Part shown: positions 1-64,000 of the stretch, in pieces | Numbering within the stretch: the stretch's first letter is position 1 | How the letters are laid out: each line of letters begins with the position of its first letter | Source: Ricordea florida | Lineage: Eukaryota > Cnidaria > Anthozoa > Corallimorpharia > Ricordeidae | Direction of reading: 5' to 3' | DNA: 64,000 nucleotides | NCBI GenBank assembly: GCA_949710005.1 | Contig: OX453284.1 | Coordinates: 3,506,001 to 3,570,000, forward strand | The notes under the pieces: generated by a model | What the model was told of the DNA's origin: nothing | Database searches by the model: none | Seen by the model: only the letters and a program-made list of their open reading frames with translations | Program-made: the position numbers and the translations under genes

Positions 1-270
1 ACCGGTTAGCTCAGTTGGTAGAGCACCGGACTACCGTGCGGCAGGTCGCGGGTTCAAATAACTGGGTCTTTAAATAACTGAGGAGAAAATGCTGCCTTTG
101 TAATGACATCTGCAAATGGATAGACTTTGTAGTCTTCTCGGATAAGGACGATAAACCGTAGGTCCCGTCTCACAACCCTTGTTCATGATAACGTAGTCGG
201 ACGTTAAAGAATGCGCACACTGATCGTAAAGAGTAGGGGACGTAGTTTCCAGTGTTGTGGTCTGGCCTTT
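1..270 (+). repeat. tRNA-derived SINE, left copy of an inverted pair
   Basis: The first ~60 bases carry a tRNA-like A box (GGTTAGCTCAGTTGGTAGAG) and B box (GGTCGCGGGTTCAAA), followed by a body that recurs twice more in this window. It is read as a SINE, not a tRNA gene, because the tRNA-like head runs straight into the shared body (the 'ataaggacgataaaccgtag' segment) and the acceptor stem does not close. A second copy lies head to tail in opposite orientation at 363-625. Confidence 0.75.
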
Positions 271-362
271 GGGTTGGCGCTTCACATAGGGATAACTATA
301 ATCTATAACCAAATGCGCCAGAACATAATCATTACGGAAGACAAATGAAATCACATTTACAA

Positions 363-625
363 GAGCCAGACCACAACACCGGGATCCACGTCCCCTCCTC
401 TTCGCAAACAGTGTGTGGGTTCTTACGAACAAGGGTCCTGAGACAAGACACACGGTTTATCGTCCTTATCCGAGGAGACTAGAAAGTCTAACCATTTACA
501 GATGTCACTGCTAAGGCAGCACTTTCTACTCAGTAACTTTAAGACCCTGAGTGAAGGTCCGGCCCAGGTTCAAACCCACGATCTCCCGCACGATAGTCCT
601 GTGCTCTACCAAGTGAGATAACCGG
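363..625 (-). repeat. tRNA-derived SINE, right copy of an inverted pair
   Basis: Reverse-complement copy of the SINE at 1-270. The tRNA-like head lies at the high-coordinate end (537-625) and the body toward 363. The outer ends of the two copies match (ACCGGTTA and TAACCGGT), so the pair can fold back on itself. Confidence 0.75.
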
Positions 626-741
626 TCGGCGGTTATTGGCCAAATACCTTTAAAAATGGTTATCCACATCAAAGACGCATTATTGGCTTCTCCAAGTATT
701 CACATACCCAGCTTGTTTTACTGGACAGAACATCAACTTAC

Positions 742-3700
742 CTTAGCTCCAACAGTACTCCCCAGTACTAGCTGCCGCCCTGAGTTTTGTTCTGACAGTG
801 GAGGGGTTAGACGAGAGAAACTTGGGAGGGGAGTGGTAGGGGTAGGTGTGCCGCAGTCGGTGCTGTTTTCATCGTCGGATAAATATCCACTGTCGATGTC
901 TATAACTTCAAGTTTCTGTTTATCACCCTGCTTTTCCTTCGCCGAGTTTAAAGAGCTCTTGTAACCAAAGCGATCAGAGAGATTTGTTTGAGGCGTTTTG
1001 GCCGGTAGTATACCACTTATATTTAAGGAGTGATTTGTTAGTACGCTTTGGGGTCTGACTTGGTCCCTTGAAGAGCGCGCTACCCGCCGTAAAGACTGCC
1101 TGCGAGGACCCAAAGATTGTGCTTCTTGGACGTTTATGTGGTCAGTACTGTCCAATGTAGATTCACCTATTCTGTGTTCGTTTTCCTTGTCTTGTTCCTT
1201 ATCACTCGTGCCATCCTCGGACACCGTGGCAGCCGATAAACTGGCACGCATTTCACATGCAGTAGGTCTGTGTTCTGATTCAATAATTCTGTGTTCATTC
1301 TCTGTCTTTTGTTCCTCGTGGCTTGTGCAGGCGGTATCCATAGCAGCCGATACACTGGCACTGCTTTCATCTACAACAGCGTTGTGTCCTGATGAACTTC
1401 CCATAGCTCGGTCACTTTCTTCTTCATTATCACCCCCCATCAAAACCTGTTCCAGTTTGCTGGAACATTCAATTGGTTTGACAGTTTCAATCAAGGATCT
1501 TTTTGATTCCGATTCTGGACTTCGAACCAAACTAAAATACCTGGGCGAAAAAGGATTGCGTGATGTATATCAATAATTGAGACCACAGCTACTGAACAGT
1601 ACTGTACTGTGGAACTGTTTGTTTTACTATACAGTGTGGTTCTAACCTTTTCATCTGTGGATCAAACCATGCAGTGTTATCATTCTTTGTAAAGCTACTG
1701 AACAGTACTGTACTGTGCTACTATTTGTTTTACTTTTCAGTGTGGTTCTAACTTTTTCATCTGTGGATCAAAGCATACAGTGTGACCATTCTTTGCAAAG
1801 CTACTGAACAGTAACAGTACTGTGGTACTGTTTGTTTTACTATACAGTGTGGTTGTAACTTCTTCATCTGTGGATCAAACCATGCAGTGTGACCATTCTT
1901 TGGAAAGGCACTGAACAGTGCTGTACTGTGGTACTGTTTGTTTTACTACACAGCGTGATTACTATTTCACCTGTCGATAACAACATGCATTGTGACCACG
2001 CTTTACCGTATGAATAGTCACCACTTATGGGAGGTACAATTGTTTTACACCATTCTTTGCCCATACCTGCTGTTCTCTCCCCTGTCAGTTGGCTCTGTCT
2101 CTTGACCGTTTACTCTGAATGGATTTTTGAACCGTGATTTCTTTTGCTGCCCACGTGCGACAGGCGCGTGACGCTGAGTGGGCGTGGGCCGTGTTTTCAG
2201 TGAGGTGTACATGGAGGTGAGTGACTCATCATCAACACTGTCTTCTGTAAGAGATGACAACGAGCAGAGTGAATCGCAAAAACCAAAGAATCAAATGATG
2301 ATGATAATGATGATAATAATGATGATGGTGTTGATGGTGATAATGATGACGATAATGATGATGATGATGATAATAATGATGATGGTGATGATGATGATAA
2401 TGATGATGACAGTCTTTCGGCCAGTCCTTTGAACTTGTCACATTCATTCAAAGAGAGAGACGTTAACCAATCAGATGGCAGGATTTGTGATAGTATGCAA
2501 GTTGGTCCCAAGTTTTACAATATTTTATACAAACTGAAATTGTTGGTCTCCAGTTCACCTGAAAAGACAGGCAGCAGACTGGGATTTCCTTGCCAAACAC
2601 ATCTTGACTCTTGTCTCAGGCTCAAGGGCAAAACGAAAACTACATATTGGTCTGAAACTTAGACACAGGGCAGAACTCTCCGAGTAATAATAATAGTAAT
2701 AATACTACTACTACTACTACTAATAATAATAATAATAATAATAATGATATACTCCATTTCTATTGCGCATATTATTATAAATAATCATATGCGCACTACA
2801 ATCAGACCAATAGATCATGACACCGGGAACACGCCCTACTCTTTTCGAACAGTGCCATGGGTTCTCTTACGTCCCACATTACAGATAGAGTTGTGAGACA
2901 GGGCCTACGGTTTATTGTCCTTATCCGAGAAGACTAGAAAGTCTAACCATTTGCAGATGTCATTACAAAGGCAGCACTTTCTACTTAATTATTTTAAGAC
3001 CATGAGTGTTGGTCCGGCCGGGGTTTTGAACCCGCGACCTCCCGCACGGTAGTCCAGTGCTCTACCAACTGAGCTAACTGAGTACATACTTCTTGGGAAT
3101 TAACAAAAGTGGGTACTTCAACAGAAAGAGAATAAACAGTTATTCTTAGAGGGCGTGAAGTGCATCGGACGCAAAATCGACTTTGCATTATAATTAGGCT
3201 TCTTTGTCTCCTTTGTCACATGTTCTCAAGTTAATGAGGTAGATTTTTAGTCCCATGAGTAAAGTCTTATGCAAGTTTCATTGTACGCGCGCGTAGATTT
3301 GACACGCACTCGCGCTTGACACGAGTGTGTAGGCGCGTTAAGCGCGAGTGACACGATCGATTTTCTCGCGCTTCACGCGCGCGAAATGCTTCAATACTTC
3401 TGGGCGGTACTGTAGCGGTTTAGTTTCGTCTGTGGTGCAGGCTAGAGATGAATTCTACAACAGTTAAGTTACGACGGTGAACGAGTGAGTTGAGGGGAGG
3501 GAAGAGTGAGGGGTTGATTGTAGAGGCGTCAAGTGGGGAGACTACGCGGCGCCTGCAACGTTCAGCAACATTACAAACATGGACCATCACCCACCCCATC
3601 CCCCTCCCAAAGCCATGAAAACATAAGAGTTGAGGGTATACGGTGGTCGAATAAATTTTAAGATTTAAAGAGTTCTTTGGCATAACGCGAAGAGATATCA

Positions 3701-6700
3701 CATACCACTTATTTTTCTTTTCTGTCCTGGCGGAACAAAAGGCCTTTTCGAGTTAGCTGAGGGTTGGGAATTTAGCATCAGACCAGACAGGTTCTTCTGT
3801 ACGTCGTACTCGGTCTTACCGCGCTTGCTTAATACCGAGTGACCCCACGAAGACGAGGGAACTGGGGTGAGAGCACGTGCGCCGCTGTATTCGGCTGATG
3901 GACACACCTTACCGGGAACGCCCACAGTAAAAACCTAAAGAAATAAAGAAACGTTAACAGGGACACAAATAAGAGTTTCAGCTTCTACAATAAAGCATTG
4001 CTACAATCTTGGACAAAAATGTTTAAAAAAACTGGACGGTGCCATGTTTAGTTTCAAAATAAATATAGCTTCATAAAACACTTGTGATTACAAAGACATC
4101 CTCCTCCCCTCAAAAAAAAAATATATGCTGAAGTCCTTACTGATAATCTCTGTCCCCGACTGAACATTTATCAGGGTGGGGTGGGAGGTTCATTGTGTCA
4201 CCAAATCCGCGGAATGGGCGTCATAGGGGGAGAAGTTGTAAACTTCTTGACACTTTTTGTCCAAGATTGCGGGTCAATGGGAATGACAAATTGATTTAAC
4301 GTTCATAATATTGCAAGTTCTCAGGCTAAATTTTCATTATAAAGAGATTCACATCCTTAGAAGTAAAACAAGAATATCAAAGTCAAAATTAAAAGAATAT
4401 CAAAGTCAAAATCAAAGTCTCAAAATTGCAGTACCATTTCGATAGGGCAACACAAACGCACGCAAATTAAATCAATTCCAACGACAGAAATGAGGCACCG
4501 GTCATGGGAAGGACCGTGTCACTAGAGGATATTCGATTGAGAATGATCGTTTATGCATTGGGCCCGTGAATGTACAAATTCGCATTTATCACATGGCTAA
4601 TAGTGTTTTACCGGAAACTAAAACACTCATATTTTCCATATTTTCACTTAGTGAAGATGAAGATTTGAAAAAGTTATGTACCATATGTCCCGGATGTATG
4701 CGCGCGTCCTAACAAAATTTTCCCGCTAGTTTCTTGTCCATATAATAGAAAGACCATTACACGATGGCTTGAAGATATGAATTTTATTTTCTCTTGTTAA
4801 AAACATTTTACTCGCTCGCTGCGCTCGTATAATATTGTTTTTACCACTCGAAAATAAAATTCATATCTTCGCGCCATCGTGTAATACCCTCTATACATGT
4901 GTATATGGACTTCTAACGCTCGCAAAATTCTCCAAACTTACATAACACATAACAAGAGGTATACTCCATAAGAAGGAACTTTTTGTGAGACAAGATAAAT
5001 TCTTCCTCCTTGGAATTTACGAGAAACGTGCAGTAAGAGACGTTTCTATAGTTTTGCAGTACATTTTCTAATAGACAAGCCTGTTACAGTTCCACCTTTT
5101 CAGCAATAATTGACCAGGAAGTCCAGATTTTAGTAAGTTATCCCCAAGATGCGGAATTGTCCAGATCGACCTTAAAAATTATTTTACCAATTGAAAAAGA
5201 AAATGACTCGGTGCAACCTCTCGGATTGTGAGTGACACAAAATGTTCTACAGTACTTACCGAAGTCCTTTTGGGATTAAAGTCTGCCATTATCTCCCCAG
5301 AGATAGGGTTAATGTTTCCTAGAGCAATTCCAAGGGCTTTTTCCTGTGACATTAATCTGTGATATAGTTAGGTAGGACATTCAGCAAAGATAACTTACGT
5401 GTACAGAAACTACAAAGAAGCAATATTGAATTACACTCTTCCTGTCAATGAGATTTGTTTTTCTTAAACGTCTTTGGCCTATTAGTCAGATCAACTACAC
5501 TTTCCTTGAAGACCCTTTAAGGAGTCCTCTATGGATGATATAGGAAATTGGCCCAATTCACAAGGTGAAATGCAGAGAGAGCACAATACAATTCAAGGCT
5601 TAACATGCCAAAGAGAGCTATTATATCTCATCAGGCCAGTGAAATAAGATAATCACTCAACAACTTCTATGTTGACTTTCAGTATGTGAATGTTGTTATT
5701 AACAGCTTTAAGTTGTGACTTAATCTATGGATGCATAGAAATTTCATATTATAATTATAATTATTCAGGTATGGTACCACTAATCCATCATGGCTTTTTT
5801 TAGTTAATTATATCATGCATTTCAATATGTTGATTGGCTAAGGCCATGCCAATTAATCCCAAACAATGCAGCAACTTGAAATTGAGTGCAAAATGGAGTG
5901 CAGAAATTTGAAGTTTAATTTTTGCATCTACATGTATATTATTGACAAGTAATCAAATAATGTCATCAAGTCCAATCTTAATTATTTCCTCATTACATCT
6001 TAATAAGCCAACAATTTTGTAACATGTTTTGAACAAAACTGAGAGGATACGGCCCAGCAAACTCCAGGTCACCAGGCTTAATGCCATCTGGCAGCTGAGT
6101 AAGAGGAGCCAGGGTGGAAGTAACAGGATCAAAGACTAGTTGGTACAAGAAAGTCTCATCGGCCTGTTTGAATTTCTTCTCATAGTCTGCTGGTATCTGC
6201 ATCTTACCATCCAACCTCAGTGACCGGATCAGCTGGAGACAATAATAATTATCAAACATGGATGGAGAATAGTTTGTTTTTTATTACAAATACTTTCACT
6301 ACGATATTACTACTACTTACAATTCAATACCTACATTGTTTGCATTACAATACAGAATACAATAGGCGGTGCTCCCCTTGCCAGGCGGTAACCGGTAAAA
6401 TTTACCGCCTGTACCAGCACTTCTTACTGCCTAAAATGGCCTGTAAAAATTCAACAGCTACACAAGTGTAACAGTGTTTTACGGGTTTGAAAAAATCTAA
6501 TAACTGTTGAGCTGAAATAAAAGGAGAACACTGCCAAGGGCATTCTGTCACTCGACTGCCAAGCTACAGGAGACTTGTGGGAGCAAGGCCAATAAATTAG
6601 GTTCATAGGAAAAGCAATATATACCATAGGGTCAAAGAACAAACCTTGTATACACAAGATGATTTCCTGAGAAGTTTGATGGCTTTATGGAGGCCAACTC

Positions 6701-8586
6701 CCTTGATGGACGGCAGATAATCACAGCCAGATAAGATACACATGTGACGGAACTTTTCTTGAGTGAATTCATGTAGTTTTAGACTTGTTAACTTTGAAAG
6801 ATCTGCCAAATCGACGGCAATGCCATGGCCGCAAGCATCCATCTTAAAAATTACCTGTTTGGGTCAAATAAATTGAGAATTTGCATGTCAGAATGCTTTA
6901 GATCTGTCCAACTCCTCGGACATGGAAAATAACACTGGACTTATATTAAATAACACTACATGTATGTTACATGTGCAACTGGACATAAAACGTAAACCAT
7001 GGCATAGACTGATTGAACAAAATGAAACAAAAGACAACTTCTGCAAGTGTATTGTCCTTGGCACAACCGTGTTCAGTTACTTACTGATGTTAAAAATCTG
7101 AAGTGAAAAATCACATATTAGGTACGGTACCGGTAGTTACCTTTTGGCAGCCATAGACCAGCAAGTCAGAATCTTCTGATATTGTTGCCTGGGTTATTCC
7201 AGATTTCATTAGGTATGCTAGTTGAGCATCTGCCTCATAGGGAGCCACTACACAGTCCACACCTTTCTTCCTGCATTCCTGTACAGTAAACAAAATGACA
7301 CTGTTGGCAGTACATTGTCACCAATAAAGATGACTGCTGCTCATCTGTTGTGGGCTTAAAATTGACTGTGGAGTCCAATCTTGAGCGGCATGGACATTCA
7401 CAATAGGGGCATGAGAACTGCCCTGGTTCTGGTGGTGCGGTGGCAGATGCCACAAGAAACACTTACATTCAGTCTTCTCACTGTTCGGTAAACTTGCAGG
7501 TTTGGGAAAGAATGAGGTGACTGTTTTTTTTTTTTTTTGTAATAGGGGATAAGCTGCTAAATAGCTCTAAGTGTCATTTCACCAACCTTAATGACTTCAA
7601 GTGCCATGTCTGGAGTAATATCTATGCACTTCTGAAAGCACTCAAATGCTTGTTGTCTGTTTCCTGCTCGTAAAAAGGCCAATCCCTTAGCTTTGTGTTC
7701 TTGCCTAATCCTATGATGAAGTTTCAGGTTCGCTTATTAGTACAAGCTAGAATTTTGATTTTATTGTATCTGTATTGGTAATATTTGCATGGGAAACTGC
7801 ATGTTATAAGTTTTTAATTATGATTGTATCAATATTATTGTAGCTCAAACCATTTTCAACATTGTTATTGCCCCTGAAGGTTTCAGTTACTTGAAGTCAA
7901 GTGTATCTTTTGAGCTGATTTTCCAAAAAATCAAGGAAGCAAATCAGTTTAAGTAAAGCATGTTTAAAATAAATACTTACTTTCTTCGCTGTGCCTCTTG
8001 ACCAGATTTGGAGGGCAAGTATGACCCATCAAACACTAGAATTGGCTTGACATTGAAATGAAGCAGCATTTCCACCCGTTTCAAGACATAGTTAACATAC
8101 CTAAACAAATTCAACCATGTTAACACTGTAACAGACAGACCCCCACTTTGGTTCACTCCCAGGATCAATGAAAAAATTCCCCTTATCAAATAACATACAC
8201 TTCCTTGCATGTTAGTTTGAAGAATATGGTGTTAGATCAGTTCATAATCCACAAGTCGATTGTTTGTTCAATTTACTATCTGTTTGCTTAACAATGTACT
8301 GATGTTGCAAGAAGAAGTGATGCTTTGATCACATTTGGGTTGTAAAATAAGTTGCCATTGGTGTATTTATATTTAGTTAGCAGTAATGTTTTACTATCTT
8401 CTATCTTCAATTTATCACTCACATGGAACTTCTCTTTCCCTCCACAAGCTCCATAGCGCATCCATAAGCCCCTTTGTGCAGCCAACAATAGACGTCCACT
8501 CCTATAACTTGACCTCTAAAATCCGCTCCAATCGAGACAGGCTTTTGTATCGACTTTAGCAGGGGAAGTAAACCTTGGATTCCCAT
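742..8586 (-). CDS. EXO1: Exonuclease 1 (EXO1), ten exons, 3' end off window
   Basis: 5'-to-3' exonuclease and flap endonuclease of the Rad2/FEN1 family, acting in nuclear mismatch repair and double-strand-break end resection. Exons (minus strand): 8423-8586, 7981-8100, 7587-7704, 7141-7278, 6645-6854, 6051-6232, 5260-5356, 3706-3934, 2067-2244, 742-1531. Phases are consistent throughout and give 742 codons, against about 846 in human EXO1, so a last exon probably lies beyond the left edge; 742 is followed by a good GTAAGT donor. The start begins [12 protein letters not shown], the invariant family N-terminus. Catalytic signatures in order are [23 protein letters not shown] and [10 protein letters not shown]. 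The C-terminal 400 residues are Ser/Thr-rich and poorly conserved, as expected for the mismatch-repair-protein binding tail. Exon 6 needs a weak GTATCC donor, but the joined protein then aligns without a gap to the human region ending IALGN. An ISL2EU transposon lies 117 bp upstream of the ATG. Confidence 0.93.
1588..2010. repeat. ~106-bp minisatellite, about four units
   Basis: Four diverged head-to-tail units begin near 1588, 1694, 1800 and 1907, each opening with CTACTGAACAGTACTGTACT or a variant and containing TTTGTTTTACTATACAGTGT. It lies in the EXO1 intron between the exons at 742-1531 and 2067-2244. The same family recurs at 24.8-25.1 kb. Confidence 0.85.
2294..2410. repeat. (GAT/AAT)n microsatellite
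   Basis: Imperfect run of gatgat and aatgat trinucleotides in an EXO1 intron. It creates spurious Met/Ile-rich and Ser/His-rich open frames on both strands. Confidence 0.9.
2688..2748. repeat. (TAA)n/(CTA)n microsatellite
   Basis: Compound trinucleotide run of TAA, CTA and TAA units in an EXO1 intron, immediately before a SINE. Confidence 0.9.
2815..3087 (-). repeat. tRNA-derived SINE
   Basis: Third copy of the SINE family seen at the left edge, on the minus strand. The tRNA-like head is at 3010-3087 (A box and B box readable on the minus strand) and the shared body ends near 2815. Inside the EXO1 intron 2245-3705. Confidence 0.75.
4755..4885. repeat. Short foldback (MITE-like) element
   Basis: Inverted arms of about 50 bp: CATTACACGATGGCTTGAAG at the left is mirrored at the right, around a GC-rich centre (ctcgctcgctgcgctcg). 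Non-coding, in an EXO1 intron. Confidence 0.7.
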
Positions 8587-8703
8587 CTTCGATCTCTTTG
8601 ATTAATGATCAGTGTTTCGACCAATAAACTCGCCTCTCTCGCGGCATTGTCAATGTAACGAAGAAACCAGCATACACGAGCTCGAGGGCGAAAGCGGCGC
8701 AAT
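8587..8703. promoter_or_regulatory. EXO1 upstream region truncated by a transposon
   Basis: Only 117 bp separate the EXO1 start codon from the terminal inverted repeat of the inserted element. With 13297-13804 it would have formed the original spacer of about 0.6 kb between the divergent EXO1 and YIPF4 genes. No TATA box is evident. Promoter function is inferred from position only. Confidence 0.45.
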
Positions 8704-9010
8704 AGACCATTTGCAGGATTAGGTCACGTGCTTGGATACCACCTAGCAACGCCATGCTGGGACGCAAGCGTTCCAGCCGCCATATTTAGAATTATAGTGT
8801 GGTTAAGCGACACGAGCGATCTAAAAGAGTTCATCTTCAAACTTTTAGTTTTGTAAATGATATAACTATTATACTTGTTCGAATTTTGGAAGGAACACTC
8901 GCATATTTTGACAGAATACGGAACCTATTCCATCGTGACGACCTTTTGGCCTCATGGCGAGCAACGAAGGTAAGCAACCGTAACTGAAATATTCGTTGTT
9001 AGTCCTTTGT
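8704..9010 (+). repeat. Left terminal inverted repeat of ISL2EU element
   Basis: The outer ~100 bp is nearly identical to the right end, and the inner part is alignable with gaps. It contains the promoter region, the ATG (8954) and the first splice donor of the nuclease gene. Confidence 0.8.
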
Positions 9011-10816
9011 TTTGCCTCGGAAAAGATTTGAACTTTCATTCGCTCAATATAAGATACGGTACCTCTGACAGATTTCCATTTAGTTTACTCGCGAAGAGTG
9101 GTTGTCTTCTGTGACAACTGGTTTGTTGTTACCATAGAGTACTCAGAAAAACCGCGTTGTTTCTAATATTTTTTGTTGTATAAAGAACGAAGTTCTACCG
9201 GTAATCCGACGCAAGATATCCACCTCTTTCCTACCCTGACGTTTGCCGAAGTAGAGAGCTATGCGAAAATCTCTTCTGGTTGCACAAGCACAAGCAAAGC
9301 CTACAAATTCTTTGCTGAACCTGGATATCTCCACAATATTCAAGGTGAGCAATATTTCGTCACGCGAGTGCGTGTTTTATTTTCACATTTATTTTATGTC
9401 CTACGAAATGGATATAATAATAATTATCCAGTAACTATTTACTCTGAAATGTGATTGTTGTGCATCTATATGCCACACAGTATTTCGTACCCTTTGATGA
9501 ACAATCTTTCATGTCTTTCAGTGACTTACCTGCCAGATAAAGTGAAAGTTTCCGGTAAATGTTTCCGATCCATGAGAAAAAGTGAGCCCCCGCATCTTTT
9601 GGAAATATTTGTAAAGTTGGAGGACAAGGGTATCACTGGAAAATGTTCCTGTGTTGCAGGTGCAAGTGGCTATTGCCATCATGTAATAGGCCTGCTTTTC
9701 TATATGGCTCATTGTAAAATGTTTGGACTTACATCTCTACCAGATGATCTAACTTGCACCAGTATGCCACAGCGCTGGAGTGTACCAAGAGAAAAACGCA
9801 TTGGAACAAAAGAGATTCAGTCGGTACTGGTAAAAAAGCCAAAAATGGGTGCCAACTACAACAAGTTCATCAAAAGTACTTTGTACTCACCATCTTCTTT
9901 TTATGGAATCCTTTGCAAGAGTGATTTTACTGGCTTGGACCCATTGCCCTTGATAGCTGATATTGCACCCACAGCAGAGCAAAGACCTAATTTAATATTA
10001 CAGCCAACAAAATTTGGCAATGCTCCTAAAGGTAGTCCTCTGTCATACCAGCAAAAGCTCTCACAAGAATACGTCATAAATGACTTCCTTGCCTGTGATT
10101 TCCCAAAGTTACCATTGGAGGGTGCTGGAGAACGAATAACGAACAATGTTCAAGTTTGTTTAACTCAGGAGAGAGCCGCTGCACTTGATGCTTTAGCTGT
10201 TACTCGAGAAGTTGCAATTGACTTGGAAGCGAGGACAGTGACACAGGGTGCAAGTAGTCTTTGGCAGCTTCTTCGTTCAAAGCGAATTACTGCCAGCAAA
10301 TTTGGTTCTTGTGTAAAACGTGTAACAAATTTTGAAAACCTGGTGAGGCAAATAAATCCTTCACGTCGTGTTGTTACAGCAGCTATGAAGAGAGGAATTG
10401 AAATGGAGCCACATGCAGCTACAGTGTATGCTAATGTCGCTAAAGCTGGGATGGTCAATGTATTCCCATGTGGATTAGTAATTAATCCAAAGTGCCCATG
10501 GTTGGGATGTAGTCCTGACCGCAAGGTCTATGACATCAAAGCAGCAAATGAAGGGCGTAACCCATTTGGTTTGTGCGAAATCAAAGTTGTACAAGAGGGG
10601 GAGACAGATTTCAAAAATGTCAGATATCTTGCAATTGACCCAGTGTCCGATGAGATAACACTGAAAAGAAATCATGAATACTATTTACAGGTGCAGTGCC
10701 AGTTGGCACTGACAGGGTTAGAATGGTGTGCCTTTTTTTGTTATATGAATGACACTAAGTATTTTTGCCAACGAATCTTCTTTGATAAAATTTTTTTTCC
10801 AAGACAGCAAAGATAA
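8954..10816 (+). CDS. YqaJ-like PD-(D/E)XK nuclease with SWIM finger, transposon-encoded
   Basis: Accessory nuclease gene of the ISL2EU element. Exons 8954-8969, 9186-9344 and 9522-10816 join in phase to give 489 residues starting MASNEERSS. The middle of the protein has a SWIM-type zinc finger (CSC then CHH, translated from about 9646-9700). The C-terminal half has a YqaJ exonuclease fold: KRITASKFG, then SPD with the first acidic residue, CEIK (the ExK motif) and YYLQVQCQL. YqaJ-family proteins are phage-type recombination exonucleases; in these transposons they are thought to assist transposition, but the step is not known. It faces the transposase gene, with about 100 bp between the two stop codons. 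No frameshift or missing catalytic residue was seen. Confidence 0.88.
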
Positions 10817-10918
10817 GGTGGACATGTTCTTTTTCAACTATTTCCTAGGATCAATGTAATATGTAATAAGGAAAAATACAGCACAAGAAAAAGCATGTCA
10901 AAAACTTTATTAAACCTA

Positions 10919-13033
10919 CTAGTGAACAACCTCATTATATAACTGTACCTCCATTAAAAAGTTGTCTCCATTTAAAATTAGGGGCCCTTGAAAATTTGTT
11001 AATAAGCATGCCACTGTATATACCTGATTAATTGAGCCTAACATAGACAAGGGAACATCAGAATCGAAAATGTGAAATTCTTTTATCCTCTTAATGGCCC
11101 TCTCAACATGAATCCTGACTTTTGCAATCATTTTTGTCTTCTGAACCTCAGCTGCTGAAAACTGGGTTCTACTCTCCAAAAAAGGAGGAATGTTAAGGTC
11201 TACTTCCTTTTCCCTAAGAAGATCTTCAATATCAAAACCCTTATCTGCCATCACAGAATCCCCAGCCTCAAGTAAATCAAGTATACCTGAATATCTTGTA
11301 ATTTCTTTATCTGAATACAAAGAAGAAACAAAAGTGATGGCACCATGTGGTGAAATGCCTATTAAGCCCTTGAGAGTGGTGTTACTCTTGTAGGAAGAGT
11401 ACAGTTGAGACTGCAACAGAAGAGATGATGGTGTCTCAACAAAAAATTCTGTGCAATCAAGGATAACACGTGTAGTTGGATAGAGCTTCTTAAATTCTCC
11501 TGGCATCTTGGCACAAACATCAGCCCTGGAAGGCCAAATAGGTTGAGAACCCAAGAAAAAATATAAATAATTAGCCCAAGTAGTAATTTTTCTGCTAACA
11601 GATGAGATATGTAAATTGAAACGGTGTGCAAGATCTTGCTGAAAAAGCCCTAGTTTAATCCTAACAAGGAACATAAATAATTCATCTATCAGTTGCATAG
11701 CTCGGACATGTGGGCGGTTTTCTAGGACACCAGTTGCATAACAATATGTCATTTTCTCTGCTGTAGGTCTTATCAAATTATAGAAAAGTAAGAAATGCTT
11801 ATATGAACAGAACCCTGTGTAAAACTTGATTGCATCATCATCTGTTGAGAATCTCTCAATGCCAAACTTGTAAATCTTAAGTTCAGATGCAGCTTCTTCC
11901 TTTTGTCTTCGAAACTCTTCTTGTAGGTGGGCAAGAGCAGTATTAGCTTCTTTAGAGGCTGTCTGTGATTCTCTTTTAAGATCCTCCAGCTCAGCTTGTG
12001 TAGCATGAAGTAGCGCTTTTGTCTTCTCAAGCTCTTCTATCATTGCTTGGGAATCAGTAAATTCTTCAGTTGCACTTGGAGCATCATCACTGTTATCACT
12101 CTCATCTGTTTGACAGGCACCGTCAAGAAAAAGGTAAAAAAACTCAAAGTATTGTTGGGTCAGATCAGGTGCATCCAAAAATAAAAATACCAGCAAAATA
12201 GGAATGACAACAATTGGTAAAGTACAGGGCTATGATGATTTGATCATTGATTTGGTATAGCTTGCCCCACATAAATAATTGTTGATTTTCTTACACACCT
12301 TTCAACATGTCTGATTATCTTGCGCCTGCTGTTTGAAGCCGTTGCCCAGCTAAAAACGGTGGGGACAGTTCCTTTTTTGAGTAGACGCCTGCCTGCATTA
12401 TCGGGAGCATTGAAGTCCTCGTCCTTGAAATGTTTACTGCAAACCCTTGTCTTGGAAGTTATCTTGTTCATAACAGAGTAGGTGTTAAAACATTGTATCC
12501 ATGTAGATAAAAAGAATGAAAGACAAATAGGAAATCAATCAGTGGAATTACATTCTTCCAAAAAAAACCACTAACCTTGAAATATGGACCAACATCCCTT
12601 CTGATTTTAGCGATCCATTGCTTTCGAATTTGCTCTTCATTGGGCATTCGGTGAAATGACAGCGAGCTGTCATAGCGGCTGTCTCCGGTACACTGCGGGA
12701 CACAGCAATGACAGTTCCCACCCTTTGCTTTTTTCTTGGGCTCTTGGCAACTCGGACTACCTTCAACTGCGAGTCAAAATAGGAAAACAACCAAAACTAT
12801 TCAGGGAGATAACTGCAAACTGCGTAAAATTAGTCAATGACTTCGATGAGAACGATCACAAGCTTGCTACACATTTCAGTAACTATAGTTTCCATAATTG
12901 TTGATATAACTCCTCAGAGTTGCGGTGAATTTTAAATGTGAGCATACGAATCCTTTTCGAGGCAAAAATGACAAAACAAAGCACAAACAACAACGAATAT
13001 ATTTTACGGTTGCTTACCTCCGTTGCTCGCCAT
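10919..13033 (-). CDS. THAP-domain DDE transposase of ISL2EU type
   Basis: Transposase of the element. Exons 13018-13033, 12576-12766, about 12295-12462 and 10919 to about 12100 give roughly 518 residues in phase; the last two acceptors are less certain. The N-terminus has a C2CH THAP DNA-binding domain: CCVPQC, FHRMP, the W of KQWIAKIRRD, VCSKHF and GTVPTVF. An acidic stretch and a coiled coil (EELEKTKALLHATQAELEDL) follow. The C-terminal half is a DDE_Tnp_4-like (HARBI1-related) catalytic domain with D in VILDCTEFF, D in VMADKGFD and E in HVERAIKRIKEF. All three catalytic acids are present. A minus-strand AATAAA lies just before the stop region (plus 10909-10914). Exon 1 is 16 nt and almost identical to exon 1 of the nuclease gene because both lie in the terminal repeats. 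Confidence 0.85.
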
Positions 13034-13297
13034 GAATCCAAAAGGTAGTCACGGTGGTTCCGTATTCTCCAAAATTCACAAACGTTTTATAGTTACTTCA
13101 CAAAACAAATACAAAAGTTTTGAAAAAACCGTTGAACATGAACTCCAGCATAAATAGATCGCTTGTATGTTGACAGCAAACCCAGAAAGTCGCTTCGCCA
13201 CGCTATAATTTTCAAAATGGCGGCTGGAACGCTTGCGTCCCAGCATGGCGTTGCTAAGTGGTATCCAAGCACGTGACCTAATCCTGCAAAGGGTCTC
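12985..13297 (-). repeat. Right terminal inverted repeat of ISL2EU element
   Basis: Mirror of the left repeat. It contains the ATG (13033) and first donor of the transposase gene, in the same context as in the left arm (ATGGCGAGCAACG followed by GTAAGCAACCG). Confidence 0.8.
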
Positions 13298-13804
13298 TTC
13301 ACCTCTGGAAAGATAATTGATCAAAGATAAACAGTATTAAAGCAATTGAACGTACATGCCTAATAAAATCAATTACATTTGTTAGTTGCAGAATTACTTA
13401 CTTAAAGTCTGATTTGCTATTTTGCAAGGCAATCAAATAGCCAGACAAGTTGTTGCACAAACTAGCTCTACAAGAACTCACGCAAGTTGTAATCACATAC
13501 AAAGCAATGGAGTTGTTTGATCGGAATCGCACGGGCATTTAATGTATTTTTACAATTACAGAACCATGATAACAATCAAGTTGATACCTCGTACCTATTT
13601 TGATCATTCTGTACCACTCGTCTCTATCCTGAAGTAGTATTAAGAGTTAAAAGTGTCGAACAAATGCTGAAATTTTTTTCAACTTCTGTCTCTTATGCAA
13701 TGTAAATTTGGCGCCACCAGTAAAGCGCCAGTCTTCTGCGACGGAGACATCGGACAGAGCACTGGGAATGATACAACGACACGAAGCAAAATAAACGAAG
13801 CAAT

Positions 13805-16437
<2,633 letters not shown>

Positions 16438-16539
16438 GAAGGGACACCCTTTTCAGGGAGGAGTGTGGATCCTTGCTGCTACTGTACATTAGACCAAGTA
16501 CATTTGTAACTTGAATGTAGAATTAAGAAAGCTAATAAA

Positions 16540-18637
16540 ATGGCAAGAAATAGAGGGGAATTGTGGATGGTTTGGGTATTAAATTTGTGTAAGGGCTGGG
16601 TAAGGGATTTCTGAGCAAAGTAAAAAATACTCTCAAAAGTCTATTACATTGGATCTATGCAGTCTTCAATTTCTTGTTGTAGTTCTGTTAAAATTTGTTT
16701 GTTCCAATAGTCATTTTTTCTTTTTCCAGTGAAAATATTGTTACTCCATTTCCTATTTTAGCAATCATACAACATTTTAGCACTGTAGTACCCTCTTCAA
16801 GTGAATTTACTCTGTGCCTGTTGATTGAATAGTAATCATTATTTTCTGAGACTGGAGTGAATACTGGTAGTGGTAGAATAATTACCAAGCTGTGAAGCAG
16901 CATGGTAAGTAATTCCAAAACCACTATTTTTTGCGTGTTTATGGACCTCGACTTCGTCTCAGTCCATAAAAACGCAAAAAAAAGAACTTAGCCAATATCC
17001 AGCCATCATGACCTCACGCTTGGTCAATAACCCATATATACTGGTTCTTCTCCAGTCTGTAGTGCAGTGAGAATAATACCCTTGGAAGCAACTGCTAGTT
17101 CAGTTTTGATACTATTTATATGACGTAGTTTCCACTGGTCTCTTTATTTACTTTTCATGCCATCCAAGTTTTAAGCCTAAATGCTGATTTGTAAATTCTC
17201 CTAAACTATGTCCATTGTAAGCAAATATGGAGCTTAAGCAAGAACGACGACGATGCCGAGGACGGCACGTTCCATAAAATGGATTTGTTTTTCTCCTGTA
17301 CCAATGGTGGCAGGCTTGTTTCATTTTCATACCATAACGTTTCCAACCGCCGTGGGCAATTTTGTCGTTGTGCACTCGCGTGTTCCAGAAAACATAAAAA
17401 AATGTTCATTTCACGTTGTTGTTTTGCACAGGACGGCAAAGAAGTCTACCAGACTGTATTTTGCATGTGCAGTTTCATTTTTTCGTTCATCAACGCTATT
17501 GTTTGGTGCCGTTGTAGTGGACGTCGCCGTCGTGTTTTGCTTTAGGTCCATAGTATTATTGAATGAGGTTTTTGTAGTACCCAAAAAGTAAATCAAGGGC
17601 GAAGTAAGAGTTATCTACCAAACCCAAGGACATTAGAGATTTAAGGCTAGTGATCTTAGAAAGTTCAGTTTTTATTGCAGTCTTTCTTACCCTGGGATTA
17701 CTATCTTCAGTTTTGGAGAAGTAATCCCTTTGTTAGAATTCGAAAAAAGGGGAAACGTAGTCGTTCATCGCGCGTTATCGATTTATTCTCGTTCTCACTC
17801 AGAGTAACGTTGATTACATGCGTTCGATATATACAACAGGTCAAATTTAAGATCACGTGACATATATACAAACAAAACAAGAGCGTGACCGTGGATTATG
17901 TAACACACGGTGTGTGATTTGTTACACCCTTATTATTGTAGCTAAGTGATGGCAAAGAAAAAGAAGACAAAATGCAATGGTGGAAAAAAGGGTCGTTGCT
18001 TAATATGTGTCAGGCCATACCCTCTGTAATTTAGTACAGGTTTATATCTAATATGTACGCAGACAATTACTGGGAATAAAAATTCAAAAAGCAATCTGGT
18101 TTTCTTTTATTCATCATTTTGCAATTGTCTGTTTATTAACAGTAATACTTTATCCAGAGATATGTTTCGCGTTTTGAAAAAAGTGACGTTAGGCCTTTCC
18201 GGAGGGTCTGAATGGGGGTACTTCTACAACACTAAACACTTATGTTTTCGGCTACATAACATTAATCAGTTAACTTTTAGCCATTTTAACACTAACATTA
18301 AAAAATTCTCTGTAACATTAGTATCGCGCCTGATACTACTTTCCTTAAGGAAATCAAAGACTGATCAAAGACTGCCGAACAGGCACTTATTAACGCCCTC
18401 ACGCGCATTACGAAGGCTTTAAATCCTTAGAAACAAATTAAAGACTAAGCCTACACTTTCGTGTAGCGTACTGATGTAAATAGGCAGAGTCGTTTTGAGT
18501 CGCAATCGGCGCGAAACGTTACATAACAACAACAACAACAACAACACGCACTTTATTTTAAAAAACCAATACAGAGACCATAGTAGCCCGCAATTAGCAT
18601 AGCTATTCTAGGCGGGCTACTTAATTTTGGAATGGAT
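16540..18637. other. Gene-free interval with dispersed repeats
   Basis: No convincing exon. It holds a palindromic repeat near 16930-16985 (TATGGACCTCGACTTCGTCT with its mirror TCAGTCCATAAAAACGC), a short segment at 16990-17035 that recurs in similar form at 32975-33020, the MITE at 17234-17544, and an AAC-repeat at 18522-18547. Remaining open frames are short and lack recognisable motifs. Confidence 0.6.
17234..17544. mobile_element. MITE-like element
   Basis: Ends are inverted and similar: TTAAGCAAGAACGACGACG at the left and, reverse complemented, TAAAGCAAAACACGACGGCG at the right. The interior contains overlapping open frames of ~60-110 codons with no recognisable domain. Confidence 0.5.
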
Positions 18638-19045
18638 GTTTAATATGGCGCGCCGTTTGTTTCAAAATTATTTTTTTCATTGGTTGTACATTTTTAATCT
18701 TTTTCTGTCCGGAGTCGTGGATATAAGCATGAAATCGATCAGCCAGCATATCAATCGGTAATTTGTCGTGTGAAATCGATCATAGGTCTGTACGATCGAT
18801 CATATTTTCATTCAGTTGTTCGATCAGTTATTTATGATCGATCAGTAGTGCGTATTTTCATTCAGTTGTGACTAAAATCGATCACTTGTTATATGATCGA
18901 TCAGTTGTCTGTATTTTCATTCAGTTGTGACTACGGAGAGAATCAGAAATTCCTCTGTCACTCCACGTCAGCTAGAGAAACAACATAGGAGCAACTGACG
19001 AGGTTCACTATAGAACCGAAACTGCAGTATTGCTTGAGAATTACT

Positions 19046-19309
19046 ATGGAGAACATACTAAACAGTGATAGTAACCTCTTGCCGGATCCATCACCAACAA
19101 AAAGGAGCGATAGCGATATAGAACTGAGCGAGGAGGAGACGAACATGCCAGGCACGCCTCTTTCAGAAATGATCCAAAGTTCTCAAGGAAGAATCTCTAA
19201 TACTCAAACGCCAAGAGAAAGCCGTAAACGTAACCGCGAAACGCGGAAAGAAAAAGCTCACATACGTGACAGTAGCAACGGCAATTACGGTAGAGCCAGA
19301 AAGCGTTAA
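19046..19309 (+). CDS. Unrecognised small ORF inside the TIR element
   Basis: 87 codons from an ATG at 19046, hydrophilic, acidic in the middle (SDSDIELSEEETN) and strongly basic at the end (RKRNRETRKEKAH...RARKR). No domain recognised. It could be the first exon of a lost transposase gene or a chance frame; the sequence after its stop is not open in any obvious continuation. Confidence 0.3.
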   Translation: MENILNSDSNLLPDPSPTKRSDSDIELSEEETNMPGTPLSEMIQSSQGRISNTQTPRESRKRNRETRKEKAHIRDSSNGNYGRARKR

Positions 19310-19994
19310 CGCTCTGACGAAAAGGCTGCCATGTAGATGTCAGTAAGAAAATCTTAGGAATCTACTGCCATACTACAGGCATTGAGACAAACATACTTGC
19401 CCCAGAACACTGAGATATAGTGCACGGGCAAAGATCAGACCGGATCCACAATTTCAATCTGACATCTATAAGATAAGAAAAGACGCAGAGCATTAACTGC
19501 TAGGAGCGTTAAAGAAATTTCACTACCGTAGCGTAGAGATAAACAAACTGGAACTTAGAGAACTTGAGCGAAAGTATTCTAAAGAAAACCTTATTGAGCA
19601 AATGGCATTTAATACAGAATCAACCTCTACTGAGTGAGATATACAAAGAGCCTCCCATCATATTGTACAAAAGAGCTCGAGGAAAATCGCTCAAAGACGT
19701 ACTCGTGAGATTCAAACTCTAAAGGCAAAGAAACCACACTTGCGAACAGCGGGAGTCGTGTAGGCCTGTCACAACTATTTTTAAATTTTATTTATTATTA
19801 TTTGGTTCCTTTTTTAATTACCCTCGACATGTTACCCTCGACTCTCGACACTCGACCAAAACCCAGACTCATATAAGCCTCAAATTAGATCAATTGCAAC
19901 AACAACAACAAATATATTAAACATACACAGGTAAACAACCCGAGACAGGCACTGTGTAAACATCTTACAAGGAAAATAAATCGATTTTACTAAC

Positions 19995-21120
19995 AAATGA
20001 ATGAAAATACGCACAACTGATCGATTCTAATCACAACTGAATGAAAATACGGACAACTGATCGATCATATGACAACTGATCGATTTAAGTCACAACTGAA
20101 TGAAAATACGCACTACTGATCGATCGGATAACAACTGATCGATTTTAGTCACAGCTGAATGAAAATACGGACAACTGATCGATCATATAACAACTGATCG
20201 ATTTAAGTCACAACTGAATGAAAATACGCACTACTGATCGATCATATAACAACTGATCGATTTTAGTGACAACTGAATGAAAATACGGACAACTGATCGA
20301 TCATATAACAACTGATCGATTTAAGTCACAACTGAATGAAAATACGCACTACTGATCGATCATATGACAACTGATCGATTTTAGTGACAACTGAATGAAA
20401 ATACGGACAACTGATCGATCGGATAACAACTGATCGATTTTAGTCACAACTGAATGAAAATACGGACAACTGATCGATCATATAACAACTGATCGATTTA
20501 AGTCACAACTGAATGAAAATACGCACTACTGATCGATCATATAACAACTGATCGATTTTAGTCACAACCGAATGAAAATACAGACAACTGATCGATTTTA
20601 GTCACAACAGAACGAAAACACGGACAACTGATCGATCGGATAACAACTGATCGATTTTAGTCACAACTGAATGAAAATACGGACAACTGATCGATCGGAT
20701 AACAACTGATCGATTTAAGTCACAACTGAATGAAAAGTACGCACTGCTGATCGATCATATAACAACTGATCGATTTTAGTCACAACCGAATGAAAATACA
20801 GACAACTGATCGATTGTTGTCACAACAGAACGAAAATATGGACAACTGATCGATCGGATAACAACTGATCGATCGGATAACAACTGATCGATTTTAGTCA
20901 CAACCGAATCAATATACAGACAACTGATCGATTGTTGTCATGTCACAACAGAACGAAAATATGGACAACTGATCGATCGGATAACAACTGATCGATTTTA
21001 GTCACAACTGAATGAAAATACAGACAACTGATCGATCATATAACAACTGATCGATTTTAGTCACAACTGAATGAAAATACGCACTACTGATCGATCATAA
21101 ATAACAACTGATCGAACAAC
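19995..21120. repeat. ~60-bp tandem array with alternating dimer (higher-order) structure
   Basis: About 18 units, each with AACTGATCGATC, a second CAACTGATCGATT, and CACAACTGAATGAAAATACG. Adjacent units often alternate between a CGCACTACTG...TTTTAGT form and a CGGACAACTG...TTTAAGT form, making a ~120-bp dimer. The same motifs occur in reverse orientation in the left terminal repeat, so the array appears to have expanded from the subterminal part of the right repeat. Confidence 0.85.
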
Positions 21121-21455
21121 TGAATGAAAATATGATCGATCGTACAGACCTATGATCGATTTCACACGACAAATTACCGATTGATATGCTGGCTGATCGA
21201 TTTCATGCTTATATCGACGACTCCGAACAGAAAAAGATTAAAAATGTACAACCAATGAAAAAAATAATTTTGAAACAAACGGCGCGCCATAGTTTAAAAC
21301 AAAAAAAATTATGTACAACAACAGAGAAAAAAAAAATATATATATATATATTTAACAATATTAAGAAAAAAAGAAGAAATGGAAAACAAACTATTAATAA
21401 CGACAGTAAAGAAAAGAGAAAATAGAACCAAATTAACTTTTAAGACTTAGGGGAA

Positions 21456-21701
21456 CTATTTAATATTTAATAGCCGCATGTGCTTAGAAAGGTCAATGTA
21501 GCGCATTTCAACATTCATCTCCTCAGTTCCAAGAATATTTAGAAGTAAATCATGCAATTTACGTTTGAAGGGTGCTTTCCTAAGCCCACAAAGTTCAGGA
21601 GGGATACCATTCCATATTTTAGCACCAATTCTTGAAAATGAAAATAACTGTTGATTTGTTCTTGACATTTTTATGTGGAGGTTCCCAGCTTTTACATACA
21701 T
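21456..21701 (-). pseudogene. LINE ORF2 C-terminal fragment
   Basis: The translation contains NQQLFSFSRIGAKIWNGIPP followed by FKRKLHDLLLNIL, a typical C-terminus of CR1/L2-like non-LTR retrotransposon ORF2 proteins. Only ~80 codons remain, consistent with a 5'-truncated insertion. Confidence 0.65.
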
Positions 21702-22119
21702 ACATACATTTCATTTCACGTCCCCACGGGGCTTTTCAGTGAAATATGTCAATAAAAAGTAAATAAATAAACAAAAAATAAGTGAGTGAATGAATAAATA
21801 AATAGATAAATAATAAACATTGAAAATTAATTACAAAGTTATATTCCTAAAATTAAATTAAGCTAAAAACAATTCATTAGAAGTGTCTTCCTGAACTAAC
21901 GACTGGCTTAACTTTAAATTTTGCGGCAGGGCGTTCCAGATCGATACTATTCTTTAGAAAACAGTCCTAAGAAAATACGCGCGCTGATTAATTAGAATTC
22001 GTGTTTCTATTAAACAATTAGATTATGAGCTCAAGATTTCTATCGCGTGATAGTTGACGAGGGCGCAGCCCGAGTCAACTATCACGCATAGAAATCGAGA
22101 GCGAATAATCTAATTGTTC

Positions 22120-22330
22120 TGGTATAAATCTACTAGTCGTTCAAGACTGTCTTTTCTGGAACAGCCTCGACCAGTAAACTGCCTAAATCTTCTTCATGGA
22201 CATTTCGAAAACGTGAAGAAGCGGCCGCCATTACGCTACTCACTATCTATCACAGAATAGATAGTGGGTAGCGTAGCCAATCAGAGCGTGGCATTTGTGA
22301 TAGAACGCTAGTAGATTTATACTAAAACTC
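22120..22330 (-). mobile_element. Short TIR element carrying a transposon first exon (copy A)
   Basis: Bounded by inverted TATAAATCTACTAG motifs. On the minus strand an ATG at 22231 opens MAAASSRFRN...EEDL, continuing LLVEAVPEKT before a stop. This N-terminus resembles cnidarian DUF3504/QRICH1-like (Crypton-related) proteins, but that link is from memory and weak. Copy B at 22490-22702 is in opposite orientation. Confidence 0.55.
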
Positions 22331-22489
22331 GATAGAAACACAGAACTAGCACGAGCTGTTGACGTAATGATGACGCGAGCAAAGAGAATTTACATTTTGA
22401 TAATCAAAGTTAACAAGTTGTTTTTCTTTTTTTCGTCGCGGTGTTTTCTAAAAGAAATAGAAAACATGTTCTTCGTGTTTCTATCGAGT

Positions 22490-22702
22490 TTTAGTATAAA
22501 TCTACTAGCGTTCTATCACAAATGCCACGCTCTGATTGGCTACGCTATCCACTATCTATTCTGTGATAGATAGTGAGTAACGTAATGGCGGCCGCTTCTT
22601 CACGTTTTCGAAATGTCCGTGAAGAAGATTTAGACAGTTTACTGGTCGAGGCTGTTCCAGAAAAGACAAAGTTTTGAACGACTAGTAGATTTATACTAAA
22701 AC
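22490..22702 (+). mobile_element. Short TIR element carrying a transposon first exon (copy B)
   Basis: Mirror image of copy A (about 95% alike by eye), with TTTAGTATAAATCTACTAG at both ends in inverted orientation. The ATG at 22585 opens the same ~30-residue peptide (MAAASSRFRNVREEDL). Upstream sequence is also shared (ATGCCACGCTCTGATTGGCT). It looks like a deletion derivative keeping the promoter and first exon of a larger element. Confidence 0.55.
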
Positions 22703-22819
22703 AATTAGATTATTCGCTCTCGATTTCTATGCATTTCTCGTTCTCCCAAACTTCCACTCGTGTTTCTATAACTCGATAGAAACACGGTACATGTTTTCTA
22801 TTTCTTAAATAATAAAAAG

Positions 22820-23990
22820 TTCTTTGTCCAGCTGCAGTTCTAAAAAGAGGAAAGGAATAAAGCTCCATCGAGAGAAATTCGAGTACAAGTGTAAAGAAGT
22901 TCCCTTCCATGGGCACCTCCTTACAACTGAAGGCCTCAAGGCAGACCCTGGAAAAGTGAGGTCAATCACTGAGATGCCGCGCCCAGAAAAGCCTGATGAC
23001 ATCTTGCGTCTGAATGGCATGACTAACTACCTTAGTCGTTTCCTACCCAATGTCAGATGTAATAAAGCCGTTGCGTGATCTTTCCCACAAGGACGTAGAA
23101 TGGTGCTGGTCCGAGGTGCACGAAAAGGCCTGGAATGATATCAAGACTCTTATCGCCTCTGCGCCTATCATTTTTAGTCTACTACTAGCCTGGAGAGGAG
23201 AAGTACTGGAGGTGCAGTGCGACAGTAGTCAGAGGGATCTTGGCGCGGTATTGATGCAAACCCGACAACTCATTGCTTACGCCAGCAGAGATTTAACTGA
23301 AACCGAGAGCCGCTACGCCCAAATCGAAAAAGACTTGAAATGTTGGCAATTGTATTTGCAGTTGAAAGATTCAAAGATTACACACGTTTGGCAGACGAAC
23401 AATTGTCTATAGTGATCACAAACCACTTGAGTCAATCTTAAAGAAACCACTTCATCGTGCACCCTAGATATGTTACAAGGCATGATCATTCGCTTGCAGA
23501 AGTATGACCTAAACGTTAGGTACAAAAAAGGAAAGAAGTTTTCCTGGCGTTCCAGAGCGCATCTTCCCTGTAACAAGCAGAATGACTCTGATTTCGAAAC
23601 CATCAACATGATGAAGTATCTTCCCATCTCCGAAACAAGACTACAGCAAATCCAGCGCGATACGGAATTGGATAAATCCCTTCCAATGCTGAAGAACGTC
23701 ATCAACCAAGGCTGGCCACAGACCATGGATTTGTTACCAACTGCAGTCTCCCCTTACTTCAACATGAGAGATAAATTGTCGGTCCAGGATGGTCTCATTT
23801 TCAAAGGAGAGCGGGTAGTAATCCCGCCAGCCTCAAGGGGCGAGATCTTAAAGCAAATCCACAACCCTAACCTGGGAGTTAATGACTGTTTGAATAGAGC
23901 CCGAGAATGCTTCTTTTGGCCGAGTATGACGGGGGACTTCAACAATCACGTCTCAACTTGTGAAGCGTGCTGAGAATACCAACGTGCTCA
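22820..23990 (+). pseudogene. Ty3/Gypsy pol remnant (RT end, RNase H, integrase zinc finger)
   Basis: Broken pol sequence in several frames. In order are the end of reverse transcriptase (FHGHLLTTEGLKADPGKV, then LNGMTNYLSRFLPN), RNase H (EVQCDSSQRDLGAVLMQ, then IAYASRDLTETESRYAQIEK) and the H2C2-type integrase zinc finger (ending HVSTCEAC). Frame changes near 23050 and 23410-23470 and a stop after CEAC break the protein. Gag, protease, most of RT and the integrase core are missing. Confidence 0.85.
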
Positions 23991-24134
23991 ACCTAAAGAA
24001 ACTCTGATGACCCACGAGACGCCTCATCGAACAACATAAGGACTTCACTAGATTTCTTTATACAAATGTATTTGCTAGCATTTAGTCTCTTTCTTTATCA
24101 TATCACTGTATTCTATTTTTTTTTTACCCTTATA

Positions 24135-24255
24135 AAAGGGAGGTTGTTATAACATGTTATAGCATTTGAATTGGTAATGTGGAACCCCCTGGGCCCACAT
24201 TCGCATCACTGTGTATTTAATGTATTCAGTGAAGCTTGTCTTTATTACAAACACT
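24135..24255 (+). repeat. Polypurine tract and probable 3' LTR of the Gypsy remnant
   Basis: AAAAGGGAGG directly precedes TGTTATAACATGTTATAG, a plausible polypurine tract and LTR start (at 24145). The LTR end is uncertain, perhaps near 24253. Between the zinc finger and this tract only ~150 bp remain, so the integrase core and C-terminus are deleted. Confidence 0.5.
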
Positions 24256-24469
24256 AAAAAATATGGGCAAATAACACTAAACTCTTAACCCCATTCATAC
24301 CCTCTTTCAGGGATAGCTAATTCTTCCACTGTTCAACTTTGGCCCTAGTCACAAAAACAAAAGAACACGAAACTGTCACATTCGTGATTAGAATTTATCT
24401 CTTAGTTACTTATTTTTGTTTGACAAATAAAATTCTTCTTTTGTCACGCGATGTAGTCACTGGATGTTG

Positions 24470-24515
24470 ATCGCGACGTTTCGACTGTTCACTGCAAGTC
24501 TCTTCTTCAGGCGAT
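24470..24515 (-). ncRNA. Hammerhead ribozyme-like motif (type with ATCGC stem I)
   Basis: On the minus strand: stem I ATCGC/GCGAT (5 bp), core CTGAAGA (CUGANGA), stem II GACT/AGTC closing a loop, GAAA, a palindromic helix III ACGT, and a GUC cleavage triplet. All invariant hammerhead core positions are present, with a few extra nucleotides before stem II. The very short self-complementary helix III is what is known for hammerheads of Penelope-like retroelements, which act best as dimers. No reverse transcriptase is visible nearby. Confidence 0.6.
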
Positions 24516-24829
24516 GGGGTCGACTGATTGCTCACCATTATGAAGCTGTGTGGTCTGCTCTTATCTCTTATTCTTGTTTCATGACAAAAATAGTTACCTG
24601 AAAGTCAAAAATTCTTTACCAGACAGTTCTTTGCCTTGGTGACAAGGGTTTAACTCATATTTGCACGCACGGTCGAATTAAGGTTATTTGGAGATATCTG
24701 CTGTGAGGGAAGAAATAACTCAAGGTGTGATAATTGATTTTTTTTTATCTCTTCTTTCTTCGTTTTATTATGTTACGTATTTGTTTACTGAATCTATGTG
24801 TGGTTCTCACTTTTCCACTCGTAAACGAA

Positions 24830-25115
24830 ACCATGCAAGAATCATGCAGTGTGACCATTCTTTGTAAAGCTACTGAACAGTGCTGCACTGTGGTACTGTT
24901 TGTTTTACTATACAGTGTGGTTCTATCTTTTTCATCTGTGGATCAAACCATGCAGTGCACCATTCTTTGTAAAGCTACTGAACAGTACTATACTGTGGTG
25001 CTGTTTGTTTTACTGTACAGTGTGGTTCTACTTTTTTCCGCCCGTCATCTGTGGATCAAAGCATGCAGTGTGACCATTCTTTGGAAAGCTACTGAACAGT
25101 ACTGCACTACTGACA
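24830..25115. repeat. ~108-bp minisatellite, same family as 1.6-2.0 kb
   Basis: Units start near 24868, 24977 and 25090 with CTACTGAACAGT and contain TTTGTTTTACTATACAGTGT and ATCTGTGGATCAAACCATGC. Closely similar to the units in the EXO1 intron. Long open frames across it come from the repeat. Confidence 0.85.
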
Positions 25116-25443
25116 ATAACAAGAACTAGCTTTATTTGCATGACCAGAAATACATACAGTGTTGCAAAAGCTTTAGTAACCTAAAACTAAAACAGTAACG
25201 GTTGTCGTGTTCAGATAATAATGTTATGACAAAGCAATCGCACGTTATATTGGTTTGAGTTGAAAGTAGAATATTGCGTAGATCAAAGCAAGATGAAATA
25301 AATTTTGCCAATAAAATATTAATACAATGATTTGAAGAAGTCATAAGGTCGCCAATGGCTTGTAACGGAGATAATTTTTTTTAAAGTTGGAATGATATTT
25401 TCGATTTTTTTATAAATTTTTTTTATTTTGTCAGGCGCTAATT

Positions 25444-26930
25444 ATGGCTGCCACGCTCTTTGGAGCTTTAAATGTTTTCTTGTGTTTCTCTTTAACTCTC
25501 GGCAGTCTCGAGGATTTAAGTACACAAAAAGCGGGCACTATCGAACAGAAATGGCCAAAGTGTACTTTCGAGATGCCTTTCCTCCAATTTCATCGTATCT
25601 CGTCAACTTTAACATATAGAGATAGAGTTCTTCGAGCCGTCTCGAAATGGGAGCACCATGGCCTTCTGACCTTGTTGGCGGTTCCACAACATTTTATCAT
25701 GCTAGATTTGACTGTACATATGGACATACATCCACAACCTGGCCCTGAGCTGACCTCAGAAGATTCTGGAAAGAGAGATACCATGTGAAGGAAAAACTGT
25801 CGAAGCCGCTCGGTTCGAAGTAGTTTGTTCAAAACCATCGAACGCGAAACCCTTCTTTCCCTTCGGAGGTATGCTCACAAACCATGTGCTTCTGTCATAG
25901 GCGACCTCAAGGCACTGGGTATCTTAAAATACAGAGGCCGTCGAGGAGGAAAGAAGGCTAAGCATAATGCGTCTCTTGAGAGACATCCTAAGAGCATCGA
26001 AGTTGTGGAGAGTCGTCGTCCCTCTAAAACCTATAAACAACGATTTGAACGCGGGAACTTGATTTGCATTCCGAGGGATAACAAATCTACTCGCGTCTCG
26101 CCCAGCACTGCAGTTCCGAAGTGCCTCTTCACCAACATCTGTGGTCTGGCAGGTTGTAGGTCGATTATAGCCCCCAAGTCGATTAGCCCCCAGTCGATTA
26201 GCCCCCACATAGTCGATTAGCCCCCAAGTAAAACTCGACCAGCCCCAAACGAAAATCGGTTTTCAAATTACTAGATTACTCTTCTTCGGGTTTCTCGTTG
26301 TTTTACTAACGCTTGAATTATAACTTGCGATCTAAGTTATCTACTCGTGACGCTGACATCGGCATTCTAACAAAACTGCGATGGTTCACGAACCAAACGT
26401 TTTCGATGTTGATGAAATTGTAGCCTGTTGCGATCGAGAACAATCAGTTGATCTGATCGATTAGAACTTTATCTTGTAAATGTTCTTTACTTCATAAACA
26501 TTCAGAACTAAAATCTCGTTCTAAAGATCATAAACCAAGCAACAGTCATGAATTTTTTAAACGCAAAGCAAAGATTAAAGAAGAAAGGAAATCCGCGGTC
26601 ACCCTTAACGGACGAACGAACGAACGAACAAACGATCTTAAAGTTATTGACTTCAATTCCAAGCAACGAGAAACCCGAAGAAGAGTAATCTGGTAAGTTG
26701 AAAACAGATTTTCGTTTAGGGCTGGTAGACTTTTGCTTGGGGGCTACTCGACTTAGTGGGGGCTAATCGACTTGGGGGCTAATCGACCGTCTGGCAAAAT
26801 CAAATGATAGACTACGGGCTCCGGTCGCTATCGAGGCGCATCTTAACAACCAAGATATTGACATTTGTGTGGTCTCGGAAACTCATCTTTCGACTGATTT
26901 GCCGGACTCTATAGTAAATATTCCAGGCAA
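25444..26930 (+). pseudogene. Non-LTR retrotransposon 5' part, interrupted by a MITE
   Basis: The first ORF starts with a hydrophobic stretch (ALNVFLCFSLTLGSL) and reaches DIHPQPGP, a degenerate 2A-like ending. Further on, in other frames, comes a basic region and then the start of an AP endonuclease domain: TNICGLA before the inserted MITE (26152-26788) and, after it, VAIEAHLNNQDIDICVVSET. The sequence is cut at about 26930 by another insertion, and no reverse transcriptase follows. Stops and frame changes show it is dead. Confidence 0.7.
26152..26788. mobile_element. hAT-like MITE with subterminal repeats, nested in LINE
   Basis: Flanked by an exact 8-bp duplication GTCTGGCA (26144-26151 and 26789-26796), and the LINE reading resumes across it. 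The ends are inverted over ~130 bp, and each has three to four tandem AGTCGATTAGCCCCCA-type motifs. Eight-bp duplications are typical of hAT elements. It is non-coding. The left end carries seven extra bases (GGTTGTA) before the repeat, so the termini are not perfectly symmetrical. Confidence 0.75.
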
Positions 26931-27012
26931 GATTTCCACACAGGTCCCTACTTCATTATGCATGCAGCAGATGAACTGTTTAGGGTAATGAACATGTAAA
27001 CATTTCTTGTTA

Positions 27013-27301
27013 CAGTCGAACCTCGATTATCCGGACTCGGTGGGACTAGGGTAAATAGTCCGGATAATCGAGAGTCCGGATAATCGAAAATATGAATATT
27101 AATGAGACAATGTAAACAAAAGAAATAAAGATAATGCGCGTGTAATGCGCTGTTTTAAACGCAATTTTCCTGACTTTTAACATAATTTCTGAATTTTTTG
27201 CCTCCTAAAGTTCTTAACATCTAAGGTCATTAATATTCATAAAAAAACGGACCAGAGAAAAAGTCCGGATAATCGATGTCCGGATAATCGAGGTTCGACT
27301 G
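27013..27301. mobile_element. pogo/Tigger-like MITE, copy 1
   Basis: Terminal repeats CAGTCGAACCTCGATTATCC and mirror, flanked by TA dinucleotides (27011-27012 and 27302-27303), as expected for Tc1/mariner-superfamily insertions. CCGGATAATCGA motifs repeat near both ends. Non-coding. Confidence 0.8.
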
Positions 27302-27444
27302 TATAGAGGTTTTGCACGCGTCACGTGATCCCATAGCAACGGTAACTACGCCGCCATCTTGCATGCCAAACACTAAACAGATTTTTTTGAAAAATAAACT
27401 AGTGAGCAGCACTCTGCGAACTGGTTTTGTAAAACTGATTTATT

Positions 27445-27487
27445 CTCCTACGCGTTTCGTCCGACTGTCGCGGACTTCTTCAGGGAG
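27445..27487 (-). ncRNA. Hammerhead ribozyme-like motif, inverted copy
   Basis: Minus-strand copy of the 43-nt motif described at 27497-27539, facing the direct copies. Stem I CTCC/GGAG, core CTGAAGA, stem II GTCCG/CGGAC, GAAA, helix III ACGCGT and a GUA cleavage triplet are all intact. Confidence 0.6.
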
Positions 27488-27496
27488 TTTTTAAAA

Positions 27497-27539
27497 CTCC
27501 CTGAAGAAGTCCGCGACAGTCGGACGAAACGCGTAGGAG
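27497..27539 (+). ncRNA. Hammerhead ribozyme-like motif, direct copy 1
   Basis: Stem I CTCC/GGAG; core CTGAAGA; one extra A; stem II GTCCG/CGGAC with loop CGACAGT; GAAA; self-complementary helix III ACGCGT; cleavage expected after GUA. The core matches the hammerhead consensus CUGANGA...GAAA...UH. The palindromic helix III implies pairing between two copies, as in Penelope-like element ribozymes. Confidence 0.6.
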
Positions 27540-27612
27540 AATAAATCAGTTTTACAAAACCAGTTCGCAGAGTGCTGCTCACTAGTTTATTTTTCAAAAA
27601 AATCGTCAAAAA

Positions 27613-27655
27613 CTCCCTGAAGAAGTCCGCGACAGTCGGACGAAACGCGTAGGAG
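27613..27655 (+). ncRNA. Hammerhead ribozyme-like motif, direct copy 2
   Basis: Identical 43-nt motif, 116 bp downstream of copy 1. The spacer (ATAAATCAGTTTTACAAAAC ... CTCACTAGTTTATTTTTC) is also repeated. Confidence 0.6.
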
Positions 27656-27719
27656 AATAAATCAGTTTTACAAAACCAGTTCGCAGAGTGCTGCTCACTA
27701 GTTTATTTTTCAAAAAAAT

Positions 27720-27762
27720 CTCCCTGAAGAAGTCCGCGACAGTCGGACGAAACGCGTAGGAG
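27720..27762 (+). ncRNA. Hammerhead ribozyme-like motif, direct copy 3
   Basis: Identical 43-nt motif, 107 bp downstream of copy 2. The stem I bases remain paired in all copies. Confidence 0.6.
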
Positions 27763-28196
27763 AATAAATCAGTTTTACAAAACCAGTTCGCAGAGTGCTG
27801 CTCACTAGTTTATTTTTCAAAAAAATCGCCCTCTACAGCCGCCATGTTGTTTTGACCTGGCATGCAAGATGGCGGCGTAGTTACCGTTGCTATGAGATCA
27901 CGTGACGCGTGCAAAACCTCTATTGCAGAATGAAACAGTATGGCTACAGCATGCATAATGAAGTAGGGACCTGTGCGGAAATCATTCCGCCGCCGCCCCT
28001 GTAGATTCATTTTGTAATTTATATTTTCGGAGTTTCTGGATTCTTGTAGCGTAAACGAGGGCGAGAAACCATTAGAATCTACGATAAGCTACCCCACTCC
28101 ACCCCCATGCCTCTTTTATGCCGCCCCCTCTTATTAGCAACCCGGTTAGAGGATTTACGGTAACTTATATTTCTGTTTTTATTTCTAAGGCCCGCG

Positions 28197-31100
28197 ATGC
28201 ATCCAAAGGCAGTTCTTGCTGTTGTTACTATTATACTTCATTTTGCCGTCCTGATTGATGGTCGCCGAGTCCGAGACAAGGCCGCTTACATCCGAGTTGT
28301 TAAATGCTGGAAAGCTGGATTTCTGGTGTCCCAAGAGATAGCAACGAGGCCAGGAACCATTAATTACAAAGAACTTTACTGTAAACACTATGAGGTAAGG
28401 GCTTCTGTATCACTATTGCTTCGTTTGTAAAGCCGGCATCAAAAGTTGTCTTCGTTCGTCATGTCTCAGGCCCTCTCAGTCAGCCAGGTTGGGGGTGCGT
28501 GTTCCCCTACTCCCTTCATCTGTTCGTCTTTCTTTCTTGTTCCCCACTGATAAAAACTCTTGTTCCTTAATTTTTGTTCCCTCGTTCTCAGCATTTTTTA
28601 CATAATTCACTAATTCTAAAATATCCCCTTGTTCCCTAAAACCCCTGGTAAGCGCTCACGCCTCGGGTAAAAGCCCTACTTTAAAGTTGGAAGGGGATTC
28701 ATATCCAACCAAAAAAAAAAATTATTCCCATTCCATAAGTCCTCTTCACCCTCGCAAGGCAAAATTTAACTCTGGAAGTGATAACATCAAGAAAACATTG
28801 AGAACGTTAGCCTATTATCAGGGGAAGCCAACGACTATTTTCTGTAAAATATCAAGGTCTCAATGGGGTGGTGACTTTTCGGCTAACGGTTAATATTTTT
28901 ACGGCTAACGGATAAAATTTTTCAATATTTACGCCTAACGGCTAATTTTTTTGCCCGTTTTACGGCTAACGGTTAACCCCATTGAGACCCTCAAATATCT
29001 GTTTGGAGAAGCAAGAAATTGCCTAGAATTTTCCACTTTTGAAAGGCTAAAAATTTCTAGATGACCCGTTACATTCATGTACAATTTTCGTAGCATATCT
29101 AATAAATTCCCTGCGATTTTGTAAAGTAATTTTTCGCATTTCAGAACCACAGTCATCCTATTTTTCGTAGAAAAAGGTAACCTAAAATTTTCGGATTCGA
29201 AAAATGCAATCGAGAAAGGAATCAGAACTATTTCTCAAATTCGTAGAACTATAAATTACATCTGTTATACTACATGAGAAATTTCTGTAATTTGATTGGC
29301 TAAGAGCAGTGGTATTTCTGCTTAATTTGAAATACAGTCGAACCTCGATTATCCGGACTCGGTAGTCCGGATAATCGAAAATATGAATATTAATGAGACA
29401 ATGTAAACAAAAGAAATAAAGATAATGCGCGTGTAATGCGCTGTTTTAAACTCAATTTTCCTGACTTTTAACATAATTTCTCAATTTTTTGCCTCCTAAA
29501 GTTCTTAACATCTAAGGTCATTAATATTCATAAAAAAACGGACCAGAGAAAAAGTCCGGATAATCGAGGTTCGACTGTACCTACATGTGAAAATTACAAA
29601 CCTTTTGCGAGTAGTAGTATAAACAAATAATAGCATGATTTGTACGTGATATTTGGCAAAAATACCACTCAAGATATTTCAAAATTGTCTCAAATTTCAC
29701 TCGCCTAACGGCTCTTGAAATTATGTACAACAATCAGTTTGAAATATCCCTCGTGGTATTTATACCAAATATTACTACAAACCATGCTATTACCTATACA
29801 AATTTTCGGGAAAATAATACTGAGGCCCTTGTAATTTTTCAGACTCAAGTTGCCCTAGGACGACCGAACAGCTAGAAATTTTATAGCGCCGCTTAGAATG
29901 GATTTCTAGAGATCTGATAGTTGACTCTGGATATCCTAAAAAGTGTTTTCAATACATTTAGGAGGAAATCGTCGTTGGGTGACCCTGTATCATGAGAGAC
30001 TTGACCGGGTTTTGATTCTTTTTTTTTCTTTATTAGGCGGTTGATACCTGCCTGTTGGAACCCTTTGACTACGACGCTCACCCCAGCAGAGTTCTATACT
30101 TTTTCCAGGCTTACCAGTGGCAGATGGCAGTATTGCAGACGAATTTCTTAAAATCCTGTACAAATCTCGACCTTGATGCAATGAAAGAGCTGGTTCTAAA
30201 TTCAAGTAAATAGGACCAAATCAATTGTTCTTTATCGACCTACCGTTTAAAATCATACTTTTCGTTTGTTGTTTATTTTCTTCCCCAGTTGGAATAAATT
30301 ACGGAGAGTAAATTACGATCATGATGGATGCATACTTATAAAAAAGGGCAAAAATCTTTTAAATATGCATAACATAAAGTGTTTCTGAGTAAAAATTCAA
30401 ACAATGTTGACTTTCAATGCGTTTTTTAAAAATGCCCTGGGAGATTGTTCCACAGTACAACCGCCCCAGAAAAAAAGAGCAATATCAATGGTAGAGATAA
30501 GAATGATTGACATGTTCCTGTACCTTGTGTCACCCTCACGAATAAGCTGTCGTATAAACTTACTCTTTAATGCCAGGGGCCTCAAACTTGGCCATTTTGG
30601 TATTTTCGATGCGCTCTTTCCATTTCTGGCATTTGTTAAGTTATAACCCATAATTTTATGAAAAGTAGGTCACGTGATGGCTTAGCTGCAAAGGGCCTAT
30701 TTCACATCAAGGAGTAGATCTGCTACGGATGGGATGGGGGGTTCAACCTAAGGTGCTCCTGTGGTAGACCCGCACCACCAGGTTCGTCATGTGCAAAGCC
30801 CAGAAATCGGACAATATTTGAAATTCAGAAAAGAGCAAAACAATACTGATTGACTCCATTTACCAACTCCGCAAGTCAAAGGTCACAATTAACGTCCTCT
30901 GTAAAACAGCGGTTAACCAAAAAAAGGCGGGAATACGCGTAAACCACTGGCAACTATCAAATAATTACTAAAATCAGGCAATGAGTCGGCATATGAAGGC
31001 GAAGACGCGGCATGGTTGGGCATATAATTCATGGTTGACCACCATATAGTCAGTTTACAGGGATATACAAGGGTCTACAAGGATATACCTTTGTAAACCC

Positions 31101-33442
31101 TTGCATACCCCTGTAAACACTATATTTGGTGACTATATGGTGGCCTACCATGAATTATATGCCGATGGCTGCACCAGCATTGCCCCTACCTACCATTCCG
31201 GGCTCATTTAGGTATCACATGTTTGCACACACCAGTGATTGCACTACTAGACCCGGCAGAGGGCGCCTCCAAAAAAAAAATGAAGGCTTAGAGCTCAACT
31301 GGTGAAGATGTTGCATCGATGCTGATATAACATGGCCATATTTTCTCTAGCTAGTCGAAAGATGCGCTGCTGTTTGCTTTGGTTTAATAGTTGGCTGTTA
31401 CTGGCGACCACTGCTCATCCTCGGTGTAAAAACCTGTTACGTTCACTTGTGACGTAGAAGAAACAAAGGAGACAAAACAATGGAGACTAGAAAAATAATA
31501 GTAAAATAAAAGAAAAACTTGACAGATTTTTACACCGAAGTAAGCCCGCGACCAACGTCTGCATCGCAAATTGATTTTTAACTGACCGCTAAATGCACTT
31601 ACAACTGATTGAAATGGAATTCTTTCTTGTAGCCATAATGAGAAGAGAGGGACTGAAGAGCATTGGTAAGTCTTGTTATAAGCCTAGGTACAAAAATCCT
31701 TTTTTTTGGGAAGGGGGGGGGGGGGTGGGAGGGGGATTTTTATACCTGATGAAGATTTCTAGCAAATATGGAGATTTTTTGTGGCAAAATTCTAATCAAT
31801 GAATAATCTTTATAAATCTGAATGATCGTGATATTTACAAGTTTTTTTTTGAGTGAGTGGAGTGTTGTCCCTGTATCTGACTATCAGTTCAGCGGATTTG
31901 TCAGAAATAATAATTCCTTAATTCTTTAGTATGTAAGTTATCGATAAAAGCATGAGATTTTGGAAACTTCTAGAGAGGTATGTAATGAAATTTTTAAAAA
32001 GAAAATGGAGATTTATAGAACTTTTGGCAGCATTATCCGGATAGATTTTTGTATCCAAGTCTATCTTTTTTTTATTAAATTTACACATCACGTTACTTAG
32101 AGATTTACAATACAATGTAATTAGTTAAATATAGAAAAAAAAAACAACAAAACAGCTAAAAAAATAATAAAAAAATCCTCGCAACAAATTACTAAAGGAG
32201 ACACCTTAAATGGTGAGGAGGAGTTTCCACTTCTGCTGAAATTCCCTCTCACCATTCAAAGTGGCAGCAATATATTTTTCTACCTCGATTTTATCTTGCA
32301 ATGATGAGATGAAGTCGCTGAAAACGAACATAGTATTATTTAGAGTGTTAATACAAAGAAAGTATTTGCCTAGCATAATGAGGTGGTTGAGGGTCAAACG
32401 GTGAGTACAGGGACGAGTGATTCCAAATAATACCTCTGCCTCGGAGAGAAGTAAACTCTCTTTACTTACAGTAGAATACCAAATTTGGAAATTATACCAA
32501 AAGGAAGATGCTTGCGGGCAGCTAATAAACAAATGACGTATGTTTTGACGATCAGAGGGACAGAAAGGGCAGGATGAGGAGGCAACCTTGTTAATTTTGT
32601 ATAATATACTGTCCGTGGCTAAAATGTTGTGTATAATTTTGTGCTGGAACATTGCCAATTTAACTTCTTTTGTGGCTTTGAACAGCAGAAGATCAATTTT
32701 ATTTAAATTCTCTTTCGCGATAATGAACTAGCTTCTGCTCAGGTTGTGGAAACATGGCTGGTTCCACTAGTGGGCAAGATCACACAAATCCTGAGTTCAG
32801 ATTTCCTGCTTTGTTCTGCGAAAGAAAATAAAAAAGGGCCATCAAATAAACGTTTTATTGACCAAGCTTGTTCTGTCAATATGGCTGCATATTTGCCTTG
32901 TTCCTTCTTCCTTTTCTATTGACCTCAATTACGTTTTGGTCAAAATGAAAAAAGAAAAAAAAAACAGAGAGAAAGAACTCGGCAAATATGAGACCATCTT
33001 AACCTCATGCTAGGCCAATAACCCATCTGTTTTGCTCACTGAACTAACTCACTTGACTCTCATGGTGACTTCCCCTCAGGTTGTCGAAACGTCAGACAAC
33101 ATCAACAACATCTCTTTGGTTAATATTCTTGCTTACTGAAAACAAATCCTACTCAATCAAAATTACTGTTCTGTTGTATTTCTTTTAGAGAACGATTGTT
33201 TCACACCATGTGCCCAAACGTCGCTTCGCAAATGTGGGGCAAGAGCAGCACAAGCATGGGGACCAAAAATGGACGACTTGGCCGCTCTACAGAGTTCTGT
33301 CACATGCTACAAAGAAGAGGTGAAGAACTGCAAGGTTCCCTTTTGGAAACACTTGACAAGATTTTATCACGTTTATAACAAGCACATGAAAAAGCACAAC
33401 AGTCTGCTGGAAAAGATGCTTATTAACGCTTTGTACCAGTAA
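28197..33442 (+). CDS. Unrecognised secreted cysteine-containing protein, four exons
   Basis: Exons 28197-28394, 30037-30205, 31633-31665 and 33189-33442 join in phase to 217 residues, each with good GT/AG sites. The N-terminus is a likely signal peptide (hydrophobic AVLAVVTIILHFAVLI, cleavage expected near G22). The mature part has nine cysteines spread over exons 1, 2 and 4 (VKCW, LYCK, DTCL, SCT, NDCF, PCA, KCG, TCY, NCK), pointing to disulfides, and a basic C-terminal helix-like end (KHMKKHNSLLEKMLINALYQ). The family is not recognised, so no function is offered. Poly(A) signals occur at about 33512 and 33603. Introns hold MITEs and a LINE fragment. Confidence 0.7.
28856..28989. repeat. 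Foldback element with ACGGCTAACGG repeats
   Basis: Ends GGTCTCAATGGGGT and mirror ACCCCATTGAGACC. The interior has four imperfect copies of ACGGCTAACGGTTAA. In intron 1 of the secreted-protein gene. Confidence 0.7.
29335..29577. mobile_element. pogo/Tigger-like MITE, copy 2
   Basis: Nearly identical to the copy at 27013-27301 but ~45 bp shorter, with internal deletions near both ends. Flanked by TA on both sides. In intron 1 of the secreted-protein gene. Confidence 0.8.
31020..31162. repeat. Palindromic MITE-like element
   Basis: Arms GCATATAATTCATGGTTGAC and mirror, over about 60 bp each side (ACCACCATATAGTCA on both), with an AAGGGTTTAC-rich centre. In intron 2 of the secreted-protein gene. 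Confidence 0.7.
31421..31538. repeat. Short MITE with GGTGTAAAAACCTG ends, copy 1
   Basis: TCGGTGTAAAAACCTGTTACG at the left and a mirrored AGATTTTTACACCGA at the right. A related copy is at 48854-48960. Confidence 0.55.
32206..32700 (-). pseudogene. LINE ORF2 fragment with zf-RVT
   Basis: About 150 codons with the reverse-transcriptase zinc-binding motif: CPFCPSDRQNIRHLFISCP followed by FWYNFQIWY. This is the C-terminal region of several LINE clades. 5'-truncated, on the opposite strand to the host gene, in intron 3 of the secreted-protein gene. Confidence 0.7.
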
Positions 33443-33562
33443 ACACTGCTATAGCAGTAGCAGTAAATATCAGAACCTACCCACTGGAATTCATGCTGTA
33501 GTGTTCTGTGAAAATAAAGTGGGTGTTCAGTATAAGCAAGCTGTGGGAAACGCCATATACCT

Positions 33563-33885
33563 ACCCATGAGCTTTGCATTGGGTTATTCTACACATATTT
33601 GAAAATAAATAGCGTCTTCAAAACACCACACTTTAGTACTAGAATGTATGGTAGCTATGCTTATTCTGACTTTTCTGCCTCCTTCCAAATCAAATTTTTA
33701 CCAATCCTTGAGCAGATTATATATATATGTATCCCCTGATGAGTGGGCAACCACGAAACAGGCTTGTAGGGAAAAACCTGTAGTTTGTTTTTGTGTTTTT
33801 TTCTCCCGCAACAACTACTTCGCTCTACGTTCACGTATTGAGCACTGTTTTACGATTTTACACTTTATATATATATATATGTATA
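33563..33885 (+). repeat. ~320-bp direct duplication, first copy
   Basis: Begins in the 3' region of the secreted-protein gene (ACCCATGAGCTTTGCATTGG) and runs through a hammerhead motif and its downstream flank. It recurs at 34225-34550 with only scattered differences. Confidence 0.8.
33731..33773 (+). ncRNA. Hammerhead ribozyme motif (CTGATGA type), copy 1
   Basis: Core CTGATGA, stem II GTGG/CCAC with GCAA loop, GAAA, 3-bp helix III ACA/TGT, cleavage triplet GUA and stem I TCCC/GGGA. Stem I is shortened by a substitution compared with the other copies (GGGAAAA instead of GGGATAAA). Confidence 0.75.
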
Positions 33886-33999
33886 TATAAATTGTAAAAG
33901 TTGATTAATCGTAAAACAGTGCTCAATACGTAGAGCATAGAGAACGTAGAGCGAAGTAGTTGTTGCGGGAGAAAAAAACACACAAACAAACTACGGGTT

Positions 34000-34043
34000 T
34001 ATCCCTACAAGCCTGTTTCGTGGTTGCCCACTCATCAGGGGAT
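34000..34043 (-). ncRNA. Hammerhead ribozyme motif (CTGATGA type), copy 2
   Basis: Minus-strand copy with full stem I (TATCCC/GGGATA), core CTGATGA, GTGG/CCAC stem II, GAAA, short helix III and GUA site. Lies between two direct copies; a broken minus-strand remnant is at 34044-34092. Confidence 0.75.
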
Positions 34044-34096
34044 ATCCTGATGTTGTGGTTGCCCACTCATCATCAAGTTGCCCACTCATCAGGGGA

Positions 34097-34141
34097 TATC
34101 CCCTGATGAGTGGGCAACCACGAAACAGGCTTGTAGGGATA
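34097..34141 (+). ncRNA. Hammerhead ribozyme motif (CTGATGA type), copy 3
   Basis: Complete plus-strand copy with stem I TATCCC/GGGATA. It abuts the inverted remnant, giving the perfect palindrome GGGGATATCCCC at 34092-34103. Confidence 0.75.
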
Positions 34142-34224
34142 AACCCGTAGTTTGTTTGTGTGTTTTTTTCTCCCGCAACAACTATATGTATATATATATA
34201 TAAAGTGACCACGAAACAGTGGTC

Positions 34225-34550
34225 ACCCATGAGCTTTGAATTGGGTTATTCTACACGTATTTGAAAATAAATAGCGTCTTCAAAACACCACACTTTAGTA
34301 CTAGAATGTATGGTAGCTATGCTTATTCTGACTTTTCTGCCTCCATCCAAATCAAATTTTTACCAATCCTTGAGCAGATTATATATATATGTATCCCCTG
34401 ATGAGTGGGCAACCACGAAACAGGCTTGTAGGGATAAACCTGTAGTTTGTTTGTGTTTTTTCTCCCGCAACAACTACTTTGCTCTACATTCACGTATTGA
34501 GCACTGTTTTACGATTAATCAACTTTTACACTTTATATATATATGTATGT
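34225..34550 (+). repeat. ~320-bp direct duplication, second copy
   Basis: Second copy of the segment at 33563-33885, including gene-derived 3' sequence and a hammerhead motif. Confidence 0.8.
34392..34436 (+). ncRNA. Hammerhead ribozyme motif (CTGATGA type), copy 4
   Basis: Complete copy with stem I TATCCC/GGGATA, CTGATGA, GTGG/CCAC, GAAA, ACA/TGT helix III and GUA site. The shared downstream flank is CTCCCGCAACAACTACTTTG. Confidence 0.75.
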
Positions 34551-34746
34551 ATTTTTTTAAAAAAAAAAAAAAAAGAACTTCACTGCAGTCAAAAAGAAGA
34601 GGAATTTTTCAATTTCTAAGTCTGGTAAACACAAATATTGCACCATCAAGCAAGAAGGAGGATAGTACATGACTTCTTTCACTTTGGTACAAATGATGTA
34701 ATTGTTATTTGCTTGCTTGCCTAACTACTATAAAATCATATATATT

Positions 34747-35543
34747 TTACATCCGTAGTTTTTTTGGCTGTGGTTCCAATGTTCCTCCATTCTGATTCTT
34801 TTCGCTGGTGATATTTCCATTACTCACTTCATTGTCCTCATTGCTATCATCGTTGTCATCATCATCATCAACATCAGCATCATCTAATTCCAAAGTTATG
34901 AAAAAAAAATTATATCAAGATAAGTGGGACCCACTAGAAAGAATTGCTAGTTAAATATTAAGAGTGACTGGGTTCATTTGTATCTTAAGTACATACAGCT
35001 GTAGGTCATGAAGTGTATCCCAAGTAAATTTTGCAAACAACTAAAAAAATTGTTTTCTTCGGAAAATTAGAAAATATTTGATAACTTGTTAACAATATAC
35101 ATGCAAAAATTTATTTTCAAATTTCTGCACTTAATTTCAACTTTCTGCAATGTTTTGCGATTAACCGACGTGTTCTCTAGATCTACCAGTCAGCGCGCGT
35201 TGAAATTTTTGCATGTATGTTATTACTCATATAAACCAAAGTCATACTTCAACTTTTTCTAGAAATACGGCTAGACTTATGCCGCCTTTATGAGTTATAG
35301 CAATCTGTAAACGTTGATACCTTCAGATTCAACGTTCCCAGAGCCCAAGTTTTTGTTCGTCTTTTCTTGCTCGATAACTTCCGTTAAACTGGAATTTACG
35401 TTGCCTTGAAGCTTTCTTAGAGACGCAGTCAGACACTTTAAATTTTGTTTTCTTCCTTCAGTAGTTTTACCGGAGCCAGCATCGTGGATAAACTCAATTT
35501 TCTCTCCGTTCGCTTTTGTCAAAACCCCAACCACAGCCGCCAT
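34747..35543 (-). CDS. GON7: GON7-like subunit of the KEOPS/EKC complex
   Basis: Two exons, 35321-35543 and 34747-34883, join at phase 1 to 119 residues. The N-terminus reads MAAVVGVLTKANGEKIEFIH, followed by a leucine-containing helix (QNLKCLTASLRKLQGNVNSS). The second exon is a run of Asp (DDADVDDDDDDNDD), then an Asn/Ser tail ending PQPKKLRM. Size, the N-terminal beta-like segment, the acidic stretch and a basic end match animal GON7, a small, largely disordered KEOPS subunit; KEOPS makes the tRNA t6A modification. Sequence similarity is low, so the call rests on pattern and length. It shares a 110-bp head-to-head spacer with the C14orf119 homologue. Confidence 0.55.
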
Positions 35544-35653
35544 TTTGATTGTAAGCTCGAATCCAGCTTACCCTATGAAAATTTTGGCCACAGCAAGGGA
35601 AGCTGGTAACTGGCATAAATTAAGTGTTTTATTTGAGGGTCGTTAATGGATCG
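35544..35653. promoter_or_regulatory. Probable bidirectional promoter, GON7-like/C14orf119
   Basis: Only 110 bp separate the two divergent start codons. No TATA box is obvious. Promoter role is inferred from position. Confidence 0.6.
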
Positions 35654-35986
35654 ATGGCCCTTTTAAGGAACGTTGGAGAAGAGGTAAAAATCGTTTTGTC
35701 TTGGTTTTCTGGCTGGAATGATAAACAGAAATGGCAATTCATGGATCTCCTGGTGGCTAAATCTGTACCAATGAAACTATATTCTCTTTATGACGCGATG
35801 GAGTCACTGTCAATCAAAGATGGAAACCCCGATGTGTTTCATTGTCAAATCCGATTGTTCAACAGATGGTTTGATCGTTGGACGGACAACGATAAGAACT
35901 TTTTATTGAATGGTCTTGAAGAGCGAAATTATGAGGCCGTGAACTACTTTTACGAGAAAGTGTCACAACCGTCACAGCAACATTGA
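35654..35986 (+). CDS. C14orf119: C14orf119 (DUF4508) homologue, single exon
   Basis: 110-residue intronless ORF from the ATG at 35654 (an earlier ATG at 35646 is in another frame). It matches the human protein along its length: VLSWFSGWNDKQKWQFMDLL with VAKSVPMKLYSLYDAMESLS, then a block ending FNRWFDRWTDNDK and a C-terminal FYEKVS. The human protein has an extra N-terminal segment. The molecular role of the family is not established. The giant palindrome starts 244 bp after its stop. Confidence 0.85.
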   Translation: MALLRNVGEEVKIVLSWFSGWNDKQKWQFMDLLVAKSVPMKLYSLYDAMESLSIKDGNPDVFHCQIRLFNRWFDRWTDNDKNFLLNGLEERNYEAVNYFYEKVSQPSQQH

Positions 35987-36230
35987 AAAATGCAAATGTA
36001 TTTGACATTTACTGTATACTCGAAGTGACGCTAACTCAAGTCCAACTGGAAATTCTCCTTGTCATATTTGGGTTCGCATTGATGAGGATGACAAAGTAGA
36101 CTGAGCGAGGAAGGATCTTTGGTAAAACTTCGTTTCCATGGGTCAAAGCGCCTTTCTGAGCCCACAGTTATAAAAGCACCCCCAGCAAACCCATGTTTTC
36201 TCATTGCCCAGCGGTACTGAAGGTGTTTTG

Positions 36231-39200
36231 GGTAGGTACTTCATATATAGTAATTATAATGTACCCCAATAGTGTTTTTCTAAAATACTTCAACTACTTT
36301 GTTACTTTGCTTACTTGAGATACTGTACTTACTTAAGATACTTTACTTACTTGAGTTACTTTGCTTACTTGAGTTACTTTGGTTACTTGAGTTACTTTCG
36401 TTACTTGAGTTACTTTGGTTACTTGAGATACTTAACTTACTTGAGATGCTTTGCTTACTTGAGATACTGCACTTACTTGAGATACTGCACTTACTTGAGT
36501 TACTTTGGTTACATGAGTTACAATGGGTTACTTGAGTTACTTTGGTTACTTGAGATACTTTACTTGATTGAGATACTTTGCTTACTTGAGATACTTTGCT
36601 TACTTCAATTACTTTGCTTACTTAATATACTTTGCTTACTTGAGATACTTTGCTTACTTGGGATACTTTCGTTACTTGGCATACTTAACTTACTTGGGAT
36701 ACTTAACTTACTTGAGTTACTTTGGTTACTTGAGTTACTTTGCTTACTTGAGATACTTTGCTTACTTGGGATACTTTGGTTACTTGGGATACTTAACTTA
36801 CCCTACTTGAGATACTTTACTTACGTGAGTTACTTTTGTTACTTGAGATACTTTGCTTACTTGAATTACTTTGCTTACTTGAGATACTTTGCTTACTTGA
36901 GATACTTTGCTTACTTGAGATACTTTGCTTACTTGAGATACTTTGCTTACTTGAATTACTTTGCTTACTTGAGATACTTTGCTTACTTGAGATACTTTGC
37001 TTACTTGAGATACTTTGCTTACTTGAGATACTTTGGCTACTTGAGATACTTTGGTTACTTAAGATACTTTACTTACTTGAGTTACTTTGGCTACTTGAGG
37101 TACTTTGGCTACTTGAGATACTTTGGTTTCTTGAGATACTTTGGTTTCTTGAGATACTTTGGCTACTTGAGTTGCTTTGGTTCCTTGAGTTACTTTGGTT
37201 ACTTGAGTTGCTTTGGTTACTTGAGATATTTTGGTTACTTGAGATACTTTGGTTACTTGAGATACTTTACTTACTTGAGATACTTTGGTTACTTGAGATA
37301 CTTTACTTACTTGAGATACTTTACTTACTTGAGATACTTTGATTACTTGAGATACTTTACTTACTTCAGTTACTTTGGTTACTAGAGATACTTTACTTAC
37401 TTGAGATACTTCACTTACTTGAGTTACTTTGAATAGTTGAGATACTTTACTTACTTGAGTTACTTTGGTTACTTGAGTTACTTTGGTTACTTGAGTTACT
37501 TGAGGTACTTTGGTAACTTGAGATACTTGACTTACTTGAGTTTCTTTGGTTACTTGAGTTTATTACTTTACTTACTTGAGATACTTTGGTTACTTGAGAT
37601 ACTTTACTTACTTGAGTTACTTTGGTTACTTGAGATACTTTACTTACTTGAGTTACTTTGGTTACTTGAGTTGCTTTGGTTACTTGAGTTACTTTACTTA
37701 CTTGAGATACTTTGGTTACTTGAGATACTTTACTTACTTTAGATACTTTGCTTACTTATCTCAAGTAACTCAAGTAAGTAAAGTAACTCAAGTAACCAAA
37801 GTAACTCAAGTAAGTAAAGTATCTCAAGTAACCAAAGTAACTCAATCAAGTAAAGTATCTCAAGTAAGTTAAGTATCCCAAGTAACCAAAGTAACTCAAG
37901 TAAGTAAAGTATCTCAAGTAACCAAAGTATCTCAAGTAACCAAAGTATCTCAAGTAACCAAAGTACCTCAAGTAAGTAAAGTATCTCAAGTAACCAAAGT
38001 ATCTCAAGTAACCAAAGTAACTCAAGTAAGTAAAGTATCTCAAGTAACCAAAGTATCTCAAGTAAGTAAAGTAACTCAAGTAACCAAAGAAACTCAAGTA
38101 AGTCAAGTATCTCAAGTTACCAAAGTAACTCAAGTAAGTAAAGTATCTCAAGTAAAAAAGGTATCCCAAGTAACAGAAGTAACTCAAGTAAGTAAAGTAA
38201 CTCAAGTAAGCAAAGTATCTCAAGTAAGCAAAGTATCTCAAGTAAGCAAAGTATCTCAAGTAAGTAAAGTATCTCAAGTAAGTAAAGTATCTCAAGTAAC
38301 CAAAGTAACTCAAGTAAGTTAAGTATCCCAAGTAACCAAAGTAACTCAAGTAAGCAAAGTATCTCAAGTAAGCAAAGTATCTCAAGTAAGCAAAGTATCT
38401 GAAGTAAGGAAAGTAACTCGAGTAACCAAACTAACTCAAGTAAGTGAAGTCTCTCAAGTAAGTGAAGTAACTCAAGTAACCAAAGTATCCTAAGTAACCA
38501 AAGTAACTCAAGTAACCAAAGTAACTCAAGTAAGCAAAGTAACTCAAGTAACCAAAGTAACTCAAGTAACCAAAGTATCTCAAGTAAGCAAAGTAACTCA
38601 AATAAGTAAAGCAACTCAAGTAAGTAAAGTAACTCAAGTAACCAAGGTAACTCAAGTAACCAAAGTATCTCAAGTAAGCAAAGTATCTCAAGTAAGCAAA
38701 GTATCTCAAGTAACCAAAGTAACTCAAGTAAGTAAAGTAACTCAAGTAACCAAGGTATTAACTCAAGTAACCAAAGTAACTCAAGTAAGCAAAGTATCTC
38801 AAGTAAGCAAAGTAACTCAGGTAGGTAAAGTATCTCAAGTAACCAAAATAACTCAAGTAAGTAAAGTATCTCAAGTAAAATAAGTATCCCAAGTAACAGA
38901 AGTAACTCAAGTAAGTAAAGTATCTCAAGTAAGCAAAGTATCTCAAGTAAGCAAAGTATCTCAAGTAACCAAAGTATCTCAAGTAAGCAAAGTATCTCAA
39001 GTAAGCAAAGTATCTCAAGTAAGCAAAGTATCTCAAGTAAGCAAAGTATCTCAAGTAAGCAAAGTATCTCAAGTAAGCAAAGTATCTCAAGTAAGCAAAG
39101 TATCTCAAGTAACCAAAGTATCTCAAGTAACCAAAGTATCTCAAGTAAGCAAAGTATCTCAAGTAAGCAAAGTATCTCAAGTAACCAAAGTATCTCAAGT

Positions 39201-39452
39201 AAGCAAAGTATCTCAAGTAAGCAAAGTATCTCAAGTAAGCAAAGTATCTCAAGTAAGCAAAGTATCTCAAGTAAGCAAAGTATCTCAAGTAAGTAAAGTA
39301 ACTCAAGTAAGTAAAGTAACTCAAGTAAGTAAAGTAACTTAAGTACTCGAGTAACCAAAGTAACTCAAGTAAGCAAAGTAACAAAGTAGTTGAAGTATTG
39401 TAGAAAAACACTAGTTGGGTACATTATAATTACTATATATGAAGTACCTACC
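36231..39452. mobile_element. Giant foldback element: 3.2-kb palindrome of an 18-bp minisatellite
   Basis: The outer arms are ~80-bp unique inverted repeats beginning GGTAGGTACTTCATATATAG. Inside, an 18-bp unit (GAGATACTTTGCTTACTT and variants such as GAGTTACTTTGGTTACTT) repeats about 80 times up to ~37757; the orientation then flips and the complement repeats about 88 times to ~39370. The flanks show a possible 8-bp duplication with one mismatch (GTGTTTTG at 36223-36230, GTGTTTGG at 39453-39460). Structure resembles Foldback/Galileo-type elements with expanded repeats. The unit length is divisible by three, so long open frames of 100-413 codons are artefacts. Confidence 0.85.
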
Positions 39453-39459
39453 GTGTTTG

Positions 39460-40210
39460 GGCTATGGACAAGGACTTACCGTACCCGTTAGGGTACCTCG
39501 ATCGATATATCGAACGATGCATCAGTCGAGATATCGATCGTTACGCGATCGACATGTCAATCGATTGTCGACCCGGCAGCTACGTCATGTATGGGGACAT
39601 ATATTGTACCGTGTACATTCAATGTACCTTACTTATCTTGATTGAGGTGCTTGGTTTGCTTGAGGTGTTCGGGTTGCTTAAGGTGCTTGGCTTCCTAGTG
39701 TCGCTTGTGGTACTTTGGTTGCTTGAGGTGCTTGGCTTCCTTGGGTCGCTTGAGATGCTGGGGTTGCTTTAGTCGCTTGTGTTGCTTGAGGTAGTTAATT
39801 GCATTGCTTTTGTTGCTTGAGTTGTGTACATTTTTCTGTTTCAAACCAGTTGATAACAGAACATAACGCACTAGTCTTTAATTTTTAGGAGACTGTGAAA
39901 GCCAGCATTAGCCCTTTAGCCCTTTGTTACAACCAATCTGTGTGAAAAATATTGAAAAGGTTATCCTGTTTCAATATCAGAATCTCAGTCAGACAATTGA
40001 GCGAGAAATAAATTTACTTCACTCCATTAGAAATTATAAGTTAATCAGTCAATAACTTAATTAGTCGCAAACATTTGCATAACTTGGCAAACAAGAGAAC
40101 ACTATTAAGGGACTAATCTGATGACGACGGCATTGATAATGATGTTCCTTTATTTATAAACGATGATGTTTTAAGATTTAGAGCTTATGGGTTCGTGTTA
40201 CTAAAAATCA
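39460..40210. other. Gene-free interval
   Basis: Holds CG-containing palindromic words (CGATCGATATATCGAACGAT, ATATCGATCG) at 39500-39570, then a degenerate GCTTGAGGTGCTTGG-type short repeat at 39645-39800. Nothing gene-like was seen. Confidence 0.6.
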
Positions 40211-40213
40211 TAC

Positions 40214-40325
40214 TAAGGCCCAGTTCAAACGTCAAACTTTATATGTGCCAAAAACAAAACAATAGATTTTTCTCATTTGCATTAAATTTGGCACATGTGA
40301 AGTTCAACATTTGAACTGGGCCTTA
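40214..40325. repeat. Palindromic MITE-like element
   Basis: Ends TAAGGCCCAGTTCAAACGTC and mirror (ATTTGAACTGGGCCTTA), with an inner ATGTGCCAAA/TTTGGCACAT arm pair. Non-coding. Confidence 0.7.
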
Positions 40326-40850
40326 AAATCAAACTTAACTCTTTAAGCCCTAAGGGGTCTCCCTGCGACGAGTAGAATTGTCTGTCGTTAGCCAGAGTAA
40401 AATCTATAAAATCATTCTTAGGGGGTAAAGTGTTAGGAGAGATTCTTGTTTTCAAGGAGAAGATAATTATGGTAGCAACCTTCCTGATCACTCTTGGTGA
40501 CAAAGCTTCAATAACCAATCAGAAATGGGCATGCATCTTGTAAAAAACTGATTATAAATACTGTAATTTTACAACAATTTTCAAAATAAATATTTCCACT
40601 CATCACCTGATGTCTTATTTTATTCATTTTATATGTACAGGGTTAAGTAACAACAGTAGGTGAACTGGGTGATGTAAACAACTCCCTTTAATGGAGGAAC
40701 ACCAGTCTCCAGCTTATGTCTATCACATGATATTCAACGCATGGTCTTACATGTACTATGTAAACAATGCCAAAATTATTGATTGAGGTACTAGCCACCA
40801 TGCACGTTTTCTCTCATGATCTCTTTTCCAACCATCCTGTTGACACAGAC

Positions 40851-42336
40851 CTAGTCCTTTAAAATGTGCTCTGACTCCTGAAATTCCTTCTCTTTCAATT
40901 TGGCTTCTTTCTGTTTCTGTATCTCTTTCCTCCTCTTTTGCCTTCGTTCGGCTTCTTCTACTCCAATAACTTTCCACACTGGTTGCTTTGACTTCATGTT
41001 TTCTTTAAGAACAGTTAGAAACTGTTCAGTTCTTCTGTCTGCTGCTGCAAGTGCTTCTGGTGTTGTCTCTTCTTCTGGTAGTTTCTGTCAAGAAATGAAC
41101 ATTAACTTATGGTCCCTAAAGATCTTAACTGTAAGCTCAATAGTATGTAGAAGCACCAGGTTTAATAATAACATTTTTAGCGAGAAAAAAGGAGGATTTA
41201 TCAAACAAGTTGATAATGTAAGTTGTCACACCATAATGTTTGAGTATTAGGCCTTTTTCAGAGTGAATTAAATAAGCCCTTCTTCAGAGGAAATGACTTG
41301 AAAAGGCTAATGCTCAAGCCATTGGATTTGGTATAACTTGCATTATCAACTTGTTTGATAAACCCATTTTCTTGCGTGTTTAAATTACCTATCAACACAA
41401 CACCAGCTTTTTTGGAGAAACTATTCCCATCATATCACCTTACTGACTAGATTATAACCTTGTTTACACACTAGTTAAGAGACTATAAAAGAGATGGCTT
41501 TTATCTTCGCTTCCAATATAATTTTTATTTTTGCAGGAACTGTGTGCAAAATTTAGGCATTAAGGTCTATTCTTTCAGAGAATCATATTTCTGAAAACAA
41601 ACAGAACCAAAAAATTGTTGTTATAATGCAAAAGTACATTTGCATAGACCATGTGATAGTTCAGGGTATACCGTTCTTCAAAGGAGTATCAAGATCAATG
41701 TTTAATTTTACGTTGGTGTGATGTCTAACAACTTTTACCGACGCATTTTAAAGTAGATGTAGACTTCAGTATAAACAAAAATTGGTCTGCAATGCGTACA
41801 GGTGTGGCTTACTAGAACACAGGACAGGCACTCTGCTGGGCAAATAAATAAATCCGATTGCTACACATTGCTACACACTGCATGTAAGCCACACAAAAAG
41901 GGAAAGTTACATAACACCACATACCTCAAACTCCCCCCACCCCCCCCCCCCACGAAAAAAAATGGAATCAAACAACGAGAATGATTACTTAAAGATTCAA
42001 AGACAACAGGCATTATTATAGGAGGCTAATACGACATTGTTCCTTACAATAAAGTTTGCTCTGTCGTTTTTGCAATCAATTCAGAGAGTTACAGTCGACT
42101 AACAAATAAACCGGTTCTAGTCTGGTCTAGAACAACCGAGGCCGATACGATCTGATCGTATCGGCCTCTATTGTACCGTATATATAAATAGAGAATTTAC
42201 TTTGTCAGGTTAATACCTTGAGCATCTGTTCCCTCGTTGGCACTAACCATTTCATCAACAACCAAGCAGCGCCAACACCACCGACTGTAAGTCCTGAACT
42301 GAGTAAAAATCTATACGTTTTGTCACTAATCGGCAT
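40851..42336 (-). CDS. UQCC3: UQCC3-like complex III assembly factor
   Basis: Exons 42217-42336 and 40851-41084 join at phase 0 to 117 residues. The start is MPISDKTYRF; an in-frame upstream stretch lacks an ATG. One membrane helix (LLSSGLTVGGVGAAWLLMKW) is followed by PTREQMLKKLPE, then an amphipathic charged region, PVWK, and a long Glu/Lys-rich tail ending SEHILKD. Human UQCC3 is a 93-residue inner-membrane protein with the same order: a single TM, a P..R..EMLKEMP motif, a leucine helix and a Trp-containing end. It stabilises assembly of cytochrome bc1 (complex III). The C-terminal tail is longer here. A minus-strand poly(A) signal may lie at 40618-40623. Divergent from GLO1. Confidence 0.6.
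42139..42170. repeat. Perfect hairpin palindrome
   Basis: GAGGCCGATACGAT and ATCGTATCGGCCTC separated by CTG. In the UQCC3-like gene, between its two coding exons (intron). Confidence 0.8.
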
Positions 42337-42456
42337 TCTTTTTTCTAAGGAACTGCAAAGCTTGGATACCTCGCCTTCCCTTCTTTCGGTCACATCGTAT
42401 GAGTCTGTACTGTGTAACGCAAGCGGTTATATTTGATCCTCACAAAATCTAAAATC
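42337..42456. promoter_or_regulatory. Probable bidirectional promoter, UQCC3-like/GLO1
   Basis: 120 bp between divergent start codons. No TATA box seen. Inferred from position. Confidence 0.6.
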
Positions 42457-45400
42457 ATGGCTTTGTCGGACGCAGATGTCGCCTCTGTTCTTGCTGAGCC
42501 AGATTCCGCCACAAAGGACTTCATTTTTCAACAAACCATGTTTCGCGTTAAGGACCCGAAGAAGTCGCTGGATTTCTATTCACGTGTTCTGGGAATGAGG
42601 TGATGCCTTGACCACAGATAGCCCAAGCGTACCGTAAGACCTCATAGACCTCATAGAAAATTTTCAGTTGTAAATAACTAGCCTTCAAGAATTCAACCTG
42701 TTTTTTATGTATATGGCATGTGTGCGATGCCGTACTTCGTCTGTAAGGGTTCGACGCCGTTAGAGAGGTTTTTGTTCTTTAATTGCAGCAGTGTACAAGC
42801 CAATGGAGTCTCTCTTTATATATCGTACATAATCGTGCATTATATTTACTTTAATATTTAGCAGATTACGTACTTCTCAGAGGATATTCATGATTGGAAA
42901 TTTTCCTAGCTATAGATCATTCACAGTCCTTTCTCTATAAGTGCACAATATTTTTCTTCGTTTTTGATGTTTATTAGGCTTTTAAAGAAGATGCACTTTC
43001 CAGAGTTCAAATTTTCCTTATATTTCCTCGGATTTGTGAATGCTGACAGTATTCCCAGTGATGAAGATGAAAAGACAATGTGGTTATGTCAGCAAAAAGC
43101 GACGCTGGAGTTGACTCAGTAAGTGGAGTATGTACTGTATAATTTTTACACATCAAAGGGAAGAAAATAATAAAGGTTACTTTCACCTTCTGCGTAATCA
43201 AAGAAATTGCATTTGATTTCTTTTGCCATCAATTTAGAATTACTGTAATTAATACAATGATAATTACTGTAACTCCTAGATTATTAAACCACCCTAATCA
43301 AATCAGCGACCGTCTTTAGAAGAAGAGATTTATTAAGGCACTCCCTTTGAAAAAGCTACCCCCTCCCCGGGAAAAAAATATTAATTCCTTGGTGGAAAAT
43401 AGTGCACCAATACCCCGTTCACATCAAAGCTTAAACATGTTTAAATGCTGTTTAGTTAAACAGTTTAAAATTTCTTCCTCTGTAAAAGCTGCTTAATGAA
43501 GTTGTCTACTACAAATTTAGCACAAATAGAAAGAACATGTTAAAGTTTATTTGAATCCTGAGTAAAAGCCTGTGTTCCACTGTTCGATAACCAATTTCAC
43601 ATTTTAAAACATGGTTTATAACTAAAAATGTTTAGTTGGTGTGAATAGGGCATAAGATTTATTCTGGTCTATAATGCTGCGTTCACACCAACTAAACTTG
43701 TTTAGTTAAACTAGGTTTTGAAATTTTCACAACAGCTTCCCAAATGATTTAAGTGTAATCTTTACACATAGTGAGAAAAAGAGTCTTACAGTGATTCATT
43801 AGAAATAACATTCAAGTCTGGAGAGAATTTACATAAGGCTGTTTTGCAAAAAGTGATTCCAAACCATGTTAAACTAAACAGCTTTTAAACATGTTTAAGT
43901 TTCAGTGTGAATGCAGCATATATATAAGCAGTCCCATTTGTGGTGATGTTGCATCATTGATTCAGGGAATGATCAACATGAGATCATAAGTTACAAGACT
44001 GTGGTTAGCCTGCTAGCCAGCTGTCCTGTAGTATGGTAATTGGTATTTTTGGAGTTTTGGGTTTTTTGTAGCACAGGGTAAGCAAACTCTCAAATCTACA
44101 AAATTAAAAATCTACAAATAATCCCATAAACTATAAACCCCCCCCCCCTCTCTATTACAGAGTGACCACTCCAACCAATGCCACCTGAACAAATTTTCCT
44201 ACAAATTATCCAATCACAATGGAGTATCTAAACGATATGATCTCTACAAATGTGTTGTATTTCACTTACAATGCACATAATTTGCTGTATAACTGTACAA
44301 AACATATCAAGATTGAAAGAGAATCATCTCAGTCAGTACAAACTCGCCACGATCTGTTGTTCAGCATAAAAACAGACCAGTGTTTTCACAACTTTTGAAA
44401 GTAGAAGTTGCACTGAATGTAGTAGGAGTTGCAAGGCCCAAAGGGCCTTGCCCTCTAGGGGGGTCTGGGGGCATGCCCCCCCCCCCCCTCCCCCAGGAAA
44501 TTTTGAATTTCAAGACTCTCCGAGACTCATTTTCCAGTATTTTGAGGCACAAATTAGAACATTTTAGACATCTAAAACACTGGTAAATCTAGATACTTTT
44601 AATAACTTTGTCACAATATTTAATCTCTTTGGTTCAAGACTGTAATAGTATTTATTAATTACTTTCTTATCAATATATTAATTTTTAAAAAGCAAAGTTA
44701 AATTGAATTTTTAATAATGAATCAAATTAAACTCTACACAGCTAATGCTCGGTTTATTGTTCATAAATGTACTTGGTAGCTCGTTGCTGTATCGTGTACA
44801 GCCTAGACAGATTTCTTTTTCTTAGAGACACAATGTAGTAGTTTATATAGCATACCTTCTGTTACAAACCGCTGGCTATATTGTACCGAAAACTGAGCCG
44901 AACTTCTCGACGTTCACTGTCGACCTATCGCGGCGGGTTCAAGCGCTTTTTTCGCGAAATTCCCAAGGAAAATTTCAATTTTTTTTCTCACAACGTCTTT
45001 TGTGGACACCTTGCTCTTTTACTAAAAGCTTTATTCATTTTATTTTCTTCAGAACGCAAAGTTGGCGTCGCAAATCGAAAAGTTGCCGTTGGATGCGACA
45101 GCCGATCGACGGTTGATTTTGAAAACACTGCAGACATTCAAAATTTGTATGAAAATTTATTTGGGTGACCTTGGTTTAAATCATTGCACTGTCAGCTGCC
45201 CTCTCTAATAAACCACCCCTAAAGGTAGAGTGAAAAAAATGAGCCACACTGGTGGCTTGATAGAGGATTTATGTCAGTAAGCACCACTATTGGTGCCTTA
45301 GAGGCAATGTCAACCCAAAGCATCATATGGGTCATCAGTGAGGACATTTATTCCAATTTAAAGATACATAAAAGATTTAACAGCTATTAACCCTTGACTC

Positions 45401-48025
45401 CCTAAGAGTGACTTTATAGCTATATTTCTCTTGCTATCGCCAGACAATTTTACTTGTCACATTTCTGATTTAACCCCTAAGAATGACTTTATAGATTTTA
45501 CTCTGGCCAATGCTAGAGAATTTTACATGTCACAGGGAAATCCCTTTAGGCTTCAAGGGTTAAGGATCTAACAAAACTATTTACTGTCCACCAGTAACTG
45601 GGGATCTGAAAGTGACACTGAAGTAGTTTTCCATAATGGAAACTCTCCACCAAAGGGATTTGGTGAGTAACCTCGACAAATTCAACAAGTTTTATCATTG
45701 TTAATAACATTTGCTTATTTGTCTATATTATTTGTCTTTGCCAGAGGGTTAGGTGCACACACACAAAAGGAAAAATGAAGTAGTTCAAGTACACTCTAAG
45801 GAACTAAAGCAACATAGGGATGCCAAAATGTGTGAACCAAATAAATCAACTTTGGCATATAATGTTCTAAAGCTGTTTCTCTTCAATATGGTTAGTAGTC
45901 TCCTCCGCAGCCGTTATTAGGATCGTCACGCAACGCTTCTCCCCCACTAACGGCTGCTTCAACCCGAACTCTTTTTGTTTCCCTTTGTTTAGAGTTCACG
46001 TGAAATTTACAGAATTGCACCAATCACGCGTTGCCTATTGTCCACTCTGAAACCAATTAACGTATCAGTAGTTTGTCAATGATGTCAGTTTCCCGCGTCA
46101 ATTCATCGCCTCCAGTTGCTAGATGTTGCCATAAATCTCAGAGATTTCCTATGGATCTAACTCCGAAGAAAATAGTCAAAAGCGGCTCTGGGTGCTTCAT
46201 TTGTTCGTCGGCTTTCCTCAAGAATAACAAAATCTTCATTTTCGGTAAGAGTTCACTCGACATTGCTGAAGTCATCCGATCCTCGCTATCTGTGGACGTG
46301 AGTCGCTACACAGAAAACAGCGAACTGTTCGTCTGTAGAGACAAATGCTACTAGCGTTTGATAAAATTTAATCGGGCATCGGATAAGTTGAAGGAGCTAA
46401 AGAAAGAAATCGAAGAAGTCTTCAAGGCAAGAGAACAGGGCAAAGCGCAGAGCAAAACGCCTACTATATCCAGATGAGAATGCCGACAGAGGTGCCAAAA
46501 TACATCAACTTCATCACATCGAGGAAAAGCATCCAAATCGCTGCGATCTGCCGATACCACTTGTACTTCTTCGGATGCGTTGGGAAGCCGAATAATGAAT
46601 TGTCAACCACTACGACAACACGTAATTGAAGAGGTGTTGAAGATTGCGTCAAAAGAAGTTACTGGCTTTAACTCAAAATAAAACCCTTCGATGTTGAGGA
46701 AGGATGAGAATAACAGTCTCGAAATGCTGCCATCTTGTGATGTTTTACAATTTACCAGCAATACCATTTTAAACTCGAGCATAAACTAATGCTTGAAATC
46801 AAATATTTATTGTGTACAACAAATTAAGTATAAGCGAGTTGTAAAGGAAATTCACATAGGAATTGCTCAAATCCACTATTCATCAATACGTCTCCGGCCT
46901 GTGTATTACGCTTATGCTTTTTCTTTTTCTTCTCAGGTAAGCTTAATAAAAATATCCCGGGCGCGAAAGGTGAAGTCATCAATTTACAAGCTTAAGATTT
47001 CAATGCCTACAGTATTTGTAAATTAATTCACACAGGATTTCCTATCTGAAATGTAACTTCAGAAGCGGAATTGACAAACAAAAACATGTGTCCAACTGAC
47101 CCTTAACTTGCCACTGCTTTATAACATGAGCTTTATCATAGCCACGGCACATAACTTTATACTGTATACATCATTGCACAACATGGTTCTCCAACGATCA
47201 TTCAACAGCCACGCTCCTGGTGACCCGAAAACGATGGGGTATTCTCCCTCCTCAATCCACTATCTGTAGCCAATAGAACACGAGTTGTGATTGGACAATT
47301 TAGTCTTGGCGCGACCGCCTCAGGAATATGTGAGGCATGTTGTGATTGGCTAATTCGCGGAAACAAAAAGAGTTCGAGTTTTAGCAGCCGTTAGTGGGGG
47401 AGAAGCGTTGCGTGACGATCCTAATAACGGCTGCGGAGGAGACTATATGGTTAGTAGCAAGTTGATAATAAGTGATAAGCTTAACCCTTTCACTCCCATC
47501 AGCCATTAAAATGTAACAGCTCAATACATTATCAAGCAAACAGGGAGAGGAGAATTGGACTACATGAGAATTATCCAAAGTAAGACAAAATGTGGGACTA
47601 ACGTATGAGAATAGCTACTTATACCTTGGAGATTAAAGGGTTAATTTTCAGTGTTTTTTCAAACAGGGCACATTGGTTTGGTAGTGCCAGATGTGGATAA
47701 AACCTGTAAAAGATTTGAAGAACTAGGGGTTAAGTTTGTCAAGAAGCCAGATGCTGGTACGTTTTGTCTTACCAACTGTAGTTATTTTGTATAACATCTC
47801 AATCTGCATTTAACCTAGTTGATTACTTGGTCAAGGTACACTTTTGTCAGTGGTGAGGGGTTCCTATATTTCAATTTGCAATTTATAGGAATAAATAGGT
47901 TATAATTTTCTCATCTAGGTAAAATGAAAGGGATTGCTTTCATCCAAGACCCTGATGGCTACTGGATTGAAATTTTGAATGGAGAAAATCTTGTCAAGAC
48001 TACTAAAGAGCAAGCTTCAAAATAA
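42457..48025 (+). CDS. GLO1: Glyoxalase I (lactoylglutathione lyase)
   Basis: Converts the methylglyoxal-glutathione hemithioacetal to S-lactoylglutathione in the cytosol. Exons 42457-42599, 42978-43118, 45595-45662, 47667-47756 and 47919-48025 give 182 residues, against 184 in human. Two glyoxalase half-domains are readable: [58 protein letters not shown] and [12 protein letters not shown]. The four metal ligands of the animal enzyme are all kept: Q in FQQTM, E in LELTH, H in GHIG and E in WIEI. A poly(A) signal AATAAA is at 48079-48084. Intron 2 has two MITEs and intron 3 a 1.55-kb transposon. Confidence 0.97.
43411..43652. repeat. MITE, copy A of an inverted pair
   Basis: Ends CCCGTTCACATCAAAGCTTA and mirror TTTAGTTGGTGTGAATAGGG, with TTTAGTTAAACAG-type inner arms. 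In GLO1 intron 2, 21 bp from copy B. Confidence 0.65.
43674..43920. repeat. MITE, copy B of an inverted pair
   Basis: Same family as copy A in opposite orientation: TGCTGCGTTCACACCAACTA at the left and AGTTTCAGTGTGAATGCAGC at the right. Confidence 0.65.
45388..45563. repeat. Dispersed repeat with CCCTAAGAGTGACTTTATAG, two units
   Basis: Two diverged ~75-bp units between inverted TAACCCTTGA/TTCAAGGGTTAA ends. Related sequence occurs near 40330-40390, 47485-47640 and 54610-54650. In GLO1 intron 2. Confidence 0.6.
45896..47445. mobile_element. MULE-like 1.55-kb DNA transposon in GLO1 intron 3
   Basis: Terminal repeats of ~70 bp begin TAGTCTCCTCCGCAGCCGTT and include GTCACGCAACGCTTCTCCCC. They are flanked by an exact 9-bp duplication TATGGTTAG (45887-45895 and 47446-47454). 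A 9-bp duplication is typical of Mutator-like elements, but no MURA-type transposase is present, so the superfamily is tentative. The interior carries a small Cys-containing ORF. Confidence 0.8.
46076..46354 (+). CDS. Zinc-finger-like ORF within the MULE-like element
   Basis: Up to ~92 codons with a C-x2-C (GCFICSS) and a C-x3-C (CRDKC) separated by ~45 residues, reminiscent of ZAD-type or THAP-adjacent fingers. The frame stops at 46354. Basic and acidic coiled sequence continues in frame after the stop (translated [12 protein letters not shown]), so this is probably a decayed transposon gene. Confidence 0.4.
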   Translation, partial: SMMSVSRVNSSPPVARCCHKSQRFPMDLTPKKIVKSGSGCFICSSAFLKNNKIFIFGKSSLDIAEVIRSSLSVDVSRYTENSELFVCRDKCY

Positions 48026-48853
48026 CTGTCTTCATTCTTGTTTTTACCAAACATCAGACAGGCCAAAGACCAGAAGGAAATAAAAGTTTATAAAATGTAT
48101 TTTGTAGTCTGACCTGACAGCTACAGAGTGGCCTGAATCAAAATAAACCAGACCCTAAAGCTATGGAGTCCTCTAAAATAGAGACCTTAGGAAACAAAAT
48201 GGATGGAAAACTCAGGACGGCACAGTGACAAAAAATGAAGAGGAAGAATGGGAATGCACAGTCTTGCACAACATTTTTTCATCATTATGCTGTCCTCAAT
48301 CTTCCAGCCATCCTGTTGCGTAAGATCTCTAATGTCTTCTAAGTATAAGGCTAACTCACAAAATCTGGTGCCAATATCATGGGAGTCAAAATAAAAGAAA
48401 TTGTGCACATTGTCTGGTATTCAAGATTGTTTACAGTGAAATAGGTTTGTTGGTTGTTAAGTCTGCTGAAAATCAAGTCAGATGTAAAATGTTTGATATA
48501 CAGTATTATCATTATCCTCACTATGGGCTAAAAATCTTCTTTTAAGTAACAAATCTTACAGCAGTTGCAAACCACATGGCCCCATCTGAATAAAACCCAT
48601 GACTAACAAATGGGAATTCTATCAACCACCCCTACGAGATTAAAAGAGTAAAAAAAAAATCACAACTTCATAGATCAATATTTATATTTAATTTATTGAA
48701 TTTCGTTCACTAATTGACAAATTATCTTAGCTATCTGAGTGACTGCCTACTGAGTAAAAGATTTAAGAGGACATCCTCTACATATATATGTACAGTAAAA
48801 TGTATGGTTCCAGGAAATGTCCTCACCAGGTGCCATATCTCATGGCTCATCCT

Positions 48854-48960
48854 CTGTGTAAAAACTTGTTATGTTCACAAGTGATGGATAGCAAAGAAAC
48901 CAATAGAGACAAGGAAACTAATAGCAAAAAAAAAGAAAAAATTCACAGGTTTTTACACCA
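48854..48960. repeat. Short MITE with TGTGTAAAAAC ends, copy 2
   Basis: Related to 31421-31538: TGTGTAAAAACTTGTTATG at the left and ACAGGTTTTTACACCA at the right. Confidence 0.55.
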
Positions 48961-49783
48961 ATATAAAGCCCATCCCATTGATTCCAGAGGAAGAGGGGGT
49001 GGGGGGTGTTCTGAGGCATCCAAGGGGTGTAGAGGGGGTTAGGAAGCAGCAATGCCAAAACTTTAATTACAAGAAAATGCAGCTTGTGTTTCCAAATGCA
49101 AGACAAAAATGTTTGCAGAGGATTTCAGTGCATCTAAATAAATATGGCCTTAAAAAGACTCCACCATTGGAAACAATGCATGTAATCTAACAGAAATATC
49201 AACTATTTAAATTCAAAATTATTGAAGTGTTGACCCCTATTGTCCTTTATTCTGCTCAGATTCATTTCAGCTGCAGCGGTGGTATTTGGAAGGGAAAGGT
49301 ATAAAACTTTAGTATTGAATGTTCATAGTTTTTTTACAACTTGCCAATTAAGTTGTGCATCAAGCTGGTCATGATTGAACTCGGTCTTTGGTTCTGATTA
49401 GTTAATAAAATAGTGCAAGTTCTCTAACCAGGCACCTTCAGTATGGCAGGAATGCAAAAACAAAGTAAAGGCAACATTATTTCCAGAAGTAAATTAAACC
49501 TGCTCTGAATAATAAGAAAGCAAAGCATGCATTCAATGGCTGTTTTCCCTTACAAGTTACCACTGTGACTACTGGTTTTTTATGCACCAGACCACTGATG
49601 TGGCAATGTTTCATCAGCCAAGGTTGCAATATCTGGCATTGTTATGTACCTAGACTTTCACTCAACAAAACAAGCACTGTGATTGGTTGATTTTTGGTCA
49701 CGTGCCCCTGATCAAATTCAAATGTACCCGATCGTCTTTGTTTGTGTGTTTTTGCTAAGGGAAAGTCTCAATATATAACAAAG

Positions 49784-49925
49784 CACTTAATGTATGGTCC
49801 CTCAGGAAACTAGTTAGTTTTGTTTTCCCTTGAGTCCTCATGTTTCCCCTAACACTGTCTCGGGAAACATCAGGACTTTCGGGAAAACAAAACCAACTGT
49901 TTCCCTCTGGACCATGCATTAAGTG
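49784..49925. repeat. Palindromic MITE-like element
   Basis: Ends CACTTAATGTATGGTCCCTC and mirror (GGACCATGCATTAAGTG), with inner TTTTGTTTTCC/GGAAAACAAAA arms. Confidence 0.75.
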
Positions 49926-50573
49926 TATATTGTACATGACTTAGCTGAATAGGTTATGTTTGAAAGAGGGACAAAGAGTTCTGATTTCTTTAATAGAACT
50001 CTGTTCTTGAAAACTAGTTTTTGTCCTTAAAAAGTCCTTGCATTTTTTTTTATGGAAGTTGTACCAATCATGTTAATATACACAAGGTATAAAGTATGTT
50101 AAGCTACAAATCAAATCCTGAAGTTCCCACTTAGTGCTAGCACTCGTATTAGAAATGCAAAGAACCATATGGGGCAAAGGAAAACTTTTCCCAAAGTTTT
50201 GAAAGTTCATCCAGTTTGGCATAGTTTGATGCTAGGCTGGAGTAAGAGAATAAAAGACATTGCTTAGAAAATTGGCATATCAATAGTGCCCATACTGCAC
50301 TGACCCAGGATGATGGCCCATTGTAACCTGATGGTTAATTACACCTTGTAATTGAGCAATGCTATTCATCATAGGTTTCAAAGGAGTTCCAGACCCAACC
50401 TAATCATCCCTGAAGAAGACACAAGACAGGAGCGTCAAAATTTCAGGTTTGTGAATTGTAACATCTAAATTACATTCATTATTTTAAACCAGTACAGCAT
50501 CAAACTATGTCTGATAGGCCATGTGATTGCAATGTGTACTTTTCTTTTAACTCTGCCAATTTGTCAGGTCAAA

Positions 50574-50800
50574 CAAAGTTTTGAGAACAAATTGCTATTT
50601 TATATGAGGACTTCTCTTTTCTTTTTTCCTTGAGATTGTTGTATAACACAATCTTATATATAACCAGGGACAAATACAGTAAACTGTCATAGAAAGTGAC
50701 CAAGTTGATTCCCCGAACCAAAGCAAAAATTCAAATACGGCATAGCACTGAAAACTAAAAGGCTAAGGAGTTGAAGAATAAGAGTGAAAATAATAATAGT
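50574..50800. repeat. Local duplication, copy 1 (partner at 53321-53522)
   Basis: CAAAGTTTTGAGAACAAATT ... GAAAACTAAAAGGCTAAGGA is repeated, with ~90% identity by eye, at 53321-53522 inside an SLC30A6 intron. A second duplicated block, 50480-50573, recurs at 50821-50917. Confidence 0.8.
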
Positions 50801-51052
50801 ATAATATTAGCTATCATATTAATTATTTTAAATCAGTGCAGCATCAAACTATGTCTGATAGGCCACGTGATTGCAATGTGTACTTTTCTTTTAACTCCGC
50901 CAATTTGTCAGGTCAAAAAGTGAGGTACTAGTAATTCAGGTTTTGACTTGGTACCCCTCTCTTATTTGCAGCACTGTTGAGTCACTGTTGACAATGCAAA
51001 ATGTTGCAGAAATCCAGCCCAAGATGAACCTCATGACCAATCTCTACCAACT

Positions 51053-54000
51053 TTATGATGTTTTGTAGGGTGAAGATGTCATTACCACAGGACCTAAAAC
51101 ACTCCTTGGTGGTATTCCGCGTCCTGATTTGGGTCTGTCTAGTCCTTTGCTGATTGGAGAGGAGAAAGGTGTGGTCTTGGTTTGCTGTTGGTTGCTGTAA
51201 GGTTTGATAGGAGGTGAAGCTTGCAGCATATGAGGTACACTGGGTGAAGATGACAGAGATGATGATAGATTGGGGATGTTGGAAAGCTTTGTACCACTTG
51301 ATGATCTGATCCAGTCATCTTTGAACACTTGAATGGTTAGGTGTGTTACATGGCTAGACAACTTATTTGTCACATGTGCAAGCACCATCTGCAATGGACA
51401 CAATAAGAAAACCATTGCTAGGATCTCTTAACTCATCAACTGTTGTACATTCTGGCTGTAACCACTAAAAATGAGAATTTTCAGATATTCCAAAACTTGG
51501 GCAAACATACTGCCCAGATTTTGACAGGTCATGAGGTTAGGGAATGACTGCAAGTTACTTATTTCACCTCTCTACCCTGCTTACCAAAAAAGATACTTAT
51601 TGAGTTTCAGTCATTTTACACTTTGTCTGCTAATGGTACCACATTGAAGTTCTATGTACACTATCAGTCACATTAACCCAGGAAAATCTCTCAATATTTG
51701 ACATTTACTGTATGGCTGACCTGGTCTGAGAAGTACAAAATTTAGAGGGAGGATTTTGTTATGCTGAACCATCCCATACCTGCTCACTTGCGTCTCTCCT
51801 GATTCGCACATGCAAAGAACCAGCCTGAAAATTTGAAACAAATTGTAAAATTTCACATGAAACTACATCTGGAACCGTAGTGGCATATTTTCCATAGCCT
51901 AACTAGTGAGTATATCGATGCTGAGTATGTTTAACAAAGAAAATGCTTTTCCTGATATACATGAGATCATTTGTAAACTGAAATCTTATATGTAATTATA
52001 ACTTAAATCAAAGCTAGTCTTCTTCGTTCTCCTCCACTCTTAATTCTAGTAGTTATAAAGTAACATTTACTATATTACTCTGTTATTACTATGTCCACCA
52101 ATGTATGATATAGTTAACAACTATTCACCGAAGTGGAGGTGGCTAGTGCTGGATATTTACCGAGCCGCGAAGCGGCGAGGTAAATATCCAGCACTAGCCA
52201 CCGACACTGAGGTGAATAGTTGTTTTAGTATATACTAAAACAGTGAGATAAGTGTACACAAAAAAGAGAAAAGGGCTTGGAAAATGGAGGACTTCTCAAA
52301 TGACAATCCAATGCAGCGCCGATCGCCGTTAGGGATTTTTTGTTGTAATTACTGCCGTACGTCTTGTTTTCTCGCTGAGAGAAAAAATTTTGTTTAGTTC
52401 TAGTGGCGACATTTCATCAAATGGAATTGCAAACCCTTTCTGTATTTGAAAGCATTCTGTAAAAAATATAATTCAACTTTGGTTCTCAAGTAAACAAGTG
52501 ACATCAAATTTGGTTATGCAAGATAATTTGCATTTGTAAACAAAACCTTTCTCGTTGCTTTTTACCGCTAAACTCCGGGTTAAAACCATAAGCTATTACC
52601 TCTGAACACGACCAAGCCAAATTTAATCGCTTTCTTGGAGTTTCCATGGACTGCTTCGTTGTTAATTTGGATGATTTCTTCGCTTGTCATGCATACAAAC
52701 TGGGCCGCCATGTTCGCGCGGCAGAGCAAAAAATTCGCAAGTTGCTCGGAGGTAAATAGCACAGGATATTCGGAGTTTGACTAGCCAATCAGAGCGCACC
52801 TTCAACGCTATCCACTGTTTTAGTATATACTAATATGGACTACTTACATATTTACTGGCCCGCCTAGATTAGTCTTTCCTACATGTGGGCCAGACAAGAC
52901 ATATTTTAAATTTATAAGAAAACAAAAATAAAGATTGTTGTTGTTGTTGTTGATGTCATTTCCCACCTTGCACAGTTCAGTTTGTGTACAAACCTGTCAA
53001 ACAAATGTCTTTATGTGTTTATGTCTCTATAATAAAATTTATATCTTTGAGCTAACATGTAATTTTCTTTTATGTTCTTGTGGCAAGAACATCTCACTCA
53101 TTTGCTGTGCTCACTTGAGAGATATTGTTCTTGCCACTCAAACATAAAATTCGTGTCTTCTCATCACAGTGTAATATATCCTCTCTCTATATATATATAT
53201 CTTATTTCAAAACCAAGGATTTGAAGCTTTTACTGAACAAGGAATGGAATTCAATGTGTGAACTGTTATGGCTGCCATTGTTTCAGCAGCTTTACTTTTC
53301 ACTGACTTGCACTCATTGAAAAACAAAGTTTTGAGGACAAATTGCTATTTAATATGAGGACTTGTATGTGTAACACAATCTTATATATAACCAGGGACAA
53401 ATACAGTAAACTGTTATAGAAAGTGACCAAGGTGATTCCCCAAACCAAAACAAAAATTCAAACACTGCATAGCACTGAAAACTAAAAGGCTAAGGAGTTG
53501 AAAACTAAGAGTGAAAATAATATAATAATAACAACTATAATAATAATAATTATATTAATGATAATAATAATAAGATCATAGTAATATATAGTCCTTCATA
53601 TATTCATTTGCATCAGTAATAATTATCATCGCCAACAAATTGCAGTACAGTACTGTGGCTTACCATCCTTCCAAATGATACTGTCCAGAAATGTTCATTT
53701 CTAAACTCAAGAACTCCATCCAGAGTGGATGCCTGCATAACAAGGAAAGAAAATTGTTCAAGGAAATTGCAAGGGTGTATCAGAAAATGATGCTTGCACA
53801 AAACATGATTCCACCACACATCTCACTCCTACCTCACGTAAACACTTGTCAATCTGGCTCATAACATCAGGTGGACAGGTCTAAAGCAACAAATAGAATT
53901 TCTGGTTAGGTATTAATGAAATCAATACTAACTCTCCTGATAAAGGTAAAATAAAAATGACCCATATTTATGATTTACGCATCAACAAAAGTTTAAGTAA

Positions 54001-57000
54001 AGAACAGGACATTCTAACCTTCTGTAGGATTTTTTACAACAAAACAGTCTTAAAAGACAATAGGCCTTGGTAGAGGTGGGCTGGTAGTAAAGGTAACATG
54101 AACTTGAACCCATGCCATTATTTGCTATGAGCCATTTAAACAAAGTATAATTTACGTTACCTGAAGTAGAATCTGACCACTGTATATACTAAGAGGTAGC
54201 ATGGTTGCCCACATCATGAAAGCTGACAATATAGCGCACAGGCTATCTGCTATGTATGATTTACTGCAAAGAATGAAATTAAACCCTAAGAGCATTATTC
54301 CACATTTACTGCAAGCTAACTACCCACTTACACTTACACTCTCTGGTATGGTTGTTTGGATACTTTGGAGCTATGTTGATTCAGTAACAATGTAGAGCAA
54401 TTTTTTTTTTGCTTTAGAGTCAAGCATAGGAAGAAGGATTTATCAGTCTTGTAGCCTTAAATTCCCAAACATGCCCAATGATCAGAAAAGCAAATAGAGC
54501 AGTTTTCAAATTTGTCCTTAGTATTCAGTTTAGGTACCAATAATATGGCATTGATGCTTCTATACTGTACCTTTCAAATGCCACAAATGATAACCAACAA
54601 ACCGAGAAATCTGGCGTTAGCCAGAGTAAAATCTGTAAAGACACTATTGGGGCTTAAAGGGATAACTGAACTTACTTGTAACTTATCAAGGCATCAGTCG
54701 TGATGACTGACAGGGCTCCAGCCACACCCACCAAGGCTATGGGATTGAACCGTTGCACTAGTACCTTACCCAAGAAGGGTGCAAACCCACATATGCTGTT
54801 AACGAAATATGAAGAAAGGTTATTATACTACCAGCAACCCACAAGGCTTGAAACATGTAACTGTCTTTGAATGTCTTCAACCACAGCTTGTCCATATTCA
54901 ATCTACCAAATACCATATTTGGAAAATCAAGAGAAATGAAACAAACTTCAAATGAAACTTGCTTTAATAGCATGACATACTTACCGACTTACCAGGAAAT
55001 GTCCACCCCTGCCCAAAACATGGAGGACACATTGCTGTTACAAAAAGACAGTGCCAACAAGCTCAAAGACTGGGGAAAGTAATTTCCAAATATGATACTT
55101 GGGAAATAATGAATCTGGACAAGCTCAAAATGCGTGTTTCATGTTTTAAGTCTTTGAGTTTATGATACTACACAATACAGTATTCTAGAACACAAATACA
55201 AAAAGCTGTGCTATCAAGTTACTCTTTCTACCGTTCCCACTTAAAGACAGTCAGCGTACATGTCTTTAATCTTTAATCTTAAATCACCATTTATACATGG
55301 TAAAAATTCATCAGGTACAATAAAATTTCAATAAGATGTCTGAGATCCTAAAATATAAAATCCTACTCCTTATATTATCTTACAACAAGATGCTACTTAT
55401 AAACCTGATTTCCATGAATGCCATGTGTTTAAAAATTATGATCGAGAAGACATTTAAATTGATTCAATGAGCCAGACCCTTTAATGTTACAAGGTAAGCT
55501 GTTCCAAAGGGTTGCACCACTGTAACTAAAACTATTTTTCATATAGTTAGTTCTCGAAAAGGGAACAAAAAGTTTGTTGACTGAGTCCCTAAGAGAATAG
55601 TTTGATTCATTTTGCTTAACAAATTTAGATGTGAGATACTGGGGAACCATAAAGTAGATCTATGTTAGTTACAGGGATTTGACTCAGCTATCCAACTTAG
55701 AAAAACCCTTCCAATACCAAAATAAGGATTTATCTTCAAATTCCTATAGTGAAGGGACTTACCTGTGGCCAAAGTCATTCACAGCATCTTGAATCCAGTT
55801 TGATGTTGCAGCTGAAACATAACAAAGATTTCATTTAGCATTTAGTTACTATATTTTTTAATAATATAATAGCTGTTATGGAATATATCACTAGTCATTG
55901 TGGATGATGCAGTTGTTATGTAAACTTTGCTATTTGTCTCATGACATAGGTCGGCATCAAAGTGATTACCAAGTGAGACAAATGAAAAAGTCTATATAAC
56001 AATATAATTGCTGCTTGGGCATATTTCCTAAATATAAAAATTAATGTTCTCATTTGTCACAAAGCACAAAGCACAAAGCACACCTCTGTACGGATCACTT
56101 TGCTATCAAGCAACAAAAAAATATCCCCATACTAACAGTATCTTACCTCTAGATACTTGATTAAAAGGCTTGTTTGTTACTCCATAAGTCACTAATAAAT
56201 GTAACACCAATCCCACCACAGTAACTGGAAAAAGTCTATCACTGAAAAATGGAAAATCATCAAAATTATTGTGCACTTAAACTAAACAACAAACAAACAA
56301 AGGGATGCATAGCCTTGTACAACATCACAAGTTTGTACTTACATGAAAATTTCTGGTGGCATCAATATTCTTTCAGTACTGAGAAAAAATGAATTGATTG
56401 CATTGAGTCAACTGGCTTGATACAGAAGACTCAAAGGGCCCGTTATTTTTATAAAGTAGCTTTGTTCAATTTAGAATTGACAACTATTTTTATCAACTTC
56501 ATACAATGTTCCATGAGGAGAATATCATTTCTGCCTTAGTACAAATCTGTAGTACATGTAATTCATACTTGATACCAGGAACTCACCTCTCCTTTACAAT
56601 GAACAAAGCCCCAAACATAACCAAAACAGTTGTAGTGAAAACAGCTAACACTTCAAACCTTTCATATCTGCATCATAAAAATAAACTAGATTATAATAAT
56701 GAAGTTTTTAAAAGATCATTATAGTTTGCTAATAATTAGCAAATTATAATGATCTTATAAAATTTTGCTTTTGGTGTGTGCAGTCAAGCAGATGATTGGT
56801 CACAATTGATGTCATTCTGTAGTTAGTTTTTGTTTTCCCCTTTAAAGGACAGTCATTTTTTCAGAGTTAGATTTTAATTAAAAATTCATTAACATTTTAA
56901 TTCATAAAACCACTTTTTCTTTGGTTCCCAAGCTCTAGTTTTGATAATGAACTGACTTAGTGATGGAATGCAATATAATTTTTTACATGTAAAAGAAAAT

Positions 57001-60000
57001 GACATACAGTAAAGCTGTGTTGATGTGCTAGACAAATATTGTTGAGAACAAATCAGACCCCTTTCTCCAGAACCATCACATTTTTAAACAAATGATCTTT
57101 CTTTATACATCAATGTCAAAAAGGAAGATGCACAATGTACAACATGTCATTAATTTCTTACCCAAAGGAATAGGTAGAGGATGTTTTTTGCAATGACACC
57201 CAAAGAGATAGAAGACATGTCAGAAGACTGGTGAGTAATAAGAGAACAAAACAGAAGCAATATCAGTATGAATATTAATTGTACTGTGCATAATAATATG
57301 CTGTGGTTCGATTTTTTTCCTTGGTTTAAATTTTATTTTCCTTTGTTTTTTTTTTCGGTATAGTTCTGTACGAGTTTGAAACAAAGGAAAATGAAATTTA
57401 AACCAACAATAAAATTGAACCATGACACATACAAAAAGTCATTGCATAACATCGTATATTATAAACAAGTAATTGGATGATTTCGAGTGAAATTCTGGAT
57501 AACTAAGCACTTGTAAATTTTTCAAAGACAACAAGTTGCACTCGCCGTACACATATCATGTGTACAGGATCACGTGCTCGTTTATTCCAAATTGCACTTG
57601 AAACTACTTGATTACTTATACAAACAAGCATACAGAGACATAAAACTGGAAATTTGCAGATGTCATGCTTACCTTAATAAATCGAATAAGGTCAAATAGC
57701 TAAAAGATGTAAGAGCTGAAAGTAACATAGAAGGACTGTCATTAAATGATATTCAGAAAGTTTTCAAATGAAAGTAACTTTGTGAAACAAAATGGCACTG
57801 GTTAGAACTGTAATCGATTGAATTGCTAAGTCTATGATAATAATTAAGTCTTATAGACTGAGACACCAATAAGTGGGAAATTCACTATCAGGAATTGCAA
57901 AGAAATAGGAAATTGAAACTGGCAAAACGGTACAGATACACAATTCTCTCTTACCTAAACTATTTGTTGATCCAGAGTATATAAAAAGTCCACAAGAACA
58001 AAGCGTGTTTAGAATTATTAACCAGAATACTCTCCAACCCTGCAAGGTGAGATTGAAAGATTTGAAAGGGTAGCACTGTTGCAATAGTACTGGACTATTA
58101 ATTTAGCAGATTTTAAGTATCACCCTACCTGTCTTTCAGCAAGGACTGTTTGGAGTTCTCTTCTGATTCTTTTAATAACAGGGTGGGATCTTTGTGGAAA
58201 AGGTTTAATCACACTCTTAAAAGGAATAAAACAATTTATTACAGAGGACAATAAGTGTAAAACACCAAGTAGTAGTTATTAATATTTACAAAATTACTCA
58301 GATACTATGTGCACGCTGATTGATCCAAAAGCTATAGGTTATTCAGGGCTTTCAATAAGATTTGAAGTAGGTGTCTGCCCATATCATAGCAGGCAACTGT
58401 GACTATTTAGGTGGCCAAAGGCCACTTTTTCTAGCCCTTAGGATCCTCAGGGGGTCACTATTTTTTCTAGAATATTGATGCTAACTAATTAAATGGCTTT
58501 CACTGCTCTAATTTAGGTACTAGCATATTCAAAGTATATATTTTTAGAAAGGACATAAAAAACACTTTCTGATGGTAACGATCTTCGTCACCTGGGATGT
58601 CATATTTGATGACGTCATTAGACCAAATATGGAGAAAGGTTATAAAAAAGGTAGAACCTGTGAAACACATTTTTGTCACCTAGATTTTCCACTATTTGAG
58701 AAGAATTGTATTTTAACAAAATAGACATGCTAATTGCAGCTAGAAAACAAATGTTTGTCAATTTTATGAATATAATCTTGAAAGTATTAATCTTGGCTTT
58801 TCAGAGCAAAACCAAAAAGGTGATTATCATAAAAATTACATTTTATTGTCAAATTAATTGCCATTTATGTTGTTTCTCCTGGCGTAATTAAGTTAAAAAT
58901 TATTATGTCCTGAAAAAGCAGTTAGATATGTTGATAATGTTATAATTCTGTGTATTGCAACACAGTTCTCTGGGTCTTCCTGGCCCGGTCCTCGGTCTTC
59001 CATGAGGTTCTGCCAGTCTTCTTGGGCCAGTTGCCTGCTTGAAGTGGTAGTCCAACATGTGGTATCATCTCCTGAAACATGGATCAGGGCACATGCGGAC
59101 ACCACAGACTGCACACAATATACTGTCAACCCACTGAATATGTACTTTGCATGCCAATCTATTGCCATTTAAAATTGGGTAATGGAAGTGGTCCAGGTTG
59201 AAGCGGAAATGAGGGAACAAGGCTGCTGGCTCCGGGTTTCTGTCTGTCAACTGAGATGATTGCCCTTCCATTGACTAGCTTCTCCACTACGGTCTTTCTG
59301 AACTGGAGCATTTTAGGAGCATCCTTAACATGATTGAGCCATAAGGATTTAGGCATTTGAAATGTTAAGCTCCAAAAGATAAAAAAATATCTTGTAATAC
59401 CAAACAGATCCTTTTATAAGGCTTATATATGTAGTTAGCCTTTGATCAGAGAGGTCAACACTTCCCATATTCTGATTATAAAATAATCATGAATTACTGA
59501 TGGTAGAGTAACAGCTGTCTTTTGCCATTTGTTTCTTTAACAAATTCAATTTCCACTGAATTCTGAACAAAAATAGCATCATTTTGATCTGAAGTGGTCG
59601 CCACATTCAAAGAGCTAACTGATTTCACATGTTTGAAAAATTATTTTACTTTTTTAGTGAAATTGACTGAAAAACTACGATTTTTTTACATTAAAATGCT
59701 TAATTTACAACTATTCCACCATTTTGAAAAATATCTAGGTCCAGTCTCATACAGAATGAGAGAGCAAAGCTTGGGGGCAAGTATTTTTCCATGCATATGT
59801 GCACGGCTAGGACTCTGAGGGTTAAGGTGGTCTGAGAGCATGCTCATCCAGAAAATTTTTAAATTTGGAAGCTTGGAAATGTGATTTCCAGCTTTCTTGG
59901 CATGAAAAAGTAAAGTCAATGACGAACAATTATCATTAAAAGAAATATATATATATATAATATTTTTGAAGTACTTGTTGACAAACATGGTTAAGTAGCT

Positions 60001-62688
60001 GGTGACTGGATAACTCACAGCCGCCAGAGCTCGGCTGCTAATGAAAGCCCTGGTTATTGCACAAGTAAACCCACAGAAAAGAGAAACATTTTCTGTTCTT
60101 ATTTAAAAGTAGTTTATAAAATCAATAAACTGCAGTTTCTATGGGTTTACCAGCATATATAATAAACCACTTGAGATGTTGGGACAACACTCAAAGAAAC
60201 TTAGAAATCACTCACCTGTGGCTCAGAATTTACAAGCTCTTCTCGTGTTCTCCCAACATCCTGCATGGTTTATTACACTGGTAAACCCATAGAAACTGTA
60301 TTGCTTAAATAAGTCATAAATTTAAAAATATTTTGCGAATGCCTCGTAAGAACAGTTTTCTCCTACAGATTGCTTTTACACTGTAACAGCAACTATTCTC
60401 ACTTCACTTTTGTTAGGTAAGTATAAAGGTAAGTTAATTTGAATTTCAGTGCATGTATACTATTCAATTAGTAACAGCTAGCCTACAGTAAAACACAATT
60501 TACATACCGATAATGTAATCCTCTCACCATTCATGCCACTTCTCATTCGTAAGCTTTTGCCTGTCAACAAAGAATTAAAATTTAACAAAAGTAGCTAAAA
60601 TGTGCACATAACCAACAAAATTGTTCTTTTTCTGATGGATGGCAATATCAACATAATCGAGTACTGTACTAACAACAAAGCCTACAATTGAGCAATAATT
60701 TATAGCGTAAAATTCAGAGTTCACCACATTATAATAGAGTGTGTGCAAGTGCAACAAAGCATGAAGATACACAAGAATTCTGACTGGCTGCTGTTATTGA
60801 CATGGCTGATTACATTATATAATAACTAAATATGAGGAACCCAATTCTTACAAGCTATATAGCTTCTATTGCGCTTCCTCATCACTTTACTTGTAACTAA
60901 AATTAATATATAATATTTACTTACTTTCATTATTGATCTTTTATTGTAGTTATATCATTTTTGTATTATTTTAGTTGTAGTAATTATTGTTCTCTACCTG
61001 CGTTTTTTTGTACACTTTATTCTATGTGGCAAACATTCAAAATAAATAAAAAAATAAATAAAAAATTTGCTAAGCTGTACCAGCTTTCAAGGCAGTTTCA
61101 AGAAAATGGCTAGATTGCCATATAATCCCATACTTAATCATGCAAGCTGTGGCTGTACTGTTTTCTTTAGCTAAAACAAAAAAATGTATGGAGGCACAAT
61201 ACCCTAGACAATACAACTACAGTATGCATAATTGGGTTGGATGGAAATGTAGCCAAGAGAATCCCAAACTACAGGTACTCATGTAAACACTTGTCTGTGG
61301 CTCATGTTTTCAAAAGCAATCAGGGATTCCCTCCAGACTCCTTGTTGCACCAATTTATCTTAACACAAAGCACACATTTTAAATTTCTACTTCTAGGGGT
61401 AGCAAATGGTAAAATCTGAGACTCACCAAGACACCAAGACCCTTGCTTAAAGACCGAGATTAAACAATTTTTGAAACTCTGAGCCCTAGATCCTGCGCCA
61501 AAAAAATTGAGCCCAAGACTTGATAATCGAACAGTCACCTGGTCACACATTTAGTTATGGATTAGCTATAATAACAAATTCAAGACTTTGAAACCTTGGG
61601 GAAAAAATCTGAGACTCTGAGACGTAAATAAAAAACTTAATACTTCGAGACCCTTCACAAATGCTGTTGAGGTTTCAAGATCGGATAAAAATTTTACAAG
61701 ACCCAAGATTTTGGAGGTACCATTTGCCACCCCTTTTTCTGAGATCAAGGAAAGAAATAAAGTTCCACTTCATAGCCTTATTCACATAACCTGTACCAAC
61801 ACAGGAAGTGGGCTAATCAGGGTGTGCATTACATCAATAATAGATAATTCTATTCTACCAAAGAATTATAAAGTGCTATCAAGAACTTAAATATATGTTT
61901 CAGGTTAAAATGAATTTCAGGTCAAAATGGTTCCAAACTAGTTTCAGATTAACTTCCATAACCCTCCAACAATCTGAAACAAAGGAAAAATCAAATCAAG
62001 CTAGTTTGGCGCCATTTTGACCTGAAATTCATTTTAAACTACAACATAAACATAAAACAATCTATATGTTTTTACAGCGGAGGGGAACTTTATTGAAATC
62101 TGACATACGCACTATTATAAACACATTGTTAATGAAAGCAAATGCGATTGAGTCTGAAAAAGTACAGGATTTCTATCTCTGATGAAAGTGGACGGTGGCC
62201 ACGGGAAATTCAGTGACTAAAAACAGATCGTGAAAAATCAAAAGCTAAAAAGTTCAGCTGTCTTTGTTTTGTTTTTTCTTTGTTGTGGTTGTTTTTTTTT
62301 TCTTTTTCAGGCTAAATTGCATTTGCTTAAAAATGCGAATCAAAATGCTGCTAACGTCAAATCGTCAGCCACATAAAGTATTTTAAAAAGTATAAAACAA
62401 CTGAAAATAGAAATCAAAAAGAGAATAAAAAACCGAACCAATCGTGTTATGTGTACCCGAGTCTGTGTTCACGCCATCTTGATTTGTTGCCCCGTTTGAA
62501 TCCGGAATATCTATTGCCACTTGCCGAACTTCGGCCTGTTTTTTAGGAATGTAACGCAGGAACCTATCAGTGCCTATGCTCGGGCCCACTGCCGTTACAC
62601 TGTTGTACGATTGTAACACCGGCGAAGATATCGATTCCATTTGAGTTCGATGATGTTGCTGGTTTATACTCAGTCTACCGTCTTGCAT
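51053..62688 (-). CDS. SLC30A6: SLC30A6 / ZnT-6 zinc transporter subunit, 16 exons
   Basis: Cation-diffusion-facilitator protein of the Golgi; in animals it pairs with ZnT-5 to load zinc into secretory-pathway enzymes. Exons (minus): 62457-62688, 60508-60560, 58129-58215, 57955-58039, 57673-57715, 57162-57227, 56587-56667, 56343-56378, 56147-56241, 55763-55811, 54676-54795, 54161-54263, 53833-53880, 53664-53732, 51780-51824, 51053-51388. All phases agree and give 515 residues (human 461). Motifs match human in order: IYSGSTNSL, YSFGYERFEVLAVFTTTVLV, NKPFNQVS, VAGALSVITTDALIS, LPLSIYSGQILLQ, TLDGVLEFRNEHFWTVSFG, AGSLHVRIRRDASEQ and MVLAHVTNKL...IQVFKDDWIR. The first exon (~78 residues) is extra and unconserved, and its GTACAC donor is weak. 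The C-terminal ~70 residues are Ser/Pro-rich. It is divergent from CEBPZOS. Confidence 0.95.
52118..52222. repeat. Near-perfect foldback element
   Basis: Arms CAACTATTCACCGAAGTGGA and mirror, with a GC-rich hairpin centre CCGAGCCGCGAAGCGGCGAGG. It abuts the element at 52223. Confidence 0.75.
52223..52833 (-). mobile_element. TIR element with transposon first exon, in SLC30A6 intron
   Basis: Ends TTTTAGTATATACTAAAACA and mirror. On the minus strand an ATG follows a CTCTGATTGGCT segment also found in the 22.1-22.7 kb elements and opens MAAQFVCMTSEEIIQINNEA, then an acceptor/donor-like GGTAATAG. The peptide resembles the start of DUF3504-type proteins (a loose match from memory). Interior coding exons are missing. 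Confidence 0.55.
53056..53155. repeat. Short foldback element
   Basis: ATGTTCTTGTGGCAAGAAC at the left is mirrored by GTTCTTGCCACTCAAACAT at the right. Confidence 0.6.
53321..53522. repeat. Local duplication, copy 2
   Basis: Partner of 50574-50800, in the SLC30A6 intron between the exons at 51780-51824 and 53664-53732, followed by an AT-rich TAATAA run. Confidence 0.8.
55429..55650 (-). pseudogene. LINE ORF2 C-terminal fragment in SLC30A6 intron
   Basis: NKLFVPFSRTNYMKNSFSYS followed by GATLWNSLPCNIK and a truncated end, typical of CR1-like LINE C-termini. 73 codons, 5'-truncated. Confidence 0.65.
56706..56763. repeat. AT-rich hairpin
   Basis: TTTTAAAAGATCATTATAG... and its mirror ATAATGATCTTATAAAA, about 25 bp per arm, around TTTGCTAATAATTAGCAAA. 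Confidence 0.7.
57303..57422. repeat. MITE-like foldback
   Basis: TGGTTCGATTTTTTTCCTTG at the left, mirror AACAATAAAATTGAACCA at the right, and inner TTTTCCTTTG/CAAAGGAAAA arms. Confidence 0.6.
58930..59360 (-). pseudogene. piggyBac-type transposase C-terminal remnant
   Basis: Minus-strand frames carry LWLNHVKDAPKMLQFRKTVV, a variable linker, then CAVCGVRMCPDPCFRRYH, the Cys-rich C-terminal zinc-finger pattern of piggyBac transposases. Frame shifts between the pieces show decay. In an SLC30A6 intron. Confidence 0.6.
60133..60301. repeat. MITE-like element
   Basis: Ends CAGTTTCTATGGGTTTACCA and mirror, with inner ATAAACCA/TGGTTTAT and ATGTTGGGA/TCCCAACAT arms. Non-coding. Confidence 0.7.
61396..61733. 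repeat. MITE-like element
   Basis: Ends GGGGTAGCAAATGGTA and mirror TACCATTTGCCACCCC, with repeated GAGACTCTGAGAC-type words inside. In SLC30A6 intron 1. Confidence 0.6.
61899..62040. repeat. Palindromic element
   Basis: TTAAAATGAATTTCAGGTCA and mirror TGACCTGAAATTCATTTTAA, with an inner CAAACTAG/CTAGTTTG pair. In SLC30A6 intron 1. Confidence 0.7.
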
Positions 62689-62952
62689 AGCGCAATTAAA
62701 TCCTCGATGCCCGAGTCTAAAATGTCTGAAACCTTATTGCATCTAACTTTGAAGGCTTCGAGATGGTACCAAAGAATAAAAGAGAAAACAGCGACCCATT
62801 TTCGTCAGTAAATAGTGGACACCGGCGTCTCAGTACCAACGCAAGGAAAGGAAAGTCGCCATTTTGAACTGAGCCTGCGACACGTATGTAGATCCCAATC
62901 TCTTTCACGTTCACGGTAGTAGAGTGTGAAATAATTGTTGTTTGTAGTAGCG
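62689..62952. promoter_or_regulatory. Probable bidirectional promoter, SLC30A6/CEBPZOS
   Basis: 264 bp between divergent start codons. No TATA box seen. Inferred from position. Confidence 0.55.
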
Positions 62953-63395
62953 ATGAGCTACAAGTCGTTTTGGAAAGGGCTGGTCAAGGTTGTTATTGTA
63001 GGGGAGGTTATCTTATTTCTGGGCTCTTACAGAGTCTGGCATCAAATGAACACTAGTAGAGGTAAACATTAGCATCATCACAATTGTCTTATTCATACCT
63101 CAATCTTGAACCCAAAGGCTTGACCCCAGCTTTATCGGTCTTTATCACGCATGTTATGCAGCCGTATTTATTCGTTCTTCGCCGGGGTTCTTCGAAAACA
63201 GGAAATGTTTGCGCGTACATTACTCTACATGCATAATTAAGTTTAAGATAATGCAGACATCTAACCATCCTATGTAAAGAAAAAGAAGTTGTCAGTATTC
63301 CTCTTGAATTATGTTATAATGCATTTATGTAACTTTTCTTAATTCTGTAGATTACAGGAAATGGATCAGTGAAAAGTATCCAGTTATACTTGAAG
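62953..63395 (+). CDS. CEBPZOS: CEBPZOS homologue, first two exons, 3' end missing
   Basis: Exons 62953-63061 and 63351-63395 join at phase 1. The protein starts MSYKSFWKGLVKVVIVGEVI, with one membrane helix (VVIVGEVILFLGSY), then WHQMNTSRDYRKWI and EKYPVILE. This follows the human mitochondrial membrane microprotein CEBPZOS (KGVLVAELVGV..., HTSQDFRQ..., KKYPFILE). The final exon was not found before the window ends. Function in the family is poorly known. Confidence 0.75.
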
Positions 63396-63568
63396 GTTGG
63401 TTTTAATCAAACATGCACCAAGGCTCATAGGCAGACCAAGTTCTCAAGTAACAACCAAATTTAACAAATCTGATAATAGTTTAGTTATCTGCTGAACCCC
63501 ATGCAGCTTAATTAAGGTGGAGAGACTGGTTACAAGTTTGTTGTATCACATTCTGTCCACACTGGCAT

Positions 63569-63678
63569 TAGTCTCCTCCGCAGACGTTATTAGGATTGTC
63601 ACGCAACGCTTCTTGGGGGGGGGGGGGGGGGGGAGAAGCGTTGCATGACGATCCTAATAACGGCTGCGGAGGTGACTA
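63569..63678. mobile_element. 110-bp MITE of the 45.9-kb MULE-like family
   Basis: Same outer sequence as the 1.55-kb element (TAGTCTCCTCCGCAGACGTT), collapsed around an 18-base G run. Flanked by CACTGGCAT and CACTGGCAG, 8 of 9 bases matching. In the CEBPZOS intron after exon 2. Confidence 0.75.
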
Positions 63679-64000
63679 CACTGGCAGGGACGTAGGTTAA
63701 TTCTCGACTTCTTATAGATGCAGAATGTTGAAGGAATTGAACACGAACACACAACAAACTTGTACACTGACCGTGCAGATTTCCTTGTTGCTCCATACTT
63801 CATGCATGCTTGATTCGTAGTGTTTCATTCTTCGAAACTAAGTAATGATTTCATATGCATTACCCAAAATTCAGTGACAGTAAACATGATGGAGTATGGA
63901 GCCATGCCGAAATCTTGCTAGTATCCTTAGTAGACAAAGTACATCACTGCTGTCAACTTTCTAGTTAGTTGAACTGTAATTTCAGCCTTGCTGGCATGGT

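Follow-up and report, generated by a model that had tools for sequence, protein, structure and literature searches.

In the foldback (FB) elements of Drosophila, tandem repeats make up inverted arms of great length; target duplications of 8 to 10 bp flank the elements, which mostly carry no transposase. A similar anatomy, with 8- to 10-bp duplications, is described for Tetris of D. virilis, in which two alleles differ by one repeat unit (PMC4079207). The ends of Tm1 elements of root-knot nematodes contain varying numbers of a motif of ~14 bp (PMC3169594), and in Galileo, of the P superfamily, the long end repeats contain extra transposase-binding sites (PMC3688188). The terminal inverted repeats (TIRs) of Merlin elements were first described as 24-462 bp long (PMC8101967).

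The window, a 64,000-nucleotide stretch of the Ricordea florida genome, contains an inverted repeat that we regard as almost certainly a copy of a non-autonomous foldback (FB-type) class II DNA transposon. Compared by description, the element and its relatives share with the Drosophila FB elements, Tetris and Tm1 very long inverted tandem-repeat arms, duplications of 8 to 10 bp and a general lack of transposase. Most copies read here lack a middle domain, in contrast to Tetris, whose middle domain varies, and to those Tm1 elements that contain internal sequence or a putative transposase. The repeat unit here is 18 or 36 bp and one of the arms is as long as 8.5 kb, unlike in the descriptions of Tetris and Tm1. 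Galileo shares the long, internally repetitive ends but has a known P-superfamily transposase; none was found in the copies read here. The arms can also far exceed the length first described for Merlin TIRs, and no transposase was found between these ends. In a limited check of the literature, which included no sequence search, no earlier description of the family was found. The family looks new, while the foldback kind has been known for decades.

The inverted repeat occupies window positions 36231-39452 (3,222 bp), exactly the interval given in an initial annotation of this DNA, and its left and right arms measure 1,527 and 1,695 bp, as that annotation had estimated (~1.53 and ~1.69 kb). The 20-mer GGTAGGTACTTCATATATAG lies at 36231 on the plus strand and at 39433-39452 on the minus strand (expected number 0 in 100 shuffles), and a search at up to 3 mismatches found no third site in the window. 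The features of the locus are as follows.

35624..35986, plus strand: host gene frame, DUF4508 (PF14969, E 8.6e-27), stop codon at 35984-35986
36223..36230, no strand: left copy of the target-site duplication, GTGTTTTG, matching 39453-39460 at 7/8 positions
36231..36316, plus strand: left terminal inverted repeat, 5'-GGTAGGTACTTCATATATAG..., identical to the right end at 83/86 positions; its terminus recurs in the genome
36303..37757, plus strand: left arm, tandem array of the 18-bp unit TACTTTGCTTACTTGAGA, ~81 units (TRF and unit parse)
37746..37764, minus strand: centre junction TTGAGATAAGTAAGCAAAG, at the meeting point of the arms; five places in the genome at up to 1 mismatch
37763..39380, minus strand: right arm, 18-bp tandem array in reversed orientation, ~88-90 units (TRF and unit parse)
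39367..39452, minus strand: right terminal inverted repeat, with the GGTAGGTACTTCATATATAG match and 83/86 identity
39453..39460, no strand: right copy of the target-site duplication, GTGTTTGG, matching the left copy at 7/8 positions
39575..39821, plus strand: candidate diverged one-armed relative, with a TIR-like start at 39575 and a diverged 18-bp array at ~39630-39821

The two outer ends are identical at 36/36, 83/86 and 93/100 bp. Parsing of the arms, partial units included, gave ~81 units on the left and ~90 on the right, each of 18 bp, and TRF gave 80.8 and 87.8 copies. The arms abut at ~37757/37758, with neither loop nor gene between them, and the long open frames within the element are translations of the 18-bp repeat. 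The best end-to-end BLAST alignment of the arms showed 88.0% identity over 1,547 columns, many shifted registers reached 84-87%, and the order of units was largely different in the two arms. Given these many registers and an arm identity of ~88%, the structure is a palindrome built from repeats rather than a near-perfect mirror. Thus, of the "near-perfect palindrome" first proposed, the palindrome stands and the near-perfection does not (arms ~88%, ends 83/86). The suspected 8-bp target duplication is present but inexact, GTGTTTTG and GTGTTTGG agreeing at 7 of 8 positions (chance 0.0008 per test).

The family was surveyed in the window's own genome (537.8 Mb, 48 contigs). At up to 3 mismatches the terminus occurred at 223 places, compared with 72 for the reversed control, and a sister terminus, ending in GA, occurred at 74 places at up to 1 mismatch (control 0). 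At up to 1 mismatch, termini of both subfamilies occupied 102 distinct places among the matches listed. Within 20 kb of one another, these 102 termini formed 35 neighbouring pairs, 32 of them convergent and none divergent; 0.3 were expected by chance, and the largest number in 200 random placements was 2. The initial annotation had staked its reading on the existence of other copies with the same terminal repeats, and these 102 listed places and 32 convergent pairs provide them. The terminus pairs spanned 95 to 16,979 bp. The elements read comprised 20 of the 32 convergent pairs, namely the window copy plus 19 further elements (20 loci), the longest being 10,057 bp; the 12 pairs outside this set include two with long spans (9.7 and 17 kb).

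All 17 fetched elements longer than 1 kb contained arrays in both orientations, and paired arrays were missing from two short elements of 138 bp (L012) and 272 bp (L028). There are two subfamilies, one with ATATAG ends and 18-bp units and one with ATATGA ends and 36-bp units (which can also be read as 18- or 72-bp units). The conserved end spans ~60-86 bp, and the arms usually meet without an internal gene. Extra sequence within or between the arms was present in five elements. One arm of L015 contains a 1,308-aa Ty3/gypsy-like frame, identified from its translation; L014, L025 and L027 have inserts in the middle or an arm, with no frame longer than 115 aa, that look by eye like other insertions; and L019 has a spacer of ~80 bp. 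A 479-aa frame without a Pfam match was seen at L040, and DUF3504 frames were found near L042. No transposase or autonomous copy was found in the copies read, and a search of viral and prokaryote contigs with the terminus gave no match.

Target duplications were compared across the 20 elements. Exact duplications of 8-9 bp flanked seven, and duplications with one mismatch flanked four, including the window copy; two had an exact 6-bp duplication (one common insertion), and seven had none. The length in the family was mostly 8 bp. By the same measure, 5 of 378 swapped flanks and 0.18% of random sites passed. When the joined flanks of L026, with one copy of its duplication, were used as the query, 41 matches were obtained, of which 40 ran uninterrupted across the junction and one was partial. 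The uninterrupted matches covered 174-180 of the 180 query bases at 94-100% identity; of 266 first-look candidates, 40 were scored. L010/L011, of the 18-bp type, and L026, of the 36-bp type, are inserted at the identical base in copies of one repeat, their shared flanks being 97% and 94% alike, which suggests a target preference. Separately, the flanks of L018 are themselves inverted copies of each other, 97% alike over 164 bp, with the insertion at their centre, and those of L016 form a weaker, off-centre inverted repeat (87% over 52 bp); this pattern may reflect either insertion into the centre of a palindrome or a larger inverted duplication.

Searching the genome for the 19-bp centre junction with up to 1 mismatch gave five places, each of them the centre of an element (control hits 0). 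Its carriers are the window copy, L010/L011, L013, L014 and L015; it is absent from L009 and L016, though they belong to the same subfamily. Since the window copy has this junction in common with four other elements, the palindrome was not built at the present site. The possibility that the two ends of an element homogenise each other was considered and rejected, because the nearest relative of an end was the element's own other end in just 4 of 36 cases. Distinct ends recurred crosswise between elements, for example between L022 and L024 and between L017 and L026, and in the latter pair the arms also matched crosswise; several end sequences in this comparison are common to many copies. The shared centre and the crosswise recurrence of distinct ends suggest that copies move as complete elements, bringing both ends and an already formed centre.

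Long inverted repeats are easily misassembled, and an assembly artefact (a misjoin, or a hairpin in which one arm was mirrored) must be weighed here. However, the window ends differ at 3 of 86 bases, the arms are unequal in length and in their order of units, this structure recurs with duplications at many other sites, five elements have the same centre junction, and the target of L026 exists uninterrupted. The shared anatomy, the duplications and the empty sites thus make misassembly very unlikely, and they bear out the doubt about a simple mirrored misjoin that the initial annotation had voiced. Its overall reading, that the structure is an insertion bounded by terminal repeats and flanked by a target duplication, is likewise supported by the termini and duplications across the genome. 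The family shows what is expected of foldback elements: inverted arms of tandem subrepeats, multiple copies with shared termini, a near-constant duplication length and, for L026, a pre-insertion target (40 uninterrupted places). Collectively, the convergent termini, the target duplications, the uninterrupted target and a junction confined to element centres argue for a foldback transposon that moves whole.

The DUF4508 frame upstream of the element, which we take to be C14orf119-like, ends 244 bp before the element begins at 36231, as had been noted. A Gon7-like frame is divergent from it (E 6e-5, under the Gon7 curated cut-off). The position of the element behind this gene is compatible with a locus for long-hairpin RNA, a source of small RNAs kept to regulate its neighbour: the predicted fold of a transcript runs from one end to the other, with 1,391 of 1,419 RNA pairs joining the left arm to the right, and the plus strand has no AATAAA or ATTAAA from the stop codon to position 40007. 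Against such a role, copies are present at many other sites and the arms are just ~88% alike, and we regard it as highly improbable. Downstream of the foldback element, positions 39575-39821 probably represent an older, decayed one-armed relative. The array at ~39630-39821 scored 61 against the element's arm, compared with a mean of 12.7 and a maximum of 25 in 60 shuffles. With the terminus of the second subfamily as the query, the start at 39575 ranked top of 1,212 window stretches, by one point only; with the element's own terminus, other window stretches scored equally or better.

A change in arm length was visible in one duplicated element. L013 and L015 lie within a duplicated 1.67-kb unit, whose flanks show 11 mismatches over 1,666 bp and no gap; these two were multiplied within the larger repeat and not by a jump of their own. 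Six of the 11 gaps between them correspond to whole 18-bp units (18 bp in five cases, 198 bp in one), and the others are one of 4,319 bp, corresponding to the retroelement, and four small ones. The alignment contains 80 mismatches, many of them beside the retroelement, where it is unreliable. In this one pair, units were gained and lost in 18-bp steps. The suggestion that arm length changed after insertion therefore draws its support from the whole-unit gaps between L013 and L015, and not from the window copy itself.

The two arms of the window element share one block of unit order, with a score of 19.5, compared with a mean of 10.0 and a maximum of 16.5 in 200 shuffles and 15.5 for the reversed order. 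Among elements of the 18-bp type, private 40-mers were shared more by arm pairs within an element than by pairs between elements (p 2e-4; 6 versus 60 pairs, which are not independent). Five of the six elements ranked in the top 7 of 66 arm pairs, and the sixth, L013, ranked 27th. Within-element sharing was weak in the 36-bp type (p 0.049), and 7 of 11 elements shared none. The left arm of the window element has 45 private 40-mers in common with its own partner and 37 with an arm of L013. Because an L013 arm nearly equals the element's own partner, and because of the weakness in the 36-bp type, we describe block sharing between arms as partial. These sequence comparisons make it likely that, in some elements, blocks have been exchanged from one arm to the other. 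Inherited unit order in the 18-bp type was strong for the duplicated pair L013/L015 only (391 and 128); the left arms of L010 and L013 scored 20.8, and most other arm pairs were near background, several lying slightly above the maximum of 6 shuffles.

Two elements brought a different origin into consideration, in which the foldback elements would be terminal-repeat derivatives of a Polinton/Maverick-like element with a minisatellite in its long ends. At L034, a 1,408-aa ORF, adjoined by an rve integrase, is immediately preceded by a terminus and an 18-bp array, and a comparable junction precedes a Rho_N frame at L033. We take the 1,408-aa ORF to be PolB-like from its motifs; Pfam returned only Endonuclease_7, below the cut-off. 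In the upstream DNA of 10 other PolB-like copies, however, nine begin AGAGA and one (L050) AGAGT, and the 18-mer or the terminus occurred outside these starts in none of the 10, compared with 12 hits in the L034 control. This origin of the arms is thus largely refuted, all 10 starts reading AGAG rather than GGTAGG and having no array, and we give it practically no weight. The same results indicate that L033 and L034 are most likely Polinton-like insertions into foldback arrays. The Polinton-like start at L053 reads AGAGAGT. The PolB-like frame of ~1,400 aa was present in 33 scored copies of 6,914 first-look candidates, 88-100% alike and 27 of the 33 without a stop, and a search for related loci with this frame found no relative.

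Within the foldback reading, membership of the Merlin superfamily, with an IS1595-type DDE transposase, would be a refinement rather than an alternative. Merlin ends are described as having 5'-GG termini and duplications of 8-9 bp (PMC8101967). Both features are seen here, with a single end, the right end of L016, reading GC. The DDE_Tnp_IS1595 domain is also common in the genome (150 scored matches). However, the shortest distance between these 150 matches and the 102 listed termini is 15 kb, five long intervals that were checked contain no match, and no such transposase was found with the family's ends (102 listed termini, up to 1 mismatch). Duplications of 8 bp are, moreover, made by superfamilies other than Merlin, which also counts against the assignment; those of Mutator (MULE) elements are mostly 9 bp, compared with mostly 8 bp here. 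We judge Merlin membership possible but less than even, and the element is not filed under Merlin. We know of no earlier foldback lineage with Merlin ends, and if the link were true, this would be the first as far as we are aware.

The mechanism is ordinary for elements of the foldback kind. A DDE transposase, possibly of Merlin type, would be supplied in trans, recognise the conserved ends, cut the element out and paste it in elsewhere. Drift of the arrays would follow through slippage or unequal exchange, and some elements would also see exchange from arm to arm. By analogy with Galileo, the repeats may serve as extra transposase-binding sites. A bolder proposal, which we hold only tentatively and consider rather unlikely as a whole, is a core-less foldback lineage with a Merlin-type transposase, in which the element consists of two minisatellite arms only, jumps whole with both distinct ends kept, prefers certain target sites (both subfamilies occurring at the identical base of one repeat) and keeps exchanging blocks between its arms across the hairpin. 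The foldback element shows how a transposon can carry a dispersed minisatellite around a genome. As the copies number in the dozens and fall into two subfamilies, array growth, shrinkage and mirror-arm exchange become measurable, and the persistence of multi-kilobase palindromes in a chromosome can be studied.

Other repeats were observed in the genome and the window. L045 (C1:43.57 Mb) and L047 (C11:18.53 Mb) have a third type of end, GGTAGTTACTTCATATATCG, and form hairpins of ~105 bp without arrays; these are likely a MITE relative of the foldback family. A second foldback-type element lies at window positions 18644-21291. Its inverted ends (5'-TATGGCGCGCC) match at 98% over 293 bp, its arms consist of a 59-bp minisatellite (~2 and 18 copies), its middle is ~1 kb long and, by eye, it has a 6-bp duplication, GTTTAA. 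The transposon at 8704-13296, with inverted ends 93% alike over 108 bp and YqaJ-like and DDE_Tnp_4 transposase frames, presumably resembles ISL2EU elements. Positions 40334-40429 and 45469-45564 are inverted copies of each other, 82% alike, with TTAA beside them, and their ends resemble by eye the TIR of coral CMITE family II at 13 of 14 bases (PMC2872659), a resemblance in keeping with an anthozoan genome. CMITE was also considered as a match for the foldback family itself and rejected, since CMITEs are different, TTAA elements (PMC2872659). Finally, a 225-bp palindrome with 99.6% self-complementarity occupies positions 27380-27604 and overlaps a three-copy 116-bp repeat.
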